Source: Flavobacteriales bacterium (GTDB lineage: Bacteria > Bacteroidota > Bacteroidia > Flavobacteriales_F > PHOS-HE28). Taken from it: a stretch of DNA of 64,000 nt. The stretch is taken from assembly GCA_019638115.1 (NCBI GenBank), contig JAHBUK010000003.1, forward strand, positions 248,001 through 312,000, given 5' to 3'. Below the pieces are notes generated by a model. The model saw only the letters and a program-made list of their open reading frames with translations, searched no databases and was not told the DNA's origin. A program made the translations under genes and the position numbers. Each line of letters starts with the position of its first letter. Positions within the stretch are counted from its first letter, which is position 1. This document shows, one piece after another, positions 1-64,000 of the stretch.

Positions 1-467
1 GGAGTAGGCGCAGGCGCTCCGTCAGCGCGGTTCCACATGAACACCCGGTCGTTGTTCATGTAGGGCCCCAGGTCCTTGCTGAACAACAAGTGGCCCAGGT
101 CTATCAATGGTAATACGCCAAAGCCCCCGAAGGTGACCCCGTACACAACGGCCACCTTGGGCGTTGTGCCGAGGTAGAGCCTGTGTGCACCGAAAGGCCC
201 CAGGAACAGCGCCAGTCCGGAAGCCACCAAGCGCTGGTTCTCACGCGCGGGCGAACCCGCTGGAATGCTGTCTGCAGGCAGGTATGCTGGCCAAGGTCCT
301 CCGTCCCGACCAAAAGCGACGAACGTGCTGATCGGAGAATGCACCAGGAGCACGCATGCCAGCAGCAAGCGCAGCGTGCCCAGCCAAGCGTGCAGGGTGA
401 AAAAGGAACAGGCATCGCGGTCCCGTAGGGTCCGGATGCCTGTTCCGATCGATGTTGTAGCGGGCAT
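1..467 (-). CDS. TM2-domain membrane protein (C-terminus beyond window)
   Basis: Open frame read from an ATG at 467 to the window edge without a stop (155 codons visible). Residues about 25-50 form a hydrophobic segment. About residues 87-130 match a TM2 domain: two membrane segments around a GPFGAHRLYLG motif and an LIDLGHLLFS turn, followed by a soluble stretch with MNNDRVF. TM2 proteins are small membrane proteins of poorly defined role, common in Bacteroidota. The ATG overlaps the stop of the superoxide dismutase gene as TAATG, so translation is probably coupled. The family assignment rests on the motif; why it is linked to sod is unknown. Confidence 0.75.
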   Translation of the reverse strand, partial: MPATTSIGTGIRTLRDRDACSFFTLHAWLGTLRLLLACVLLVHSPISTFVAFGRDGGPWPAYLPADSIPAGSPARENQRLVASGLALFLGPFGAHRLYLGTTPKVAVVYGVTFGGFGVLPLIDLGHLLFSKDLGPYMNNDRVFMWNRADGAPAPT

Positions 468-1075
468 TATTTGCCAGCAGCGTAGCGCTTGGCCACTTCA
501 GCCCAGTTCACTACGCTCCAGAAGGCAGCGATGTAGTCCGGACGGCGGTTCTGGTAGTTGAGGTAATAGGCATGCTCCCACACGTCCATTCCCAGGATCG
601 GAGCGCCGCCGCAGCCCACATTAGGCATCAAGGGGTTGTCCTGGTTGGGTGTGCTGCACACCTCCAGCTTGCCACCCGCGTGCACGCACAGCCAAGCCCA
701 ACCACTGCCGAAGCGGGTGGCGCCGGCAGCTGCGAACTTCTCTTTGAAGGCGTCGAAGGAGCCGAAGTCGCGCGTAATGGCGTCGGCCAATTCGCCTTCA
801 GGAGCACCTCCGGCATTGGGCGCCATGATGTTCCAGAACAGCGTGTGATTGAAGTGTCCTCCGCCGTTGTTGCGAACAGCCATGTTGTTCATGTCAAGCC
901 CCTTCATGATCTCCTCGATGGACAGGCCTTCGAGCGGGGTCCCTTCGATGGCCTTGTTCAGGTTGGTCACGTAGGCTTGGTGGTGTTTGCCATGGTGTAT
1001 TTCCATGGTGCGTGCGTCGATGTGGGGCTCCAAAGCATCGAACGAATAGGGTAGTTGGGGCAGGTTGAACGCCAT
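467..1075 (-). CDS. sodA: superoxide dismutase, Mn type
   Basis: A 202-residue Mn/Fe superoxide dismutase that converts superoxide to peroxide and oxygen in the cytoplasm. The metal ligands are visible as His27 (EIHHGKHH), His77 (NHTLFW), Asp164 and His168 (DVWEHAY). Gly73 and Gln145 (STPNQD) match the residues that distinguish Mn from Fe enzymes in E. coli SodA/SodB, so a Mn or cambialistic enzyme is inferred. The open frame extends 36 codons upstream, but the family start at [10 protein letters not shown] is chosen; a TATCTTTG promoter element lies 38 bases before it. The stop overlaps the start of the TM2 gene by one base. Confidence 0.96.
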
Positions 1076-1113
1076 GTTGGTCGGTTTATAGTGGGGTTCT
1101 GTCGGAAAGGGCA

Positions 1114-1121
1114 CAAAGATA
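1114..1121 (-). promoter_or_regulatory. -7 promoter element of sodA (TATCTTTG)
   Basis: An exact match to the Bacteroidota -7 consensus TAnnTTTG on the minus strand, 38 bases before the sodA ATG. No convincing -33 TTG partner is visible. Confidence 0.5.
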
Positions 1122-1168
1122 ACCACCACAAGGGGGGTGCTGTTTGGAAGTATGGCTATACGTAACCT

Positions 1169-1176
1169 TACCTTTG
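1169..1176 (+). promoter_or_regulatory. -7 promoter element of the small lipoprotein gene (TACCTTTG)
   Basis: An exact TAnnTTTG match, with TTTG at 1143-1146 as a possible -33 element 22 bases upstream. It lies 31 bases before the ATG at 1208 and diverges from the sodA promoter. Confidence 0.6.
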
Positions 1177-1207
1177 TGGCCAAATTTCACCAATACGCAC
1201 TACTGTC

Positions 1208-1432
1208 ATGATCAAGAAGTTCGCACTGCTCGCCACTGTGGCAGCCCTGTTCGTTGCTTGCGGCGAGGCTCAGACCGAAGCCATGGAGCAGAAGGTTGAT
1301 GAGACCGCCACCCAAGTGGAGGAGGTTGCAACCGACGCCCAGGAAGCCATTGAAGAAGCCGCTGATGCAGCTGTTGAAGCTGTTGAAGAAGGCGCTGAGA
1401 AGGTTGAAGCCGCTGTGGAAGAGGTGAAGTAA
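1208..1432 (+). CDS. small acidic Ala/Glu/Val-rich lipoprotein
   Basis: A 74-residue protein. Residues 1-18 form a lipoprotein signal ending in LFVAC, so Cys18 is the probable acylation site. The rest is almost entirely Ala, Glu, Val and Thr, with EAVEEGAEKVEAAVEE-like repeats expected to form an amphipathic helix or coiled coil. The codons themselves repeat (GAAGCTGTTGAAG units), suggesting growth by internal duplication. A TACCTTTG promoter element precedes it and a strong terminator follows, so it is a single-gene unit. No function can be assigned; a periplasmic or surface-anchored helical peptide is likely. Confidence 0.8.
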   Translation: MIKKFALLATVAALFVACGEAQTEAMEQKVDETATQVEEVATDAQEAIEEAADAAVEAVEEGAEKVEAAVEEVK

Positions 1433-1451
1433 GCCGACCACGAAAGAGTAC

Positions 1452-1479
1452 GGAAAAGGGGGCCTAAGCCCCCTTTTCC
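1452..1479. terminator. bidirectional rho-independent terminator
   Basis: A perfect 12-bp stem (GGAAAAGGGGGC/GCCCCCTTTTCC) with a CTAA loop. It sits between convergent genes ending at 1432 and 1492. The AAAA/TTTT parts of the stem and the following TTTT give U-rich tails in both directions. Confidence 0.9.
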
Positions 1480-1491
1480 CATTTTGGGTGG

Positions 1492-3117
1492 TCAGCTTCC
1501 CTTTACCAGTTCCAGCCGTGCCTTGTCGAACAGCGGATCCGCACCGAGCATGGTCTCATAGTACCCTGCATTGCCCCAAAGATTCCGGGCGATGCCCGCC
1601 TTCAAGCGGGACCGGATCTGCGCCCGGGAGCGCTCCAAGTCCTTTGGGCGCTCTTCGATGCCTTGGCTCTGCGCGTAGCGTCCCAATTCGCGCAACAGCT
1701 CATCGCTTACCATGAAACGCTGGTTGAAAGTCTTGTATGAGCCGTATGCCAATAGCTTCTCGCGCTGGCGGTCGGCCACATCGAATGCGAACTGGTTGAG
1801 CGTGCCACTGAAGAACAACTCGCTCAGGTAGTGCGAGCCCTCGGTGGTGTCCGCGGCAACGTAAATGTCGGGCATCACACCACCGCCGCCGAACACCACC
1901 CGACCACCGATCGTGGTGTAGCGCTGGGTGGAATCCACTCGGACGTTCTCCGCGGAGAGGATCTCCCCGTTCTCGTAACGCTCTTCCAAGTCATGTTTGT
2001 AATCGATCCCTTCGCCGTAGGGCCTTTGGATCGAACGACCGGAAGGGGTGTAGTACCGGGCGGTCGTTAGTCGCACGGCACTCCGGTCCGGAAGTTCCAA
2101 ATGCTCCTGCACCAAGCCTTTGCCGAATGAGCGGCGCCCCACGATGAGCCCCCGGTCGTTGTCTTGGATGGCACCGGCGATGATCTCGCTGGCACTGGCC
2201 GAGCCTTCGTCTATGAGAACGGCCAAGGGGAGTTCCTCCAAGCTGCCACGGCGCGTGGCCTGTATGTCCTGCCTGGGCGAGTTGCGGCCCTGGGTGTAAA
2301 CGATGGTGCGGTCGGCGGGAAGGAACTCATCGGCCAGATCGATGGCCGCGTTCAAGTAGCCTCCTCCATTGCCCCGAAGGTCCAGCACCAATCGCGTCAT
2401 GCCCTCCTTCTTCAACTGGGCCACGGCATCCATGAACTCACGATGCGTGTTGCGTGCGAAGCGCACCAGCTTGATGTAGCCGGTCCCATCCGCGTCGATC
2501 AGTGATGCCGCCACGCTGTTTATGGGGACCTTGCCACGCTTGATCCGCACATCGAATGGTTCTTCCTTTCCGCTACGCAGGAAGGTAACGGTGACCTCGC
2601 TGCCTTTGGGGCCGCGCAGGAGCTTCATCACTTGGTCGTTGGTGATTCCCACGCCGGCCATCCGGGTGGTATCGGCCTTCATGATCCGATCGCCCGGGCG
2701 GATACCGAGCGCCTCGCTCGGGCCGCCTTCCACCGGTGTTACCACCACCACCGTGTCACGCTGTATGGCGAACTCGATCCCGATGCCGTCGAAACTGCCT
2801 TCCAGGGGCTCCTGTGCGGCGCTCAGCTCGGCGGCGCTGATGTAGTAGCTGTGCGGGTCCAAGCGCTGCAGCAGGTCCTGGAGCACTTCGTCCACCAGCG
2901 CCATTTTCTGCACGGTATCCACGTACTGCCGGTCTATGAGGTCGATCACGCGCCCGATCTTCTCCGAAGCGGAAGGTTCGCGCTTGCCCAGCAGGCGTAT
3001 GGCTCCTGACCCGGAGCCCATGTCGTTGCCAATGAAGAGACCGGCCACCAATGCCAGCGCAAGCATCAAGGGGTAGAAGGGGGAGACCGAACGACGGTCG
3101 TTGGGCATGGGGTTCAT
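1492..3117 (-). CDS. S41 family C-terminal processing protease, first paralogue
   Basis: A 541-residue serine protease of the CtpA/Prc family, probably anchored to the inner membrane and facing the periplasm. Residues about 13-30 are a membrane anchor. The PDZ domain spans about 105-190 (SFDGIGIEF, GIRPGDRI). The S41 core shows [12 protein letters not shown], the nucleophile Ser in DEGSASASE and the catalytic Lys in RSFGKGLVQ. Such enzymes trim the C-termini of exported proteins. The start overlaps the stop of the dCMP deaminase gene as ATGA, so the two are probably co-translated. A second S41 protease of different sequence lies at 47165-48841. Confidence 0.93.
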   Translation of the reverse strand: MNPMPNDRRSVSPFYPLMLALALVAGLFIGNDMGSGSGAIRLLGKREPSASEKIGRVIDLIDRQYVDTVQKMALVDEVLQDLLQRLDPHSYYISAAELSAAQEPLEGSFDGIGIEFAIQRDTVVVVTPVEGGPSEALGIRPGDRIMKADTTRMAGVGITNDQVMKLLRGPKGSEVTVTFLRSGKEEPFDVRIKRGKVPINSVAASLIDADGTGYIKLVRFARNTHREFMDAVAQLKKEGMTRLVLDLRGNGGGYLNAAIDLADEFLPADRTIVYTQGRNSPRQDIQATRRGSLEELPLAVLIDEGSASASEIIAGAIQDNDRGLIVGRRSFGKGLVQEHLELPDRSAVRLTTARYYTPSGRSIQRPYGEGIDYKHDLEERYENGEILSAENVRVDSTQRYTTIGGRVVFGGGGVMPDIYVAADTTEGSHYLSELFFSGTLNQFAFDVADRQREKLLAYGSYKTFNQRFMVSDELLRELGRYAQSQGIEERPKDLERSRAQIRSRLKAGIARNLWGNAGYYETMLGADPLFDKARLELVKGS

Positions 3118-3569
3118 ACGAGCTCCAGTTTACGCACCATCAAACCGCCTTTCTCCAAGAGGTCCAGGCCGGAAGGGTCCTTGTAGGCATCCAGGTACAC
3201 CAGGCGTTTGATGCCCGCCTGCAGGATCAACTTGCTGCATTCCTTGCAGGGGGAGTGCGTAAGGTATAACGTCGCACCGCGTGCATTGTTGGTGCTTCGG
3301 GCCACTTTCAGGATGGCGTTGGCCTCGGCATGCAGCACATACCAGTGTGTCATGCCCTCCGCATCCTCGCAATCGTTGGGGAAACCGGTGGGCGTGCCGT
3401 TGTAGCCGTCGCTTATGATCATCCCATCCTTCACGATGATGGCGCCAACCTTCTTGCGGGTGCAATGGCTCAGCTTGGACCATTCCAAGGCCATGCGCAT
3501 GTAAGCACTGTCGTAGCGGTCCTGCTTGGCGGGATCGGTGTGTACGATGGCGTCTTGTGCGGTGGACAT
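3114..3569 (-). CDS. dCMP deaminase (ComEB family)
   Basis: A 151-residue zinc-dependent deoxycytidylate deaminase converting dCMP to dUMP for thymidylate synthesis. The zinc and proton-shuttle motif HAEANA and the SPCKEC motif are both present, and the length fits the family. SHCTRKKVGAIIV near the N-terminus is typical of the ComEB/dCMP deaminase group. The gene is first in a two-gene unit with the S41 protease, overlapping it by 4 bases. No clear promoter octamer is visible in the short gap before the tRNA. This pairing recurs in Bacteroidota, from general knowledge of the phylum. Confidence 0.93.
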   Translation of the reverse strand: MSTAQDAIVHTDPAKQDRYDSAYMRMALEWSKLSHCTRKKVGAIIVKDGMIISDGYNGTPTGFPNDCEDAEGMTHWYVLHAEANAILKVARSTNNARGATLYLTHSPCKECSKLILQAGIKRLVYLDAYKDPSGLDLLEKGGLMVRKLELV

Positions 3570-3614
3570 GGGGGGCGTGAAAGTAGTACGGCCGCATGGA
3601 GCGGCCGTATCTGT

Positions 3615-3637
3615 GTACCCAGGGCGGGACTCGAACC
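3615..3637 (-). repeat. partial copy of the tRNA-Leu 3' end
   Basis: An exact 23-base copy of the T-arm/acceptor end of the neighbouring tRNA-Leu (3687-3709), same orientation, 72 bases downstream. No 5' acceptor, D-arm or anticodon arm precedes it, so it is not a second tRNA. Such partial 3'-end duplications are typical footprints of tRNA-targeted integration or tandem slippage. Confidence 0.75.
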
Positions 3638-3687
3638 TGCCTTCGGCATGCAGGCCCGCCGAACTCCACGCTGGATCATCACTACAG

Positions 3688-3769
3688 TACCCAGGGCGGG
3701 ACTCGAACCCGCACGAATTGCTTCACTGGTGTTTGAGACCAGCGCGTCTACCGATTCCGCCACCTGGGT
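3688..3769 (-). tRNA. tRNA-Leu (anticodon CAA)
   Basis: An 82-base type II tRNA. The acceptor stem is ACCCAGG/CCTGGGT with discriminator A. The D-arm contains GGCGGAATCGGTAGACGC. The anticodon arm is CTGGT-CTCAAAC-ACCAG, giving anticodon CAA for UUG. A long variable arm and a GTTCGAGTC T-loop follow. CCA is not encoded. Confidence 0.95.
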
Positions 3770-3870
3770 AGGTGTTGGGGCGGCGAAGATAGTCGCTTGG
3801 AGCTTTCCCCATGACCCATCCGCATGGGCATTTTTTCAAGGATGGAAGGCCCCTTTTCTCCGGCATCGCA

Positions 3871-5301
3871 TCACTCTTGAAAGGAGCGCACCGCATACCC
3901 GTTCGCGATCAATTCAGCCTTTTGGTCAGGAGATAGGTCATGCTCATAGGCCGCAACCACCGGCGTGTAGAACATCAGCTCAATGGGCCAAGGACAGTTG
4001 GTGACCACGGTCCTGGGTTCCACTTGCGACCACGTTCCCGGAATGGTGTAGCGAGGACTATTCCTGCCCAGTGGTGCGGTGCGGTCCAGCGAGAAGCGAA
4101 GGGGCAGGAGCACAAGGAGCACCACTCCGGTGCGGGCGGCGATCATGCTGAAGGATCCAAGCCCCTGTTGCCACCAGTGCTCGATCATGACACCGGCCAT
4201 GAGGCAAATGGCCGGCACAGCGATGACCACATAAGCAGGCATTTTGGTGACCGCGAGCGAAAAGACCAGGTACGGAACAAGCCACCAAAGCACCACTGGA
4301 GCATGCCGCGCGGGATCCTTGCGGAAAGGGCCTGCCAGGAACAACAGGATCGCCAAGGGAACAAGCTCGCCATGGAGCATGGGCAGTTGCGCCCAGTAGT
4401 AGTACCACGGTCTGCCATGCTCCTCCAGGTCGTGCGTAAAGTGCTGCCAATGGCTTGCCGATGCGGCCTCGGCCACTGTCGGGAACGCATGCTGCACGTA
4501 CAGGGTCCACGGTAAGGCGATGAGCACGGCACTGGTCACCAGTGCGATCAGGAGCAGTGCGGCCCTACCGGCGGACCCCGGTCGATAGCCCACCAGCCAA
4601 GCCAAGGCCACGGGCAGCACGATTAATGAGGGCCATGATTTGCTCAGGAACGCCAAGCCCAACAGCACGCCGGAAAGCATGGCCGACGGCAGGGACGACA
4701 ACCTTGCCATGCGCTCGGCAGCGAACAACGAAGCCAGCACCAGGCACAGCAGGAAGGTGTCCGGATGATCGTTGGAAGTGCGACCGCTTGCCAACTCGAT
4801 CAGGTGCCCGTTGATGGCAAAGAGGAGTGCGGCCCAGAAAGCCACGCGCTCGTTGAAAAGGGAGCGTCCCAGCCCGTAGAGCAGGAAGAGGGCAAGCGAG
4901 CCCAGCACGGCCGAGGGCACCCGCACCGCCCACGGGTGGTGACCGAAACACTTCAGCGATGTGGCGATGCACCAGAGCGAGAGCGGAGGCTTGTTCAGCC
5001 AGATGTGTCCGTGTGCCCAAGAACCTGCTGTGTGCGGGGTGTTGGCATCCGCGTAGAGTTTGGGTTCAAGCGGTTCATGGATCAGGTGCTTGGCCACCAG
5101 CGCATGATAGCGTTCATCCCACTCGTGCAACTCGCTGTCCAATGAAGGGCCCAAGCGTAACAGGAACGCAGATGCCACAAGCACTGCAACTGCCGCGTTA
5201 CTGCGGGCATTCCGGTGAAGCCACCAGGCAGCGGGGAGCAGCGCGTAGCCGAGAAGCAGGAGCGGCAGGGCCATGCCGCAAGGTAGGTTCGGGTATAGCA
5301 C
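3871..5301 (-). CDS. GT39-family membrane glycosyltransferase
   Basis: A 476-residue multi-pass membrane protein of the ArnT/protein-O-mannosyltransferase type. These use polyprenyl-phosphate sugars as donors and act on the periplasmic side of the membrane. The first outer loop carries the acidic motif WDERYH (residues 61-66), and WLNKPPLSLW (101-110) follows, both typical of the family. About ten hydrophobic segments are visible, with a soluble C-terminal tail. ATG codons at 5301 and 5274 are both possible starts. The acceptor (lipid A, glycan or protein) cannot be told from sequence. The gene lies downstream of the M61 peptidase gene, separated by 98 bases. Confidence 0.88.
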   Translation of the reverse strand: MLYPNLPCGMALPLLLLGYALLPAAWWLHRNARSNAAVAVLVASAFLLRLGPSLDSELHEWDERYHALVAKHLIHEPLEPKLYADANTPHTAGSWAHGHIWLNKPPLSLWCIATSLKCFGHHPWAVRVPSAVLGSLALFLLYGLGRSLFNERVAFWAALLFAINGHLIELASGRTSNDHPDTFLLCLVLASLFAAERMARLSSLPSAMLSGVLLGLAFLSKSWPSLIVLPVALAWLVGYRPGSAGRAALLLIALVTSAVLIALPWTLYVQHAFPTVAEAASASHWQHFTHDLEEHGRPWYYYWAQLPMLHGELVPLAILLFLAGPFRKDPARHAPVVLWWLVPYLVFSLAVTKMPAYVVIAVPAICLMAGVMIEHWWQQGLGSFSMIAARTGVVLLVLLPLRFSLDRTAPLGRNSPRYTIPGTWSQVEPRTVVTNCPWPIELMFYTPVVAAYEHDLSPDQKAELIANGYAVRSFQE

Positions 5302-5399
5302 TGCGCCCCATCACTTGATTTGTTCAAGGGTTGGGCCTGCCCAAGGCGGAGCGTATCGCTCACCGCACGGTTCCAACAAAGCCTGGCCGCAGCGTTCCC

Positions 5400-6923
5400 T
5401 CATCGCCCGATCCACCACGACCGCAGCCGATGCTGTTCCTTGCTCGGTGAGGTAATGGCGATCAACTTTCCGTCCGCTCCGAGGCTGAATCCCGCCTTGC
5501 TCAACCACTCCTCCATTGGCAGGACACTCGGCTCGTTCAAGTGGCGCTGCAGGAAAGCCCCGATGTCCGGGCCGGTCAAGCGCTCAATGGTGGCGAACAG
5601 CTCATCGTCCTTGAAGGGTTTTTGTGGCCCGTATTCGCGCTGCAGGTCGCGCACCAGCTCCTGCACGCCGTACTTGCCTTTGCTGCGTTCGCGCAGCGCG
5701 ATGTCCAGGCCCATGCAGAAGAGGGTGCCTTTGAGGTAGAAGTTGGGGTATTCATCCTGCTTCTCCATGGCCTGCTGGCTCAGCGTGGTCAGGGGCATGT
5801 TGTCCGGGAACCTGCGCATATCCTGGACCTTATCCTGGATAACGCCCAGGAAATCACCCACGCTCTGTCGCCCTTGTTTGATGGGCATATGGATGGCGAA
5901 GTACTCGGTCATGCCTTCGTAGAGCCAGAGGTGGCGGCTCATGCGCGGGGTTTGGAAGTCGTAGTTGGCGATCTCTTCACTGCGCACGCTCAGCGGCAGA
6001 ATGGTGTGGAAGAACTCGTGACTGGCGATGCCATACACGCTGAACGCGATCATGTCCGCATCGAGCGGCATGCACAGGAGCACCAAGGTGCTTGCCGAAT
6101 GCTCCAGGCCATCGCCCATCATGCTGCCCTCTTGGGAATTCGGGTGGTGGTAGATGAGAAAGGTGTAGTTCCTGACCGGTAAGCTGCCACCCAGATAAGC
6201 GCGTTGGTCGGCGAGCAGGGGCCGAATCTGTTCAGCCACATCGCGCGCTATGGCCTGGCCTGTGGTGCTGTGGCAGGCCACCAGCACGTCGATGTCCTTC
6301 ATGCGGATGTGTACCGTGTCCGGGGGCGCCACCAGCATGGGGTTGTCTACCAAGTGGTGGTAGCTCGAAGCATTGAAAGTGGCCCGTTCCGCTTGCTCAT
6401 CCTGCCGAGGCAAGCTGGTGGCCACATAGTGTGTGGCGGGCTTCTGCAGGTGGATGGTGTAGGGACGGCCTTCATATCCCTCGAAGTAGCCGATCACCGT
6501 ATTGTGGTTCAGCACCGTGGCCTCGGCCTTCACGGTGCCTTCGGAAGAGCGGTAGTTACCCAACGAGAAGCGCAGGTCGAACTCCTCCCAACCATCGTCC
6601 ACCGTGTAAGTGATGCGGCTCAGGCCACGCGGATCGGGCAGTACCCATCGGTTCACATCCAGGCGCCGAATGGGGATCGGGTCACCATCCGTATCGAAAG
6701 CACCGATATCGCCGACCAGCCGTCCATGGTCCATGGCGCCGTAGATACCCGGAACGATGCGTGGAAGGGCGAAGATCAGTGGCTCGTTGCCCATCGGTGG
6801 CACGATCAGCTCCACCTCGAGCCTGTCGTTGCGTTGATCGCACAGGTCGATGGTGGCGGTGATCGTATCCTGGGCGTTCAGGACGAGCGGGAGAGCGAGC
6901 AGTAGGAGGAGTGGGGTACGCAT
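5400..6923 (-). CDS. M61 family metallopeptidase, secreted
   Basis: A 507-residue protein with a signal peptide ending near residue 17. An N-terminal beta domain is followed by a thermolysin-like zinc site: HEFFH (302-306) and the third-ligand helix WLYEGMTEY (Glu336). This fits the M61 glycyl-aminopeptidase family. Many M61 proteins carry a C-terminal PDZ domain; here the chain ends soon after the catalytic region with only a short beta segment, so the PDZ appears to be missing or very degenerate. It lies 62 bases downstream of glyS, probably in the same transcript. The substrate is unknown. Confidence 0.9.
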   Translation of the reverse strand: MRTPLLLLLALPLVLNAQDTITATIDLCDQRNDRLEVELIVPPMGNEPLIFALPRIVPGIYGAMDHGRLVGDIGAFDTDGDPIPIRRLDVNRWVLPDPRGLSRITYTVDDGWEEFDLRFSLGNYRSSEGTVKAEATVLNHNTVIGYFEGYEGRPYTIHLQKPATHYVATSLPRQDEQAERATFNASSYHHLVDNPMLVAPPDTVHIRMKDIDVLVACHSTTGQAIARDVAEQIRPLLADQRAYLGGSLPVRNYTFLIYHHPNSQEGSMMGDGLEHSASTLVLLCMPLDADMIAFSVYGIASHEFFHTILPLSVRSEEIANYDFQTPRMSRHLWLYEGMTEYFAIHMPIKQGRQSVGDFLGVIQDKVQDMRRFPDNMPLTTLSQQAMEKQDEYPNFYLKGTLFCMGLDIALRERSKGKYGVQELVRDLQREYGPQKPFKDDELFATIERLTGPDIGAFLQRHLNEPSVLPMEEWLSKAGFSLGADGKLIAITSPSKEQHRLRSWWIGR

Positions 6924-6985
6924 GGCGATGAAGGAACGAGGTACATGCTATGACGGTCCCCGAGCGCCGTGGTTACAGCGCCCAT

Positions 6986-8527
6986 TCACAACTTCCGCAA
7001 CAGCCCCCTTAGATCCACTTTCTCCCCCACGATCCGCTCCACCTCACTGATGGGCACCCGCTCCTGCGCCATGCTGTCCCGTTCACGGATGGTGACAGCG
7101 TTGTCGGTCAAGGTTTCGTGGTCCACGGTGATGCAGTAGGGCGTACCGATCGCATCCTGGCGGCGGTAGCGTTTGCCGATGCTGTCCTTGTCGTCGTACT
7201 GGCAGTTGTGGTCCACCTTCAGGCGATCCATGATCTCGCGTGCCTTCTCGGGCAGGCCATCCTTCTTGATCAGCGGCAGCACGGCCACCTTCACGGGCGC
7301 CAGCGGTGCGGGGATGCGTAGCACTTCGCGCGTTTCGCCGTTGGCCAGTTGCTCTTCGGTGTAGGCCGCGCTCAGGATGGCGAGGAACATGCGGTCCAGG
7401 CCGATGCTCGTTTCCAGCACGTAGGGCACGTAGCTCTCGTTGGTCTCCGTGTCGAAGTAGCGCAGCTTCTTGCCGCTGAACTTCTCGTGGTTGCCCAGGT
7501 CGAAATCGGTGCGGCTGTGGATGCCCTCCAGCTCCTTGAAGCCCATGGGGAACTTGAACTCGATGTCGCAGGCGGCGTCGGCGTAGTGCGCCAGTTTGAT
7601 GTGGTCGTGGAAGCGGTAGTTCTCCACGGGCAGGCCCAGCGCGCGGTGCCAAGCCATGCGCTTCTCCTTCCAGGTGTCGTACCACTCCTGCTGGGTGCCG
7701 GGCTTGATGAAGAACTGCATCTCCATCTGCTCGAACTCGCGCATGCGGAAGATGAACTGCCGCGCCACGATCTCGTTCCGGAAAGCTTTCCCCGTTTGCG
7801 CGATGCCGAAGGGCAGCTTCATCCGCGCGCTCTTCTGCACGTTCAGGAAGTTCACGAAGATGCCTTGGGCAGTTTCGGGACGCAGGTAGATGGTGCTGCT
7901 CTCGCCGCTTACGCTGCCCAGTTCGGTGGCGAACATCAGGTTGAACTGCCGTACCTCGGTCCAGTTGCCGGTGCCGCTCACCGGGCACTTGATCTCCTCG
8001 TCGATGATCAGTTGGCGCACCGCCTCCAGGTCGTTGGCTTCCAGCGCGGCCTTCATACGGCCTTCCACCGCATCAATGCGGTCCTGGCTGCGCTTCACAT
8101 TCGGGTTGGTGGCGCGGAATTGCGCTTCATCGAAGGACTCGCCGAACTTCTTGCGGCCCTTTTCCACCTCCTTCTCGATCTTGTCAGCATACTTGGCCAT
8201 GTGCTCTTCCAGGAGCACGTCGGCGCGGTAGCGCTTCTTACTGTCCTTGTTGTCGATCAGCGGATCGTTGAAGGCATCCACGTGGCCGCTGGCCTTCCAC
8301 GTGGTGGGGTGCATGAAGATGGCCGCGTCGATGCCCACGATGTTCTCGTTGAGCTTGGTCATGGCCTCCCACCAGTAGCGGCGGATGTTGTTCTTCAGCT
8401 CCACGCCGTATGGCCCGTAGTCGTACGTGGCGCTAAGGCCGTCGTAGATCTCGCTGCTTTGGAACACGTAGCCATACTCTTTGGCATGGCCGATCAGGGT
8501 CTTGAGTTTGTCCTCGTTGGTGCTCAT
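6986..8527 (-). CDS. glyS: glycyl-tRNA synthetase (alpha2 type)
   Basis: A 513-residue class II aminoacyl-tRNA synthetase of the single-chain homodimeric type. The N-terminus has the family signature with YGYVFQSSEIYDG and the motif 1 region TYDYGPYGVELKNN. Motif 2 FRNEIVARQFIFRMREFEQME and the glycine-recognition region PETAQGIFVNF are visible, as is the motif 3 region ETSIGLDRMFLA. The C-terminal anticodon-binding domain follows from about residue 410. The region upstream contains a perfect 20-bp inverted repeat (8614-8660) shared with the divergent kinase gene. Confidence 0.97.
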   Translation of the reverse strand: MSTNEDKLKTLIGHAKEYGYVFQSSEIYDGLSATYDYGPYGVELKNNIRRYWWEAMTKLNENIVGIDAAIFMHPTTWKASGHVDAFNDPLIDNKDSKKRYRADVLLEEHMAKYADKIEKEVEKGRKKFGESFDEAQFRATNPNVKRSQDRIDAVEGRMKAALEANDLEAVRQLIIDEEIKCPVSGTGNWTEVRQFNLMFATELGSVSGESSTIYLRPETAQGIFVNFLNVQKSARMKLPFGIAQTGKAFRNEIVARQFIFRMREFEQMEMQFFIKPGTQQEWYDTWKEKRMAWHRALGLPVENYRFHDHIKLAHYADAACDIEFKFPMGFKELEGIHSRTDFDLGNHEKFSGKKLRYFDTETNESYVPYVLETSIGLDRMFLAILSAAYTEEQLANGETREVLRIPAPLAPVKVAVLPLIKKDGLPEKAREIMDRLKVDHNCQYDDKDSIGKRYRRQDAIGTPYCITVDHETLTDNAVTIRERDSMAQERVPISEVERIVGEKVDLRGLLRKL

Positions 8528-8613
8528 GTTGTGGTGTGCATCCGCTCTGGAAGCCTTCAGCGTTGCGGCGGCAAAGATGCGCAGTGGAAAGCGTTCCGTT
8601 CACCAGGTTTCAA

Positions 8614-8660
8614 ATGGACGGCAATGGACACGGTTGGAGGCCGTGTCCATTGCCGTCCAT
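8614..8660. repeat. perfect 20-bp inverted repeat in divergent intergenic region
   Basis: ATGGACGGCAATGGACACGG and its exact reverse complement are separated by 7 bases (TTGGAGG). Each arm contains two ATGGAC hexamers spaced 11 bases apart. It lies 86 bases before glyS and 165 bases before the kinase gene. No U-tract follows in either direction. It may be an operator, a leader-RNA hairpin or a small repeat element. The rest of 8528-8825 shows nothing recognisable except the promoter element at 8810. Confidence 0.85.
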
Positions 8661-8809
8661 GGAAGTCCGTTGGTACTGGAATACGAGTTTCCTCCCCCAT
8701 ACCAGGAGAGATGGTCATTGAAGTTGAAGAGCACGGGTCCTATTGTGTATCAGCTCCGCCACACCAGCCGCTGGCGCAGCAAACGGTTCGGTCCGTAAAG
8801 GCCGCTGCC

Positions 8810-8817
8810 TACCTTCG
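8810..8817 (+). promoter_or_regulatory. -7 promoter-like element (TACCTTCG) of the kinase gene
   Basis: Matches the TTCG variant of the Bacteroidota -7 element and lies only 8 bases before the ATG at 8826. TTCG at 8787-8790, 19 bases upstream, could serve as the -33 element. Confidence 0.4.
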
Positions 8818-8825
8818 CTTTCGGA

Positions 8826-9584
8826 ATGGAAGCGCCCCTCTGGCTATTGATCATGCTGGTGCTGCTGAGCGCAGCGAGCACGGCGCTGTGCATCCTGCTG
8901 TACATGCGGATGCGCCGACGGGACGCTGAGCACCGGGCCGCCGAGGAGAAGGCGCGGGAACTGCTGGCGCGGGTGGACAACCTGCAGTTGCAGAACCTGG
9001 AGTCGAAGCTGAACCCCCACCTGTTCAAGAACATCCTCAACTCCATCCAGTCACACGCCTACCAGACCTACTTCGCGCTGGATAAGCTGGCTAACGTACT
9101 GGACTACATCCTCTATGAGAGCCGAAGTCGTTTCGTGTCGCCCAAGGAGGAGATCGCCTTCGCGCTGGACCTGATCGAGATCAACCGCATCAAGCTTAGC
9201 CCGCTGTTCCAATTGACCGTGCGCACGAAGATCAATGAGGAGGAAGCGCTCTACGACCAGCGGCTGATCGCCCCGCTGATCTCGGTGGACCTCATCGAGA
9301 ACGCCTTCAAACATGCGGACCTGCAGAGCGAGGGAGCCTTCATCTCGGTGGTCTTCGAGTTCCGCGAGCACCGCTTCAGCATCACCGTGTCCAACAAAAT
9401 CTCGCCCAAGACCCGCCTGCCCAGGCAGAAGGGTGGGTTGGGACAGCACACGTTGGAGGAACGCCTGCGCATCATCTACAAGGAGCATTTCAAGCTGGAC
9501 CGCTTCGTGGAAGGGGATGTCCACATCGCACACCTGAACATCGACCTCTTTGGACACAAGGCTGCGCTGCGTGCTGCTCGATGA
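8826..9584 (+). CDS. LytS-family sensor histidine kinase
   Basis: A 252-residue kinase. Residues 5-26 form a single membrane segment, followed by a short coiled coil. The His_kinase box (LESKLNPHLFKNILNSIQ, about 57-75) contains the expected phospho-acceptor His. The ATPase domain has the N-box LIENAFKHAD and the glycine-rich region GGLGQHTLEER. There is almost no periplasmic sensor part, so the signal is probably sensed in the membrane or through a partner. It overlaps the LytTR regulator gene by 35 bases, so the two form a two-component pair. The substrate box NPHLFKN differs slightly from the usual NPHFLFN. Confidence 0.88.
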   Translation: MEAPLWLLIMLVLLSAASTALCILLYMRMRRRDAEHRAAEEKARELLARVDNLQLQNLESKLNPHLFKNILNSIQSHAYQTYFALDKLANVLDYILYESRSRFVSPKEEIAFALDLIEINRIKLSPLFQLTVRTKINEEEALYDQRLIAPLISVDLIENAFKHADLQSEGAFISVVFEFREHRFSITVSNKISPKTRLPRQKGGLGQHTLEERLRIIYKEHFKLDRFVEGDVHIAHLNIDLFGHKAALRAAR

Positions 9585-10272
9585 CGAGCTGCCCGGATTG
9601 ACCTACTTGAAGATGCTGTGCGAGCGCCTGCCGGGCGTGGAGGTGGTGAAGGCCTTCAACAGCCCGGAGACCCTGCTGCGCGAACTGCCCACACTGGATT
9701 TCGACCTGTGCATCCTGGACATCGACATGCCGGGCATGAACGGGCTACAGGTGGCCGAACTGCTGGGCGGTCGCCCGGTGATCTTCACCACCGCTTACCA
9801 TGAGTATGCCGCCGAAGCCTTCGATCTGGACGCCATTGACTATGTGCGCAAACCGGTGCGCCTGGAGCGCCTGGAACAAGCGCTGCGCAAGGTGGCCGCG
9901 CGTGTGCCCGTGGGTAGATCGGCAGCCGGGCCGGTGAGCGTGAACACCGATCGTGGCAAGGCGCTCCTGCACCCGGGCGACATCCTGTTGGCGCGCACCG
10001 CCGAGAACGACAGCCGCGACAAGGAAGCCTGGCTGCGCGATGGGACCAAGGTCCTCCTGAAGAACATGACCTTCGACCGACTGATGGACTTGTTCGAGCA
10101 GGGCGGGCTTTTGCGCGTGAGCAAGCGGGAGGCGATCGCCCTGTCCGTGCTGCGCTTCTTCGATCACGATACGATCACCACCACGTTGCTGGATGGCGAC
10201 GGCAGGCCGGTGGTCGTTTCCCTGGGCGAGAGCTACCGCGCCGAATTGTTGCGGAGGATCGGGAAGCGATAA
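9550..10272 (+). CDS. LytTR-family response regulator
   Basis: A 240-residue regulator. The receiver domain (about 1-120) has the acidic pair in CVLLDDE, the phospho-acceptor Asp in CILDIDMPGMNG, and the conserved Thr-Thr-Ala and Lys-Pro signatures (FTTAYHEYA, YVRKPVRLERL). The C-terminal half (about 140-240) fits a LytTR DNA-binding domain (KNMTFDRLMDLF, LLRVSKREAIA). The frame is read from a TTG at 9550; a GTG at 9571 is an alternative start. It overlaps the kinase gene, its obvious partner. Target genes are unknown. Confidence 0.88.
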   Translation: MDTRLRCVLLDDELPGLTYLKMLCERLPGVEVVKAFNSPETLLRELPTLDFDLCILDIDMPGMNGLQVAELLGGRPVIFTTAYHEYAAEAFDLDAIDYVRKPVRLERLEQALRKVAARVPVGRSAAGPVSVNTDRGKALLHPGDILLARTAENDSRDKEAWLRDGTKVLLKNMTFDRLMDLFEQGGLLRVSKREAIALSVLRFFDHDTITTTLLDGDGRPVVVSLGESYRAELLRRIGKR

Positions 10273-10388
10273 CGCTGCGATACCCCTCGGGGTGGTTTCG
10301 TGGCGATCCACGTCCGTTTCATTACAGAACCGCATGCGTTGATCACGCAGGCGTGCGGCAGGGCTTTGGCGCGCCAAAGATTTGTGGC

Positions 10389-10949
10389 ATGAGCGGCAGG
10401 GGAACAGCAACGCGTGGATGGTGGACGCACCCGTGGCACCGCGCACACGGCCTGTCACCGGTCATCTTTCGCCATGGCCTGTTCCTTCTGCTGCTCGCCA
10501 ATTCCGGCAGCGCCGATGCACAAAGCGGCATGGGCATCGGCCTGTACCCCACCGGCACGGAGACCGGCTTCGGCCTGCGTACCGGCAAGGACAGCCGTTG
10601 GGCCGGAGACCTGCGGGTAACGCGCTTCGGTATGCAAGGCACAGCTGAGGCGCGCACCGGATCCTGCGTGAACGAGGCCAGCATACTGTACCGGCCGCTC
10701 CACTTGGAACGCATCCGCTTGCATACCGGGCTCGGCTTCCGTGTGGACTGGCAGTTCGGCACCGGGCAGGAGCACCGCTATGGCGCGGTGATGCCCATCG
10801 GCGTGGAGGCCTTCCCCTTTCCCATCCACCTTGCGGGGCTCTTCTTCGAGGCCGCGCCCTATTGTACCATCGACCGTTCCGGCGTTCCCTCCTATGGCGT
10901 GCGTACCGTGGCCGGTTTTGTATGCTACATACCCACACGAGAGCGATGA
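10389..10949 (+). CDS. hypothetical exported protein
   Basis: From the ATG at 10389 this gives 186 residues. A hydrophobic stretch (HGLFLLLLANSGSADAQ) suggests a signal peptide, followed by alternating beta-rich segments (GIGLYPTGTETGFGLRTG, LHTGLGFRVDWQFG) like small outer-membrane barrels. The frame opens further to a GTG at 10353; the ATG is preferred because AAGATTTG, one base from the -7 consensus, lies 4 bases before it. The gene ends in an ATGA overlap with the antiporter gene, which supports it being real. Function unknown; an outer-membrane protein is inferred only from its pattern. Confidence 0.6.
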   Translation: MSGRGTATRGWWTHPWHRAHGLSPVIFRHGLFLLLLANSGSADAQSGMGIGLYPTGTETGFGLRTGKDSRWAGDLRVTRFGMQGTAEARTGSCVNEASILYRPLHLERIRLHTGLGFRVDWQFGTGQEHRYGAVMPIGVEAFPFPIHLAGLFFEAAPYCTIDRSGVPSYGVRTVAGFVCYIPTRER

Positions 10950-13225
10950 AGAACCTGCGCGACCTGCTGTTCTACGTGGCCGTCATCGGCGGCTTCAGTG
11001 CCTTGATGTACGCCATCATCCACAAGGGTGCAGTGCTGGAGGAGGGGCGTGACATTGCGCCACTGGTTGACAATGGTGGTGCATGGCAGGATTTCATTTC
11101 GTCGATGGCCCATAACCTGGCCCATCCGCTCTTCATCCTGCTGGCGCAGATCGTCACCATCATCCTGGCGGCGCGTGTGTTCGGCTGGATCTGCAAGAAG
11201 ATCGGCCAGCCCACGGTGATCGGTGAGATCATCGCAGGCATTGTGCTTGGCCCCTCCCTGGTGGGTTTGTATTTCCCGGAATTCTCCAATGCGCTCTTCC
11301 CGGCGGCATCACTTGGCAACCTGCAGTTCCTGAGCCAGATCGGCTTGATCCTCTTCATGTTCGTGGTGGGCATGGAGCTGGACCTGAAGGTGCTGCGCAA
11401 CAAAGCGCATGATGCGGTGGTGATCAGCCATGCCAGCATCGTGATCCCCTTCGCCTTGGGCGTGGGGCTGGCCTGGTATGTCTATGGCAGTTTCGCGCCG
11501 CAAGGGGTGCGCTTCTCCTCCTTCGCGCTGTTCCTGGGGATCGCCATGAGCATCACCGCGTTCCCCGTGCTGGCGCGCATCGTGCAGGAACGCGGCCTGC
11601 ACCGCACACGTCTTGGTACAGTGGTGATCACCTGCGCTGCGGCCGACGACATCACGGCCTGGTGCCTGCTGGCCGCCGTCATCGCCATCGTGAAAGCGGG
11701 CACCTTCGTAAGCGCGCTTTATACCATCGCCTTGGCGGCGGTCTATGTGGTGCTCATGCTCAAGGTGGTGCGCCCCTTCCTGCGCCGCGTGGGCGAGCTG
11801 CATGTGCGGCGTGAGAACCTCAGCAAGCCCATCGTAGCCATCTTCTTCCTCACGCTGTTGCTCTCGGCCATGGCCACCGAGGTCATTGGCATCCACGCGT
11901 TGTTCGGGGCTTTCATGGCCGGCGCCATCATGCCGGAGAACGTGCGTTTCCGCAACCTCTTCATCGAAAAGGTGGAGGATGTGGCTCTGGTGCTGTTGCT
12001 GCCCCTCTTCTTCGTGTTCACCGGGCTGCGTACGCAGATCGGCCTGCTCAACGACCCCTACTTGTGGAAGGTGACTGCTGCCATCATCGGGGTGGCCATC
12101 GTGGGCAAATTCGTGGGCAGTGCGCTGGCCGCACGCTTCGTGGGCCAGAGTTGGCGCGAAAGCCTCACCATCGGAGCGTTGATGAACACCCGCGGGCTCA
12201 TGGAACTCGTGGTGCTGAACATCGGTTACGACCTGGGCGTGCTCACGCCGGAGATCTTCGCGATGATGGTGATCATGGCCCTGGTGACCACCTTCATGAC
12301 CGGTCCGGCGCTGAGCCTTATCGACCGGTTGTTCGGCCGGGCAAGCGAAGCGGTACCGGCGGAGATCCAGCAGCGTGCGCGTTACCGGGTGCTCCTTGCT
12401 TTCGGCGATCCGGACCGGGGCCGCGCCCTGCTGCGGGTGGCCCATGCACTGGTGGCCAGGCAGGAGGACAGCGCCGAGGTGGTGACCATGCACCTGAGCC
12501 CATCCAACGAATTGCACCACTACAACCTGGAGGAATACGAGCGGGAGAGTTTCGGCCCCATGCTGCAGGAGGCCAACCACCTGGGGCAGCGCATCACCAC
12601 GCTGTTCAAGGCCACTTCGGACATCGAGCAGGACATCACAGAGGTGGCCAACCGGGGCGAGTTCGACCTGCTCCTGGTGGGCGTTGGGCGCTCCATCTAT
12701 GAAGGCAGCTTGCTGGGCAAGGTGCTGGGCTTCACCACGCGCATCATCAACCCCGGCACACTGCTCAACACGGTCACGGGCCGCGAGAACCCCTTCGAGG
12801 AGTCGCCCTTCGATGAGCGCACACGCAATGTTTTGGCGCGGGCGCAGGTGCCTGTGGGGGTGCTTCTGGACAAGGGCTTGGAGCAGGTGGAGCGGGTCTT
12901 CATCCCTCTTTTCAGCGCGGCCGATGAGTTCCTGCTGGAGCATGCGCAGAAGCTGATCCGCAACGGGCGCGCCCAGATTACCGTGCTCGATGCCACAGGC
13001 CACGTGAAGGGCAGCACCAAGCTGAAGGAATGGGTGCGCAGCATCGCGCAGACAGCGCCCAACCACATCATCCTGGTGCAGGAACGCATGGTGGACAAGG
13101 AACTATTGGCCGCCGAGGACCTCATGCTCATCAGCGCAGAGAGCTGGAAGGGCTTGGTGGACAGCAAGAGCGTATGGCTGGCCGAGACACCGTCGGTGCT
13201 GGTGGTGACCAAGGGTGCCAGCTGA
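10946..13225 (+). CDS. CPA2-family cation/proton antiporter with C-terminal Usp-like region
   Basis: A 759-residue protein. About residues 1-440 form a Na+/H+ or K+/H+ antiporter of the CPA2/KefB type with some 12-13 membrane segments. These include GQPTVIGEIIAGIVLGPSL and the ion-binding region with paired acids (CAAADDITAW). The cytosolic C-terminal part (about 455-759) resembles tandem universal-stress-protein-like domains. It may gate the channel through nucleotide or stress signals, though this is inference. The ATG at 10946 overlaps the preceding gene as ATGA. A second antiporter of the same architecture lies at 14315-16480. Confidence 0.9.
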   Translation: MKNLRDLLFYVAVIGGFSALMYAIIHKGAVLEEGRDIAPLVDNGGAWQDFISSMAHNLAHPLFILLAQIVTIILAARVFGWICKKIGQPTVIGEIIAGIVLGPSLVGLYFPEFSNALFPAASLGNLQFLSQIGLILFMFVVGMELDLKVLRNKAHDAVVISHASIVIPFALGVGLAWYVYGSFAPQGVRFSSFALFLGIAMSITAFPVLARIVQERGLHRTRLGTVVITCAAADDITAWCLLAAVIAIVKAGTFVSALYTIALAAVYVVLMLKVVRPFLRRVGELHVRRENLSKPIVAIFFLTLLLSAMATEVIGIHALFGAFMAGAIMPENVRFRNLFIEKVEDVALVLLLPLFFVFTGLRTQIGLLNDPYLWKVTAAIIGVAIVGKFVGSALAARFVGQSWRESLTIGALMNTRGLMELVVLNIGYDLGVLTPEIFAMMVIMALVTTFMTGPALSLIDRLFGRASEAVPAEIQQRARYRVLLAFGDPDRGRALLRVAHALVARQEDSAEVVTMHLSPSNELHHYNLEEYERESFGPMLQEANHLGQRITTLFKATSDIEQDITEVANRGEFDLLLVGVGRSIYEGSLLGKVLGFTTRIINPGTLLNTVTGRENPFEESPFDERTRNVLARAQVPVGVLLDKGLEQVERVFIPLFSAADEFLLEHAQKLIRNGRAQITVLDATGHVKGSTKLKEWVRSIAQTAPNHIILVQERMVDKELLAAEDLMLISAESWKGLVDSKSVWLAETPSVLVVTKGAS

Positions 13226-13234
13226 TCCGCCGGT

Positions 13235-13242
13235 TATCTTTG
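13235..13242 (+). promoter_or_regulatory. -7 promoter element (TATCTTTG)
   Basis: An exact TAnnTTTG match just 4 bases before the GTG start at 13247. If used, the transcript would start at or inside the first codons, implying a leaderless mRNA or a later start. No -33 element is clear. Confidence 0.45.
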
Positions 13243-13246
13243 AGGG

Positions 13247-13648
13247 GTGAGCGCCAAGCCCCTCCCCACGTTCGATCGCCGCATCTTCTGGGATGTGGAT
13301 TTCGACCGGCTGGACCATGAGACGGATGCAGCGTTCATCATCGAGCGCGTATTCTCTTGGGGTGATATCCCGGATGTTCGTCAGGCGAGGAGGTACTACG
13401 GCGATGAACGGGTGCTCGCCATCCTTTTGGAAGCAGAGAACCTGCCCTTCGATTCGTTGCACTTGATCAGTGCCATCTTTCAAGTGCCGGTCGGCTCGCT
13501 CCGCAGCATGGCCCAGTATGAGGGCAAGGACTTTCGTGAACTGCGCTTCGCGGCCATGGCCGAAAGGAACCGGATCCATGGCTTGCCCGACCCACGCCCC
13601 TGGCTCGAAAGCCAATCGAAGTTCTTCGACGTCGTCAGAGGCTCTTGA
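13247..13648 (+). CDS. small cytosolic protein, DUF6922/antitoxin-like
   Basis: A 133-residue soluble protein starting at GTG. The first 90 residues (FWDVDFDRLDHETDAAFIIERV, GDIPDVRQARRYYG) resemble a small family that often sits beside AbiEii-type nucleotidyltransferase toxins as their partner. No such toxin gene is present here, so this may be an orphan. The C-terminal 40 residues (MAQYEGKDFREL, ESQSKFFDVV) are not recognised. The family call comes from motif memory and is tentative. It is probably expressed alone from the promoter element at 13235. Confidence 0.6.
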   Translation: MSAKPLPTFDRRIFWDVDFDRLDHETDAAFIIERVFSWGDIPDVRQARRYYGDERVLAILLEAENLPFDSLHLISAIFQVPVGSLRSMAQYEGKDFRELRFAAMAERNRIHGLPDPRPWLESQSKFFDVVRGS

Positions 13649-13681
13649 GCATGCCCCATGTCCTCCGCCGGCCACATCTTC

Positions 13682-13721
13682 GATCACTTGTCCGCCGAAG
13701 CTTCAGCGTAGGCGGGTGATC
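13682..13721. repeat. short imperfect hairpin repeat with GCCGAAGCTTCAGCGTAGGC core
   Basis: GATCAC/GTGATC ends enclose CCGCC/GGCGG, with the palindrome GAAGCTTC in the loop. The core resembles a small intergenic repeat seen in many unrelated bacterial genomes (from memory, not searched). Its right arm overlaps the GTG start of the next gene. Confidence 0.5.
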
Positions 13722-13964
13722 GCCCGCGTGAAGGCCAATGCGCAACGCAAGCGCAGACCCTTCGACCGCGACGTGGATGCACGGGGCCCGGCCATCCGCC
13801 CCGAATACCTGCGCCAAGCCAGCGAGGAGGAACTGGCCTACTGGCGGGAGAAAACGTTGAAGGACCAACGCATCCAACAGCGCCGGTCACGCATCGCAGT
13901 GGCCGTGGTGGTACTGATCATTCTTGGAGCGATCCTGCTTTTGCAGTGGAACGCACCCACCTGA
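13716..13964 (+). CDS. small tail-anchored membrane protein, tandem paralogue 1
   Basis: An 82-residue protein from a GTG start. It has a basic N-terminus (KANAQRKRRPFDRD), an acidic segment IRPEYLRQASEEELAYWREK, and one C-terminal membrane segment (about residues 60-78). It aligns along its length with the next gene, whose ATG matches this GTG exactly; that alignment is the reason for this start. The basic-acidic-transmembrane order suggests a cytosolic peptide anchored by its tail. It lies between two antiporter genes. Function unknown. Confidence 0.6.
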   Translation: MIARVKANAQRKRRPFDRDVDARGPAIRPEYLRQASEEELAYWREKTLKDQRIQQRRSRIAVAVVVLIILGAILLLQWNAPT

Positions 13965-14038
13965 AGAGGTCCGCCGTGGAGCTACCGGTGGTTCCCTACT
14001 ATCTTGTTCGCATGCTTGTGGGCCATGCCATTAAGGCG

Positions 14039-14269
14039 ATGATCGATAGTCTGAAGGCCAACGCGCGACGGAAGCGCAGGCCTTTCGACCGTAACGTGGA
14101 ACCTCTTGGGCAACGAATTCGCCCGGAGTGCCTGCGCAAGGCCAGCGAAGAGGAACTGGCCTACTGGCGGGAGCGTGCGCTTGCCGAGCAACGCAGGCAA
14201 CGACGTGTTGTCGTGATCACGCTGTCGGTCTTCGTAGCGGTGGTGGTGTTGCTGTACTTGGCTTCGTAA
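14039..14269 (+). CDS. small tail-anchored membrane protein, tandem paralogue 2
   Basis: A 76-residue paralogue of the preceding gene. It shares KANA-RKRRPFDR, a matching IRPE-LR-ASEEELAYWRE core, and a C-terminal membrane segment (VVVITLSVFVAVVVLLYLA). Upstream ATG codons in frame exist at 14012 and 13946, but the paralogue alignment favours 14039. The two genes are separated by 74 bases. Strong conservation of the ASEEELAYWRE core between copies suggests a real protein-binding segment. Function unknown; proximity to antiporters and the DUF389 gene suggests a membrane-transport role only by context. Confidence 0.65.
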   Translation: MIDSLKANARRKRRPFDRNVEPLGQRIRPECLRKASEEELAYWRERALAEQRRQRRVVVITLSVFVAVVVLLYLAS

Positions 14270-14314
14270 GGGTATGCGGCCGTTCGCCGCGCCGCACCGA
14301 TCTTTGGACCACCC

Positions 14315-16480
14315 ATGCTACTTGCCCTGCCCCAAATCGAGCTGAAGTTCCCGCTGGAGAACCCGGTGCTGATCTTCTCGCTGGTGCTCTTCATCATCCT
14401 CTTCGGGCCACTGGTGCTGAACCGGCTGAAGATCCCGCCCATCATCGGCCTCATCATCGCGGGCATCGTCATCGGCCCCAACGGCTTCAACCTGATGCTG
14501 CGCGACGCCAGCATCGTGCTCTTCGGCACGGTGGGCTTGCTCTACATCATGTTCCTGGCAGGGCTGGAGATCGACATGCAGGAGTTCAAGAAGAACAAGT
14601 ACCGAAGCATCATTTTCGGCTTGTTCACCTTCCTGATCCCCATGGGCATTGGCACGGCGGTGAGCTACTACTTCCTGGGCTACGCGCTCAACTCCTCCAT
14701 TCTGCTGGCCAGCATGTTCGCATCGCACACGCTGATCGCCTACCCCATCGCCAGCCGTTTCGGGGTGATCAAGAACCGCGCGGTGAACATCACCGTGGGT
14801 GGCACCATCATCACCGACACTCTGGCCCTGTTGGTACTGGCGGTGATCGTGGGCATGGTGCAGGGCGATGTGGGTCAGGCCTTCTGGACGCGCCTCGGTG
14901 TGTCGCTGGCCATCTTCACCTTCATCGTCATGTGGGTCTTCCCTTGGCTGGCGCGCTGGTTCTTCAAGAAGGAAGGCGACAGCATTTCGCAGTACATATT
15001 CGTGCTGGCCACCGTGTTCCTGGCGGCGTTCTTGGCGGAGCTGGCGGGCGTGGAGGCCATCATCGGCGCCTTCGCCGCGGGTCTTGCGCTCAACCGCCTG
15101 ATACCCCACACCTCACCACTGATGAACCGCATCGAGTTCGTCGGCAATGCGCTCTTCATCCCCTTCTTCCTCATTGGCGTGGGCATGCTGGTGGACTACC
15201 GCGTGTTCTTCAAAGGCACCGAAACGTTGAAGGTGGCCGCAACCATGACCATTGTGGCCACGGCCTGCAAGTTCATTGCGGCATGGCTCAGCAAACTCAG
15301 CTTCCGCTTCACACGCGATGAGTTCATGATGATGTTCGGCCTTAGCAACGCGCAGGCCGCCGCCACCCTGGCCGCTGTTACCGTGGGCTACAAGATCATT
15401 GTGGGCGTGGATGCGGACGGCAACGAGGTGCGCTTGCTCAGCGAAGCAGTGCTCAACGGCACCATCCTCATGATCCTGGTAACCTGCACCATCAGCTCCT
15501 TTGTGGTGGCGCGTGCGGCAAGTCGCCTGGCCGTGTTGGAGGGTGCGGCGGATGAAGGCCCGCAGGACGATGCCACCGGCCGCATTCTCGTAAGCCTGGC
15601 CGGGGTTGAGAAGGCCGAACCGCTGGTGGAACTGGCCATCCTGATGAAGCAGCCCAAGGTGCGCGAACGGCTCTTCGCACTGCACGTGGTGGACGAGCAG
15701 AACGGTGAGGCCAAACACAGCGAAGGCCGCAAACTCTTGGAGCAAGCCGTGAAACAGGCCGCCGCCACCGACAACGCCATGGAAGCTCTGGTGCGCCACG
15801 ACCTCAATGCTGCCAGCGGACTGGTCTTCAGCATCAAGGAATACCACGTTACCGATGTGGTACTGGGCCTCACACGTGATGGGCTGGACACGCAGCCGCA
15901 ATTCGGGGTGCTTACCGATACACTGCTGCAGCGCACCAACAAGGCCGTGTTCATCTACAGCCCGCTGCAACCGCTGGGTACCATCAAGCGCATCGTGGTG
16001 GCGGTTCCGCCCAGGGCCGAGTTCGAGACCGGCTTCGTGCGCTGGTTCGATCGCATCAAGGCCATTGCCAAGCAGACCGGTGCCGCCATCAGCTTCCACG
16101 CCAGCCTGGCCACCACCGAACGCATCAAGGTGCTGTGCGAGCGGGGTGCCGATCCGCTGAAGGCCACCTTTGAAGCGCTGGATAGCTGGGAGGACCTGCT
16201 GATCATTGGCCGCGATCTGGGTGGTGATGATCTGCTGGTGGTGGTGAGCGCACGGCGCGGCTCCCTGAGCTTTGATGCCAACCTGGAAAAGCTGCACCGG
16301 CAACTGGCCCGCTACTTCACGGACAACGGTTTCCTGGTGGTCTTCCCCGAGCAGTTCGGCGATGAATTCATGGGCAAGGCAGACCTGAACCCCAGCATGA
16401 CGGAGGCCTTCGAGGAAGGCGTGAAGACCCTGGACAGTGCAGGACGCTTCGTGAAGAAGGTTTTCAAGGGCGATCGTTGA
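14315..16480 (+). CDS. CPA2-family cation/proton antiporter, second copy
   Basis: A 721-residue protein. About residues 12-410 are a CPA2 antiporter membrane domain (IPPIIGLIIAGIVIGPNGF, FLAGLEIDMQEFKKNKY, GVEAIIGAFAAGLALN). The soluble tail (about 420-721) contains Usp-like segments and probably controls gating. It diverges strongly from the antiporter at 10946 and carries a TD pair (TIITDTLALL) where that one has DD, so the two may differ in ion or stoichiometry. GATCTTTG, one base off the -7 consensus, ends 8 bases before the ATG. It is followed closely by the DUF389 gene. Confidence 0.9.
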   Translation: MLLALPQIELKFPLENPVLIFSLVLFIILFGPLVLNRLKIPPIIGLIIAGIVIGPNGFNLMLRDASIVLFGTVGLLYIMFLAGLEIDMQEFKKNKYRSIIFGLFTFLIPMGIGTAVSYYFLGYALNSSILLASMFASHTLIAYPIASRFGVIKNRAVNITVGGTIITDTLALLVLAVIVGMVQGDVGQAFWTRLGVSLAIFTFIVMWVFPWLARWFFKKEGDSISQYIFVLATVFLAAFLAELAGVEAIIGAFAAGLALNRLIPHTSPLMNRIEFVGNALFIPFFLIGVGMLVDYRVFFKGTETLKVAATMTIVATACKFIAAWLSKLSFRFTRDEFMMMFGLSNAQAAATLAAVTVGYKIIVGVDADGNEVRLLSEAVLNGTILMILVTCTISSFVVARAASRLAVLEGAADEGPQDDATGRILVSLAGVEKAEPLVELAILMKQPKVRERLFALHVVDEQNGEAKHSEGRKLLEQAVKQAAATDNAMEALVRHDLNAASGLVFSIKEYHVTDVVLGLTRDGLDTQPQFGVLTDTLLQRTNKAVFIYSPLQPLGTIKRIVVAVPPRAEFETGFVRWFDRIKAIAKQTGAAISFHASLATTERIKVLCERGADPLKATFEALDSWEDLLIIGRDLGGDDLLVVVSARRGSLSFDANLEKLHRQLARYFTDNGFLVVFPEQFGDEFMGKADLNPSMTEAFEEGVKTLDSAGRFVKKVFKGDR

Positions 16481-16490
16481 TCCTGACCGG

Positions 16491-16498
16491 TAGTTTTG
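16491..16498 (+). promoter_or_regulatory. -7 promoter element (TAGTTTTG) of the DUF389 gene
   Basis: An exact TAnnTTTG match starting 10 bases after the antiporter stop and ending 6 bases before the ATG at 16505. It suggests that the DUF389 gene has its own, near-leaderless promoter. Confidence 0.45.
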
Positions 16499-16504
16499 CC
16501 CGTG

Positions 16505-17896
16505 ATGGAGGACAACACCGGGCTGCGCACGACCAAACGAGCAAGCAGCCGCATGTTGCGCATTCTTGCCGAGTTCCGCCGTTTCGTGCGCGAAACGATG
16601 GACCTGCATTGGGAGGCGCACATCGACAGCACTACCGAGATCATCCGCAAGGACATGATCTTCCGCGGCCACGTGGTGTGGGTGCTGGTGTGCAGCATCT
16701 TCATCGCCAGCATCGGCCTCAACGTCAACAGCACGGCGGTCATCATCGGCGCCATGTTGATCAGCCCGCTCATGGGTCCCATTCTGGCCACCGGGCTGGC
16801 CGTGGGCACCAACGACATGGACCTGCTGCGGCGGGCCTTGAAGAACTTCCTCATCATGGTGACGGTGGCTTTGATAACGAGCACCGTCTATTTCCTGCTT
16901 ACGCCCATCAGCGACTACCAAAGCGAGCTCTTGGCGCGCACACGGCCCACCTTGCTGGATGCGGGCGTGGCCATCTTCGGCGGCATCGCGGGCATCATCG
17001 GCGTTAGTCGTCGCAACCGGGGCAACGTGGTGCCCGGCGTTGCCATCGCCACCGCGCTTATGCCGCCTTTATGCACCGCAGGTTACGGTCTGGCCACCCT
17101 GCAGTGGAATTTCCTGTTCGGCGCGCTCTACCTCTTCACGCTCAACGCCATCTTCATCGCCCTGGCCACGGTATTGATCGTGCGCCTGCTGAAGTTCCCC
17201 TTGGCCAAGGAGCTGAACGCGCGGCGCGAGAAGCAGGTGAAGATGTACATGGCCATTGCCGTTGTGCTGCTGCTGGCGCCCAGCGTGTGGGTGCTGTACG
17301 GCATCACGCAGGAGGCCATCTTCCGTCGCGAGTTGGACCGGTTCGTCCGGGCCAATTTTCCGCTTGAAGGGACCGAACTTTTGGAGCATCGCATCACCTA
17401 CACCGATGCCGTGCAGCGCCTGGACCTGTATCTGGTGGGAGAACCCCTGGGCGAGGGCGTGCGCTCCGTGCTGGACAAGCAACTGCTGGAGCGGAACTTG
17501 TCGCAGGTGCAGTTGGTGATCCACCAGGCCGGTGCGGGCAGCATAGACTACCAAGCCATGCGCAGCGGCATCATCGAGGACATCTTCGATCGCAACGATC
17601 AGAAGTTGGCCGAGAAGGATGAACGCATCCGCGAGTTGGAACGCCAACTGGACCCCATTCCCATGGATGCCTTGGTGCGCGAAATGGCCGTGGTATTCCC
17701 CGGCATCAGCCAGTTCAGCTACGCCAATGCCGTGGTGTGGAACGGCAGCAAGCTGGATACCATCCCCACCGCCTTTGTGGCATGGAGCACCGAACTGAAC
17801 GAGCAGACCGTGAAGCAGCGCGAGCAGGTGCTGAACGACTGGCTGGAGCAGCGCCTGGGCAAGAAGGGCATGCGCGTGGTGCGGGAGAAACGATGA
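16505..17896 (+). CDS. DUF389 (TIGR00341-type) membrane protein
   Basis: A 463-residue protein. About residues 50-260 contain six or so membrane segments with the family motif GAMLISPLMGPILATGLAVG and the later VPGVAIATALMPPLCTAGYGLA. The remaining 200 residues are soluble, with a coiled coil (DQKLAEKDERIRELERQL). DUF389 proteins are widespread and of unknown role; transport is suspected from their topology. The start is the first ATG after the promoter octamer; a TTG three codons upstream overlaps that octamer and was not chosen. It follows the antiporter gene by 24 bases. Confidence 0.88.
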   Translation: MEDNTGLRTTKRASSRMLRILAEFRRFVRETMDLHWEAHIDSTTEIIRKDMIFRGHVVWVLVCSIFIASIGLNVNSTAVIIGAMLISPLMGPILATGLAVGTNDMDLLRRALKNFLIMVTVALITSTVYFLLTPISDYQSELLARTRPTLLDAGVAIFGGIAGIIGVSRRNRGNVVPGVAIATALMPPLCTAGYGLATLQWNFLFGALYLFTLNAIFIALATVLIVRLLKFPLAKELNARREKQVKMYMAIAVVLLLAPSVWVLYGITQEAIFRRELDRFVRANFPLEGTELLEHRITYTDAVQRLDLYLVGEPLGEGVRSVLDKQLLERNLSQVQLVIHQAGAGSIDYQAMRSGIIEDIFDRNDQKLAEKDERIRELERQLDPIPMDALVREMAVVFPGISQFSYANAVVWNGSKLDTIPTAFVAWSTELNEQTVKQREQVLNDWLEQRLGKKGMRVVREKR

Positions 17897-17911
17897 CCGC
17901 CTTCGGCGGTC
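17895..17911. terminator. hairpin at the end of the DUF389 gene
   Basis: A perfect 7-bp stem GACCGCC/GGCGGTC with loop TTC, starting within the stop codon of the DUF389 gene. No U-run follows, so termination is uncertain. The rest of 17912-18108 has a short direct repeat (CGCAGATG twice at 17925-17942) and no gene. Confidence 0.45.
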
Positions 17912-18108
17912 TAGGGGGTTTGAACCGCAGATGAACGCAGATGCACGCCGATAAATGCCTGCCTCGATATGGCTTATGCTTGGGGCTACATCCGCGTTGC
18001 TCCGCGACCAAATATGCATCGGACCGTCTGCGGTTGTCTTGATCGCACTACGCAAACGGTCTATGGAATACGGTCTGTGGCTGCCAAGGAATAACGGGCC
18101 GACGGCTG

Positions 18109-18116
18109 TACCTTCG
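18109..18116 (+). promoter_or_regulatory. -7 promoter-like element (TACCTTCG)
   Basis: The TTCG variant of TAnnTTTG, 7 bases before the ATG at 18124. It is the same octamer as the one before the LytS kinase gene. Confidence 0.4.
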
Positions 18117-18123
18117 TGGCACC

Positions 18124-18372
18124 ATGGAAACCTTCGAGGTTGATATCACGGACAAGAAGGCGAAGGCCCTGCTGAAACAGCTGGAGGCCTTGGGCATCAT
18201 CACCATGCGGCCCAAGAAGGTGCGCACGCTGGGGCAGGTGATGGCCGACATACGTGCTCGGGCTCTTAAGCTTCCTCCCATCACTGAGGAAGAGATCATG
18301 GAAGAGATCAAAGCACACAGGCGTGAAAAGCGCAGCAAGGCTGTTGCTGGAAAGGCTCGGGTTCCTGCGTGA
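18124..18372 (+). CDS. small antitoxin-like protein, orphan
   Basis: An 82-residue charged protein: DITDKKAKALLKQLEALGII at the N-terminus, LPPITEEEIMEEIKAHRREKRSK at the C-terminus. This layout (short beta/helix N-terminus, proline hinge, acidic helix with basic end) is common in small type II antitoxins. No RelE- or PIN-like toxin gene lies within 500 bases on either side. It could be an orphan antitoxin or an unrelated regulator. It is supported by a promoter-like octamer 7 bases upstream and a good coding pattern. Confidence 0.6.
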   Translation: METFEVDITDKKAKALLKQLEALGIITMRPKKVRTLGQVMADIRARALKLPPITEEEIMEEIKAHRREKRSKAVAGKARVPA

Positions 18373-18393
18373 TCACTTCCCGCGCAACCACCC

Positions 18394-18966
18394 ATGATCG
18401 AACACCGCGGAACACTCCTCAGCGAAGACCTCTTCGAGCGGCGCTTCGTGTGCGACCTCAATGCCTGCAAGGGCGCGTGCTGCGTGGCCGGCGAAAGTGG
18501 CGCGCCGCTGGAGCCGGAGGAAGAAGCACTGCTGAAGGAATTGTGGCCCAAGATCAAGCCCTACATCCCCGAGAAAGGCCAGCGCGCCATCGATGAGCAT
18601 GGCGTAAGCGAAGTGGACGAGGACGGCGACCTGGTGACCACCTTGGTGGAGGGCCGTGGCGAATGCGCCTTCACCATCTTCGAGAACGGCGTTGCGCTCT
18701 GCGGCGTGGAGAAGGCCTGGAAGGATGGCAAGATCCCTTTCCGCAAACCCATCAGCTGCCACCTTTATCCCATCCGCATCACCAAGCTGAAGTTCCACGA
18801 TGGGCTCAACTACCACCAGTGGCCCATCTGCAAACCCGCCTGCGAGTGCGGCGCCAAGCTGGATGTGCCGGTGTTCCGTTTCCTGAAGGACTCGCTTACG
18901 CGGAAGTACGGAGCGGACTGGTACGATGAGCTGGAGTTGCTGTACAGTGAGTGGGTGAAGCGCTGA
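18394..18966 (+). CDS. DUF3109 family cysteine-rich protein
   Basis: A 190-residue cytosolic protein. The Cys pattern is CDLNACKGACCVAG near residues 25-38, ECAF and LCGVEK in the middle, CHLYPIR (about 128), and CKPACECG (about 148-155), matching DUF3109. Similar Cys-rich families bind zinc or iron-sulfur clusters, so metal binding is likely, though the biochemical role is unknown. It starts 21 bases after the antitoxin-like gene and may share its transcript. The length fits the family. Confidence 0.85.
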   Translation: MIEHRGTLLSEDLFERRFVCDLNACKGACCVAGESGAPLEPEEEALLKELWPKIKPYIPEKGQRAIDEHGVSEVDEDGDLVTTLVEGRGECAFTIFENGVALCGVEKAWKDGKIPFRKPISCHLYPIRITKLKFHDGLNYHQWPICKPACECGAKLDVPVFRFLKDSLTRKYGADWYDELELLYSEWVKR

Positions 18967-19533
18967 TCCCACCCTTCAAATCCTCGATCCCTACGCGCTC
19001 TGCGGAGTACTCCTTCGGTATTGCCCAGGGACGGTGAAACCTTCAGCAAAGGCACCACCGCTACGCCTACTCTGAGCGGTCCTGAGCGAAAGTCGAAGGG
19101 CGAAGAGTAGGCTACGAAGAGCATTTGATGTTGGCCCGTTGAAGCACCCATCAACCCGCTTCCCGCGCGATCAGTGATCCTCCCGCCGGAGGCCCTTCCG
19201 AAAGCCCCTCATCACGCCACTTTCCGAGGGTGTGCAACGCGCTTGCGCCCTACGGCCGCGCGGTCTGCGCGTTGTTAACCGATCGTGAAAAGAAAACACT
19301 TGCACGGATCGTTGCGCGATCCCGCCCGCGTCAGTTCTAAGGAACTTGGCCGTGTTGAAAACTCCGGAAAGTTGGTCCACGTTCATCCTTGTCCACCCCT
19401 CCACCACGTGCCAACTTTGTAACCCGCCGACGACGCATTTCCAGCCGCCGACGGAACCACCATCAAGCCCGAAGTAGTCGAACAAGGGGGACTTCTCCCA
19501 ATGGATATCCCTTCCCCCGAACGAAGCAACACC
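18967..19533. other. 567-base intergenic region upstream of nrdB
   Basis: No gene seen. It contains a 9-bp hairpin (GCCTACTCT/AGAGTAGGC, 19065-19073 and 19104-19112) enclosing TCCTGAGCGAAAGTCGAAGG, a common type of small intergenic repeat. The nrdB-proximal part carries AT-rich words (GTTAACCGATCGTGAAAA near 19276, GTGTTGAAAAC near 19352) that could be control sites. No NrdR-type box was recognised. Confidence 0.6.
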
Positions 19534-20571
19534 ATGAGCACCAAGACCAACGTACCCCAACTGAGCCTGGAGGATGTCCTCCCCGCCAACGTGGAAGCCA
19601 ACAACGAACCCCTGCTCAAGGAGAACAAGGACCGCTTCGTCATCTTCCCCATCCAGCACAACGACATCTGGCAGTTCTACAAGAAGCACGAGGCCGCCTT
19701 CTGGACCGCCGAGGAGATCGACCTGCATGCCGACCTGGTGGATTGGGCCGACAAGCTCAACGATGACGAGCGCTACTTCATCAAGCACGTGCTGGCCTTC
19801 TTCGCCGCCAGCGACGGCATCGTGAACGAGAACCTCGCCGAGAACTTCCTGCACGAGGTGCAGTACCCCGAGGCCCGCTTCTTCTACGGCTTCCAGATCG
19901 CCATGGAGAACATCCACAGCGAGACTTACAGTCTGCTGATCGATACCTACATCAAGGACCCCATCGAGAAGGACAAGCTGCTGCACGCCATAGACACCGT
20001 GCCCTGCGTGGGCAAAAAGGCCGAGTGGGCCCTGCGCTGGATCGAGAAGGGCGGCTTCGCAGAGCGCCTCGTGGCCTTCGCCGCCGTGGAGGGCATCTTC
20101 TTCAGCGGCAGCTTCTGCAGCATCTTCTGGCTCAAGAAGCGCGGCCTCATGCCCGGCCTCACCTTCAGCAATGAACTGATCAGCCGCGATGAGGGCCTGC
20201 ACTGCGACTTCGCATGCCTGCTCTACACCAAGCACCTCATCAACAAGCTGCCCAAGAAGACCGTGGAGGCCATCATCCGCGATGCCGTGGAGATCGAGAA
20301 GGAGTTCGTGACCGACGCACTGCCCGTGAACCTGATCGGCATGAACGCCAAGCTCATGAGCCAGTACATCGAGTTCGTGGCCGACCGCCTGCTGGTGGAA
20401 CTCGGCAACGAGAAGATCTACAACGCCACCAACCCCTTCGACTTCATGGAGATGATCAGCCTGCAAGGCAAGACCAACTTCTTCGAGAAGCGTGTGGGCG
20501 AGTACCAAAAGGCCGGCGTGCTCAACCAGGACAAGGAGCAGGGGAAGTTCACGCTGGATGCGGATTTTTAG
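19534..20571 (+). CDS. nrdB: ribonucleotide reductase class Ia beta subunit, eukaryote-like
   Basis: A 345-residue R2 subunit that houses the diiron-tyrosyl radical needed to make deoxyribonucleotides. Visible ligands and radical site: Asp94 ([12 protein letters not shown]), Glu125, His128 and Tyr132 (MENIHSETY), and a later Glu/His set including [13 protein letters not shown]. The C-terminus FTLDADF, which docks into the large subunit, is the same as that of animal R2 proteins. An in-frame ATG at 19501 would add 11 residues; the ATG at 19534 fits the family better. It is followed by nrdA after 370 bases, in the same direction. Confidence 0.96.
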
Positions 20572-20576
20572 AGGAA

Positions 20577-20757
20577 GTTGTAGTTGAGAGGTTGTAGGTA
20601 GTTGGAGGTTGTCAACAGCACATCGGCATCAACCTTCCCAACCCCTCAACTCCTCAACCCCTCAACCCCTCAACTCCTCAACCGCCCCCAACTTCTCAAC
20701 CCCGCAACTCCTCAACCGCCCCCAACTTCTCAACCCCTCAACCCCTCGGTTAAAGCA
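20577..20757. repeat. degenerate CAACCCCT/CAACTCCT tandem repeat between nrdB and nrdA
   Basis: A run of 8-9 base units (CAACTCCT, CAACCCCT, CAACTTCT) from about 20637 to 20755, preceded by a complementary-strand GTTGAGAGGTTGTAGGTAGTTGG stretch at 20577-20610. The two halves could pair. The remaining gap to 20941 shows no gene. Confidence 0.7.
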
Positions 20758-20941
20758 TCGCCCACTATTCACATTCCCCGGTTGAACAACTCGTGATCGA
20801 GCACCGGATCAAACGACCCCGCAGGGCCCCATCTTGGGAACCCTGTCACTGACAGAAAAACCAACACACCGCGGAGCGGGAGCCGAGCGGTCCACACAGA
20901 TAAGGCGAGGTCTGACTCGCCGCAAACAAAGAGAAAGAAGC

Positions 20942-23353
20942 ATGTACGTAATCAAGCGCGACGGCCGCCGGGAGGCAGTGAAATTCGACAAGATCACCGC
21001 CCGGGTGAAGAAACTCTGCTACGGACTGGATCCCATGGTGGATGCCACCCAGGTGACCCTCAAGGTCATCGATGGCATCTTCGATGGTGTTACCACCACC
21101 GAGCTGGACAACCTCACCGCCGAGGTGGCCGCCACCATGACGGTGAAACACCCCGACTATGCCCTGCTCGCCAGCCGCATCGCCGTCAGCAACCTGCACA
21201 AGAACACCAAGAAGTCCTTCAGCGAAGTGATGAAGGACCTCTACAGCTACGTCGATCCCAAGACCAACGCCAAGGCATCCCTCATCGCCGAGGATGTCAT
21301 GGACATCATCCGCAAGAACGCCGACCAGCTCGATAGCGCCATCATCTACGATCGCGACTTCAGCTACGACTACTTCGGCTTCAAGACCCTGGAGCGCAGC
21401 TACCTGTTGCGCATGCACGGCAAGGTGGTGGAGCGCCCCCAGCACATGCTCATGCGCGTTAGCGTGGGCATCCACAAGAACGACCTGGAGGCCGCCATCA
21501 ACACCTACAACAGCCTCAGCGAGGGCTGGTACACCCACGCCACGCCCACGCTCTTCAACGCCGGCACGCCCAAGCCGCAAATGAGCAGCTGCTTCCTGCT
21601 GCAACTGAAGGACGACAGCATCAGCGGCATCTACGACACCCTGAAGCAGTGCGCCCAGATCAGCCAGAGCGCCGGTGGCATCGGCCTCAGCGTGCACAAC
21701 CTGCGCGCCAAGGGCAGCTACATCAAGGGCACCAACGGCACCAGCAACGGCATCGTGCCCATGCTGCGCGTGTTCAACGACACCGCCCGCTACGTGGACC
21801 AGGGCGGCGGCAAGCGCAAAGGCAGCTTCGCCATCTACCTGGAGCCCTGGCACGCCGATGTGTTCGACTTCCTGGAGCTGAAGAAGAACCACGGCAAGGA
21901 GGAGATGCGCGCCCGCGACCTCTTCTACGCCATGTGGATCCCCGACCTCTTCATGAAGCGCGTGGAGCAGGGCGCCGAGTGGACCCTGATGTGCCCCAAC
22001 GAGTGCCCCGGCCTGGCCGACACCTGGGGGGCCAAGTTCGAGGAGCTGTACGAGGGCTACGAGGCCGCTGGCAAGGGCCGCGGCACCGTGAAGGCGCAGG
22101 ACCTCTGGTTCAAGATCCTGGAAAGCCAGATCGAGACGGGCACGCCCTACATCCTCTTCAAAGACGCTGCCAACGGCAAGAGCAACCAGCAGAACCTGGG
22201 CACCATCAAGAGCTCCAACCTCTGCACCGAGATCATCGAGTACACCAGCCCCGATGAGGTGGCCGTGTGCAACCTGGGCTCCATCGCACTGCCCAAGTTC
22301 GTGCAGAAAGGCAAGTTCGACCACGACCAGCTCTTCAAGGTCACCTACGAGCTCACGCGCAACCTGAACCGCGTGATCGACCAGAACTACTACCCGATCC
22401 CCGAGGCGCGCCGCAGCAACATGCGCCACCGCCCCATCGGCATCGGCGTGCAGGGCCTGGCGGACGCGTTCATCCTGATGCGCCACCCCTTCGACAGCGT
22501 GGAGGCCAAGGTGCTGAACCGCGAGATCTTCGAGACCATCTACTACGCCGCCATGACCGCCAGCAAGGACCTGGCGAAGGAGGAAGGCACCTACGAGACC
22601 TACGCCGGCAGCCCGGTGAGCGAGGGCGTGTTCCAGTTCGACATGTGGGGTGTGAAGCCCAGCGACCGCTGGGAGTGGGACGTGCTGCGTGAGGAGGTGA
22701 AGAAGCACGGCGTGCGCAACAGCCTGCTGCTGGCCCCCATGCCCACCGCCAGCACCGCCCAGATCCTGGGCAACAACGAGTGCTTCGAGCCCTACACCAG
22801 CAACATCTACACCCGTCGCGTGCTGAGCGGCGAGTTCGTGGTGGTGAACAAGTACCTGCTGCGCGACCTGGTGAAGCTGAACCTCTGGGGCGAGGACCTC
22901 AAGAACAAGATCATCGCCAGCAACGGCAGCGTGCAGCACATCCCGGAGATCCCCCAGAACCTGAAGGACCTCTACAAGACCGCCTGGGAGATCAGCCAGA
23001 AGGTGATCATCGACATGGCCGCCGACCGCGGCGCCTACATCTGCCAGAGCCAGAGCCTCAACGTGTTCATGGAGAACGCCAACTTCGGCAAGCTCACCAG
23101 CATGCACTTCTACAGCTGGAAGGCAGGCCTGAAGACCGGCATGTACTACCTGCGCACCAAGGCCGCCACCGACGCCATCAAGTTCACGGTGGACAAGGCC
23201 AAACTGGCCGAACCCGCCAACAGCAAAGCAGCAGTGCCCGCCGAAAAGGTGCGCGAAGCAGCCATGGCAGGCAGCAACAGCGCCGAAGAGGCCGCCGCAC
23301 AGATCGCATGCTCGCTGGATGATCCGGAGGGGTGTGAGATGTGTTCGGGGTAG
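20942..23353 (+). CDS. nrdA: ribonucleotide reductase class Ia alpha subunit, eukaryote-like
   Basis: An 803-residue R1 subunit that reduces ribonucleoside diphosphates. An N-terminal ATP-cone ([18 protein letters not shown]) gives allosteric control. Active-site cysteines appear in [17 protein letters not shown] and VAVCNLGS, and the substrate/radical region in [19 protein letters not shown]. The C-terminal redox pair is GCEMC. Long stretches such as [20 protein letters not shown] and [16 protein letters not shown] closely resemble animal R1. The start is the ATG at 20942, where the ATP-cone begins. It forms one holoenzyme with NrdB. Confidence 0.97.
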
Positions 23354-23378
23354 GAGTCGACCCCATACGATGAATCAA

Positions 23379-23405
23379 TGAAGAGCGGCTCGAAAGGCCG
23401 CTCTT
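23379..23405 (+). terminator. terminator of the nrd genes
   Basis: A perfect 10-bp stem GAAGAGCGGC/GCCGCTCTTC with a 7-base loop, 25 bases after the nrdA stop. The U-tract is short (CTTCCCTTA). Confidence 0.75.
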
Positions 23406-23470
23406 CCCTTAGTGTGCATCAAGCCGACTGACTATGTACTGCTGGCATTGGACACACTGCTTGTGGAGAG

Positions 23471-24190
23471 TCACAACCTAAGGCGGTCCCACAAATCATT
23501 GAAATGGGTTACTTCGTTATTGTCTCGCAAAGTTGTCAAGTCAGTGTATTCGAGCAAGTTCGCAATGCGATTGGACTCGTCCCTGCTCTTTGTATAGCTT
23601 TTGCCAAATCTGTTGCAGACAGCGTTCAGCAAGAGTGCAGGTCTGTAAACTTCCCTTTCAAAGTTTTTCCTCAACCCGTCCACATATAGGTCGGTATGTT
23701 CCCTATCGTCCTTAGCACCAGTCAGACGCATAAGCAAAGTGGGCATGGACAGATACCAAGCTTCAATCTCCATTCGCGAAAAGCAGAGGTGCTTGTCTGA
23801 ATTACAAACAACACGTGAATCAAACAAGTCACGTTGCCTAGTAATCATTTCTGCAATCAACTTCTCATCGATAAGTCCTGCAGATATTTCGTCGTACTCC
23901 TGGGAGTAGATATCCCTTAGGCCAACTACTAAGTCAAAACCACCCTGATCGAGAAAGCGGCTCCTTTCAGCGGCTCTACTTATTACAGCATCCCCATTGG
24001 TGCATATGATTTGATAATCGAATTCATATACTCCACCAGAGTCGAATTTGTAGGGGACATCAAGAAGGTTCGAACTGTGAAGTTCAAGACAGCAAATATT
24101 CACGTTCGAGTAATTGTGGTGCTTTAGAAGCATCTCTCTGATAAGGCACAACTCTGTGTGCCCCTCCACGAACAGTGCTACCCTCAGCAT
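23471..24190 (-). CDS. TOPRIM-like nuclease candidate (DUF4276-like), partner of the adjacent ATPase
   Basis: A 239-residue protein. The N-terminus LRVALFVEGHTELCLIREML fits a TOPRIM fold: a beta strand, catalytic-type Glu9, then a helix. A second acidic cluster, LVVGLRDIYSQEYDE (87-101), could be the metal site, and EIEAWYL (141-147) resembles a motif conserved in DUF4276-like proteins. Its ATG overlaps the ATPase stop as TGATG. The region is visibly AT-richer than its neighbours. Family placement is by motif only. As part of an ATPase-TOPRIM pair it is a candidate effector of an anti-phage system. Confidence 0.7.
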   Translation of the reverse strand: MLRVALFVEGHTELCLIREMLLKHHNYSNVNICCLELHSSNLLDVPYKFDSGGVYEFDYQIICTNGDAVISRAAERSRFLDQGGFDLVVGLRDIYSQEYDEISAGLIDEKLIAEMITRQRDLFDSRVVCNSDKHLCFSRMEIEAWYLSMPTLLMRLTGAKDDREHTDLYVDGLRKNFEREVYRPALLLNAVCNRFGKSYTKSRDESNRIANLLEYTDLTTLRDNNEVTHFNDLWDRLRL

Positions 24191-25287
24191 CAGTCAGCGT
24201 TAAGGTAATTAGAACTGAAGATATCAAAGGGAGCTAGGCCAGACAATCTAAAGTTATTAAACACATCAGGGTGGCTTACTGCGCTCATTCCAGAAACTTC
24301 AGTGCCTTTTTTCCTTAGGATGAGCCAATGCTTCAAGCTAACCTGATCGAGGAAGAAGTTATGATTTGAAGTCAAAACTGCTTGAATTGATGAATCCTTG
24401 AAATATCCTAACAGGAACGTCGCTAACCTCCTCGCCCTGTCATAATCGAGACCCTCACCGACATCATCAACCATTATAAGGCTTGGCTGAATTTTAACCT
24501 TCATGTATTGCAGATAGACAGCGATGGCGATAACTCTGAACATGCCCTGCGATAAGAGGCGTTGTTCAATCGGGTATAACAAACCCTTCTCTTTGACCGT
24601 AATTTTCGGAGCACCTGAGATTATCTTTACATCAATCTGTTCAACTTCATATCCGAGAGCATTCAAGGTAGTGCAAACGATATTACGGTCGGCCTCAGAG
24701 AGTTCCGTCTGAAGTATTGTGGCGACATCATCAATTCCTTTTGCTTTAAGGGATCTCCCGTCGTCCGTCATGAAATCAGTGGAGTGCAACATACCAAACT
24801 TGAACAAGCGTGCATTTGAGGCAAACTGGTACAAATCTTCGAAATATGGATACTCGACTTGATCTCTACGGTAGTTCATCACGAGCTTGTCGCTCGGTGG
24901 CGCCACGGTAACCATGCCTTTCGCCGCATGTGAATAAAGGCTGGCGTTCTTCCCAGTTCTCCTCATCACATCAATCTTGTCGATCAGCAAACTTTCGTAT
25001 ACCTCTCCATCCTTAGTACCAATACTGTAGTCATAGGACTGCTTATTAAACGTAAACGATACGCTCCAATGACCAAAGAAGACAGTGGTGTTTCCCGTGA
25101 TCATCTCACACAGTGCTTCGATTGCGCGAAGTAGTCTTGATTTGCCGGTAGCATTCTTTGCAACAACGAAATTGACGCTGTCTAGCTGCACATTGGAGAT
25201 GCTCCACTGCTCAGACCTGGCGCTCGTCTCATGACTGTATGCGAAGCGAGTGATCATTGTCGTAGTTGCTAAGATGCGTGGTTCCAC
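24190..25287 (-). CDS. ABC-type AAA ATPase (AAA_15/21-like), defence candidate
   Basis: A 365-residue cytosolic ATPase. Walker A is AKNATGKS (43-50). The ABC signature is LSQG (245-248), followed by MFR. Walker B is SLIMVDDVGEGLD with Asp274-Asp275. The switch His is in TSNHN (His309). This is the full set of an SMC/ABC-like AAA protein as found in OLD, AbiL, PARIS, Septu and retron-associated ATPases. A TAGATTTG promoter element ends 13 bases before the ATG at 25287; an ATG at 25257 is also possible. It is coupled to the TOPRIM-like gene downstream. The specific system type cannot be settled from sequence alone. Confidence 0.82.
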   Translation of the reverse strand: MEPRILATTTMITRFAYSHETSARSEQWSISNVQLDSVNFVVAKNATGKSRLLRAIEALCEMITGNTTVFFGHWSVSFTFNKQSYDYSIGTKDGEVYESLLIDKIDVMRRTGKNASLYSHAAKGMVTVAPPSDKLVMNYRRDQVEYPYFEDLYQFASNARLFKFGMLHSTDFMTDDGRSLKAKGIDDVATILQTELSEADRNIVCTTLNALGYEVEQIDVKIISGAPKITVKEKGLLYPIEQRLLSQGMFRVIAIAVYLQYMKVKIQPSLIMVDDVGEGLDYDRARRLATFLLGYFKDSSIQAVLTSNHNFFLDQVSLKHWLILRKKGTEVSGMSAVSHPDVFNNFRLSGLAPFDIFSSNYLNAD

Positions 25288-25300
25288 TGCCCAAGGAGGT

Positions 25301-25308
25301 CAAATCTA
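25301..25308 (-). promoter_or_regulatory. -7 promoter element (TAGATTTG) of the ATPase/TOPRIM pair
   Basis: An exact TAnnTTTG match on the minus strand, 13 bases before the ATPase ATG. The same octamer precedes the 1182-residue surface protein gene (37911-37918). Confidence 0.5.
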
Positions 25309-25480
25309 ACCAAGTCGACGGCGCTCAGACCCCTTGTTGCCTATTAAGCCTCCTGTTGCCGCGAATCTATGACCAGTGGCTGTGCTACAGCCGCAATTCC
25401 CATCTGCGCTTAGCGAGGCCGGGATCTTAGAGTATATGGCTACACTTGACTAGCCTCATCTGTGCGTAGCGCGCCCCCCT

Positions 25481-25562
25481 GCTGCGCGTAGCGTGGCCGT
25501 ACTATGAGCGTAGCCTGTGGCTGCGCTCGATAAGAGCAGGACCATGGTAGCCTGCGGCTACC
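25481..25562. repeat. GTAGCC hairpin repeat, copy A
   Basis: Contains GCTGCGCGTAGCGTGGC, then the hairpin GAGCGTAGCC-TGT-GGCTGCGCTC (25506-25528), then GGTAGCC-TGC-GGCTACC (25546-25562). The first hairpin is near-identical to copies at 27656-27679 and 29064-29086. A shorter half copy lies at about 25459-25474. The surrounding 25288-25617 gap holds no gene. Confidence 0.8.
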
Positions 25563-25617
25563 TAGTCATCCAATCCTCGATCGTATCATGAGCAGCGTCG
25601 AAAGGCAACTCGGATAG

Positions 25618-26451
25618 TCACTTTTTATACCGCAAGTAGAAGCTCTTTCGGTTCTTCCTGGGTTTCTCGTAAAGAACTAAACCATCCGGGTCGCGGCCTA
25701 TAGGGTTGCCCTCGAAGTGGCGGAATGACATATCACTGATGCTTGATAGCCAGAACGAATCGTTGATACTCAGCGGAGCATTCATGTTTTCCGTGAATGC
25801 ATAGGCAATGAATAGTCGGAGGCGTAGGGGAGAGGATGTTCGGTCGAAGCTGGACGTCTTGATCTTTTCCTGCTGACCGCGTTTCACGTAGCTATCCTCA
25901 AGGATGGTTTCCGAACGACCCTCTACCGGGTACAACAGATCGGTGAGGAATGTGAAACGTTCGAGACCGATGTATGACTTCGGCGGTATCGAGGTGATTC
26001 GTTCGTTGGTAACAATGGTCCCTGTGGTGATCGCGACGGAATACTGGCTGCCAATGGACTGAGTAAGCCACCCCCAATTGAACCCGTTCCCTGAGGAAGA
26101 CTTGGAAGTTTGATGGGAGTAGGAGCTCCCCTTGCTGGTTGAAGAGATGTCAACAGCATCTCTCCACAGCTCAACTTTCCTGTCATTCACGATAAAGGCG
26201 GAATTCTTCCAGTCGATGAACAACTGCCGGTCGGTCTTATTGAAGATCACGCAGGCGAGCTTTCCACCTTCTGCCCAGAAAGAGTAGGCTATCAGCAAGG
26301 TGTCGTTGTCAGAGATCCACTGCCCATCGACGTGAGGCACGTTGTCGCTGTTGGTATCATAGACCAGGATGCGGGTTTGGGTGCAACTGGTGAAAGTCAA
26401 CGTGGTTGCGATGAAGGCAGTGGGAAATAAATATCGGCGCATCGCTTTCAT
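25618..26451 (-). CDS. hypothetical lipoprotein
   Basis: From the ATG at 26451 this gives 277 residues. The signal sequence MKAMRRYLFPTAFIATTLTFTSC ends in a lipobox with Cys at residue 23. The frame opens 20 codons further upstream, without signal-like sequence, so the later ATG is chosen. The mature part is mostly beta, with a Ser-rich linker (STSKGSSYSHQTSKSSSGNG) near the middle and a basic C-terminus (EKPRKNRKSFYLRYKK). No family recognised. It sits in the accessory region between two hairpin repeats, and its composition is AT-richer than the core genes. Confidence 0.72.
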   Translation of the reverse strand: MKAMRRYLFPTAFIATTLTFTSCTQTRILVYDTNSDNVPHVDGQWISDNDTLLIAYSFWAEGGKLACVIFNKTDRQLFIDWKNSAFIVNDRKVELWRDAVDISSTSKGSSYSHQTSKSSSGNGFNWGWLTQSIGSQYSVAITTGTIVTNERITSIPPKSYIGLERFTFLTDLLYPVEGRSETILEDSYVKRGQQEKIKTSSFDRTSSPLRLRLFIAYAFTENMNAPLSINDSFWLSSISDMSFRHFEGNPIGRDPDGLVLYEKPRKNRKSFYLRYKK

Positions 26452-26714
26452 GAAGGCTAAAGTAGCGGTTGGGATTGCCAACTCAACCACTGCAGTGTCT
26501 TCCGTCTTCAAACCTCCGCATGGGTCTCCCGGGGTACGAGGGGACCCTGCGCCCTCCAGGAATGGTCCATACCCATATCAGCGCATTGCGAGCCGCACGC
26601 TATCGTAGCCTGCGACCAAGCTCGACACGGACCTGAGCATGATAGCCATGACCACCTCACGCTTCTTTCCGTGCAGCATGTGTTCGTGCTTTGCGCGAAG
26701 CTCAGTGGAGTACA

Positions 26715-27497
26715 CTACTCCCGCACGAATTTCCGGCTGATCGATCCGTAAGCTCCGTGTGCCACGAGTACGTACAGCCCACTACCCAGGCTGCTTGTGG
26801 AGAACTCAAGGGTGGAACGAACGGAGGTCAGATCGAGCACTAGCCTGCCTTGTGCGTCGAGCAGACGGGCTTCGCGAATGGCCTGCCCATCGCTAGTGGC
26901 CACGTGCACCAGGTCGCCTTGTTGATGCACGGAAAGTGTTGGTCGTTCCAGCTCGTTCACTCCGACCGCTCGGTTCAGTTCCAGATCATCGAAAGCAGCT
27001 AAGGAGAAGATCCCGAAGTCCGGCATCTCTCCAGGGTAGAGGATGACCACAGCGGTATCGCCTTCATTCAATGCGACCGTCCAGGTGACGGACTCATGCA
27101 CCCATGGATAGTCAAGCGTGCCCGCCTCGACCAGGGGAGTGAGCATCCCGTTGGACAAGGTGCCCAAGGCGAGGAATGCACCGGTGATCGGATGGCCCAT
27201 CTGGTTCCGCAGCCATCCCGAGAGGGTGATCACTTCCCCGTCCAATGCTTCAGGAAGGCGCTGGAACATCCGGGGAAACGTGCATGGGTCGTTGTTGCTC
27301 GCCATCAACGTGAGCGCCCACGTGCCGCCATTGGGTGGGGTATTGCTGATGAACATGGGAGTGCCACAATTCCATTCCCAGCCTTCCGAAGAACTCCCTT
27401 CCGCATACTCGAACCCACCATTCACAAGGAGGGATTGTGCGGGCATGAAACCGGGTAGCAGGAAGGTGCAGCACATAAGGGAAGTAATTAGTCGCAT
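26715..27497 (-). CDS. secreted protein with T9SS type A sorting domain
   Basis: A 260-residue protein with a signal peptide ending near FMPAQS. The N-terminal part (LLVNGGFEYAEGSSSEGWEW and what follows, about 22-170) looks like a carbohydrate-binding-type jelly-roll (NGGFE start, WVHESVTWTV). The last 75 residues form a type A sorting domain ending GLYVLVAHGAYGSISRKFVRE. It would be exported by Sec, then sent across the outer membrane by T9SS. CATATTTG, one base off the -7 consensus, lies 31 bases upstream of the start. No enzymatic motif is seen, so the role is probably adhesion or binding. Confidence 0.82.
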   Translation of the reverse strand: MRLITSLMCCTFLLPGFMPAQSLLVNGGFEYAEGSSSEGWEWNCGTPMFISNTPPNGGTWALTLMASNNDPCTFPRMFQRLPEALDGEVITLSGWLRNQMGHPITGAFLALGTLSNGMLTPLVEAGTLDYPWVHESVTWTVALNEGDTAVVILYPGEMPDFGIFSLAAFDDLELNRAVGVNELERPTLSVHQQGDLVHVATSDGQAIREARLLDAQGRLVLDLTSVRSTLEFSTSSLGSGLYVLVAHGAYGSISRKFVRE

Positions 27498-27631
27498 GGC
27501 ATAGGGCTTATGGTTTGACTGCCTGCATCAAATATGCCCTGCTCAATGAGCGAGCGGAAGCCTTAACCGAGCAAAGGCACCATAAGCAAGTAGCAATGGT
27601 CGCGCTGCTTGGAGCAAAGGGTGCATCCCAT

Positions 27632-27684
27632 CTGCGCGTAGCGTGGCGTGAGTCTGAGCGTAGCCTGTGGCTAGGCCTCGACAA
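27632..27684. repeat. GTAGCC hairpin repeat, copy B
   Basis: CTGCGCGTAGCGTGGC, followed by GAGCGTAGCC-TGT-GGCTAGGCCTC (27656-27679) and CGACAAG. It is the same order as copies A and C, with an imperfect right arm. The second hairpin of the unit is not clear here. Confidence 0.75.
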
Positions 27685-27754
27685 GTGAAGGAACAACCAG
27701 CTCTTATGGCCACCCAAGCCCAAGCATTCAATACATGATATAAGTCTGTCCGAG

Positions 27755-27762
27755 TATCTTCG
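27755..27762 (+). promoter_or_regulatory. -7 promoter-like element (TATCTTCG)
   Basis: The TTCG variant of the -7 octamer, 38 bases before the chosen ATG at 27801 and 14 before an alternative ATG at 27777. Confidence 0.4.
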
Positions 27763-27800
27763 TTCACCCAACTGCGATGATATCGCTCCAAACCACTGCT

Positions 27801-28982
27801 ATGCGGAAACTATCCACTTGCCTGCTTGCCTCTTTGCTGATCATGTCCGTTCATGGTCAATGGGTCCAGGTGCCCTCGCCGATCGCTGCGAACTTGTGGA
27901 ATATCGTGTTCCTCACTGAGGATCTGGGTTACATGAATAGCAATTCATTGATCCTGAAGACCATCGATGGGGGAGAGACCTGGACCACGACCACCCATCA
28001 GGGTAATGTGGGTGGGAATTTCTCCTTCCCGAGCAGTACGGTGGGTTACATGGCCGGATTTTACGATGTGATCAAAAAAACGACGGATGGGGGTAATACG
28101 TGGACCACACTGACGATCAATAACCAGGCGTTACCCATCCGCGCGGTGAGCTTCCCGGATGTGAATACTGGCTACGTGGTGAGCCTCAACGGTTTCATAC
28201 GCAAGACCACCAATGGCGGCGCCACCTGGACGGCCCAAACAGCCCCCGGGAACCCACAGTTCAGGCATGTTCATTTCGTGAACGTGAACCTCGGTACGGC
28301 CATCGGTGAGAATGGAGCGATCCGCCGTACCACGAATGGAGGCGCCACATGGTCTTCCGTAACTGGGGCACCATCCACGTTTTTGAACGACATTTTCTTT
28401 TTGGACGAGAACATCGGCTTCATCGTAGGTGGCCAGGGCACCATGCTGAAAACAACCAACGGCGGTGCGAACTGGGCCCTGATGAACACCGGCACCACTG
28501 AGTGGCTGGATGCCGTATGCTTCCGCAACGAAATGGAAGGGTATGTGGCAGGCACCAGCGGGTTCATGATGAAAACAATGAATGGAGGACTTACCTGGAC
28601 CACAGAAGTCAATCCGTTCTACTTCAGTACACAACACATCAACGATATCGCTTGGGCAAACGGTCGTTGGATCACCATTGGTGACGCAGGGAGGATCACC
28701 CGTTCGGGAGAAGAAGTCGGCATTGACGATCCATCACTGGAAGGCGCTTTCGACATTGGCCCGAACCCTGCATCTAGCCATGTGAAGATCCGCGCGCGTG
28801 AACAGCAGGGTCACTTATGTACAGTGCGTGTGTTCGATGCTGGCGGTGCCTTGGTGCGTACCACCGTCCTGGGTGCGGATCAGGTCCACTTGGAAGTTTC
28901 AGACCTCAGCGATGGGCTATATGTGTTGGAGGTGAACACGGGTTCATCCAGTGCACGCATGAAGCTGATGGTTCAGCACTGA
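27801..28982 (+). CDS. secreted YCF48/BNR-repeat beta-propeller with T9SS type A domain
   Basis: A 393-residue protein. The signal peptide MRKLSTCLLASLLIMSVHGQ is why the ATG at 27801 is preferred over 27777. The body has at least six repeats of about 45 residues with the motif KTTNGGATW or KTIDGGETW (variants IRKTTNGG, LKTTNGG, MKTMNGG), each followed by a hydrophobic strand. This is the YCF48/photosystem II stability-like propeller, common in Bacteroidota secretomes. The last 80 residues are a type A sorting domain (FDIGPNPASSHVKI to GLYVLEVNTG, ending MKLMVQH). A surface-exposed binding role is inferred. Confidence 0.88.
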   Translation: MRKLSTCLLASLLIMSVHGQWVQVPSPIAANLWNIVFLTEDLGYMNSNSLILKTIDGGETWTTTTHQGNVGGNFSFPSSTVGYMAGFYDVIKKTTDGGNTWTTLTINNQALPIRAVSFPDVNTGYVVSLNGFIRKTTNGGATWTAQTAPGNPQFRHVHFVNVNLGTAIGENGAIRRTTNGGATWSSVTGAPSTFLNDIFFLDENIGFIVGGQGTMLKTTNGGANWALMNTGTTEWLDAVCFRNEMEGYVAGTSGFMMKTMNGGLTWTTEVNPFYFSTQHINDIAWANGRWITIGDAGRITRSGEEVGIDDPSLEGAFDIGPNPASSHVKIRAREQQGHLCTVRVFDAGGALVRTTVLGADQVHLEVSDLSDGLYVLEVNTGSSSARMKLMVQH

Positions 28983-29040
28983 TCCGCTGCTGACCTCCAC
29001 GTATTCAGCAAACTCGTCGAAATAAACATATCCCCCGTCT

Positions 29041-29141
29041 GGCCGTAGCGTGGCGGTGGATCTGAGCGTAGCCTGTGGCTACGCTCGACAAGCTCCGAAG
29101 CATGGTAGCCATGCCTTGCGGCAGGCAGGCCTGTGGCTACC
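29041..29141. repeat. GTAGCC hairpin repeat, copy C
   Basis: CCGTAGCGTGGC leads to a perfect 10-bp hairpin GAGCGTAGCC-TGT-GGCTACGCTC (29064-29086), then GGTAGCC...GGCTACC (29104-29141) with a longer loop than in copy A. A related hairpin GCGCGT-A-GCC-GTA-GGC-A-ACGCGC follows at 29198-29220. The whole 28983-29282 gap is made of such elements and holds no gene. Confidence 0.8.
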
Positions 29142-29282
29142 TACCCAGTGTTTCGTACAGGATGCGCAGTCACAGGCTACGGAGAGCCTACGTTGTTGCG
29201 CGTAGCCGTAGGCAACGCGCAGAATGCGTTCCTGCCTGGTACACGATGAACGCACCTATGCAAGGTCAACCCATCCTCAACT

Positions 29283-29831
29283 TCATTCCGGAATGCTGTT
29301 CACGTAGCCTTTGAAGGCGAGCATCTCACCCATGGGTACATAGGCTTCCTTGGGTTCGGGGCGCCAGGTTCCCAGGCCGTCCACATAGCGGTTGAACATG
29401 CAGAATGCCGCTGCGATCAGCACCGTGTCGTGGATCTCGAGATCGGTGGCGCCATGTTCCCGGGCCTTGGCCACATGTGCTTCGGTGACCTTGAGGCCGC
29501 CTTGCTGCACCATGCGGGCGATCTCCAGCAGTGCACGCATCTTCTCGCTCAAGGGCTCGTTCGGCAGGCCCTCTTTGATCCGGTCCATGAAGTCGGGGGG
29601 CTGCTGCAGGTGTGCCGCCGCCGCCGCGCCATGGCAATGATGGCAGAAATGGCAATCGTTCCACCAACTTACCGAGGCTGCGATCAGTTCGCGTTCGCCG
29701 CTACTGAGCGAGGATGGTCCGCGCAGCAGCACTTCCGCCAATTGGTTGAGGGGTTCCGCGGTCTCCGGACGGAAATGCATCAGTCCGATGATGCCAGGAA
29801 GCTGTTCGTTCTTGAGCGTGATGTGTGCCAT
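29283..29831 (-). CDS. AhpD-like alkylhydroperoxidase / carboxymuconolactone decarboxylase family protein
   Basis: A 182-residue cytosolic protein. The redox motif is DCHFCHHCHG, with Cys60, Cys63 and His67 matching the CxxC...H pattern of AhpD. The flanking helices (LSSGERELIAASVSWWNDC, EIHDTVLIAAAFCMFNRYVDGLG) are typical of the peroxidase-related branch of the family. The likely role is peroxide defence or thiol redox. The ATG at 29831 (MAHITLKNEQLPG) is preferred over an upstream in-frame start, whose extra 17 residues do not resemble the family. Confidence 0.88.
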   Translation of the reverse strand: MAHITLKNEQLPGIIGLMHFRPETAEPLNQLAEVLLRGPSSLSSGERELIAASVSWWNDCHFCHHCHGAAAAAHLQQPPDFMDRIKEGLPNEPLSEKMRALLEIARMVQQGGLKVTEAHVAKAREHGATDLEIHDTVLIAAAFCMFNRYVDGLGTWRPEPKEAYVPMGEMLAFKGYVNSIPE

Positions 29832-30031
29832 GGTGTAGGGGATGGGTCGCTCAATATAGCCAGCCGTTGAAGCCGATCGCAAGTGTGTTGGGTTGCGGGT
29901 TCACGCGCCATCAACAGCTTTCGGAGCACAGCTTCGCGAAGACCCGTACAAACCCTCTCCTTCAAGGTGTAAGTTCTTCGTGTTCAAGCAACCGCACACA
30001 AGTGGTCGCGTCTTGGGACTGAGTGGTTTGG

Positions 30032-30039
30032 TACATTCG
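30032..30039 (+). promoter_or_regulatory. promoter of the 966-residue surface protein gene (TACATTCG)
   Basis: The TTCG variant of the -7 octamer, 23 bases before the ATG, with TTG at 30013-30015 as -33 element (16-base spacer). Confidence 0.45.
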
Positions 30040-30062
30040 GCCGCCCTTGAAAGAACGCCATC

Positions 30063-32963
30063 ATGTCTCTGTCCGGCTCCCTGCGTCCGCTCTTCTTCAC
30101 ACTGCTGCTGCTTGTTGCCGGCACTTCGCGTGCACAGGTCTTCCCCTTCACCAGCGGCCCCATTCCGCTGTGTGCTACCAGCACCTTCACGGCCAATGTG
30201 AGCGGGGTGGGCACACTGATCACACCGGACGGGTGGAACTGGGGGCCGTACATCGACAACGTGGTGCTGAACATCACCACGGACCATCCGCAAACACTAC
30301 AGATATCGCTTACTTCACCACAAGGCACCACCTTGTTGCTCTCGGCCTTCAACGGAGCGGGCGGCGAGAATTACACGAATACCTCGTTCCCCTACTGGGG
30401 TGGCTCGAACATCACCACGGCCTCAGCGCCGTTCACAGGCTCCTACAACCCGCAGGGGGGGAGCTTGAGCGTGTTCGACTGGGAGAACGCGGATGGCATC
30501 TGGACCATCACCGTGGTGGATACTGCCTGCGCTTCCAGTGGCCCGGGCCCCGGTAACGGCTGGACACCCGGCTGGTTCAATGGCGCTTCGTCCGGAGGGG
30601 GGGGATTCGCCTTCGGTTTCAGCAGCCCGCCCCCGCCTTGCGGAGGCTGGATGGGCGATCAATTGGTGTACATCTGCCAAGGGCAGACCGTCGATATCCT
30701 GAGCTACTACGCTACCATGTATCCCGGGATTCCCTTTACGGTCTATGATGGCAATTATGTTCCGGTGGCCGATCCAACGTCCGTAGGTACTTCCGACTGG
30801 TATTACGTGGAAGGGATGGATCCATGGGATGGATGCTACTACTATGGCAACTATCAGCTCATTGTGAACCAGCCGATCTCCCTTGGCCCGGACCAGGTGG
30901 TGGAGCGCTGCAGCAGCGATGGTCCGGTGAACCTCGTCTCCTTGTTCACCCTTACGGGTCTGGGTACTACCTGGTCGCTGGATGGGTCGATGATCACGAG
31001 CGCAATGGCCGCTTCCGCAACTGCCCCCGGCGTGTACCAGCTGATCGCCACCAACAACGGTGGTTGCAACGACACGGCCTTGGTAACGCTGATCGTAACA
31101 TCCGACCCCGACCTTGGTCCGGACCAATCACTGAGCCTCTGCCCGGGCGAAAGTGCCGATCTGGGCGCCTTGTTCATCACCGCAGGCTACTCGGTGGAAT
31201 GGACATTCAACGGTGCCGTTCTCTCGAACCCGGATGCGGTAAGCGATGCGGGTGTGTATACGCTGGTGGCATCCACGGCCTCGGGTTGCTCGGACATGGC
31301 CGAGGTGACCGTTTCGGCAAGCACTGCACCTGCCTTGGGTGCCGACCAGGCGCTCGATGTCTGCGCCAACGAACTCGTTGATCTCACCGCACTGTACAAC
31401 ACCACCGGTGGCACGGCCGCGTGGACGTTTGCTGGTGCACCTGTTCCCAACCCTGCGGCCGTGAACACGGCAGGCACCTACGAGTTGGTGTTGTCCAGCG
31501 CGGGCAACTGCACGGACACGGCCCTGGTGACCCTGAGCGCCTTGCCAAACCCGGACCTCGGTGCTGATGCCGCTGCTGGGATCTGTGCCGGCAATGCGGT
31601 GGACCTGAACGCTGTCATTCCCGCAACGGGCCTCACCGCATCGTGGACCCTGGCCGGTGTTGCCGTGGCCGACCCCGCTGCCGTAGCTGTGGCCGGCACC
31701 TACACCCTGATCGCCACCAATGCTGCCGGCTGCAGCGATACGGCCTTGGTGGTGGTGAGCGTAGCGGCCAACCCCGCGCTTGGCCCGGACCAGTCCCTTA
31801 CGGTTTGTGCAGGCACAGCGGTGGACCTCACCGCCCTTTACGCCACCGGAGCAGCCACCACCAGTTGGACGATGAACGGTGTTGCGGTCGCTTTGCCGGG
31901 CGCGGTTACGAGCAGCGGCACCTACACGCTCACCGCCACCAATGCGGCCGGTTGTTCCGCAACAGCGGCGGTGCTCGTGCAGGTGGATCCATCGCCCGCG
32001 CTGGGTGCTGACCAAGTGGTGGGCAGTTGCGCCGGGTCCGGCATGGACCTCACCGCGCTCTACAACACGGCGGGTCTCACCACCGCGTGGACTTTGGCAG
32101 GCGCAGCCGTGTCCGATCCCGCTGCCGTAAGCCAGTCGGGCAACTATCAACTGGTGGTCACCAACGGATTCAACTGCACGGATACCGCGGTGGTGACATA
32201 CACGGCGTTCGTCAACCCGAGCTTGGGTGCCGACCAGGTCTTCTCGCTCTGTCCCTGGCAGTCGGTGGACCTCACCGCCGTGTTCCCGGTGTCGGGCATG
32301 AGCGCCACCTACACGCTGAACGGTGTTGCCGTGAGCGATCCCACGCAGGTGGTGGATGCGGGTAGCTACGTGATCAGTGTTGTGGATGCCAACGGCTGCA
32401 CCGCTGTGGCAACGGCCACCGTGCTGCCCATTGAATGCCTGTGCGTGGCCGACTTCGTGGAGGATGCGCGCTGCATGCAGGAGCCGGTGCAGTTCACGCT
32501 GCTGGCGGATTCCACGGTGCTTGCGGCCTATTGGGACTTCCACGGTGCAGGCATGAACGCCACGGGTACGGAGCCCGAGGTGCGCTTCCTGCGGCCCGGC
32601 GAACTGCTGGTGACGCTGTACGCCTCGCTCAGCTGTGGCGAGGTCGCGGTGGAACGCATCGTCAATGTGCCGGACTGCTCCGACTCGTGTACGGTGTACA
32701 TCCCCTCGGCCTTCACCCCCGATGGCGATGGCATCAACGATCGTTGGACCTGGGGCGGGGAGTGCCCACCGGAGGATTTCTCGGTGATCGTCTTCGATCG
32801 TTGGGGCAAGGCGGTGTTTGAGTCCAAGGACCCTTGGCGCGCTTGGGACGGCACCGTTGGCGGCAAGGAAGTGCCCACGGGTGTTTATGTATACCGTGCC
32901 GCGTACCGGCTGCTCTACCAGGAGCACAAGGAAGTGTCCGGCTCCATCACGCTCATACGGTAG
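30063..32963 (+). CDS. repeat-built surface protein with T9SS type B (gliding-motility-associated) domain
   Basis: A 966-residue secreted protein. The signal peptide ends near TSRAQ. About residues 40-170 resemble a proprotein-convertase P domain (LQISLTSPQGTTLLLSAFNG to WENADGIWTITVVD). Seven Ig-like repeats of about 75 residues follow, each opening LGPDQ or LGADQ, then a Cys (SLCPG, DVCAN, ICAG). The last 85 residues are a CHU_C/type B sorting domain (YIPSAFTPDGDGINDRWTW, VIVFDRWGKAVFES, ending GSITLIR). It is probably an adhesin or motility-related surface protein; no catalytic residues are seen. Confidence 0.9.
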   Translation: MSLSGSLRPLFFTLLLLVAGTSRAQVFPFTSGPIPLCATSTFTANVSGVGTLITPDGWNWGPYIDNVVLNITTDHPQTLQISLTSPQGTTLLLSAFNGAGGENYTNTSFPYWGGSNITTASAPFTGSYNPQGGSLSVFDWENADGIWTITVVDTACASSGPGPGNGWTPGWFNGASSGGGGFAFGFSSPPPPCGGWMGDQLVYICQGQTVDILSYYATMYPGIPFTVYDGNYVPVADPTSVGTSDWYYVEGMDPWDGCYYYGNYQLIVNQPISLGPDQVVERCSSDGPVNLVSLFTLTGLGTTWSLDGSMITSAMAASATAPGVYQLIATNNGGCNDTALVTLIVTSDPDLGPDQSLSLCPGESADLGALFITAGYSVEWTFNGAVLSNPDAVSDAGVYTLVASTASGCSDMAEVTVSASTAPALGADQALDVCANELVDLTALYNTTGGTAAWTFAGAPVPNPAAVNTAGTYELVLSSAGNCTDTALVTLSALPNPDLGADAAAGICAGNAVDLNAVIPATGLTASWTLAGVAVADPAAVAVAGTYTLIATNAAGCSDTALVVVSVAANPALGPDQSLTVCAGTAVDLTALYATGAATTSWTMNGVAVALPGAVTSSGTYTLTATNAAGCSATAAVLVQVDPSPALGADQVVGSCAGSGMDLTALYNTAGLTTAWTLAGAAVSDPAAVSQSGNYQLVVTNGFNCTDTAVVTYTAFVNPSLGADQVFSLCPWQSVDLTAVFPVSGMSATYTLNGVAVSDPTQVVDAGSYVISVVDANGCTAVATATVLPIECLCVADFVEDARCMQEPVQFTLLADSTVLAAYWDFHGAGMNATGTEPEVRFLRPGELLVTLYASLSCGEVAVERIVNVPDCSDSCTVYIPSAFTPDGDGINDRWTWGGECPPEDFSVIVFDRWGKAVFESKDPWRAWDGTVGGKEVPTGVYVYRAAYRLLYQEHKEVSGSITLIR

Positions 32964-32982
32964 CGTTACGCGATCGTGCATG

Positions 32983-33001
32983 GGGCATTGCAGCAATGCC
33001 C
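32983..33001. terminator. hairpin after the surface protein gene
   Basis: A perfect 8-bp stem GGGCATTG/CAATGCCC with loop CAG, 20 bases after the stop. There is no U-tract, so it may be a weak terminator or a 3'-end stabiliser. Confidence 0.5.
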
Positions 33002-33076
33002 AACGCGGCCGTGGAGCACGATCGTGCATGCACTGCGTTCGGCGCTGTTAATTCGTACACCCAGCACCACCAACAC

Positions 33077-33676
33077 ATGCGCATTACACCACTGCTGTTC
33101 TGCCTGCTCATCGCCTGCGGCCCTTCCAAGCAACCTCAAGGCAACGATGACCTACCCAAAGCGCTTCAGGAGCCATCCTTCGGCGGTAAGCTTGAAGGAT
33201 CCTATTCCAGGGGCTACAAGGAAGATCTGGTGGATGTGCTCTTTGAGCATGTGCTGAAGCAGGATGCGGAACTCGCCACCCTGGTGAAGGACTTGGACCG
33301 ACAGGCCACCTTGCACGCCGACAGCATGCGCACGATGCTGCGTTTCGAGGAGCGGGTGCAGGAGTACTACAGGGATGCGCGGGGGCATGTGGCACAGCTC
33401 TCGGACAGCCTGGAGGGTACCGCACAATTGAAGTTGTTGGAGGAGAGCGAGGCGCGCTACAACGAGCGAATGACCGCCCTGCGTGAAATGCGCACGAAGT
33501 ACCAGCAGAAGCGCGTGCGGAACGATGACCTGCTCACCTTGATCAAACTGGGCCGCACCCGTACGATCATGGAACGATACCAGCAGGAACAGCTGCCCGC
33601 TTCCACCACTCTGGAAGGGGAGTTGGCGCGCATCGCCGCATTGCAGGAACGTCTGGAAAAGGCGCTTGCGAAGTAG
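33077..33676 (+). CDS. coiled-coil lipoprotein, hypothetical
   Basis: A 199-residue protein. The lipoprotein signal MRITPLLFCLLIAC ends with Cys14 as the probable acylation site. From about residue 60 to the end the sequence is almost entirely helical and charged (LVKDLDRQATLHADSMRTML, EESEARYNERMTALREMRTK), suggesting a long coiled coil. The frame runs open for 81 codons upstream, but the only plausible signal is at this ATG. TTAATTCG, a near match to the -7 octamer, lies about 22 bases before it. No family recognised; a periplasmic structural role is possible. Confidence 0.75.
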   Translation: MRITPLLFCLLIACGPSKQPQGNDDLPKALQEPSFGGKLEGSYSRGYKEDLVDVLFEHVLKQDAELATLVKDLDRQATLHADSMRTMLRFEERVQEYYRDARGHVAQLSDSLEGTAQLKLLEESEARYNERMTALREMRTKYQQKRVRNDDLLTLIKLGRTRTIMERYQQEQLPASTTLEGELARIAALQERLEKALAK

Positions 33677-33753
33677 TTCGATGGAAGTACGGACACCACT
33701 GGCGCCGGTGGCGCGAAAGGCGGTCGTTCGGGACTTGGGGTTGCAGGGTGAAG

Positions 33754-33812
33754 GAGGTGATGGAAGGAAAGGAGGTGAAGGATGAAATGACCTCCCTTAC
33801 CTCCATCACCTC
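33754..33812. repeat. GGAGGTGATGGA hairpin repeat
   Basis: Outer stem GAGGTGATGGA/TCCATCACCTC (11 bp) and inner stem GGAGGT/ACCTCC. The left half repeats AGGAGGTGA-like words three times. It is located between two lipoprotein genes with no gene inside. Confidence 0.7.
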
Positions 33813-33869
33813 TTATTCCGACTCACTGGATCTTACATCTTGTGCGCCAATTCCGCAACGACCACGCCT

Positions 33870-34277
33870 ATGTCCAAGCTTCAACGCTCCGCGTTCTTCC
33901 TGATCCCGGTCTTACTCCTGCTCTGCGCGTGTGGTGGAGCAGGAAGCAGCCGAACACTGCCCGGCACGTGGAAGGTGGAGCATGTGGAGGTGAACACACC
34001 GGAGCTTTCCCCAATGCTGGTGGAAGCAGCGCACCAGATGCTGATGAGCGCCGAATACGACTTCAGGGCCGATGGCACCTTCGAGCTGCGCATGTCCGGT
34101 GATGTGGACCGCGGCACTTGGCGCTTGGTGGATGAGAACCAACGCATCGTGCTCACCTACAGCGAGGAGGTGGGTGAGGAGGAGCATCGCTTGGAACACT
34201 TCGGTCCCACGTCCATGACCTGGGTGAGCAGCATCCCGGAGCTGGGGACGATACGCCAGAACATGGCGAAGCAGTGA
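33870..34277 (+). CDS. small lipocalin-like lipoprotein
   Basis: A 135-residue protein. The lipoprotein signal MSKLQRSAFFLIPVLLLLCAC gives a probable lipid-anchored Cys near residue 19-21. The mature part begins LPGTWKVEHVEVN and contains EYDFRADGTFELRMSGDVDRGTW, the strand pattern of small lipocalin-like or DUF5004-type lipoproteins found in Bacteroidota. No ligand can be inferred. The start is the ATG immediately before the signal; 10 in-frame codons upstream lack signal character. It is followed by a strong bidirectional terminator shared with the large minus-strand gene. Confidence 0.78.
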   Translation: MSKLQRSAFFLIPVLLLLCACGGAGSSRTLPGTWKVEHVEVNTPELSPMLVEAAHQMLMSAEYDFRADGTFELRMSGDVDRGTWRLVDENQRIVLTYSEEVGEEEHRLEHFGPTSMTWVSSIPELGTIRQNMAKQ

Positions 34278-34287
34278 CGCACAGCAC

Positions 34288-34325
34288 GAAGAAGGCCGGA
34301 TGTCACGCGACATCCGGCCTTCTTC
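34288..34325. terminator. bidirectional rho-independent terminator
   Basis: A perfect 17-bp stem (GAAGAAGGCCGGATGTC and its complement) with loop ACGC, followed by TTT. It sits between convergent genes ending at 34277 and 34342. Confidence 0.92.
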
Positions 34326-34341
34326 TTTGGCACCGTTCCGA

Positions 34342-37300
34342 TCAGCGGCCCACCACGATGCGGCGCGTGCTGCTCTCGTCCTGTTGAACGATGCGCAGGA
34401 AGTACATGCCGCTCTGCGCATCCGGCAGCTGGATGGCGCTCACCGTGCTCGTCAACGCGCCTTGCAGCACCAGTTTGCCGGTGGCATCATGCACGGTGTA
34501 GTAGGTGGCGGACAGACCCGCGTTCGGTACGCTGATGAAGAAGTTCCCGTTGGAAGGGTTGGGGTACACGTTCCAACTCGCAGCACCCACTTCGCTCAGC
34601 CCAACGCTGTTGAAGGCGAAGATCTCGGAGGTGTTGGAGCAACCGTTCGCATCGGTCACCACCACGGTGTAGTTGCCGTTCTGCGAGGCTTCGATCGAAG
34701 AGCCGGTCGCGTTGGGCAGTGCGTTCCCGTTCAGGTACCACTGCAGCGACCCACTGGCAGCGGTGGAAAGCGTTCCCACGTTCTGCGTGATGACCGGCGC
34801 TGCAGGCAGCGGGTTCACCGTGATCTCGACCGCTGCGCTCGCTGCGGAACTGCAACCAGCGCTGGTGCTGATCTGCACGGAATAAGAACCGGCTTCGGTG
34901 ACGGTGATGGAAGCGCCATCGGCACCGGTGATCGGGCTGCCGTTCAAGCTCCACTGGTAGCTGGTGCCAGCGCCACCGTCAGCGCTGAGCACGGCGTTGC
35001 CACCGGCGCAGAAAGTGGTGGCACCTTCGATCTCAATTTGCGGTGCAGCGGGCACTTCGTTCACCACCACGGTTATGGCGGGCGAGACTTCGGATGTGCA
35101 TCCTTCGGCGCTGCTCACTTGCAGGCTGTACGCACCGGCTTCAGTAGCAAGGAAGGTGGACCCGTCGGCTCCATCGATCGTTTCGCCGTCCACGCTCCAC
35201 TGGTAGCTCGCTCCGGCACCTGCATCGTAGCTCAGCGACAAGCTGCCACCAGCGCAGAAGGTGGTGGCACCAGCGGCCTGCACTGCCGGCGTGGCGGGGA
35301 TGGCGTTCACCGTTACGGTGATGGCCTCGGCGGGGGCGGAGTTGCAGCCTTGGTCATCGGTGAGCCAGGCACTGTAATCGCCGCCAACGGAAGCACTTAG
35401 TTCCGTATCGTTGGCACCGGGTATGTCCGTGCCGTTCAAGGTCCACTGCAAGGTTCCTGTTGCATTGCCATCCACAAGCAGCAGCACATTACCACCCGCG
35501 CAGAAAGCGGTCGGTCCGTCGGCACCGAGCGTTGGTGCATCGGGCAAGCTCAGCACTTCGATGGTGATGCTGTTGGAGGGACCGGAAAGGCAGCCCTCGC
35601 TGCTCAGCGCGATCATGGAATAGGTGCCGGCCTCCGATGCGCTCAGGGTGTTGCCGTTCGCGCCGGTCACCACGTTCCCATCCAGCAGCCACTGTAGCTG
35701 CAGTCCACTGGTGGCAGCGGCCTCCAGCATGGTGGAGGACCCTGCACAGATGCTCGTGTTGTCCGTGCTGATCACAGCTGCCTCGGGAAGCGTGTACACC
35801 ACCACCTCGATGTTGTTGGAAGGCGCCGAGGTGCATCCGTTCACGTCCGTGATCAGCAGGGTGTAGGAACCGGGAGCATCGGCGTTCAGTTGCTGGGTGT
35901 CCGCGCCGGCAATGGCCGTTCCATCCAGCAGCCACTGGTATGAAAGCGCCTGCTCGTTGGTGCCAAGTTCCACTGATTCGCCAGCGCAGAATGCCGTGGC
36001 GCCGGCTGCGGAGATCGCTGCCGCGTCAGGCAAGGCGTTCACTTGCACCGCAATGAAGTTGGCGGGCTGTGAGATGCATCCGTTGTCGCTTACGGCAGCA
36101 GCCGTGTAGCTGCCGCTTTGCCCGGTGGTAAGCGTCTCGGAATCCGCGCCGGTGATCACCTGTCCGTTCATGAACCACAAATAGGCGCTGGTGCTACCAA
36201 GGGCCGTGAGTTCCACCGATCCGCCCTCGCAGAACGTGGTGCTGTTGAGCGCAAGTACCGTCGGTTCGGGAACAAGTTCCACCTCCAGCGTGGCGGGCAT
36301 GGTCAAGTAGCTGCAACCGGTGGCCGTGTTGGTGGCCAGCACGCTGTAGCTACCTGCCTGTGTCGCTTGCAGGGTGGATGTGCCGGCGCTGTTCACGGGA
36401 GTGCCATCCACGAACCACTGGTACTCCATGTTCCCCTGTCCGGAAAGGTCGGTTACTTCCAACGTGGTGGCAAGACCAGCGCAGGTGAAGTAGTCGCTCT
36501 GTGTGAAGGCGTGTTCGGGTTCCGCGTTCACCACCACGGTCTGTGCGGTGGAGTTTGCGTTGCCGCAGGCGTTGCTCACTTGCACGGTGTAGTTGCCGGG
36601 CTGGTCCACTTCCAAGGTGGCATCCTGTGCAGCGGCAATGGGTTGGCCGTTCAGGTTCCACTGGTAGCTGTAGCCGCCGTTCACGGGTGCGCTCAGTTCC
36701 ACCGACCCGCCCTCGCAGAACACCGTTGGCCCTGCTGCGGTGATGCTGGCCAGCGGTAGCTCGCCGATGCTGATGTCCGTTCCGTTATCGGTGCCTGTGA
36801 ACGCCGGGCTGGTGGCGATCACACGGATGCGGTAGCCGTTGCCGGGCGGCGTGTTGAGCGGTATGGTGGCGTTGATGGTGCCGGACTGCGTGGAGGTGAC
36901 GGAGCCGATGGTGACCGGGTTGGTGAAATCGCCATTGGCGTCGGAGAGTTGCGCGCGGAAGATGTTGGCCGACAGGAAGAAGCCGCCCTGGTTGTAGCTG
37001 CCGGTCTTGGTGTAGTTCACCGCCACGCTGGCACCGGGGCAAAGCGAGGTGCTCAAAGGCGCATCCACGGTAATGCTGCGGGGCAGGTCGTAGAAGAACA
37101 CTTCGGTGATCACTTCGGTATTGCCGATGCGCACGGTGTTGATCTGCAGTACCGGCACACGGATGTTCTTCGCAAGCCACTTGTACTCGGTGATGCGCGG
37201 ACGGTCGATCGCGAAGCCCAGGCTGAGTTCATCCACTTGAATGGTGTCCCGGCCATCAATGGTGCTCTTCACCCGCAGCGCCTGGAAGCTGCCTGCGGGA

Positions 37301-37890
37301 GTGTTCACCGTGCCCCAGCCATCCACCACGTTGTTGCGCACCTGCTCGTAGCCGTAGTAGGCCAGCGTGGGCACATCGAGGTTCCAGCGCGAATAGGAGG
37401 ACGAGGTGTTGCCGTAGTTCAGCGGAAGCTGGTACACCACGTCGTGTTCCTGAAAGATGACGGGCACCGGAATGCCGGCCAGCTCCAGGCCGAAGCCCAC
37501 GGTCTTGTACACCGAGCTGCTGCGGTAGCGGAACGTGTACGGGTTCTCCACGGGCAACAGGTCCGCGAAGGCGATCTCCACACCGGCCTTGGCCAGGTTG
37601 GCCCGGTTGGGGTTGAAGCCCAGGTCGGCATAGACCAAGGCGTACACCAAGTTGGTGCTGGAGACGCTCTGGTACACCTCGGTTTCCTGTTCCTGGGCGT
37701 GCAGGTTGGTGTAGTTCCAGGTGTAATTCGGCCCGGTACCACTCACACTCAGCAGGGGGTTGGGAACGGCCCTACTGCGTTCCCAGGGGTTGTTCACCGC
37801 TGGTAGGTCGCTCTGTACAATGGTGATCTGCGCTTGGGTGCTGAGTGCAGTGGCCAGCGTCAGGGCTGCCGAAAGGGTAGTGAGCTTCAT
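34342..37890 (-). CDS. large Ig-like repeat surface protein with T9SS type A domain
   Basis: An 1182-residue secreted protein, signal peptide ending STQAQ. About residues 20-290 are a non-repetitive N-terminal domain. Nine Ig-like units of about 80 residues follow; eight carry a FCAGG/FCEGG-type cysteine motif and a YQW(S/L)-NG core, while the last (QNVGTLSTAASGSLQWYLNG) has lost the cysteine. The end is a type A sorting domain (WNVYPNPSNGNFFISV, ending RRIVVGR). A promoter with TTG and TAGATTTG lies 20 bases upstream. Likely an adhesin; no enzyme motif is seen. Confidence 0.9.
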   Translation of the reverse strand: MKLTTLSAALTLATALSTQAQITIVQSDLPAVNNPWERSRAVPNPLLSVSGTGPNYTWNYTNLHAQEQETEVYQSVSSTNLVYALVYADLGFNPNRANLAKAGVEIAFADLLPVENPYTFRYRSSSVYKTVGFGLELAGIPVPVIFQEHDVVYQLPLNYGNTSSSYSRWNLDVPTLAYYGYEQVRNNVVDGWGTVNTPAGSFQALRVKSTIDGRDTIQVDELSLGFAIDRPRITEYKWLAKNIRVPVLQINTVRIGNTEVITEVFFYDLPRSITVDAPLSTSLCPGASVAVNYTKTGSYNQGGFFLSANIFRAQLSDANGDFTNPVTIGSVTSTQSGTINATIPLNTPPGNGYRIRVIATSPAFTGTDNGTDISIGELPLASITAAGPTVFCEGGSVELSAPVNGGYSYQWNLNGQPIAAAQDATLEVDQPGNYTVQVSNACGNANSTAQTVVVNAEPEHAFTQSDYFTCAGLATTLEVTDLSGQGNMEYQWFVDGTPVNSAGTSTLQATQAGSYSVLATNTATGCSYLTMPATLEVELVPEPTVLALNSTTFCEGGSVELTALGSTSAYLWFMNGQVITGADSETLTTGQSGSYTAAAVSDNGCISQPANFIAVQVNALPDAAAISAAGATAFCAGESVELGTNEQALSYQWLLDGTAIAGADTQQLNADAPGSYTLLITDVNGCTSAPSNNIEVVVYTLPEAAVISTDNTSICAGSSTMLEAAATSGLQLQWLLDGNVVTGANGNTLSASEAGTYSMIALSSEGCLSGPSNSITIEVLSLPDAPTLGADGPTAFCAGGNVLLLVDGNATGTLQWTLNGTDIPGANDTELSASVGGDYSAWLTDDQGCNSAPAEAITVTVNAIPATPAVQAAGATTFCAGGSLSLSYDAGAGASYQWSVDGETIDGADGSTFLATEAGAYSLQVSSAEGCTSEVSPAITVVVNEVPAAPQIEIEGATTFCAGGNAVLSADGGAGTSYQWSLNGSPITGADGASITVTEAGSYSVQISTSAGCSSAASAAVEITVNPLPAAPVITQNVGTLSTAASGSLQWYLNGNALPNATGSSIEASQNGNYTVVVTDANGCSNTSEIFAFNSVGLSEVGAASWNVYPNPSNGNFFISVPNAGLSATYYTVHDATGKLVLQGALTSTVSAIQLPDAQSGMYFLRIVQQDESSTRRIVVGR

Positions 37891-37910
37891 GCAGGAGGCT
37901 TGGAGTGGGC

Positions 37911-37918
37911 CAAATCTA
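37911..37918 (-). promoter_or_regulatory. promoter of the 1182-residue surface protein (TAGATTTG)
   Basis: An exact -7 octamer on the minus strand, 20 bases before the ATG, with a TTG -33 element at 37940-37942 (21-base spacer). Confidence 0.6.
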
Positions 37919-38007
37919 TTCCGGTCCGTCGATGAAAGTCAATGACTCGTCGAAGAATTCCGGATGTCTGTCCGGAAGACGGTGGCGGTGGTTTCGGGTG
38001 GCCTTAC

Positions 38008-39819
38008 CTACCGCAACAAGGTCACATGCCCGGCCATGGACCGTGCCGCACCTTGCTGGTCGGTGTAGCTCAGCACCCAGTAGTAGGTGCCTTCCGGCGC
38101 ATCTAAGCCGCTCCAGCCCAACGCCATGTTGCGGGTGCGGAACAGTTCTTTGCCCCAGCGGTTCAGTACCACCAGCTCCAGGTCCGTGAAACCGCGTGCC
38201 ACTACCGGAATGAAACGATCGTTGTGCCCATCACCATTGGGCGTGAACACGTTGGGCATCGAGATATCGGGATCGCATTCCCGAAAGCTGAGACTGAACT
38301 GCGCTTCATACACGCACTGCCCGGTGCCGAATTGCACGGTGTAGACCCCGCTGTTGCTGAAACTGCGCACCACTTCGGTGGAGCCGTCCCACCACAGCAC
38401 GGGGCCGGCCTCTCCACTCAGGTCCACCTGCACGCTGTCTCCCAAGCAGGGACTGGCATCAACCAATTGCGACAGGTCCATCGGTAGTTCGATGTTCACC
38501 TGAAGGCTATCCCATACCACACAGCCCGCCACCGTCACGCTCACGCCGTAGCTTCCTGCTGCATCCACCGTGATGGTGGGGCCGCCGTTACCGGTGCTCC
38601 AGGTGTAGCTCGCACCAGGCCAGGTGGCATCCAGCAACAGGCTTTCGCCGGGGCACAGGGTGGTGTCGTTGCCCAGGTCGATTAGTGGCCGTGGCACGAA
38701 TAGCACCTCCATGCTGTCGGATACGGTGCACACGCCGTTGCTTACCGAAACGGCAATGTTGCCGCTTGTGGTAACGGCCAACTGCGGCCCCGTGGCGCCG
38801 GTGCTCCATGCATACGTGGCGCCGGGTACTTCCACGTTCAGTAGCAGCACTGCTCCTTCGCAGAGCGTGGTGTCGTTGCCCAGTTGCACGGTCGGCGCTT
38901 GCACCACGCTCACCGTGAAACTCGCGGTGTCCGTGGCATCCACGGCGTGGTAGGTGGTGGTGGCCGTTGGTTGAACGGTGATGCTGTTGCCAGTGCCAAT
39001 GGGCGATCCGGCAGGCGTGTTGGCGAACCAACTGACCGGGCCGTTGGCATTCGTGGCGGTGAGTGTTGCTGCTTGGCCTGCGCAGATGCTCTGCGGACCG
39101 TTCACGGTGAGCTCGTCTACCGCTGCTTCGACCACGATCTCGTCCACGAAGTACACTGCGAAGGGCCTCGGGAAGTTGCCTCGGTCCTGCACCTGTGTTG
39201 CTGCATCGTTGTCGAAGTTGCCGATGGTGATGAAGGTGAACGCTTCGGTGGCCACGAACTCACCGCTGATCTCCACCCAGCCATCGGTGGTGCCGATCAC
39301 TTGTTGTGCTTTTATCTGGGCATTCACAGGCAAACTGGGCCAGGTGTTGGAGCTGGGGGGCACCACGGAGAAGTGGAAGCCCAAACCGTCGGTGGCGTAT
39401 TGGCAATTGTCGCCCAAGGACACCAGCATGCTGGCCCGGTAGAGTTGGCCCACTTGCAGGGGCTGGATGAGCTGGGCTTGCATGTATTCCCGGGTCTCAC
39501 TGGCGCAGATGCTGCAATAGGTGATCAAGGCGGCCATGGCACTGCCCCCCGCGGGTGCTTCGGAGCCCCAGCTGTTGGGGTCGGTGGAGCCCACGGCCGC
39601 GTTCATGCAGTTGGTCGGCAGGGTGCTTAGGCAGATGTCCGGGCTGCCTGCTGTGGGCGTGGACCAGGCCACTACGTTCTGGTTGAAGTCGGATTGCCCG
39701 AACACCCCGCAGAATGGTGTGTTCTGCTCCAAGCCCGGATTGGGCACCAGGTTCTGCCCAACACACAAGGTGCTCAGCAGCAACAGGGCCGGCAGGCTGT
39801 ACCAGAACGAGCGGGGCAT
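38008..39819 (-). CDS. secreted protein with T9SS type B (gliding-motility-associated) domain
   Basis: A 603-residue protein; the ATG at 39819 begins a signal peptide (MPRSFWYSLPALLLLSTLCVGQ). About residues 22-230 look like a carbohydrate-binding-type beta-sandwich (LVPNPGLEQNTPFCG, FVDEIVVEAAVD). Three to four short Ig-like units follow (SICAGQAATLTAT, LGNDTTLCEG and LGNDTTLCPG). The C-terminal type B domain starts at MPNVFTPNGDGHNDRF and ends GHVTLLR. A TACTTTTG element with TTG lies upstream. Its neighbour at 34342 has the same repeat style but a type A sorting signal, so both sorting routes are in use here. Confidence 0.9.
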   Translation of the reverse strand: MPRSFWYSLPALLLLSTLCVGQNLVPNPGLEQNTPFCGVFGQSDFNQNVVAWSTPTAGSPDICLSTLPTNCMNAAVGSTDPNSWGSEAPAGGSAMAALITYCSICASETREYMQAQLIQPLQVGQLYRASMLVSLGDNCQYATDGLGFHFSVVPPSSNTWPSLPVNAQIKAQQVIGTTDGWVEISGEFVATEAFTFITIGNFDNDAATQVQDRGNFPRPFAVYFVDEIVVEAAVDELTVNGPQSICAGQAATLTATNANGPVSWFANTPAGSPIGTGNSITVQPTATTTYHAVDATDTASFTVSVVQAPTVQLGNDTTLCEGAVLLLNVEVPGATYAWSTGATGPQLAVTTSGNIAVSVSNGVCTVSDSMEVLFVPRPLIDLGNDTTLCPGESLLLDATWPGASYTWSTGNGGPTITVDAAGSYGVSVTVAGCVVWDSLQVNIELPMDLSQLVDASPCLGDSVQVDLSGEAGPVLWWDGSTEVVRSFSNSGVYTVQFGTGQCVYEAQFSLSFRECDPDISMPNVFTPNGDGHNDRFIPVVARGFTDLELVVLNRWGKELFRTRNMALGWSGLDAPEGTYYWVLSYTDQQGAARSMAGHVTLLR

Positions 39820-39862
39820 GGCTGGGTGCGGTGGTGGCAGGCTCACTGCTGCCACAAGTGGC

Positions 39863-39870
39863 CAAAAGTA
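39863..39870 (-). promoter_or_regulatory. promoter of the type B surface protein gene (TACTTTTG)
   Basis: An exact -7 octamer on the minus strand, 43 bases before the ATG, with TTG at 39888-39890 (17-base spacer). It lies just upstream of the divergent regulator gene. Confidence 0.6.
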
Positions 39871-39918
39871 CTGGTGAAGCACCCTGGCAAGTCCCGCCTG
39901 AAGCACGATCTTCGGGCC

Positions 39919-40560
39919 ATGGGCACGGTGCACGTTCTGGTCGGTGATCCACTACGGGTGGTGGCGGCAGGGCTTGAAGCCTGGTTGCGGGATGCGGCCC
40001 CTTTCCGTTTCGCCGGCCATTGCGGAACGGGAAATGAGTTGCTGGACAGGTTGGCCGCGCAGGCCTGCGAGCTGGTGCTGTTGGAGGTATCCTTGCCCGG
40101 TCTGGATGGCATCGATACCATGCGCGCCATTCACGCACGGTTTCCTCTGGTGAAGGTCCTTGCCTTTTCCGCACTCACGGAGATCGAGTACGTGAACAGC
40201 ATGCTGATCGAAGGAGCACATGGATATCTGGTGAAGAACACCGATCGTGCTGAACTGCTGCTCGCCATGGAGGCTGTGTTGCGTGGCGAGCGCTACTTGA
40301 GCGCTGCGGTGCGGACCAGCATCGAGCAGGGTTATGCCTTCACCGGCAAACGCATGGATGGCGAGTATGTGGGGCTCACCATGCGCGAGCGCGAGATCAT
40401 CCGGATGGTGGCGCTCGAACGCACCAATGGCGAGATCGCGGCGGCCCTGTTCATCAGTGAGGAAACAGTGAAGACGCACCGCAAGAACCTGATGACGAAG
40501 TTGAACGTGCGCAGTGTGGCCGGTCTGGTGAAGTACGCCATCGATCGCCGCTGGGTGTAG
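39919..40560 (+). CDS. NarL/LuxR-family response regulator with atypical receiver
   Basis: A 213-residue regulator. The receiver (about 1-120) keeps Lys106 (YLVKN) and Ser84 but has Glu56 in LLEVSLPGLDG where the phospho-acceptor Asp is expected. Only one of the two N-terminal acids is kept (VGDPLRVV, Asp10). The C-terminal LuxR helix-turn-helix is intact (LTMREREIIRMVALERTNGEIAAALFISEETVKTH). It probably binds DNA without normal phosphorylation, as a pseudo-receiver or phospho-mimic; this is inference. No histidine kinase is adjacent. It diverges from the T9SS protein gene. Confidence 0.85.
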   Translation: MGTVHVLVGDPLRVVAAGLEAWLRDAAPFRFAGHCGTGNELLDRLAAQACELVLLEVSLPGLDGIDTMRAIHARFPLVKVLAFSALTEIEYVNSMLIEGAHGYLVKNTDRAELLLAMEAVLRGERYLSAAVRTSIEQGYAFTGKRMDGEYVGLTMREREIIRMVALERTNGEIAAALFISEETVKTHRKNLMTKLNVRSVAGLVKYAIDRRWV

Positions 40561-40589
40561 TGCGTCTCCGCGCAACAGCCGGCATAGGT

Positions 40590-40676
40590 CTTAATGGGCC
40601 GCCCGACAAGCGGATCTTACTGCCCGGTCCGTTTAGGCAAAGCTCTTGGCCGAACGCGTGAGCCTGCCCCATTAAG
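40590..40676 (+). other. possible structured leader: 9-bp closing stem with internal hairpins
   Basis: CTTAATGGG (40590-40598) pairs perfectly with CCCATTAAG (40668-40676). The enclosed 69 bases contain CCGC-CCGACAA-GCGG and TGCC...GGCA hairpins. It ends 83 bases before the first secreted paralogue. No match to a known riboswitch class was recognised. Confidence 0.35.
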
Positions 40677-40682
40677 CAGATC

Positions 40683-40696
40683 ACCCACATGTGGGT
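40683..40696. promoter_or_regulatory. 14-bp palindrome ACCCACATGTGGGT, possible operator
   Basis: A perfect palindrome 63 bases before the ATG at 40760 and 122 bases after the NarL-type regulator stop. Its size and symmetry suit a dimeric regulator such as the adjacent LuxR-type protein; the link is speculative. Confidence 0.4.
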
Positions 40697-40759
40697 ATTG
40701 TGGTGCCCATGGGCGCAGGGGACCTTTGGCACATGTCCATGCAAGCTCGTTCCGCCCCG

Positions 40760-41281
40760 ATGAAAGCGCTGAAAAAATTCCTGCCGTGCCCCTTGGAGAC
40801 CGCTGTGATGACCGCACTACTGGCATTGCTCAGCATCACCTTGTTCGCAGCACCGGGCGCTAGCGGAAAGCAGGTGCAGGTAAGCGGCTGGCTGCTTATG
40901 GAGGCCGGCGCGAACAAGGACGTACTGGTCGTGGTGGAATTGGACAATGCCCATTGCCTGCCTGTCAAGTTGAAGAGCAATGGACGTTTCTCCGTGGATC
41001 TTCCGGCAGGCAGCCAGGCGGTGCTGCGGTTCAGCAGGGCGGGCCACATCACCAAAGAGGTCGTGTTGGACACGCGCAATGCCGCACCCCATGGTACTCA
41101 ACAGTACAAAGCGGCCAAAGTGCATTTCGGGGTGGACCTCAGCACTGGAGAAGGCCATCCTCAATGCGGTTTCGATGGTCCGGTGGGCACCCTGGCTTTC
41201 AAGCGTGGAACGGGCTCACTGGCCGTTAAGCACCACGCTCGCGGACGGTCATCTAAGGCTCCATGTGCCGGGGATCGCTGA
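40760..41281 (+). CDS. exported protein, tandem paralogue 1
   Basis: From the ATG at 40760 this gives 173 residues. A basic start and hydrophobic stretch (LLALLSITLFAAPGASG) suggest a signal peptide. The mature part is about 100 residues of beta pattern (VQVSGWLLME, VLVVVELDN, FSVDLPAGSQAVLRFSRAGHITKEVVLDTR), resembling a small transthyretin/carboxypeptidase-regulatory-like fold. It shares this layout and GPVGTLAFKRGTGSLAVKHH with the next gene. A palindrome and a possible structured leader precede it. Function unknown. Confidence 0.72.
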   Translation: MKALKKFLPCPLETAVMTALLALLSITLFAAPGASGKQVQVSGWLLMEAGANKDVLVVVELDNAHCLPVKLKSNGRFSVDLPAGSQAVLRFSRAGHITKEVVLDTRNAAPHGTQQYKAAKVHFGVDLSTGEGHPQCGFDGPVGTLAFKRGTGSLAVKHHARGRSSKAPCAGDR

Positions 41282-41434
41282 TGGCACCCGAAAACAAGTC
41301 CCGCAATTGATGCCACGACCAACAGCGCCCATCGCACCACATCCCCGATCCGTCGAATACCCCGCTCAAAGCAAGAACCCCGGCCATCCGGTCGCGTAAC
41401 CATGATCCACCTGCAACATCAAAGAACCACAGCC

Positions 41435-41950
41435 ATGAAGACTTCCAGCACCTCCCTGAAATTCGCCGCACTGTGTGGCGCGGCACTTCTGATGAACGCC
41501 GCTTATGCCGGCGATGAACCTCGTCCTGCCTCCAACGCCAACGCCGCGGTGGTGATCACCGGCTGGCTGCAGGCCAACGACCTCAGCATGCAGGATGTGG
41601 TGCTTCACGTGGAAGTGGACGGCACCATGCGCACGCAAGGCGTTTCCGAGAACGGCCGTTTCGTGGTCTCCCTGCCCGCCGATTCCGAAGTGAAACTCCG
41701 CTTCGAGAAACCCGGCCACCTGCCCAAGGAAGTGCTGGTGGACACCCGCCATGCCGACCTGCTTGAAGGTGCCGGCAAGTCGCGCCGCGTGAAGTTCGCC
41801 GTGGTGCTTGAGCTGGAGCGGCACATGGCCGGCTACACCTACGCTGGCCCGGTGGGCAGCCTGGGCTTCGATGCCCAAGGCGGATGCCTGGCCGTAAGCC
41901 ACGATCGCAAGTTGGAGGATGCACCGAAGCAGAAGCCGATGGTGTTCTGA
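41435..41950 (+). CDS. exported protein, tandem paralogue 2
   Basis: A 171-residue protein with a clear signal peptide (MKTSSTSLKFAALCGAALLMNAAYAG). The mature domain (VVITGWLQANDLSMQDVVLHVEVDG, GRFVVSLPADSEVKLRFEKPGHLPKEVLVDTRHA) aligns with the previous gene, including GPVGSLGFDAQGGCLAVSHD at the C-terminus. The fold resembles an Ig/transthyretin-like stalk domain. The genes are 153 bases apart, so they are probably co-transcribed, with a strong terminator after this one. No sorting domain is present, so a periplasmic location is likely. Confidence 0.8.
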   Translation: MKTSSTSLKFAALCGAALLMNAAYAGDEPRPASNANAAVVITGWLQANDLSMQDVVLHVEVDGTMRTQGVSENGRFVVSLPADSEVKLRFEKPGHLPKEVLVDTRHADLLEGAGKSRRVKFAVVLELERHMAGYTYAGPVGSLGFDAQGGCLAVSHDRKLEDAPKQKPMVF

Positions 41951-41968
41951 GCCACACGTTCAGGCAAT

Positions 41969-42004
41969 AAGAAGGGGGAGCACCCGTCGGTGCTCCCCCT
42001 TCTT
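41969..42004. terminator. bidirectional rho-independent terminator
   Basis: A perfect 16-bp stem AAGAAGGGGGAGCACC/GGTGCTCCCCCTTCTT with loop CGTC, followed by TTATT. It lies 18 bases after the paralogue stop. Confidence 0.92.
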
Positions 42005-42024
42005 TTATTGCTGTATTCCCCGCC

Positions 42025-42116
42025 CTACTTGAACGCCGCCAAGCCTGTTACCTCAGCACCGGTGATCAACAGGTGGATGTCGTGGGTGCCTTCGTAGGTC
42101 ACCACGCTTTCGAGGT
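42025..42116 (-). pseudogene. 3'-terminal fragment of an acyl-CoA dehydrogenase gene
   Basis: Reads on the minus strand as the last 29-30 codons of a glutaryl-CoA dehydrogenase ([28 protein letters not shown], then TAG). It matches the end of the intact gene at 43746-43837. Bases 42070-42116 equal 43791-43837 exactly (47 of 47), while the terminal 45 bases differ at about ten sites, mostly synonymous or conservative, and have TAG instead of TAA. Nothing upstream of base 42116 continues the gene. It marks one end of the 42.1-43.7 kb cassette. Confidence 0.85.
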
Positions 42117-42250
42117 ACTTGACGTCAAATAGTTAGGTTACATTTGTTAGCATCCAACGCGGGAGATCCAAGGAATGACGGTCTTGGTTTGCTTTGACGC
42201 GCTATGGATGGTGGGTTTGGAGCCATCAAATGGCACACACTGCTGGTCAA

Positions 42251-43039
42251 ATGTTCAGAGTAAAGAGGTTGTTGCTCTACCTGTATTCATTGACAGCAGC
42301 GCTGTTTTTGGCTTACTTCATTCACTTGTACATCACGGTGGACGAAAGCAGGTCGATAGGTTTGTTGTTCGCTCCGGCGATATTGCTTGTGTTGTTCCTC
42401 ACTATAACCTGGATCGAAACGCTCTTGGTCGGTCTGGTCTTCTACAGGGTGGCGAGCGAGGTGTCCAAGATCCTGGTCCTGGCCTTCTTCATGTTCGGCA
42501 TCACCCTTGGATCCGTGCTTTACATCAAGCTGCAACCTGAAGAGCAGCTTCGGATACCACTAGCTGGACAATTGCCCGTTGACCCGACCACGTATCAGAA
42601 CCACCAGGACACACTTGCTGGTCTTTACATGACAACTAAGGAGTTCCTGAACCGGGAGTTTCGGAATGACCTTGATTCCGTCATCGAGGTATCGACAGAT
42701 ACGATACTTTATTCGCTAGGTGGTGATACCCTGCTCGCGTTTGTCTTCCTTTCAGGTTCTTTGAAGGGTTTGCCTCAATGTTGCAATGCGACAATGACAG
42801 GTGTCCGGTCCAGTGGAAATTGGGCCTATTTCGTGCCACGAGGTGGTGGTTGGTCAAGCTGTTCGACATCATGTGCCGAACGGCATGAACAATTGCTGCA
42901 GGCCTTCTTCAGCAAGTACTCGATCAACGGATCGGACCCGTCCAAACCCGACCTATGGTTGGATCCGTATCTGTTCTCGGCTGCCCCATGGGCTTTTCCT
43001 GAGCCCGTTTGGGATGAACCGGAGCGCGCACATAGGTGA
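42251..43039 (+). CDS. hypothetical membrane protein
   Basis: From the ATG at 42251 this gives 262 residues. Four hydrophobic segments lie in the first 105 residues (LLLYLYSLTAALFLAYFI, SIGLLFAPAILLVLFLTI, LVGLVFYRVASEV, ILVLAFFMFGITLG). A soluble domain of about 150 residues with several cysteines (PQCCNATM, SSCSTSCAERH) and aromatic residues follows. The frame extends 19 codons upstream without a better start. Codon use is less GC-rich than in neighbours. It lies in the cassette bounded by the gcdH fragment. No family recognised. Confidence 0.68.
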   Translation: MFRVKRLLLYLYSLTAALFLAYFIHLYITVDESRSIGLLFAPAILLVLFLTITWIETLLVGLVFYRVASEVSKILVLAFFMFGITLGSVLYIKLQPEEQLRIPLAGQLPVDPTTYQNHQDTLAGLYMTTKEFLNREFRNDLDSVIEVSTDTILYSLGGDTLLAFVFLSGSLKGLPQCCNATMTGVRSSGNWAYFVPRGGGWSSCSTSCAERHEQLLQAFFSKYSINGSDPSKPDLWLDPYLFSAAPWAFPEPVWDEPERAHR

Positions 43040-43136
43040 GGGGCCCAACGGACGTGGAACCGCGGATAGATGGCTGACTTGCACCGTTTTCTGGGCCAAA
43101 AATGCCGCAGGTTCGATGAGTGCCGAGGAGACTATG

Positions 43137-43736
43137 CTAGTGGATCGTCATGAAAAAATGATGGCTTCCTTCCGAGTCATGCTCCCCACACATGATCGCC
43201 ATACCAGCGCCATCATTCACAAGAGATGCCATATCGACCCAATGGCGCGACCTAGCTGGCAGGAGATAACGTTCAAGCCGATCCTGCAACAAGCGTCCGC
43301 CGACCACGTCCATGAACATACTGTTGGTTTGGCATTGGACTTGAAGGTCTTCAGAAATGGCCGCGCGCACGATGTTCCGTCCGGCTCCCAGACCCTCCCA
43401 TGAAAGGATAATCAGTTCACCTTGGCGTTCGACGACTCTTGTTTGGTGCCCGAGGGATCCGACCTGGCGATCGAGCTTGTATTGTTCAACGCGGTTGGCT
43501 GGTCTGGGGTAGCGGTAAAGAATATGTCTCCCGAGTTTGGCCTCAATGACCCGATCCGTACACCATTCAATGAAGTGCTCCTCCTCGTTGACCTGCTCTT
43601 CAGCCGTAGAACCAGCAGCCCCGCGAGTGAATGCCACCTTCCATCGTAGAGGCCCCTGGGTTTTTAGCCCAAGGAAGAATCCCCACGGATCGCCTCTTCT
43701 GCCGTAGTCTTCCCAAGAATGGAAAGTGAACGACAT
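43137..43736 (-). CDS. hypothetical cytosolic protein
   Basis: A 199-residue soluble protein with no signal or membrane segment: MSFTFHSWEDYGRRGDPWGFFLG at the start, then a basic middle (ILYRYPRPANRVEQYKLDR) and helix-rich end (LQDRLERYLLPARSRHW). No family recognised. It starts 9 bases after the glutaryl-CoA dehydrogenase stop in the same direction and could be read through from that transcript. It lies within the cassette delimited by the gcdH fragment and converges with the membrane protein gene. Real coding status is supported by length and by the lack of a better overlapping frame. Confidence 0.55.
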   Translation of the reverse strand: MSFTFHSWEDYGRRGDPWGFFLGLKTQGPLRWKVAFTRGAAGSTAEEQVNEEEHFIEWCTDRVIEAKLGRHILYRYPRPANRVEQYKLDRQVGSLGHQTRVVERQGELIILSWEGLGAGRNIVRAAISEDLQVQCQTNSMFMDVVGGRLLQDRLERYLLPARSRHWVDMASLVNDGAGMAIMCGEHDSEGSHHFFMTIH

Positions 43737-43745
43737 GGCTTCGCC

Positions 43746-44960
43746 TTACTTGAACGCCTGGAAGCCGGTGACGTCGGCGCCGGTGATCAGCAGGTGGATG
43801 TCGTGGGTGCCTTCGTAGGTCACCACGCTTTCGAGGTTCATCATATGGCGCATGATGGGGTACTCATTGGTGATGCCCATGCCGCCGAGGATCTGGCGCG
43901 CTTCGCGGGCCACGGTGAGGGCCAGGTGCACGTTGTTGCGCTTGGCCATGCTGATCTGTGCGGTGGTGGCGCGGCCCTCGTTACGCAGGGTGCCCAGGCG
44001 CCAGGTGAGCAGTTGGGCCTTGGTGATCTCGGTGACCATTTCGGCGAGTTTCTTCTGCGTGAGCTGGAAGGCGCCGATGGGCTTGCCGAACTGGATGCGC
44101 TGCTGGCTGTACCGCAGGGCGGTATCGTAGCACTCCATGGCCACACCCAGCGTGCCCCACGCGATGCCGTAGCGCGCGCTGTCCAGGCAGCTCATGGGGG
44201 CACCCAAGCCGTTGCGGCCGGGCAGTAGGTTGCCTTTGGGCACCTTTACATTGTCGAACACCAACTCGCCGGTGGGGCTGGCGCGGAGGCTCAGCTTGCC
44301 GTGTGTGGTGGGGGTGGTGAAGCCCTCCATGCCGCGCTCCACGATCAGGCCATGAATGCGGCCTTCGGTGTTCTCGGCCTTGGCCCACACGATGGCGAGG
44401 TCGGCGAAGGGTGCGTTGCTGATCCACATCTTGGCGCCGTTCAGCAGGTAGTGGTCGCCCATGTCTTTGAAAGTGGTGACCATGCCGCTGGGGTTGCTGC
44501 CGAAGTCGGGCTCGGTGAGGCCGAAGCAGCCGATCTTCTTGCCCTGCACCATGTCGGGCAGCCACTTCTTCTTCTGCTCTTCGCTGCCGTATTTCCAGAT
44601 GGGGTACATGGCCAGTGAACCCTGCACGCTGCACAGGCTGCGCAGGCCGCTGTCGCAACGCTCGATCTCCTGCATGATCAGGCCGTAGCTGATCTGGTCC
44701 AGGCCGGGGCCGCCGTACTCTTCCGGTACGAAGGGGCCGAAAGCGCCGATCTCCGCCAGGCCGGGGATGATGTCCTTGCTGAAGCTGGCGTTCTCGAAGC
44801 GCTCCTCGATGATGGGCTTCAGGTGCGTGCTCACGTGTTTGCGTGCCGTATCGCGGATCAGCTTGTGCTCGTCGGTGAAGAGCTCGTCCACCAGGTAATG
44901 GTCGTGGCTCTGGAAGAGATCGGTGGCGCTGCGTTTCTGCTCGGCGGTGGTGCTGCTCAT
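43746..44960 (-). CDS. gcdH: glutaryl-CoA dehydrogenase (acyl-CoA dehydrogenase family)
   Basis: A 404-residue flavoenzyme that oxidises and decarboxylates glutaryl-CoA to crotonyl-CoA in lysine/tryptophan breakdown. The glutaryl-CoA dehydrogenase signature SLCSVQGSLAMYPI and the catalytic Glu in [12 protein letters not shown] are present. FAD-binding motifs include CFGLTEPDFGSNPSGM and ARQILGGMGITNEYPIMRH. The length fits the family. The 3' 92 bases are duplicated 1.7 kb away (42025-42116). The divergent DUF4271 operon begins 90 bases upstream. Other short-chain acyl-CoA dehydrogenase activity is possible but less likely. Confidence 0.93.
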   Translation of the reverse strand: MSSTTAEQKRSATDLFQSHDHYLVDELFTDEHKLIRDTARKHVSTHLKPIIEERFENASFSKDIIPGLAEIGAFGPFVPEEYGGPGLDQISYGLIMQEIERCDSGLRSLCSVQGSLAMYPIWKYGSEEQKKKWLPDMVQGKKIGCFGLTEPDFGSNPSGMVTTFKDMGDHYLLNGAKMWISNAPFADLAIVWAKAENTEGRIHGLIVERGMEGFTTPTTHGKLSLRASPTGELVFDNVKVPKGNLLPGRNGLGAPMSCLDSARYGIAWGTLGVAMECYDTALRYSQQRIQFGKPIGAFQLTQKKLAEMVTEITKAQLLTWRLGTLRNEGRATTAQISMAKRNNVHLALTVAREARQILGGMGITNEYPIMRHMMNLESVVTYEGTHDIHLLITGADVTGFQAFK

Positions 44961-45037
44961 GGTTGGGCCGAAGGGCTTGTGCGCTCCGGGGCCGCGAAAT
45001 TAGGAAAGCCCTGCACCGCACGCCTCGCAAGGGCATC

Positions 45038-45045
45038 TACTTTTG
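45038..45045 (+). promoter_or_regulatory. -7 promoter element (TACTTTTG) of the hemD-rnpA operon
   Basis: An exact TAnnTTTG match 5 bases before the ATG of the DUF4271 gene, the first gene of the operon. No -33 element is clear. The spacing implies a leaderless or very short 5' leader. Confidence 0.5.
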
Positions 45046-45050
45046 CCGCC

Positions 45051-45737
45051 ATGAACGGAAGCCTGAGCACCGACCACCTGCGGGTGATCGATCCGCTGAA
45101 CGCGGAATGGGTGACCGTTCTCCTGCTGGGTATCCTGGTGATGTTGGCCTTGACCAATACCGCCTCGCCGCGCAAATGGGCCTTGCTGGGCCAGAGCATG
45201 TTCCGCATGCGCCTGGCCAAACAGATCCTGCGCGAGGAGATCGACCTGCAGGACCGCCTCTTCACCGGCTTGCTCATGGTCTCCGTGGCCGTGCTGGCGC
45301 TCTTCACATGGCAGGGCTTCGTCCAGTTCGGTGTGGAGGCACCGCACTACCTGCAATGTCTGGCGGCCGTGGCGGGGGTGCTGGTGGGCCACCTGGTGCT
45401 CATGGGCGCCTTGCGGATCCTCTTTCAAGGGGATGTCGGCGTGGCCGAATACCGTGCCTCGGGCCTGTTGATCATCATCGTCAATGGACTGGTGCTCCTG
45501 CCCATCACCATGCTCATTGCCTACCGTTCCGCCTGGCGCTCGGAATTGTTGCTGGCGGGTGCTTTTGTAATGGGGCTTTTTCTCTTGTTCCGATGGGTGC
45601 GGGGCGCTTGGATCGCCTGGTCCGAGGGGCTCTCGCCGGGCTACATAATTATCTACCTTTGCGCCGCCGAAGCCATACCCTTGCTCTTGATGATCAACGC
45701 TTTGGTACTTCCGGTCATCGTAGCGAACCACCCCTAA
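45051..45737 (+). CDS. DUF4271 membrane protein
   Basis: A 228-residue inner-membrane protein with about six or seven hydrophobic segments (VTVLLLGILVMLALTN, LFTGLLMVSVAVLALFTW, LLIIIVNGLVLLPITMLIAY and others) and no signal peptide. Size, topology and position directly upstream of hemD match DUF4271, which occupies this place in many Bacteroidota. Function unknown; the constant link to hemD and rnpA suggests operon sharing more than a heme role. The start is the ATG 5 bases after the promoter octamer. The gene is 13 bases from hemD. Confidence 0.85.
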   Translation: MNGSLSTDHLRVIDPLNAEWVTVLLLGILVMLALTNTASPRKWALLGQSMFRMRLAKQILREEIDLQDRLFTGLLMVSVAVLALFTWQGFVQFGVEAPHYLQCLAAVAGVLVGHLVLMGALRILFQGDVGVAEYRASGLLIIIVNGLVLLPITMLIAYRSAWRSELLLAGAFVMGLFLLFRWVRGAWIAWSEGLSPGYIIIYLCAAEAIPLLLMINALVLPVIVANHP

Positions 45738-45750
45738 GCCGCACGGCTTG

Positions 45751-46500
45751 ATGAAGATCAAGACTCTCCTTGTTTCGCAGCCTGCCCCCACGGACGAGAA
45801 GTCGCCCTATCTGGAGCTGGCCAGGAAGTTCAACCTGAAGATCGATTTCAGGCCCTTCATCCAGGTGCAGGGCGTGGATGCTCAGGATTTCCGCCAGGAG
45901 CGCATCAACATCCTCGACCATTCCGCGATCGTGCTCACCAGCCGAAATGCTGTGGACCACTTCTTCCGGATGTGCAAGGAGATGCGCCTCACCGTGCCGG
46001 AGACCATGAAGTATTTCTGCGTGAGCGAAAGCGTCGCCTACTACGTGCAGAAGTACATCGTGTACCGCAAGCGCAAGGTCTTCATCGGCAAGCAGACCTT
46101 TCCCGATCTGATGGACGTGATCAAGAAGCACAAGGACGAAAAGTACCTGGTGCCTTGCAGCGACATTCAGCAGGGCGAGATCCCCGCCATGTTGGACAAG
46201 GCCGGCATCAAACACACCAACGCGGTGTTCTACCGCACGGTGGCCAGCGACATGAGCGACATCAAGGAACTGAAGTACGACATGCTCGTGTTCTTCAGCC
46301 CCGGTGGCATCTCCAGCTTGAAGCAGAATTTCCCCAAGTTCGAGCAGGGCGATGTGTGCATCGCCGCCTTCGGTGCCTCCACCGCCAAGGCCGTGCGCGA
46401 CCACGGCTACCGGCTCGACATCGAAGCCCCACTGCCCCAGGCCCCTTCCATGACCGGCGCCATCGAGCTGTTCATCAAGAACCAGGGCAAGAAGAAGTGA
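45751..46500 (+). CDS. hemD: uroporphyrinogen-III synthase
   Basis: A 249-residue cytosolic enzyme that cyclises hydroxymethylbilane to uroporphyrinogen III in heme and siroheme synthesis. Family features include the N-terminal LVSQPAPTDEKSPYLELARK, the conserved IVLTSRNAVDHFFRM, and MLVFFSPGGISSLKQNFP with IAAFGASTAKAVRDHGYRLD near the end. The ATG at 45751 is chosen over a TTG directly before it. The stop overlaps the rnpA GTG start as GTGA. Other heme genes are not in the window. Confidence 0.93.
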   Translation: MKIKTLLVSQPAPTDEKSPYLELARKFNLKIDFRPFIQVQGVDAQDFRQERINILDHSAIVLTSRNAVDHFFRMCKEMRLTVPETMKYFCVSESVAYYVQKYIVYRKRKVFIGKQTFPDLMDVIKKHKDEKYLVPCSDIQQGEIPAMLDKAGIKHTNAVFYRTVASDMSDIKELKYDMLVFFSPGGISSLKQNFPKFEQGDVCIAAFGASTAKAVRDHGYRLDIEAPLPQAPSMTGAIELFIKNQGKKK

Positions 46501-46937
46501 ACGCGGTGCATCACCGGCCCAACGGTCCGTGGCACCCCGATGAGCGACCGCCCGTGCCCCGCGCTACCTTCGGCAAACGTGAACACCTGTGCGGAACGCT
46601 CCGCATCCGCGCGGTGGCCACCACCGGCCGTGGTGTGAACGAGCATCCCTTCAAACTGGTGGGCCGCATAATGACCCTCTCCGAACCCGTGGCGGCACAA
46701 GTGGCCTTTGCCGTGCCCAAACGCAACCTGCGCCATGCCAAGGATCGCAACCGCATGAAACGCCTGATGCGCGAAGCTTACCGGCTGAACAAGGCCCCCC
46801 ACGTGGAACGCCTCGCCGCCAAAGGCATACAGGTGGCCTGGCTCTTCGTGTTCCAGGCGCAGCAACCGGTGAGTTACGCGGAGACCGAGCAGAAAATATC
46901 GCGTGCCCTCACACGTTGGATGGAACAACATGGGTAA
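46497..46937 (+). CDS. rnpA: ribonuclease P protein component
   Basis: Up to 146 residues from the GTG at 46497, which overlaps the hemD stop (GTGA); GTG codons at 46506 and 46554 are alternatives. The conserved core starts [15 protein letters not shown] and contains the RNR motif [24 protein letters not shown]. The protein binds the RNase P RNA and helps process tRNA 5' ends. It overlaps yidD by 8 bases. A TACCTTCG motif inside the gene at 46565 is unlikely to be used. No rpmH is adjacent, unlike in many other phyla. Confidence 0.92.
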
Positions 46938-47172
46938 GCTGCTGGCACGTCCGCTGATGGCCCTGGTCTGGATCTACCAGCAGGCCATCTCGCCCCTGTT
47001 CCCCGGAGCCTGCCGTTACACGCCCACCTGCTCCGCATACGGCATGGAGGCACTGCGCACGCATGGCGCCTTCCGCGGCGGCTGGCTCACCCTCAAGCGC
47101 ATACTATCTTGTCACCCGTGGGGCGGCCACGGCCACGACCCCGTTCCACAAGACCCGCACAAGCATGGATAA
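46930..47172 (+). CDS. yidD: membrane protein insertion efficiency factor
   Basis: An 80-residue protein of the YidD family, thought to assist YidC/Sec-dependent membrane insertion at the inner face of the membrane. The signature is [32 protein letters not shown], with the three conserved cysteines and [26 protein letters not shown]. The ATG at 46930 overlaps the rnpA stop by 8 bases; the stop in turn overlaps the next start by 8 bases. This tight chain indicates coupled translation. The short C-terminus ends soon after the conserved HDPVP. Confidence 0.93.
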
Positions 47173-48841
47173 GCAGATCGTTCGCCGCACGGCACGTTGG
47201 AGGAATTGGATCATGGCTGGCGTCGTAGCAGGCGGCGGGGCCATCGCCATCAGCGCGGCCGATAGCTACTTCGAGATCAGTAAGAACCTGGAGATCTTCA
47301 ACGAACTCTACAAGGAGCTCAACATCTACTACGTGGATGAGACCGAGCCCGGCAAGCTGATGAAGACGGGCATCGATGCGATGCTCTCCTCCCTCGATCC
47401 CTACACGCAGTACATCCCCGAGAGCGACATCGAGGACTACCGCTTCATGACCACCGGCCAGTACGGTGGCATCGGCGCCCTCATCCGCCGCAAGGACGAC
47501 CGCGTGTTCGTGAGCGAGCCCTACGAGGGTTTCCCCGCCATGAAGTCGGGCATCCGTGCCGGTGACGAGATCGTGGAGGTGGACGGCCGCAAGGTGGGTG
47601 GCATGAACACCGACGAGGTGAGCAAGCTGCTGAAGGGACAGGCCGGAAGCGCCGTGCGCGTGCTGGTGAAGCGCGATGGCGCCGAGACGAAGGAGCACGT
47701 GCTCACCCGCGAGGAGATCAAGATCCCCGATGTGCCCTACAAAGGCATCATCGATGCGGCCAATAACGTGGGTTATGTGAAGCTCAACAGCTTCACCCAG
47801 ACCGCCAGCCAGGAAGTGCGCAAGGCCATGAAGGAGCTGAAGGACCAGGGCGCCACCAAGCTGGTGCTCGACCTGCGCGGCAACGGTGGCGGCCTGCTGC
47901 GCGAGGCGGTCAACATCGTGAACCTCTTCGTGCCCCGCAACCAACTGGTGGTGGAGACCCGCGGCCGCATCGGCGAGTGGGACAAGAGCTACAAGACCCT
48001 CAGCGAGCCGGTGGATGCCACCATCCCCCTGGTGATCATCGTGGACGAAGGTTCCGCCAGCGCCAGCGAGATCGTGAGCGGTGCCCTGCAGGACCTGGAC
48101 CGCGCCGTGGTGGTGGGCGAACGCACCTTCGGCAAGGGCCTCGTGCAGCAGACACTCGACCTGCGCTACAACAGCAAGATCAAGGTCACCGTGGCCAAGT
48201 ACTACATCCCCAGTGGCCGCTGTATCCAGAAGCTCGATTATGCCCACCGCGACAGCACCGGCAAGGTCACCGAAGTGAAGGAGGAGGCCATCGCCGAGTT
48301 CAAGACCCGCAACGGACGACCGGTATTCGATGGCCGTGGCATCCTGCCCGATGTGGAGGTGCAGGACCCCGAGCTCGCCAAGGTGGTGGGCGGCCTCTAC
48401 CAGCAAGACGTGTTCTTCGATTTCGCCACGCAGTTCCGCGCCAAGCATGAGAGCATCGGCGAGCCGGATCAGTTCACCATCAGCGACCAGCTTTATGCGG
48501 AGTTCACCGCATTCGCCAAGCAGCGCGAAGTGAACTACGACACCGAGAGCATGGAAGCGTTGGACGCCCTGGTGGAGAAAGCCAAGAAAGAGCGCTACTA
48601 CGAGCACGCCAAGGCGCAGATCGATGCCTTGCGCCAAGGCCTGGCACCCGATCGCAGCGAGGACCTCGTGCGTTTCCGCGCTGACATCGAGGACGTGCTG
48701 CGCAACGAGATCGTATCGCGCTACTACTACCAGACCGGCCGCGCCAAAGCCGCGCTCGCCAGTGACAGCCAGGTGCGCAAAGCGATCGAGGTGCTCACCA
48801 GCGATGCCTATGGCAAGGTCCTCTCAGGGACCACGAACTAA
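47165..48841 (+). CDS. S41 family C-terminal processing protease, second paralogue
   Basis: A 558-residue periplasmic protease. Residues about 15-35 form a signal or anchor. The PDZ domain spans about 95-175 ([25 protein letters not shown]). The S41 core has [13 protein letters not shown], Ser in [10 protein letters not shown] and Lys in [10 protein letters not shown]. Compared with the protease at 1492-3117 it has a longer C-terminal helical region. The ATG at 47165 overlaps yidD; the frame extends upstream through yidD without a better start. It is the last gene of the DUF4271-hemD-rnpA-yidD operon. The substrate is unknown. Confidence 0.94.
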
Positions 48842-48875
48842 GCGGTAGGCGGCGTCCTCCTTCACCGGGCTGATC

Positions 48876-50462
48876 ATGCACGGCCGCTTCCCGTTCCGCC
48901 AAGTACACGTGCTCGCGCTCAGCTTGTGCGCGATCATGCTGCCCTGGAGCACGGCCTTCCTCAGCATCGCACAAATGCTGCTGGCCGCCAACTGGCTCGC
49001 CGAAGGCATCGTGCAACGCGATCTCGGCGGGCGCTTCAAGCGTGCCTTCACCTCCGCACCGGTGCTGGTCTTCCTCGGCTTCCTCGGGCTGCATCTGCTG
49101 GGCCTGCTCTGGACCACCGACAGCGCCTGGGGCTTCGACCTGGTGCGGATCCTCGCGCCGGTGCTCGTGTTCGGGGTCATCCTGGGCGGCTCGCCACGCC
49201 TGCGGCCCGGTGAGTTGCGCACCATCCTCCTGTGGGGCGCGGTCAGCGTGGTGGTGAGCTCTTTCGCTTGTGTGCTGATGGCGGCACCCGATGCGGACTA
49301 CCGCTCCCTCTCGCGCTTCATCAGCCACATCCGCATGGCCTTGCTGCTGGTGCTTGCTGCGGTGGTCTTCCGGAGCTACCTGAATAATGGTCACGCGCAA
49401 CGCCAGATCATGCTCCTGCTCGTTGTGTGGACCTGGTATTTCCTGGGCCGCTTGGGCAGTGTGCAGGGCGCCGCGCTCATCCTGCTCCTGCTCTGGCTGG
49501 AGCTGTGGTTCGCGCTGCGCAACAGGAAAGCGGCGCTGCGCTACACGTTTCGAACGACGTTGTTGTTGGTGCCCTTGGCTGCACTTGTCTGGGCGTGGAT
49601 GCACTGGACGCGCATCTCGGATGCCGCCATGGTGGCCACGCCCACCACTGTTGAGTACACGGCAGGTGGTGAGCGCTACCTGCATGTGGAGGGCAACACG
49701 CAATTGGAGAACGGCACACCGGTGTGGCAGTACGTGGCCTGGGGGGAACTCCGCAGAAGCTGGGCCAGGCGCAGCAAGCTCGACATCGATTCGTTGGATG
49801 GACGTGGGCATGTGGTGAAAGGCACCCTGGCACGCTACCTCAGTTCACTTGGCCTGCGGAAGGACAGCGCGGGCGTGATGGCCCTGAGCGATGCGGACGT
49901 GCAGCGCGTGGAACAAGGGGTCACCAGTGCCCATGCCGCGCGCACCAACCGCTTCGTGGCGCGCCTGCAGGAGGTGCTCTTCGAGCTGCAACGCTACCGC
50001 ACCACCGGTGATGCCAACGGCCACTCCATCACGCAGCGCCTGGAATACTGGCGAACGGGCATGGCCATCGTGCGCGATCACCCGCTGCTCGGCGTGGGCA
50101 CGGGCGATACCCAGCGCGCCTTCGATGCGAAGTACGAGGAACTGCACACCTCCCTGCTGCCCCAGTGGCGGCACCGCGCGCACAACCAATACCTCACGCT
50201 GCTGATCAGCTTCGGTGCGGTCGGCCTGCTCTTCGCGCTTTTCAGTTGGTGGTGGCCGGCCTGGAAGCTGGGTGCCTGGCGCGATCCGCTCTTCGTGGCC
50301 TGGGCCATCATCTTCGGCATCTCCTGCCTTACCGACGATACCATCGAGACGCAGGCCGGGGCCACGTTCTTCGCGCTCTACTACGCGCTCTTCGTATTCG
50401 CCGCACCGCGTGCCGAGATCAGTGGCCGGGCTCCAACAACGCCAACACCTGACGGGGGCTGA
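48876..50462 (+). CDS. O-antigen ligase/polymerase-like membrane protein
   Basis: A 528-residue protein with about ten membrane segments and a large periplasmic loop (about 250-400). Features of the Wzy/WaaL group include ITQRLEYWRTGMAIVRDHPLLGVGTGD and WRHRAHNQYLTLLISFGAVGLLFALF; the loop HAHNQYL-type motif with Arg and His is typical of the ligase/polymerase active region. It would ligate or polymerise surface polysaccharide at the periplasmic face. It starts 34 bases after the protease gene. Its 3' end overlaps the convergent GT9 gene by 44 bases. Ligase versus polymerase cannot be decided. Confidence 0.87.
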   Translation: MHGRFPFRQVHVLALSLCAIMLPWSTAFLSIAQMLLAANWLAEGIVQRDLGGRFKRAFTSAPVLVFLGFLGLHLLGLLWTTDSAWGFDLVRILAPVLVFGVILGGSPRLRPGELRTILLWGAVSVVVSSFACVLMAAPDADYRSLSRFISHIRMALLLVLAAVVFRSYLNNGHAQRQIMLLLVVWTWYFLGRLGSVQGAALILLLLWLELWFALRNRKAALRYTFRTTLLLVPLAALVWAWMHWTRISDAAMVATPTTVEYTAGGERYLHVEGNTQLENGTPVWQYVAWGELRRSWARRSKLDIDSLDGRGHVVKGTLARYLSSLGLRKDSAGVMALSDADVQRVEQGVTSAHAARTNRFVARLQEVLFELQRYRTTGDANGHSITQRLEYWRTGMAIVRDHPLLGVGTGDTQRAFDAKYEELHTSLLPQWRHRAHNQYLTLLISFGAVGLLFALFSWWWPAWKLGAWRDPLFVAWAIIFGISCLTDDTIETQAGATFFALYYALFVFAAPRAEISGRAPTTPTPDGG

Positions 50463-51414
50463 TCGCCTTGATCTGTGCCACGGGATCGCCCTCCGGGTCC
50501 ACACCCTGCGCCACCAGTGCATGTGCCTTGGCGCCAATGGGTGCCCAGCGCCCCGGATGGATGGGACGCTTCTGCGCATAGAGCCCGATGGCCTGTATGC
50601 CGCAGGCCGCAGCGATGTGCAGCGGGCCGGTGCTGGCGGCCACCAAGGCCTCGCTCCGCGCGATCAAGGCGATGAGCTGCTCCAACGATAGGTGGCCTCC
50701 CGCATCGCTCACGTGCGGCAGGTGCAGCGGCAGTCCGGCGCGGTAGCGTTCCGCCTCGGCCGCCGTGCCGGTAACGATCACTTGGTAGCGATCGGGGTGC
50801 AGCAGTTCGATCAGCTCGCTGAAGTGCCCAAGGCCCCATTCCACCGCGCTGCCTTTGGAGAGCGGATGCAGGATCACCTGCCGCCTACCGGGCCTCAGGA
50901 ACTGCTGCACCGCAGCATCCGCCGCGGGCGCATGGAAGCCGCTCAGCGATGCGCAACGCACTAGATCGGGCACCTCGGTGATCCCGAAGGGTGCCAGTAG
51001 CTTGATGTTCAATTGCGCTTCGTGCAACTCGCTCTTGCGCCTGCTGAAGGCCACGCGGTGGTTGCAGCTGGTCCAGTGCCACCAGCGGTTGGTGGTGCCG
51101 ATGCGCCAGGGGATGCCTGCGCGCTTCGCCCAGCGGGCCACCTCGCGTTGCGGGAACACGTGTACCAAGGCATCGGCCTCAAGGGCACGCAGCTGGTCCA
51201 CGGCATCGCCTTGTTGCAGTTCCTCCAGCGTGATCACCTGGTCCACGTGGGTGCAGCAGCGCAGCACCGGTGCCGTGTATCCCCGACCGAGAAAGGTGAT
51301 GCGCACGCCGGGGAAACGCTCGCGCAGCAGACCGGCCATGGGCAGGGTGAGCATCACGTCGCCGATGCTGTCCGTGCGGCTCAGCACGATGTGCTCAGGA
51401 GGGCTGTTGCGCAT
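50419..51414 (-). CDS. GT9-family glycosyltransferase (heptosyltransferase-like)
   Basis: A 331-residue cytosolic GT-B enzyme. It shows RTDSIGDVMLTLPMAGLLRERFP at the N-terminus and, in the C-terminal domain, HPLSKGSAVEWG and the sugar-nucleotide-binding region IARSEALVAASTGPLHIAAACG, the hallmark of GT9. Such enzymes add heptose or related sugars to the lipopolysaccharide core. The start overlaps the end of the GT2 gene by 20 bases, so the two are co-transcribed (GT2 first). The 3' end overlaps the ligase-like gene convergently by 44 bases. Confidence 0.92.
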   Translation of the reverse strand: MRNSPPEHIVLSRTDSIGDVMLTLPMAGLLRERFPGVRITFLGRGYTAPVLRCCTHVDQVITLEELQQGDAVDQLRALEADALVHVFPQREVARWAKRAGIPWRIGTTNRWWHWTSCNHRVAFSRRKSELHEAQLNIKLLAPFGITEVPDLVRCASLSGFHAPAADAAVQQFLRPGRRQVILHPLSKGSAVEWGLGHFSELIELLHPDRYQVIVTGTAAEAERYRAGLPLHLPHVSDAGGHLSLEQLIALIARSEALVAASTGPLHIAAACGIQAIGLYAQKRPIHPGRWAPIGAKAHALVAQGVDPEGDPVAQIKAISPRQVLALLEPGH

Positions 51415-52159
51415 GGCGGAGCGCGTGGAGCTTGGCGTATTTCAAATGCACTGCGCGTGCCGAGAGCCGTGCGATGTGGAAGCCCGCCGCACCATCGAGG
51501 AAGCCTCCCTGCATCAGGTAGCCCTGCACGAACTTGGCCACGGGCGACAACCAGCGCTTCACCGGACCGGCCGTGCGGCCGTCGGCCATCATCTTCCGCG
51601 CATGCAGCGTGCTGTAGCGTTCGATCCGTTCGCGGTGATCGTCCAAGCTGTGGTACGACCAGTGCAGCAGGTCGCCTTTCAGGTGCGTGATGGGCAGCCC
51701 GCTCCGCAACTTCAGTTCCTCGTGTACGTGCTCCCCTTCCCAGCGGGCCGCCGCTTTAGGGAAGAGCCGCACCTTCACGTCCGGATACCAGCCACCGTGT
51801 CGCACCCAGGCGCCGCAATAGTTGGTGAGCCGGTTGAAGCGGTAGGCACCCACCAGCCCCGCGCGCTGTGCGTGTTTCAAGGAGTCCATCAGCTCCGGCG
51901 ACAAGGCCTCATCGGCATCCATGGAAAGCACGTAGTCGTTGCGGGCCTGCGCATTGGCGAAGTTCTTCTGGTCGCTGTAATCGGTCCATGCGCGCACGAT
52001 CACGCGCGCGCCGAGGCCCTCTGCAATGCTGCGCGTCTCGTCCGTGCTCTCCGAGTCCACCACCACCACCTCATCCACCAGCCCCTGCAGCGAGGTGATG
52101 CAGCGCCCGATGTTCCGTGCTTCGTTGCGGGTGATGATGACGGCCGAGATCAGCTCCAT
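51395..52159 (-). CDS. GT2-family glycosyltransferase (WaaE/KdtX-like)
   Basis: A 254-residue cytosolic GT-A enzyme beginning MELISAVIITRNEARNIGRC. The metal-binding DxD-type motif is LSMDADEAL, and VDSESTDETRSIAEGLGARV and DYSDQKNFAN are typical of the WaaE/KdtX branch (core beta-1,4-glucosyltransferase-like). The frame extends 35 codons upstream through the hairpin repeat at 52201-52259; that part is not protein-like, so the ATG at 52159 is chosen (ATG 52183 is an alternative). It probably acts in lipopolysaccharide core synthesis with the neighbouring GT9 and ligase genes. Confidence 0.9.
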   Translation of the reverse strand: MELISAVIITRNEARNIGRCITSLQGLVDEVVVVDSESTDETRSIAEGLGARVIVRAWTDYSDQKNFANAQARNDYVLSMDADEALSPELMDSLKHAQRAGLVGAYRFNRLTNYCGAWVRHGGWYPDVKVRLFPKAAARWEGEHVHEELKLRSGLPITHLKGDLLHWSYHSLDDHRERIERYSTLHARKMMADGRTAGPVKRWLSPVAKFVQGYLMQGGFLDGAAGFHIARLSARAVHLKYAKLHALRHAQQPS

Positions 52160-52200
52160 GCGTGCGGCCAAAGGTAGCCGCATGGTCAACAGGCGTGCTT

Positions 52201-52259
52201 CAATGTCACTCAGGCTTGCAGCCTGTGTACTATCCCGGCTGGAAGCCTGCGTGACATTG
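52201..52259. repeat. long hairpin repeat between the GT2 gene and the subtilisin gene
   Basis: CAATGTCAC-T-CAGGCTT pairs with AAGCCTG-C-GTGACATTG (16 of 17 positions), and the loop contains CAGCC/GGCTG. The CAGGCTTGCAGCCTG-type words resemble small intergenic repeat elements. No gene inside. Confidence 0.75.
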
Positions 52260-52264
52260 ACCAA

Positions 52265-52297
52265 AAAGGGCCGCCAGGAACACCCCGGCGGCCCTTT
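52265..52297 (-). terminator. rho-independent terminator of the subtilisin gene
   Basis: An 11-bp stem AAAGGGCCGCC/GGCGGCCCTTT. In the minus direction it is followed by TTTTT-GG, 22 bases after the stop of the minus-strand protease gene. Confidence 0.85.
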
Positions 52298-52318
52298 CCA
52301 GAGCAGATCTGCAATGGC

Positions 52319-55105
52319 CTACCAGTAGTGCGCCACCACGAACTTGCCGCGGGCCACTTCGCCCAGGTCGGAGATGATGCGGTAGCTATAGAGACCGTTC
52401 GCCATGAAGGCGGTGCTCAAGGTGGCGCGGCCGTTGGCCATGCTGCGCGTGGACACCAGGCGGCCGGTGTTGTCGAACACCTCCACCGACAAACGCTCAC
52501 CGGCCAGCAGGCCGTTCACATCGAAGAAGAGGTCGCGGTCGGCGGGGTTGGGGAACACGTTCACGCTGGTGCCTTCAGCAAGCACCTCTATGCCCGTGGC
52601 CAGGTCCACCACCACCGGCACCGGCTCGCTCTCGCAGGCCACGCCCGGGGTCTGCACCTCCCAGTCGTAGAAGAAGTAGTAGAAGGCCGTGGCATTGCTG
52701 CCCGTGGCCGTGCTGTTGGTGATGGCGCCCACCGTTCCCAGCGGGTAGGGGTAGCTCTGGGCGCTGCCCTGGCCATCGCGCCACAGCTGCGGATTGCCGC
52801 TCATCACCCGCAGGCCGTACGTGCCGGGGCCGGGCACCTCGAAGTTCAGGTTCACGCGGCTCTCCCCGTTGGGAATGGTGAAGTTGCCCTGCGTGATCAC
52901 CGTGCCGCTCGGCATGGATACCAGTCCGATGGGCCGCGCACCGGTGCCGTTCGCGTACACCTTCACGGACTTGATGGTGAAGGCCTCGCTGGCGGTGAAC
53001 ACCTCCCAGAAATCGCCGTTGGTGTGGAACTGGCCGTTGGTGGTGGAGTTGTTGGTCTTGCCACCGAAGTAGGTCTCCATGCCTTCCACCACACTGCTCG
53101 TCGCATAGTACGTGGTGGTGGCATTGATCACCGGCGTGGTGTAGCTGTTGCCCGTGCCCACCGGGTTGCCGCCGGGGCTGGTGTACCAGGTGATGTTGTC
53201 GCCGGTGGCCGTGAGCGTGGTGCTGCCAGGCGCCGCCAGGAAAACGTTGTCGGCCGTGGGGGGCACGGCGGGGCCCAGTGCGGTGATGCTGATCGCAGGG
53301 CTCACGAAGTTGCCGCAGCCGTTGTCCACCGTAACGGTGTAGTTGCCGCCGGCGGTCACCTCGATGCTCTGGCCGGTGGCTCCATTGCTCCAGGTGTTGC
53401 CGATGGGCGAGGAGGAGGTGAGGGTGATGGACGAGCCCACGCACACCACGGGGAAGCCGGCCACGCTGATGGTGGGTTGTACCGGCGCAGGAGGCGTCAA
53501 CACCGCCGTGGCGCCGAAGCCGCTGGGCTCCTCGCTGCAATCCGCCTGCACTTGGAATTCATAGGCCGTGCAGGGGGTAAGACCCGTGGCCAGGAAGCTG
53601 TTATCGTCCAGACCGCTCACCTCGGTCCAGTCCGTGCTGCCTTGGATGCGGTAACGCACTGTGAAGGGACCATCCGCGAAGGTGTTCCAGCTGTATTGTG
53701 CGGCGGTGGTGGTGGTGGCCACCACGCTGCCGTTGGTGGGTGCCGGGCAAGCCCCGCAGGCCGCCATGATCAGTTCCATGCTGGTGCCCGAGTTGATACG
53801 CCCGCCGGTGACCGTCTGGCCGGGCAGGTTGCCCACCTGGTCCACGCCATCGAACAGCATCTGGCGGATGTACATGGCGCCGGCCATCGGGTCGCTCTGC
53901 ACCAGGCTCATCAGGGTGGGGCAGGGGGCGCTGTAGAGCAGGCCGATCACTCCGGCCGTGAGCGGGCTGGCGAAGCTGGTGCCGCTGGTGTTGCCATAGG
54001 TGCTGCTACCCGAGGTGGTGTACACGTTGCCGCCCGGTGCGCCCACATCGATGGTGGTGGCGCCATAGCCGCTGAAGGTGCGCTGGTCCACGTTGTTGGT
54101 GGCCGTAACGCTGATCATGAAGTCGCTGGCACAGGCCGTGGGCATGTCGCCCACCACGTCCACGTTGCTGTTGCTGTTGGTGGTGGCACCGCAGTTCAGG
54201 ATGCCCGCCGTGCCCAGCGTATCGTAGACGGCGCACCACAAGGGGTAGCTGTTCGGGTTGGCATTGTCGATGCCCCAGCTGGCATTGGTGGCCACCACGA
54301 AGGCACCTTGGGCACCATTGCTCGCATTGTAGCGGCGGCGCATGGTCAGGGGGTAGGTGTAGGCCGCGATCACGTTGGCTTGCGAGGTGCTGGCGTAGGT
54401 CACCACCATCATCTTCACATCCCAGTTGGCGCCCACCACGCCCAGGTTGTTGTCTCCCACCGCGCCGATCATTCCGGCCACCTGCGTGCCGTGCGCGCCG
54501 TTGTACACGTTGTCGTTGTTGCCGCCGGGGTTCCAGCCGCGGTAGTCGTCCACGTAGCCGTTGCCGTCGTCGTCGATCCCGTTGTTGGGGATCTCCGCAT
54601 GGTTGAACCAGCGGTTGGCTGCCAGGTCCGTGTGGGCCGTGTTGGCGCCTTCAATGATGCACACCACGATGGTATCGCCCGTGGCCGTTACGCCTCCGGT
54701 ACTGTACTGCCAGGCGGCCTCACTGTTGATGTTCTGGTGGTGCCACTGCTGACCGTATTGCGGGTCGTTGGGCACGTTGCGCAGGCTCACCGGGTGGTCG
54801 TTCTGCGCCATCATCACGTGCGGGTGGCGCTTCACCGCGGCCAGCATCTTCTCCTGCGCAACGGCCGTGTGGTCGAACTTCAGCAGCCAGATGCGCATGG
54901 GCGCGCTGGCCTCGTGGTCCACCTTCATGCCGGTGGGGATGTTATCCAACAGCCCCAGGTCATCGGCCACGGTCTGGGCCGATCCGTTGGGCGTAAGCAT
55001 CACCAGGATGTCTCCAGGTATGATGCCCGCGTCCTGTTGGGCGATGCTGGACAGGGGAGCCAGCAGGAATGCAGAGAAAAGGCTAAGGAGCAACGTTCGT
55101 TTCAT
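52319..55105 (-). CDS. subtilisin-like (S8) protein with T9SS type A domain, Glu at catalytic Asp
   Basis: A 928-residue secreted protein. Signal peptide to about residue 22, an inhibitor-like pro-region to about 110, then the S8 domain (about 140-440). His205 (GAHGTQVAG), Asn274 (TNASWG) and Ser377 (SGTSFASP) are in place, but the Asp position reads IIEGANTAHTDL, giving Glu152. The calcium-loop-like GIDDDGNGYVDD follows. Next come a fibronectin type III-like domain, an Ig-like unit, a C-terminal adhesion-like domain, and a type A sorting domain (VNVFPNPADRDLFFDV, ending ARGKFVVAHYW). Either a protease with altered chemistry or an inactive homologue. Confidence 0.9.
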   Translation of the reverse strand: MKRTLLLSLFSAFLLAPLSSIAQQDAGIIPGDILVMLTPNGSAQTVADDLGLLDNIPTGMKVDHEASAPMRIWLLKFDHTAVAQEKMLAAVKRHPHVMMAQNDHPVSLRNVPNDPQYGQQWHHQNINSEAAWQYSTGGVTATGDTIVVCIIEGANTAHTDLAANRWFNHAEIPNNGIDDDGNGYVDDYRGWNPGGNNDNVYNGAHGTQVAGMIGAVGDNNLGVVGANWDVKMMVVTYASTSQANVIAAYTYPLTMRRRYNASNGAQGAFVVATNASWGIDNANPNSYPLWCAVYDTLGTAGILNCGATTNSNSNVDVVGDMPTACASDFMISVTATNNVDQRTFSGYGATTIDVGAPGGNVYTTSGSSTYGNTSGTSFASPLTAGVIGLLYSAPCPTLMSLVQSDPMAGAMYIRQMLFDGVDQVGNLPGQTVTGGRINSGTSMELIMAACGACPAPTNGSVVATTTTAAQYSWNTFADGPFTVRYRIQGSTDWTEVSGLDDNSFLATGLTPCTAYEFQVQADCSEEPSGFGATAVLTPPAPVQPTISVAGFPVVCVGSSITLTSSSPIGNTWSNGATGQSIEVTAGGNYTVTVDNGCGNFVSPAISITALGPAVPPTADNVFLAAPGSTTLTATGDNITWYTSPGGNPVGTGNSYTTPVINATTTYYATSSVVEGMETYFGGKTNNSTTNGQFHTNGDFWEVFTASEAFTIKSVKVYANGTGARPIGLVSMPSGTVITQGNFTIPNGESRVNLNFEVPGPGTYGLRVMSGNPQLWRDGQGSAQSYPYPLGTVGAITNSTATGSNATAFYYFFYDWEVQTPGVACESEPVPVVVDLATGIEVLAEGTSVNVFPNPADRDLFFDVNGLLAGERLSVEVFDNTGRLVSTRSMANGRATLSTAFMANGLYSYRIISDLGEVARGKFVVAHYW

Positions 55106-55129
55106 GGGGTTCCGGTCTTGCAGGGGTCA

Positions 55130-55137
55130 CGAATTTA
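55130..55137 (-). promoter_or_regulatory. -7 promoter-like element (TAAATTCG) of the subtilisin gene
   Basis: The TTCG variant of the octamer on the minus strand, 24 bases before the ATG at 55105. No clear -33 partner. The gap 55138-55393 holds nothing else recognisable. Confidence 0.4.
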
Positions 55138-55393
55138 ACGATTCCGCAGCAAGGCTGTTCTTATGCTCCGTTCAGACCCCGCCACTTCTGCTGGCGCTGC
55201 TGGGAATGCCAAGGCGGAGCCACGCGAGCTCGATCGGGGCCCTGTGTGTGGAGCGGTGCGTGGCTCGAATTACTCCACAACCTGCTCAGCCCCCTCGATC
55301 CAGCGGCACGTGCCTGTCGAAGGCATGGTGATGTCGCTTAGGTGGAAGTTGCGAACACTGCTTGGCCGGAAGTCCTTGTCATCCCAGCACGTG

Positions 55394-55915
55394 TCATTGT
55401 TGCACCACCAACTTCCCGCTATGGAGCAAGGTGTTGTCTGCAAGGTACAACACCAGGTAGGTGCCCGGGGCCAGGGCACTGGTATCAACATTCTGTTGGC
55501 CTTCTGCACCCGGCATGGGCAATGTGCTTACAAGGCGACCACTGATATCGCGCAACTCTATGCGGCCAACACCTTGGTCCGACGCCAACTGGTAGTGGAA
55601 CACAGTGCCGCTGCGTGTAGGGTTGGGGTGTATGGAGAAGGAGTTCGCAGGTGGCGTATCCTGCTCCACTGCGCCCACCGTAAGCTCGCTCACCAGCAGG
55701 CGGCTCACGAAGCGCTGCTGGGGGTCGTTGGTGGTGCCGTCGGTGTAGCCGGCGAAGGCGCTGCAGATATAGAGCGCGGTTGAATCCTGGATCCAGTGCA
55801 CATTGAGCGGGTTGGCGTGAGTGGCCCCTGCGTAGGTGTTCAAAAGCCAATTACGAGCCCACTGTGCGCGGTACTCAACGATTTGGAAAAGCGGGCCTTG
55901 AATGCTTACACTTGT
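55394..55915 (-). pseudogene. 5'-truncated remnant of a T9SS type A surface protein gene
   Basis: The open frame runs 173 codons from a stop at 55918 with no ATG and no signal peptide. The first TTG start would be at 55843. The protein-like sequence begins inside a domain (GPLFQIVEYRAQWARNWLLN) and continues through IQDSTALYICSAFAGYTDG into an intact type A sorting domain (FSIHPNPTRSGTVFHYQL, ending SGKLVVQQ). The upstream sequence is AT-rich and non-coding. Without a signal peptide the product could not reach T9SS, so this is a decayed end of a larger gene. Alternatively its start was lost by rearrangement with the neighbouring surface gene. Confidence 0.7.
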
Positions 55916-56003
55916 TCAACTGCTGATATTCCTCAACTACAATTAAGCGAATGAAGTCAAGAACGGAAATAGGAAAGCAGTCAACCGGATCCTAGCGCAT
56001 CTT

Positions 56004-56021
56004 CCAACGCTCCAGCGTTGG
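56004..56021. promoter_or_regulatory. 8-bp perfect inverted repeat CCAACGCT-CC-AGCGTTGG
   Basis: Located 29 bases before the ATG of the giant surface protein gene. It could be an operator or a leader hairpin; no function is shown. Confidence 0.35.
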
Positions 56022-56050
56022 TCTCTTCCACACTAAGACCCTACATAGCC

Positions 56051-59000
56051 ATGATACCGACCCATATCCCTGCCCTGCGTAGCTCAACAGCTCAACAGCT
56101 CAAGGGCTGGATCGGTGAGCGCTGGCTCCGGCATGCGGCCACCATCCTGCTGCTCGCGGTGTGGGTATATTTCGGAGGGATGAGCGTATGCGCCCAGATC
56201 AGTGTTACGGCCACGGCAGGCAACACGGGACCCACCAGTTATGCGAACCTGCGGCTTGCATTCGCAGCGGTGAATGACGGTACGCACCAAGGTGTTGTTA
56301 CCATCGATATCACTTCCAGCCCCGGCGCAGACAACAACACCGCTGTGCTGAACGCCAGTGGAAGTGGTTCCGCGAATTACACCAACTTGGTGATACAACC
56401 TGCTGGCAGCACTGGAGCGCGCAGCATCAGCGGTACGGTGAACGCTGGGCCGCTGGTGGACCTGAACGGCGCGGACAACGTGACCTTCGATGGACGCAAC
56501 GGCGATGGCTACACGCTCACGATCTCCAACCATAGCACGGCTTCCTCGGCAGGCACCAGTACCATACGCTTCATCAACGATGCCACGGACAACAGCTTAC
56601 GTGATCTTTCCATACTTGGGCGATCCACCGGCACGGTGGCCACCCTAAGTGGGAACGTGGTATTCTCCACGGGCAGTAGCACGGGCAATGATGACAACAC
56701 CCTTGCGAACTGCATCATTGCCAACGATGGCAACAGCACCACGGATCTGATCTCCAAGGCCCTCGTCTCGGTGGGTTCCACGGGAAGCCTGGCGTTGCAT
56801 AACAGTGGCAATGTGGTGGAGGATTGCCAAGTCCACGACTTCTTTTTGGCCGGGGGAAGCCGGGGCATACTGTTGGGCGCAGGCAATCATGCATGGACCA
56901 TCAGTGGAAACCGCTTCTGGCAGGGTGCTGCACGCACCACGGCGGCCAATTCCAGCCAACACGTGGTGGTGGACATCACTTCGGGTTCGCATGCCGATGC
57001 CGGTGGGCATGTGATCACCGGCAATGTGATCGGCTTCGCCAATGCGGCTGGCACGGGTACATGGACCCTGTCAGGCGGCAGCAACTTGTTCCGCGCCATT
57101 CGCATGGACCTTGATGCCAATGCTCCCGCTTGCACGATCAGCGCCAACGCCATTGGGGGGCTCGACCATGCAAGTACCCACAATGGAACCGGCTCCTCTT
57201 CCCCCTCCACCTTGATCCATGTGTTGGGCGGTCCCGTTTCGATAACGGACAACCAGATCGGCACGCAGGGGGCAACAGGTAGCATCGTGTTCACACCCAG
57301 TGCCGCCGCAAGGGATTTCCACGCCATACTGAACAGTGGCAGCGCACCCTGGACCAGCCACCACAACAGGTTCGGAGGTATCATCGTGGCCAACAGCGGA
57401 GCGCTTTACGCGCTGCGTTCCACCGGGACCGGCACATGGGCCTGCGACAGCAATCTGGTGGGCGGTACCGTGGCCGCTTCCCTTGAAGCCAGTGGCACCG
57501 GGTCCGGCGCTAAACTGTTCGGTGTCGCATCGGAGGGTGCTCCCATCAATGCTGCTGGAAACACCCTCCGCAACATGGTCTCCGCGGGCAACAGCGGCTC
57601 ATATATACGTGGCATCAGTGTCGCGGACGCCGCTTTCAGCGCAACGGGCAATGTGATCAACACCCTGGCTTGTAGCGGTATCGATGGCATCCATGGAAGC
57701 AACGCACGGGCAACGATCACAGCGAACAACATCGCCCACCTGTCGGGCACGAATACAGGGATGATGAGCCCGCTGGTTCGCGGCATCTTCGTGAGCGGCG
57801 ATAGCGCCACGGTTGCCAACAACAGCATAAGCACCCTCAGCAGTATGGCTTCCGGTTCAAGCACGGCCACCTACGGGATACATGGTGAGAACGGGGTGCT
57901 CATCGCCCACGGCAACATCATAGCGGACCTGAACGAGGTTCGGCTTGCAGCCGGCATCCAAACGGACGATGCCGAATTGGTGGCTGAGAACAATACCATC
58001 AGCCACATTGCAGCCCGCTTCAGCTACGGCATACGGACCCTGCATTCAACCGCCCTGCTCACGGGCAACGACATCCGATTCTTAAGCACCAACGCCACAA
58101 GTGGTAGCCCAGCGGTCTGCGGGATCAGTGCCACGGACGGGCTTCTTACCACACATGGCAATGTGATCGCACACCTCTCCAATGCCGTTTCCACGAACAC
58201 CGCGATCACCAATGGCATCCAAGCCATCAACACGTCAATAACGGGCACGAGCAACCTCATCCACCACCTCAGTGGAGACGGTTCGGGCACGGCAGGCATC
58301 GTTGGCATTACGGGCATTACCATTGCCAACACCAGTGGGGCCAACCGGGTGGTGTTGCAGGGCAATACCCTACACACCCTCTTCAGTTCCCATCCGGACA
58401 ATGTTGGTCAGGTGCATGGGATCCACGCTACCTTGTACGACACTACCAACATCATCGAGGGCAACCTGATCCACTCCCTGTGGCGCAGCACCAGTTCCAC
58501 CTCGGCCAACCCCGCACGCGCCATTTACCTGCTAACCGGCACCAGCAGTGTGCGCAACAACATGATCCGCCTGGGCTTGGACAGTGCGGGGGCATCCGTG
58601 AACAGCCCCCATGTTTTCCAAGGCATACACGTGGCGGATGGCACCCACGCCATCCTGCACAATACCGTGTACATCGGCGGCACTGCTACAGCCGCCAGCA
58701 GCAATCATACCTATGCGCTCTTCAGTGCCACCACCGGTGCGCGAGACCACCGCAACAACATCCTGTGGAACGCCCGGAGCACCACCGGCAGTGCCAGGCA
58801 TTACGCCGTGGGCGTGAATGCAGACCTCACTGGATTGGTGAGCGACCACAACTGCCTGCATGTAAGTGGCAGTGGCGGCCATGTGGGCCGCGAGGGCACC
58901 ACTGACCGGACCACACTCAGCGCGTGGCAGAGTGCAACAAGTTTGGATGGGAATAGCATTTCTGTTGACCCCGGCTTGGTGCGGCCCGGAGGCGATGCCA

Positions 59001-61642
59001 CAGAGGTGGATCTGCACATACAGCACAATAGCGCTGGTGCTGCATCGATCTCTCGTGCAGGGGCAAGTAGCACCGGTGTTCTACATGACTACGACGGTGC
59101 CCAGCGGCACAGCCCGCCGGATATTGGCGCGGACCAGATCCTGCTCGTGCTGGCGGATTTCTATGAGGAAAACGATCAGCCCTCCTTCAATTATTGGCGC
59201 AACAAGGGCCAAGTGGTGGACACCGAGCATAACCAACGGTCCGATGTGAAGTTCTACACCGACCAAGGACTGCCACGGACGTACCTCCGAAGCGGTTCGA
59301 TCATTTCCTTCACCCATACCCGCGTGGATACTGTCTTTGCCACACCGGACACTACTTGGCGTGTGGACCTGCGCTTCACCGGCGGTAAGGAACGTGCCGT
59401 GGATCCGCAACCCGTGGACATGCGCGACCCATACCGGAACTATTACCTACCCTGGTGCGGCCCCAACGGCGCTACCCAAGTGCATGGCTTTGGGCGTGTG
59501 GTGTACGAGGACCTCTACCCCTATACGGACCTGCATTTCTACAGCGGTAGCGGTGGCCCCAAGTTGGCCTTTGTGATCCGCCCCGGCGGCGATATGGATA
59601 ACATCCAACTGGAGTTCGAGGGGCAGGACAGCCTCACCGTGGATGCCAACGGCGTACTGCACGCGCATGTCTCAGGATGGGACTTCCCTTTGATCGGTGG
59701 TATCGCCTATCAAGTGAATGGGAGCACCATCATTCCAGTAGGACTCACCACCTACTTGAACAGCGCAGGGAGTCCTGTGGTAGAGATAGGAATGAGCTCG
59801 TTCTCAATGCCTTTAGATACTGAATTGCCCTTGGTGATCATGGCGGGGTGGCCGCCGATGATGGGGGGGCAAGTGACCACGGATGGCGTGTGTTGGAGTA
59901 CTTATCTGGGCGGTGATGGCCGCGATGCCGTTGAGGATAGTGATGTGGATGAGGAAGGCAACTACTATGTGGTGGGCCACACGTTCTCGCAGGACATCTA
60001 CTTCCCGATCGGGGATGGCCAGGTCTATTACCAAGCTTCGCCCATGGCCTTCGCCTCTAAGTTCGGCACTGGCTACGAGATCCGGTGGTCAACCTTCTAC
60101 GGTGGTTCATTCGGTTGGCAGGCGGCGCGTTGCGCTCGTGTACGGCCCGGAGCAGATCCCAACCTATTGGTGGGTGGTTTCACGAACGCCAACGACTTAT
60201 GGTCCTCCCCACCCAACGATGATCGTTACTACGACCCGAGTTCGTCCCGAGGTGGTTTCCTCGCCGAATTCAACGCTGAAGGGGAAGCGGTCTGGTCCAC
60301 CTACATCGGCGACGGTGCGTGGAGCGTGCTGGATGTGGACCTTCATCCCAATGGAAATTTCGCGATTGTCGGCAGTGCTGAATGGTTCCTGCCCGAAGAA
60401 CAGGAAACACCCGATCCGACTGCCGATCATTGGGGCTACTCAGGCACACTTGATCAGAACTATCCCGGGGATGGATTCATCACCCTTTTCAATGCTGACC
60501 GCAGAACGATCTGGTCCACATACATCGGAGGGAACTATGGTGACGCGGTGGAGACTGTCCGCTTCGGGACCCAGAAGATCGTGATCGCGGGGCAAACAAC
60601 GAGTACGAATCTTCCTTTGAAAGAAGATGGTGGGCAGGATGCCCTGAATGAGGATTATCAAGGCAATGGGGATGTCTTCATCATGGAGTTCGATCTCGTC
60701 GGACGCCAGATATGGAGCACCTATTTCGGCGGTGGTTCAGGTGAATCCATTGGCGACCAAGGCTTGGCCTTACAGCCTGTTTTCGACAATGGCCGGGAGG
60801 ACATTTTTATCGTTGGCATGTCCTCCAGTGACGACCTCGACCTTGAGAACGGTCCGAACTGGCATGATGAAACATACAAACCCGGGCTTCAGGGCTATAT
60901 CCTACGCATCAATGGAGAAGACAGGACAATTGAATGGCTTACGCATGTAAAAGGTCTTGGTGCCATCCAGCGTTCGACGCATTTGAACACAGTCTTGGTG
61001 GATGCCTTGGGCCGCATTTTCGTGGCAGGCTTAAGCTGGGACCCTACGTTCGTTCTGGAGCCTGGATTCGGGATATATTCGGCGGATGCGATGTATGGGG
61101 TAGGCGATGGGGTCATCCTCTGCTTCTCCAATGAACAGGAGTTGCGTTGGTCCACCTACTTCGGCGGTGATGAAGGCGGGCTGTATGGTGACGACATACG
61201 AACGCTTGCCCTTGCAGGAACGCAACGGCTCTATGCCGCCGGAACAACATATTCCGCGTTCGGGCCGACTTCATTCTTCCCGTTCACCGATCCAGTGGGT
61301 GATGATGATTGGTTCGATGATACATTTTTTCCAGAAATGGATGGCTTCCTGGCAGCATTCTGCATCGAAGACCTTCTGATCTCGGTTGCCGAGGCGGTCC
61401 GCCCGACCTCGAACGCTGGCTTTACCGTGCAGTATGCACCGGAAGGCTGGTACCAGCTTGTGGGCCTTCCTCTTGGAACACATCGTTGGTCAGTGTTGGA
61501 TGTACGTGGACGAGCTGTGCTTGACCGGAGTTCCATGGTGGGCGAGGCCCCGTTGCGCTTCGATCTTGATGGATCCGCGCCGGGAATCTATTTGGTCCAT
61601 GTGCCCGGTATCGGTGCCCAACGCCTAGTCCATCAACCTTGA
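56051..61642 (+). CDS. giant surface protein: beta-helix plus SBBP-like repeats
   Basis: An 1863-residue protein from the ATG at 56051 (a TTG 11 codons upstream is an alternative). An unusually long N-region precedes the membrane segment (HAATILLLAVWVYFGGMSVCAQ). About residues 50-1010 form a right-handed beta-helix with many short N/G-rich turns (GNTLRNMVSAGN, GNIIADLNEV, ENNTISHIAARF). About 1030-1230 resemble the DUF7948-type domain that often precedes SBBP repeats (NRGQ-like NYWRNKGQVVDTEHNQ). About 1280-1780 carry repeats with WSTYIGG/WSTYFGG. The end (WSVLDVRGRAVLDRS, QRLVHQP) looks like a divergent T9SS type A domain. Probably a large adhesin. Confidence 0.85.
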   Translation: MIPTHIPALRSSTAQQLKGWIGERWLRHAATILLLAVWVYFGGMSVCAQISVTATAGNTGPTSYANLRLAFAAVNDGTHQGVVTIDITSSPGADNNTAVLNASGSGSANYTNLVIQPAGSTGARSISGTVNAGPLVDLNGADNVTFDGRNGDGYTLTISNHSTASSAGTSTIRFINDATDNSLRDLSILGRSTGTVATLSGNVVFSTGSSTGNDDNTLANCIIANDGNSTTDLISKALVSVGSTGSLALHNSGNVVEDCQVHDFFLAGGSRGILLGAGNHAWTISGNRFWQGAARTTAANSSQHVVVDITSGSHADAGGHVITGNVIGFANAAGTGTWTLSGGSNLFRAIRMDLDANAPACTISANAIGGLDHASTHNGTGSSSPSTLIHVLGGPVSITDNQIGTQGATGSIVFTPSAAARDFHAILNSGSAPWTSHHNRFGGIIVANSGALYALRSTGTGTWACDSNLVGGTVAASLEASGTGSGAKLFGVASEGAPINAAGNTLRNMVSAGNSGSYIRGISVADAAFSATGNVINTLACSGIDGIHGSNARATITANNIAHLSGTNTGMMSPLVRGIFVSGDSATVANNSISTLSSMASGSSTATYGIHGENGVLIAHGNIIADLNEVRLAAGIQTDDAELVAENNTISHIAARFSYGIRTLHSTALLTGNDIRFLSTNATSGSPAVCGISATDGLLTTHGNVIAHLSNAVSTNTAITNGIQAINTSITGTSNLIHHLSGDGSGTAGIVGITGITIANTSGANRVVLQGNTLHTLFSSHPDNVGQVHGIHATLYDTTNIIEGNLIHSLWRSTSSTSANPARAIYLLTGTSSVRNNMIRLGLDSAGASVNSPHVFQGIHVADGTHAILHNTVYIGGTATAASSNHTYALFSATTGARDHRNNILWNARSTTGSARHYAVGVNADLTGLVSDHNCLHVSGSGGHVGREGTTDRTTLSAWQSATSLDGNSISVDPGLVRPGGDATEVDLHIQHNSAGAASISRAGASSTGVLHDYDGAQRHSPPDIGADQILLVLADFYEENDQPSFNYWRNKGQVVDTEHNQRSDVKFYTDQGLPRTYLRSGSIISFTHTRVDTVFATPDTTWRVDLRFTGGKERAVDPQPVDMRDPYRNYYLPWCGPNGATQVHGFGRVVYEDLYPYTDLHFYSGSGGPKLAFVIRPGGDMDNIQLEFEGQDSLTVDANGVLHAHVSGWDFPLIGGIAYQVNGSTIIPVGLTTYLNSAGSPVVEIGMSSFSMPLDTELPLVIMAGWPPMMGGQVTTDGVCWSTYLGGDGRDAVEDSDVDEEGNYYVVGHTFSQDIYFPIGDGQVYYQASPMAFASKFGTGYEIRWSTFYGGSFGWQAARCARVRPGADPNLLVGGFTNANDLWSSPPNDDRYYDPSSSRGGFLAEFNAEGEAVWSTYIGDGAWSVLDVDLHPNGNFAIVGSAEWFLPEEQETPDPTADHWGYSGTLDQNYPGDGFITLFNADRRTIWSTYIGGNYGDAVETVRFGTQKIVIAGQTTSTNLPLKEDGGQDALNEDYQGNGDVFIMEFDLVGRQIWSTYFGGGSGESIGDQGLALQPVFDNGREDIFIVGMSSSDDLDLENGPNWHDETYKPGLQGYILRINGEDRTIEWLTHVKGLGAIQRSTHLNTVLVDALGRIFVAGLSWDPTFVLEPGFGIYSADAMYGVGDGVILCFSNEQELRWSTYFGGDEGGLYGDDIRTLALAGTQRLYAAGTTYSAFGPTSFFPFTDPVGDDDWFDDTFFPEMDGFLAAFCIEDLLISVAEAVRPTSNAGFTVQYAPEGWYQLVGLPLGTHRWSVLDVRGRAVLDRSSMVGEAPLRFDLDGSAPGIYLVHVPGIGAQRLVHQP

Positions 61643-61653
61643 GAGCCTAATTC

Positions 61654-63039
61654 ATGTTCATCCGCACCATAGGACTCATCGGCATTCTGTTGTGGCAGGC
61701 TCCCGCGATCGGCCAATCCCAATGGGCCACTGCCGGTGTACCCGGCCAGATCGTGGGCTTGCTGCGACAGGTCTACGCCAACGAGACCCGTGATACGATC
61801 TACTTCGCTGGATCCATCAGCTTCACCGGCACACAATACTGGGCGGAAAGCAACTCTGTAATGCGCTACTCCAACGGACAATGGGATACGCTGGGCGTCC
61901 TGAACGGTTTAGTCTACTCCGTGGTACTCTACAATGACACGTTGATCACAGCCGGGCAGTTCTTCCAGTGCAGTGGTAACCCGTGCCAAGGCATTGCTTA
62001 CCACAACGGTGTGGAGTGGCAACCCTACGGCAACATCGCTGGTGGGTCAATCCGTAAACTCCGTGTGCTTGATGGCGAGCTTTATGCGGTAGGTGGCTTT
62101 AACGTGGTCGATGGCCAGCCAGCTTCTGGTGTGGCCAAGCGCGTGGGAGGTTCATGGGAACCTGTTGGATTCTTCAATAATGTTTCCAGTATTCTGGACA
62201 TTGCGAAGTACAACGGGAACGTAGTTGTGATCGGCAGTGGTGTGGCCATTAATGGTGGAACGGACATAGCGGAATGGGATGGTGAAGAATGGCACTTGTT
62301 GGGTCCCGGCATCATCAACCCGATGTCGGGTGCGCACTGCTTGGCTGTATACCAAGGCGATCTATACGTAGGTGGCCAAATCGCCATTGCCCCCGGCAAC
62401 CCTGGGCAGAACATCATGCGCTGGGATGGCACCCAGTTCAATGCTTTGGGGCAGGGGGTGCAACAATGGCTGGGAAATACCACTGCGATAGCCACGGTGT
62501 TGACCATGGCAGAGCACAACGGAAAGCTCTTCGTCGGGGGCGGATTCCGTGCCGCCGGAGGCATTGAGGCCATGGGCCTCGCCAGTTGGGATGGCACGGA
62601 ATGGTGCAGTGTGCTTGGGGATTTTCAGGCTTCAGGAGGAGTCCGCTCCATGGATTTCTACCTCGATACGCTTTTTGTGTCCTGCGGTGTCGTGCTGGAT
62701 GGTGATTCGGTGAACAGGGCGGCCAAGTTTATTGGTGAGGTGTATGAAGCGGAGTGCAGCGGGCCGGTGGGTGTGGAGGAGGAACCACTTACCCAAGCCA
62801 CCTTCACCCTCCACCCCAACCCCACCACCGGCCTACTCCACGTGGCGTTGAACGGCTTGCGCGCCCGAGAGGTATTCGTCGCCGACGCCCTGGGCCGCGA
62901 GGTACTGCGCCAAGGGGCTCCGCATTCGAACACAGGCCCGCTAATTCTTGATCTGGCCCCGCTAAGCCCCGGCGCGTACCTGGTAACGGTGGTGGATGAA
63001 CAAGGCATGCACTATACGCAACGGGTGCTAAGGGAATGA
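61654..63039 (+). CDS. secreted beta-propeller-like protein with T9SS type A domain
   Basis: A 461-residue protein with a signal peptide (MFIRTIGLIGILLWQAPAIGQ). The body repeats a kelch-like pattern (VMRYSNGQWDTLG, IAYHNGVEWQPYG, IAEWDGEEWHLLG, IMRWDGTQFNALG, LASWDGTEWCSVLG), each followed by strands such as LYVGGQ or LFVGGGF. This gives about five or six blades. The C-terminal 75 residues are a type A sorting domain (FTLHPNPTTGLLHVALNG, ending YTQRVLRE). It begins 12 bases after the giant surface gene, so co-transcription is likely. A paralogue follows at 63198. Binding rather than catalysis is inferred. Confidence 0.87.
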   Translation: MFIRTIGLIGILLWQAPAIGQSQWATAGVPGQIVGLLRQVYANETRDTIYFAGSISFTGTQYWAESNSVMRYSNGQWDTLGVLNGLVYSVVLYNDTLITAGQFFQCSGNPCQGIAYHNGVEWQPYGNIAGGSIRKLRVLDGELYAVGGFNVVDGQPASGVAKRVGGSWEPVGFFNNVSSILDIAKYNGNVVVIGSGVAINGGTDIAEWDGEEWHLLGPGIINPMSGAHCLAVYQGDLYVGGQIAIAPGNPGQNIMRWDGTQFNALGQGVQQWLGNTTAIATVLTMAEHNGKLFVGGGFRAAGGIEAMGLASWDGTEWCSVLGDFQASGGVRSMDFYLDTLFVSCGVVLDGDSVNRAAKFIGEVYEAECSGPVGVEEEPLTQATFTLHPNPTTGLLHVALNGLRAREVFVADALGREVLRQGAPHSNTGPLILDLAPLSPGAYLVTVVDEQGMHYTQRVLRE

Positions 63040-63197
63040 ACACGCACGGCATACCGGGGATCAGGGTCTCCTGCGCAAGACACTGCGGAGGTTAGAGGTC
63101 TACTTAGGCTCTCATTGAAAGAACAGTCACCGGGTGTGTATGCTTTGATCGCCCGCCATAGCTCAAGTCCGGCATTTACCGTCAAACTCTTCCGACC

Positions 63198-64000
63198 ATG
63201 AGGTCTATCATTCTGGCATTGCTGTTACTCGGGTTTAGCGCGAACAGCTCAGCGCAACATTGGAAGTCATTGGCCCGGGGCAAATCACCTTGGGGGGCAA
63301 CGACGATAAACTGTTTGTATGGTGATACCATCACAGATAGACTCTTGGTAGGCGGTAGCTTTTCGCGGATGTTGAATTGGGAGGATACGGTGACGGCGTT
63401 AGGTATCGCTGCGTGGGATGGCGAACGATGGGATACGATCGCGCATCGGATCAATTATTGGGAGGGAAGTAATTCCGTGGGTTCTGTGCAATGGTTCCTT
63501 CGATATGAAGAAGATCTATACGCTGTAGGGACTTTCGTGAATTATGATTCGCTGGAGGAACGCTGGGTACATACATGGGCGAGGCTTGATGCGACGGAAC
63601 AGCGCTGGAAGGCCATCACCGATTGCGAGTTGGATGTGACAAACAGCCTTCAAAATTTGAGCCCGCGTGAGCCCACGGACCTCTTGTATGTGACCGGTTT
63701 TCCGGATACCCTTTGCGGTCCCGAGTATGGGCAGGTGTTCACCTACGATGGAGCTACCTTCAGCAAGTGGACCCCCTTCGATGAGATCCCTTTTTCACAA
63801 GGCTACACCTACACCGGCTTGGTCTTTACCTACCAGAACAAGACCTACGTTACCGGGGCATTTGTAGATCCCTATACCGGGGCGTTCACCTCCATGATGC
63901 GGTATAACGGAGTGCAATGGGAGACCATACCAGGATGGAATAACAATGGCCCCATAAAGGATTTTACAATAGAGAACGACACGCTCTACCTATGCGGTGC
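63198..64000 (+). CDS. secreted beta-propeller-like protein, paralogue (cut by window end)
   Basis: The frame runs open from the ATG at 63198 to the window edge (267 codons). A signal peptide (MRSIILALLLLGFSANSSAQ) is followed by the same blade pattern as the preceding gene (IAAWDGERWDTIAH, LLVGGSF, MMRYNGVQWETIPGW, LYVTGF). A T9SS sorting domain is expected beyond the window but not seen. Codon use appears less GC-biased than in the preceding gene. The gap of 158 bases between the two shows no clear hairpin or promoter octamer. Confidence 0.82.
   Translation, partial: MRSIILALLLLGFSANSSAQHWKSLARGKSPWGATTINCLYGDTITDRLLVGGSFSRMLNWEDTVTALGIAAWDGERWDTIAHRINYWEGSNSVGSVQWFLRYEEDLYAVGTFVNYDSLEERWVHTWARLDATEQRWKAITDCELDVTNSLQNLSPREPTDLLYVTGFPDTLCGPEYGQVFTYDGATFSKWTPFDEIPFSQGYTYTGLVFTYQNKTYVTGAFVDPYTGAFTSMMRYNGVQWETIPGWNNNGPIKDFTIENDTLYLCG

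Follow-up and report, generated by a model that had tools for sequence, protein, structure and literature searches.

Several hairpins lie close together downstream of the ribonucleotide reductase gene nrdA in the 64,000-nucleotide stretch of Flavobacteriales DNA analysed here (the window), which raises the question of what kind of element they represent and how they came to be gathered there. The original prediction described three copies of a hairpin element, and all three are present and laid out as claimed. Allowing up to three mismatches, GAGCGTAGCCTGTGGCTACGCTC is matched four times in the window (at 25506, at 27656 and at 29064 on both strands), compared with no matches in 100 shuffles, and GTAGCCNNNGGCTAC with at most one mismatch is matched five times against 0.10 expected. 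Folding of the copy at the right of the cluster (copy C) lies below that of all 200 shuffles (z -3.86). These hairpins are real, occur far above chance and form one repeat family.

Architecture of the repeats

Copy C is a complete element at 29032-29230 on the forward strand, consisting of a lead and four hairpins arranged as two inverted two-hairpin units, termed y and z. It matches the family profile at 173 bits over most of the model, a score to be read knowing that copy C is itself among the profile's members. The lead (29032-29062) is followed by the y unit (29063-29140), a spacer and the inverted z unit (29166-29221), and both units are detected by a covariance model, R1, built from units that include copy C's own z unit. 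Hairpin 1, GAGCGTAGCC-TGT-GGCTACGCTC, spans 29064-29086 on the forward strand. The other three hairpins lie in the units that R1 detects: hairpin 2 (29105-29140, forward), whose loop carries a 21-nucleotide palindromic insert at about 29111-29131; hairpin 3 (29166-29180, reverse), which is the second hairpin of the z unit; and hairpin 4 (29198-29220, reverse), which forms the right-hand end of the element beside a conserved C|T. Inserts resembling that of hairpin 2 also occur at two other loci (L055 and L054). The hairpin at 29198, previously listed as a related element, does exist, but it is this right-hand end of copy C and not a separate relative.

The remaining copies in the window are incomplete, and all lie on the forward strand. 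Copy A (25475-25564; profile and R1) is a left half comprising a lead and a y unit (25505-25561), with the z half missing. Copy B (27625-27697; profile, and R1 at 27.4 bits) is a left half with a lead and a damaged hairpin 1, its second hairpin having been lost. Two decayed left-half relics are recognized by the profile at 25396-25453 (22.6 bits, E 3.5e-6) and 26569-26669 (24.4 bits, E 9.9e-7). What had been taken for a half copy near 25459 is the first of these relics together with a stray lead at 25454-25475, identified by eye.

Both outer ends of complete copies start with CTGCGCGTAGC or a sequence near it, because the y and z units are inverted relative to each other. GTAG, or GCAG in some copies, sits inside stems, and in many copies one of these also occurs in the z linker about 7 nucleotides ahead of hairpin 3. 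The hairpin 2 stem, only six base pairs long, is joined within its unit to a longer hairpin, and its feet read GTAG (5′) and CTAC (3′).

Pairing in the hairpins holds in 96.7% of 688 alignment cells versus 92.5% after shuffling. Double-sided changes are seen in two pairs, a number reached by 483 of 500 shuffles, and the count of pair types is reached by 66 of 500; most of the double changes are accounted for by the fixed difference between y and z. Compensatory support for the hairpins is thin. At the edge of the unit, CT is flush with the stem in 36 of 42 units (17/21 with A at column 3, 16/18 with C and 3/3 others; a single L063 unit was excluded from the 43), and the background frequency of CT is 5.7%. 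Among the 18 C-type (z-like) units the base preceding the stem is always C, and no other conservation beyond the stem of these units is visible by eye. C|T is the dinucleotide cut by those REP-associated tyrosine transposases (RAYTs) that have been studied, and the conserved C|T at the outer z-like end is likely to be a cleavage boundary.

A RAYT clade adjoins the repeats in related genomes

If the repeats were of the REP type, a RAYT gene might be expected in their company. Such a gene (NF047646) was found beside the repeats in six relatives, three of which have it whole and three only in part or in broken form; no RAYT of the clade to which these six belong was found in the genome that contains the window. 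In G010 and G011 the intact gene has units to either side; in G043 units lie on its 3′ side, and no clear unit is present 5′ of the gene. RAYT remnants lie amid units, on both sides, in G009 and G025, and a broken copy in G035 lies beside a unit that is degenerate by eye.

The protein encoded at L052:7516-8073 in G010 reaches 94 bits with NF047646, above the equivalog cut-off of 80, and all 16 RAYT proteins aligned match this model at E ≤ 0.001. Invariant in the 16 rows are H65, H67, Y147, N151 (four residues after the tyrosine) and an SS pair; roles as HUH histidines, catalytic tyrosine and asparagine are assigned by analogy with the proteins treated in PMC6006769. The three intact members carry NHVH, SSA and YTHQNP, YIHQNP or YIHNNP, and the best solved relative is TnpAREP (4er8).

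These six RAYTs of the relatives all lie downstream of nrdA, the same locus that holds the window repeats, and form one clade with support of 100/100. The tree count is three changes rather than fewer because the broken G035 row was unlabelled and the G008 RAYT was labelled repeat-flanked on one weak 22-bit match about 2.2 kb away, which we treat as chance. RAYTs of this clade are present in only 5 of 20 unit-bearing genomes, three of them intact, a scarcity that may partly reflect incomplete assembly. In the genome studied here, which is 100% complete, no RAYT of the clade was found (best match 27%), nor does tblastn find one in the window. Repeats for which a clade RAYT was not found also occur in G038, G040 and G042.

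The identity of the adjoining enzyme bears on the suggestion that the repeats are of REP or MITE type, of which the first half is supported in kind. A MITE would derive from a DDE transposon, be non-autonomous and have CTGCGCGTAGC as its terminal inverted repeats, and the matching outer ends of complete copies fit that description. However, those ends follow from the y/z inversion, and the gene adjoining the copies encodes a single-strand HUH/Y1 enzyme, leaving a MITE origin very improbable. An integron-like attC array was also considered, an idea set aside in view of the Y1/RAYT nature of the linked enzyme.

We consider it very probable that the repeats are a REP-like (REPIN-like) family whose RAYT was established at nrdA early in the genus, and that this RAYT has been lost from the present lineage while the copies decay. 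A complete element, as a pair of inverted two-hairpin units, would be recognized in single-stranded form by its cognate RAYT, which would cut at C|T at the hairpin foot and then copy the element or rejoin it elsewhere. That these hairpins are cut by the RAYT, and that copies arose through its action rather than by plain duplication, are inferred. The family and its RAYT would have settled downstream of nrdA early in the genus; the gene was presumably lost here rather than never present, after which copies A, B and C and the relics would no longer have been served and would have begun to decay. The window hairpins look like leftovers, fossil traces of a mobile system whose kind is known and not new.

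Genomic distribution and placement

The original prediction would have failed had the genome contained no further copies, but two more were found. They are left halves, side by side on contig C2, and form the only cluster besides the window; the genome has five scoring units in all. Weak BLAST matches elsewhere in it (C3:498054, C1:195293 and C2:493157) are short and partial. Within the genus, scoring units occur in 20 of 45 genomes (19 of the 44 others) at 1-12 per genome, and no unit is found at E ≤ 0.001 in the remaining 25. Copies away from the RAYT locus are present in G010, G011, G043 and G009, those of G010 being scattered at 1.55, 2.07, 2.35 and 2.56 Mb. Among 53 genomes outside the genus, the sole BLAST match (22 bases in G077, E 0.006) is taken as chance, and a 201-base query has no match at E ≤ 0.001 in phage and plasmid collections.

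The repeats are strongly extragenic: only 3 of 40 elements lie mostly within open reading frames versus 33.8 expected, a count that omits two L063 elements, near-identical to G010 loci, and the weak L054:13246. Such placement, and the position of many copies between converging genes (as for window copy C), might indicate host regulatory structures such as bidirectional terminators, mRNA 3′-end stabilizers or protein-binding sites, retained between genes in their own right and with the nearby RAYT incidental. A role at mRNA ends had indeed been proposed, but it finds no support at this locus, where just one terminator-like site is called between 25200 and 29400, at none of the copies, and copy B lies between two divergent gene starts. 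Moreover, the copies have no Rfam match at E up to 1 (a single sub-threshold match falls outside the repeats), the repeats border RAYT genes at their ends and are tied to one RAYT clade, and the 25 genomes of the genus noted above lack them. We regard a regulatory origin as improbable.

A comparison of occupied and empty sites, as had been proposed, was carried out with the 500-base flanks of the 42 elements whose flanks were long enough, and no such pair was found among the fetched loci. The flanks matched the same locus in duplicate, further sites that were also occupied or, over part of their length, unrelated sequence, and the 2.35-Mb site of G010 has no match in G044 (83% complete). With regard to replication strand, those G010 elements that were placed on their genome share one orientation, but dnaA is not at the GC-skew switch, and local skew at both clusters of the present genome points in the opposite direction.

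Repeats and variable gene content at the nrdA locus

The nrdA gene (20834-23353, forward strand; Pfam), which encodes the large ribonucleotide reductase subunit and follows nrdB (19501-20571), serves as the syntenic anchor, the pair giving matches to PF02867 and PF00268. Repeats adjoin nrdA in nine genomes, this one and eight others. In some genomes a type IX secretion (CHU_C) protein, at 30063-32963 on the forward strand in the window (PF13585), anchors the other side, and it lies on the same stretch as repeats or RAYT at L052, L060, L061, L062, L065 and L151.

All 27 elements at the nine nrdA loci run in the direction of nrdA, although these are not independent events, and clusters of one orientation could equally come from tandem duplication. 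The window copies might then have arisen purely by local tandem duplication or recombination, without any RAYT action, and as direct repeats they would passively enable turnover of the genes that follow nrdA. Gene content at this position does differ among genomes, and GC is lowered to 0.514 at 24-28 kb of the window. Yet copies elsewhere in several genomes, as at the four sites of G010, require dispersal, and units within one cluster are only slightly more similar than units from different genomes (0.838 versus 0.812 for y and 0.879 versus 0.812 for z, nine pairs each, with copy A sorted as z by a crude rule despite its y-type linker). Duplication as the only source is in our judgment unlikely, though less so than the regulatory or MITE readings. 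For the clustering beside variable genes reported earlier, the best explanation, in place of the suggested part in rearrangement, is that it is what remains of a RAYT/repeat locus present in an ancestor.

On the REP-like reading, the genus offers a natural series at a single locus, running from an intact RAYT with repeats (G010, G011 and G043) through a truncated or broken RAYT (G025, G009 and G035) to repeats for which the clade RAYT was not found (this genome, G038, G040 and G042). The fate of a REP population after RAYT loss is a point that the REPIN persistence model, as set out in PMC8049555, leaves open. More tentatively, the stretch downstream of nrdA could over long periods have been a site in this genus where RAYTs land or are retained, and at least three RAYT lineages, in different species, would each have their own repeats there. 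Two repeat families unrelated in sequence would then follow one blueprint (a C-rich start, lead hairpin, hairpin 1, hairpin 2, spacer, inverted hairpin 3, hairpin 4 and RAYT start), with the fold plan conserved rather than the sequence and the elements outliving the enzyme across species.

Comparison with known systems

The closest parallels are the REP/REPIN (BIME) repeats of E. coli and Pseudomonas and their RAYT (TnpAREP) enzymes, as described in PMC6006769, PMC8266576 and PMC8049555. Both families are extragenic hairpin repeats, as is expected of canonical GTAG REPs, and they share inverted pairs of two subtypes (y and z resembling Y and Z REPs), an adjoining RAYT, one RAYT clade per repeat family and CT beside the hairpin. 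Unlike REP/REPIN, the window family has units of two hairpins and elements of four, and it is held as a cluster at one locus in nine genomes. Canonical hairpins carry an unpaired GTAG/GTGG guide at their 5′ foot, which this family lacks, and its few scoring units per genome differ from the high copy number and dispersal of canonical REPs. Hairpin 2, with its GTAG and CTAC feet, recalls the double-foot REPs that PMC6006769 places in subclass 2.4, but differs in being so short and coupled to a longer hairpin.

A nearer counterpart is RAYT group 5, or TnpAREP subclass 2.6, for which PMC6006769 describes members in Bacteroidetes with "atypical" flanking structures that lack a GTAG consensus. The NH[LIV]H and YIH[QN]NP motifs of that subclass correspond to NHVH and Y[IT]H[QN]NP in our enzymes, which also resemble it in their SS extension, length of about 180 amino acids and occurrence in Bacteroidota, and hairpin repeats likewise lie beside the RAYT with copies elsewhere in the genome. 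The window family may be filed with the repeats that accompany subclass 2.6 RAYTs and possibly overlaps with them. Our findings supply a concrete anatomy and a likely cleavage boundary for Bacteroidota repeats that the literature terms atypical, and they place the window hairpins in a known kind of system, REP/RAYT, with an unusual anatomy.

Architecture of the element

The GTAGCC hairpins of the original prediction exist and are far more common than chance would produce, as judged by sequence matches against shuffles and expectation. When 13 copies, complete or nearly so, from this genome and its relatives are aligned, the hairpins prove to belong to a single element of ~180 nucleotides, and the hairpin at 29198, previously considered separate, is the right end of copy C. 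The element starts with the lead CTGCGCGTAGCGTGGC, which is followed by hairpin 1 (GAGCGTAGCC-TGY-GGCTACGCTC), a linker of ~17 nucleotides, hairpin 2 (GGTAGCC-TGT-GGCTACC) and a spacer. The plan then runs inverted through hairpin 3 (GTAGCC-ACA-GGCTAC), a linker whose opposite strand reads CGTAGGCTC, and finally hairpin 4 (GCGCGTAGCC-GCA-GGCTACGCGCAG). Because the second half repeats the plan of the first in inverted form, the element consists of two inverted units, y and z, which differ in their linkers and, in most cases, in having A-T or C-G at a particular position of the stem.

In the window, copy C (29032-29230) is complete and copies A and B are left halves, while a profile search locates relics at 25396 and 26569. 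In copy C, the hairpin 2 loop carries a small palindrome at 29111-29131 (TGCCTTGCGGCAGGCA), which has a single match within the window. Similar inserts occur in copies from the related genomes G038 and G042 (loci L055 and L054), and the palindrome is perhaps a second mini-repeat nested inside the first.

The predicted fold of copy C is better than that of every one of 200 shuffles. Across 43 units, 96.7% of 688 cells are paired versus 92.5% in shuffles, and 30 cells are changed on both sides versus 12.2. The latter changes fall in only two pairs, a number reached by 483 of 500 shuffles, and mostly in cells that differ between y and z, so few both-side events are represented. A different palindrome has taken the place of the hairpin 4 core at locus L060 and in one copy of L055, with the foot largely kept.

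Copy number and distribution

The source genome (4.06 Mb, nine contigs) holds five scoring units: copy A, both units of copy C, and two left halves lying side by side on its contig C2. Copy B is under the threshold of this count and so is not among the five. Units are present in 20 of 45 genomes of the genus, with 1 to 12 per genome, a count made with stricter filters so that weak copies can be lost. Beyond the genus, one of 53 genomes gave a match, whose 22 bases were taken as chance rather than a true copy. Exact hairpin 1 was found in seven contigs in one scan of genome_contigs, all titled Flavobacteriales or Bacteroidota MAGs. Only 3 of 40 elements lie mostly inside open reading frames of at least 120 amino acids, versus 33.8 expected.

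A transposase gene beside the repeats in related genomes

A Pfam Y1_Tnp search covering part of the genus gave matches within the repeat clusters of genomes G010 and G011. By its sequence, the protein encoded beside the repeats is a REP-associated tyrosine transposase (RAYT; NF047646, 94 bits for G010 against a cut-off of 80). The HUH histidines, the catalytic tyrosine, the asparagine four residues on and the SS are all kept in an alignment of 16 RAYTs, and the nearest solved protein is TnpAREP (4er8). A tree built from 34 RAYT rows places those from this locus in a single clade, supported at 100/100 and comprising G010, G011, G043, G009, G025 and a broken gene in G035, although three of these six rows are fragments. 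The tree label marking the G008 RAYT as repeat-flanked was discounted.

The open frame in G010 spans 185 amino acids, with a GTG start inside the final hairpin of a z unit and the first ATG 10 bases past that unit; 21 bases separate its stop codon from a complete element, which is entered through its z unit. The G011 gene is bordered by z units at both ends, its ATG being 25 bases past the first of them. The G043 gene has units on its 3′ side only, and a short GTGGCTACC ahead of it may be a remnant.

A published study (PMC8266576) describes TnpAREP of E. coli and Stenotrophomonas as cutting at CT beside a hairpin. Among 42 units here, a CT directly abuts the stem at its 5′ foot in 17 of the 21 that have A at column 3, in 16 of the 18 that have C (z-like) and in all three others, against a background of 5.7% of dinucleotides. 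The base ahead of the stem is C in all 18 C-type units and the bases outside look unrelated by eye; therefore, conserved sequence stops at C|T at the outer end of z. This C|T is a likely RAYT cut site.

The enzyme was probably lost from the source genome (100% complete), in which no member of the clade was found: the best match is 27% identical and located elsewhere, and a tblastn search across the window likewise gave none. G038 and G040 gave no RAYT match and G042 only a distant one. Among the 20 genomes with units, the clade's gene is intact in three and a remnant in two, counts from which short remnants could escape and for which several assemblies are incomplete.

A shared locus downstream of nrdA

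Comparison of window proteins with other loci reveals that nrdA (20834-23353, + strand) adjoins the repeats in eight other genomes (G009, G010, G011, G025, G038, G040, G042 and G043). In four of these (G009, G010, G011 and G040), the type IX (CHU_C) gene found at 30063-32963 of the window lies beyond the repeats. Its homologue is on a different contig in G042, and none was found in G025, G038 or G043.

Overall, nrdA was detected in 29 of 45 genomes, and its downstream stretch was read in 24 of them, over lengths of ~1.5 to 19.5 kb at the loci added for this comparison. Units occur there in nine, and the remaining 15 have none at E ≤ 0.001. Among these 15, G035 carries the broken cognate RAYT, and three have RAYTs of other lineages in the same place (G008:C17, G006:C19 and G032:C279). 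The region downstream of nrdA is possibly a RAYT hot spot. Each of the 27 elements found at the nine loci has its best score when read along with nrdA, although they do not represent 27 independent events.

Directly after nrdA in the window (23471-25287, − strand) are a DUF4276-like gene, under Pfam's cut-off, and an AAA ATPase gene whose PADLOC matches include AbiLi, HEC-01 and AriA models. These could form a defence pair, in a low-GC stretch.

A second repeat family with a similar plan

RAYTs of another lineage in G032 (L147) and G020 (L123) are preceded by a different repeat without shared sequence, the best blastn match to the main family being seven bases (G032 copy). This second repeat keeps the plan of C-rich start, lead hairpin, hairpins 1 and 2, spacer, inverted hairpins 3 and 4 and RAYT start, and in G032 it likewise lies downstream of nrdA. 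This unrelated multi-hairpin family (CACTCGCTCGCG / GGGCCTCCGGCCC) also stands beside such RAYTs at L146 (G006) and L120 (G023). The common fold plan is clear in these two repeat families only; if it holds in more lineages, the fold plan would be conserved while sequence turns over.

Other RAYTs of the genus, such as that of G008, are seemingly flanked by single hairpins. Repeats common to both flanks or inside the upstream flank were found at 21 of 30 RAYT loci compared. Many genomes of the genus carry several RAYT genes (L107-L136), and the RAYT flanks of L124 (G024) contain extended tandem arrays that repeat every ~127 bases.

Relation to known repeats

No description of the present repeat was found in the literature searched by titles, abstract starts and passages. 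One study (PMC6006769) describes RAYT group 5 / subclass 2.6 from Bacteroidetes, flanked by 'atypical secondary structures' without GTAG. Canonical GTAG REPs differ from the repeats described here, for which neither the guide nor a high copy number was found, and for this reason we place these repeats with the subclass 2.6 kind.
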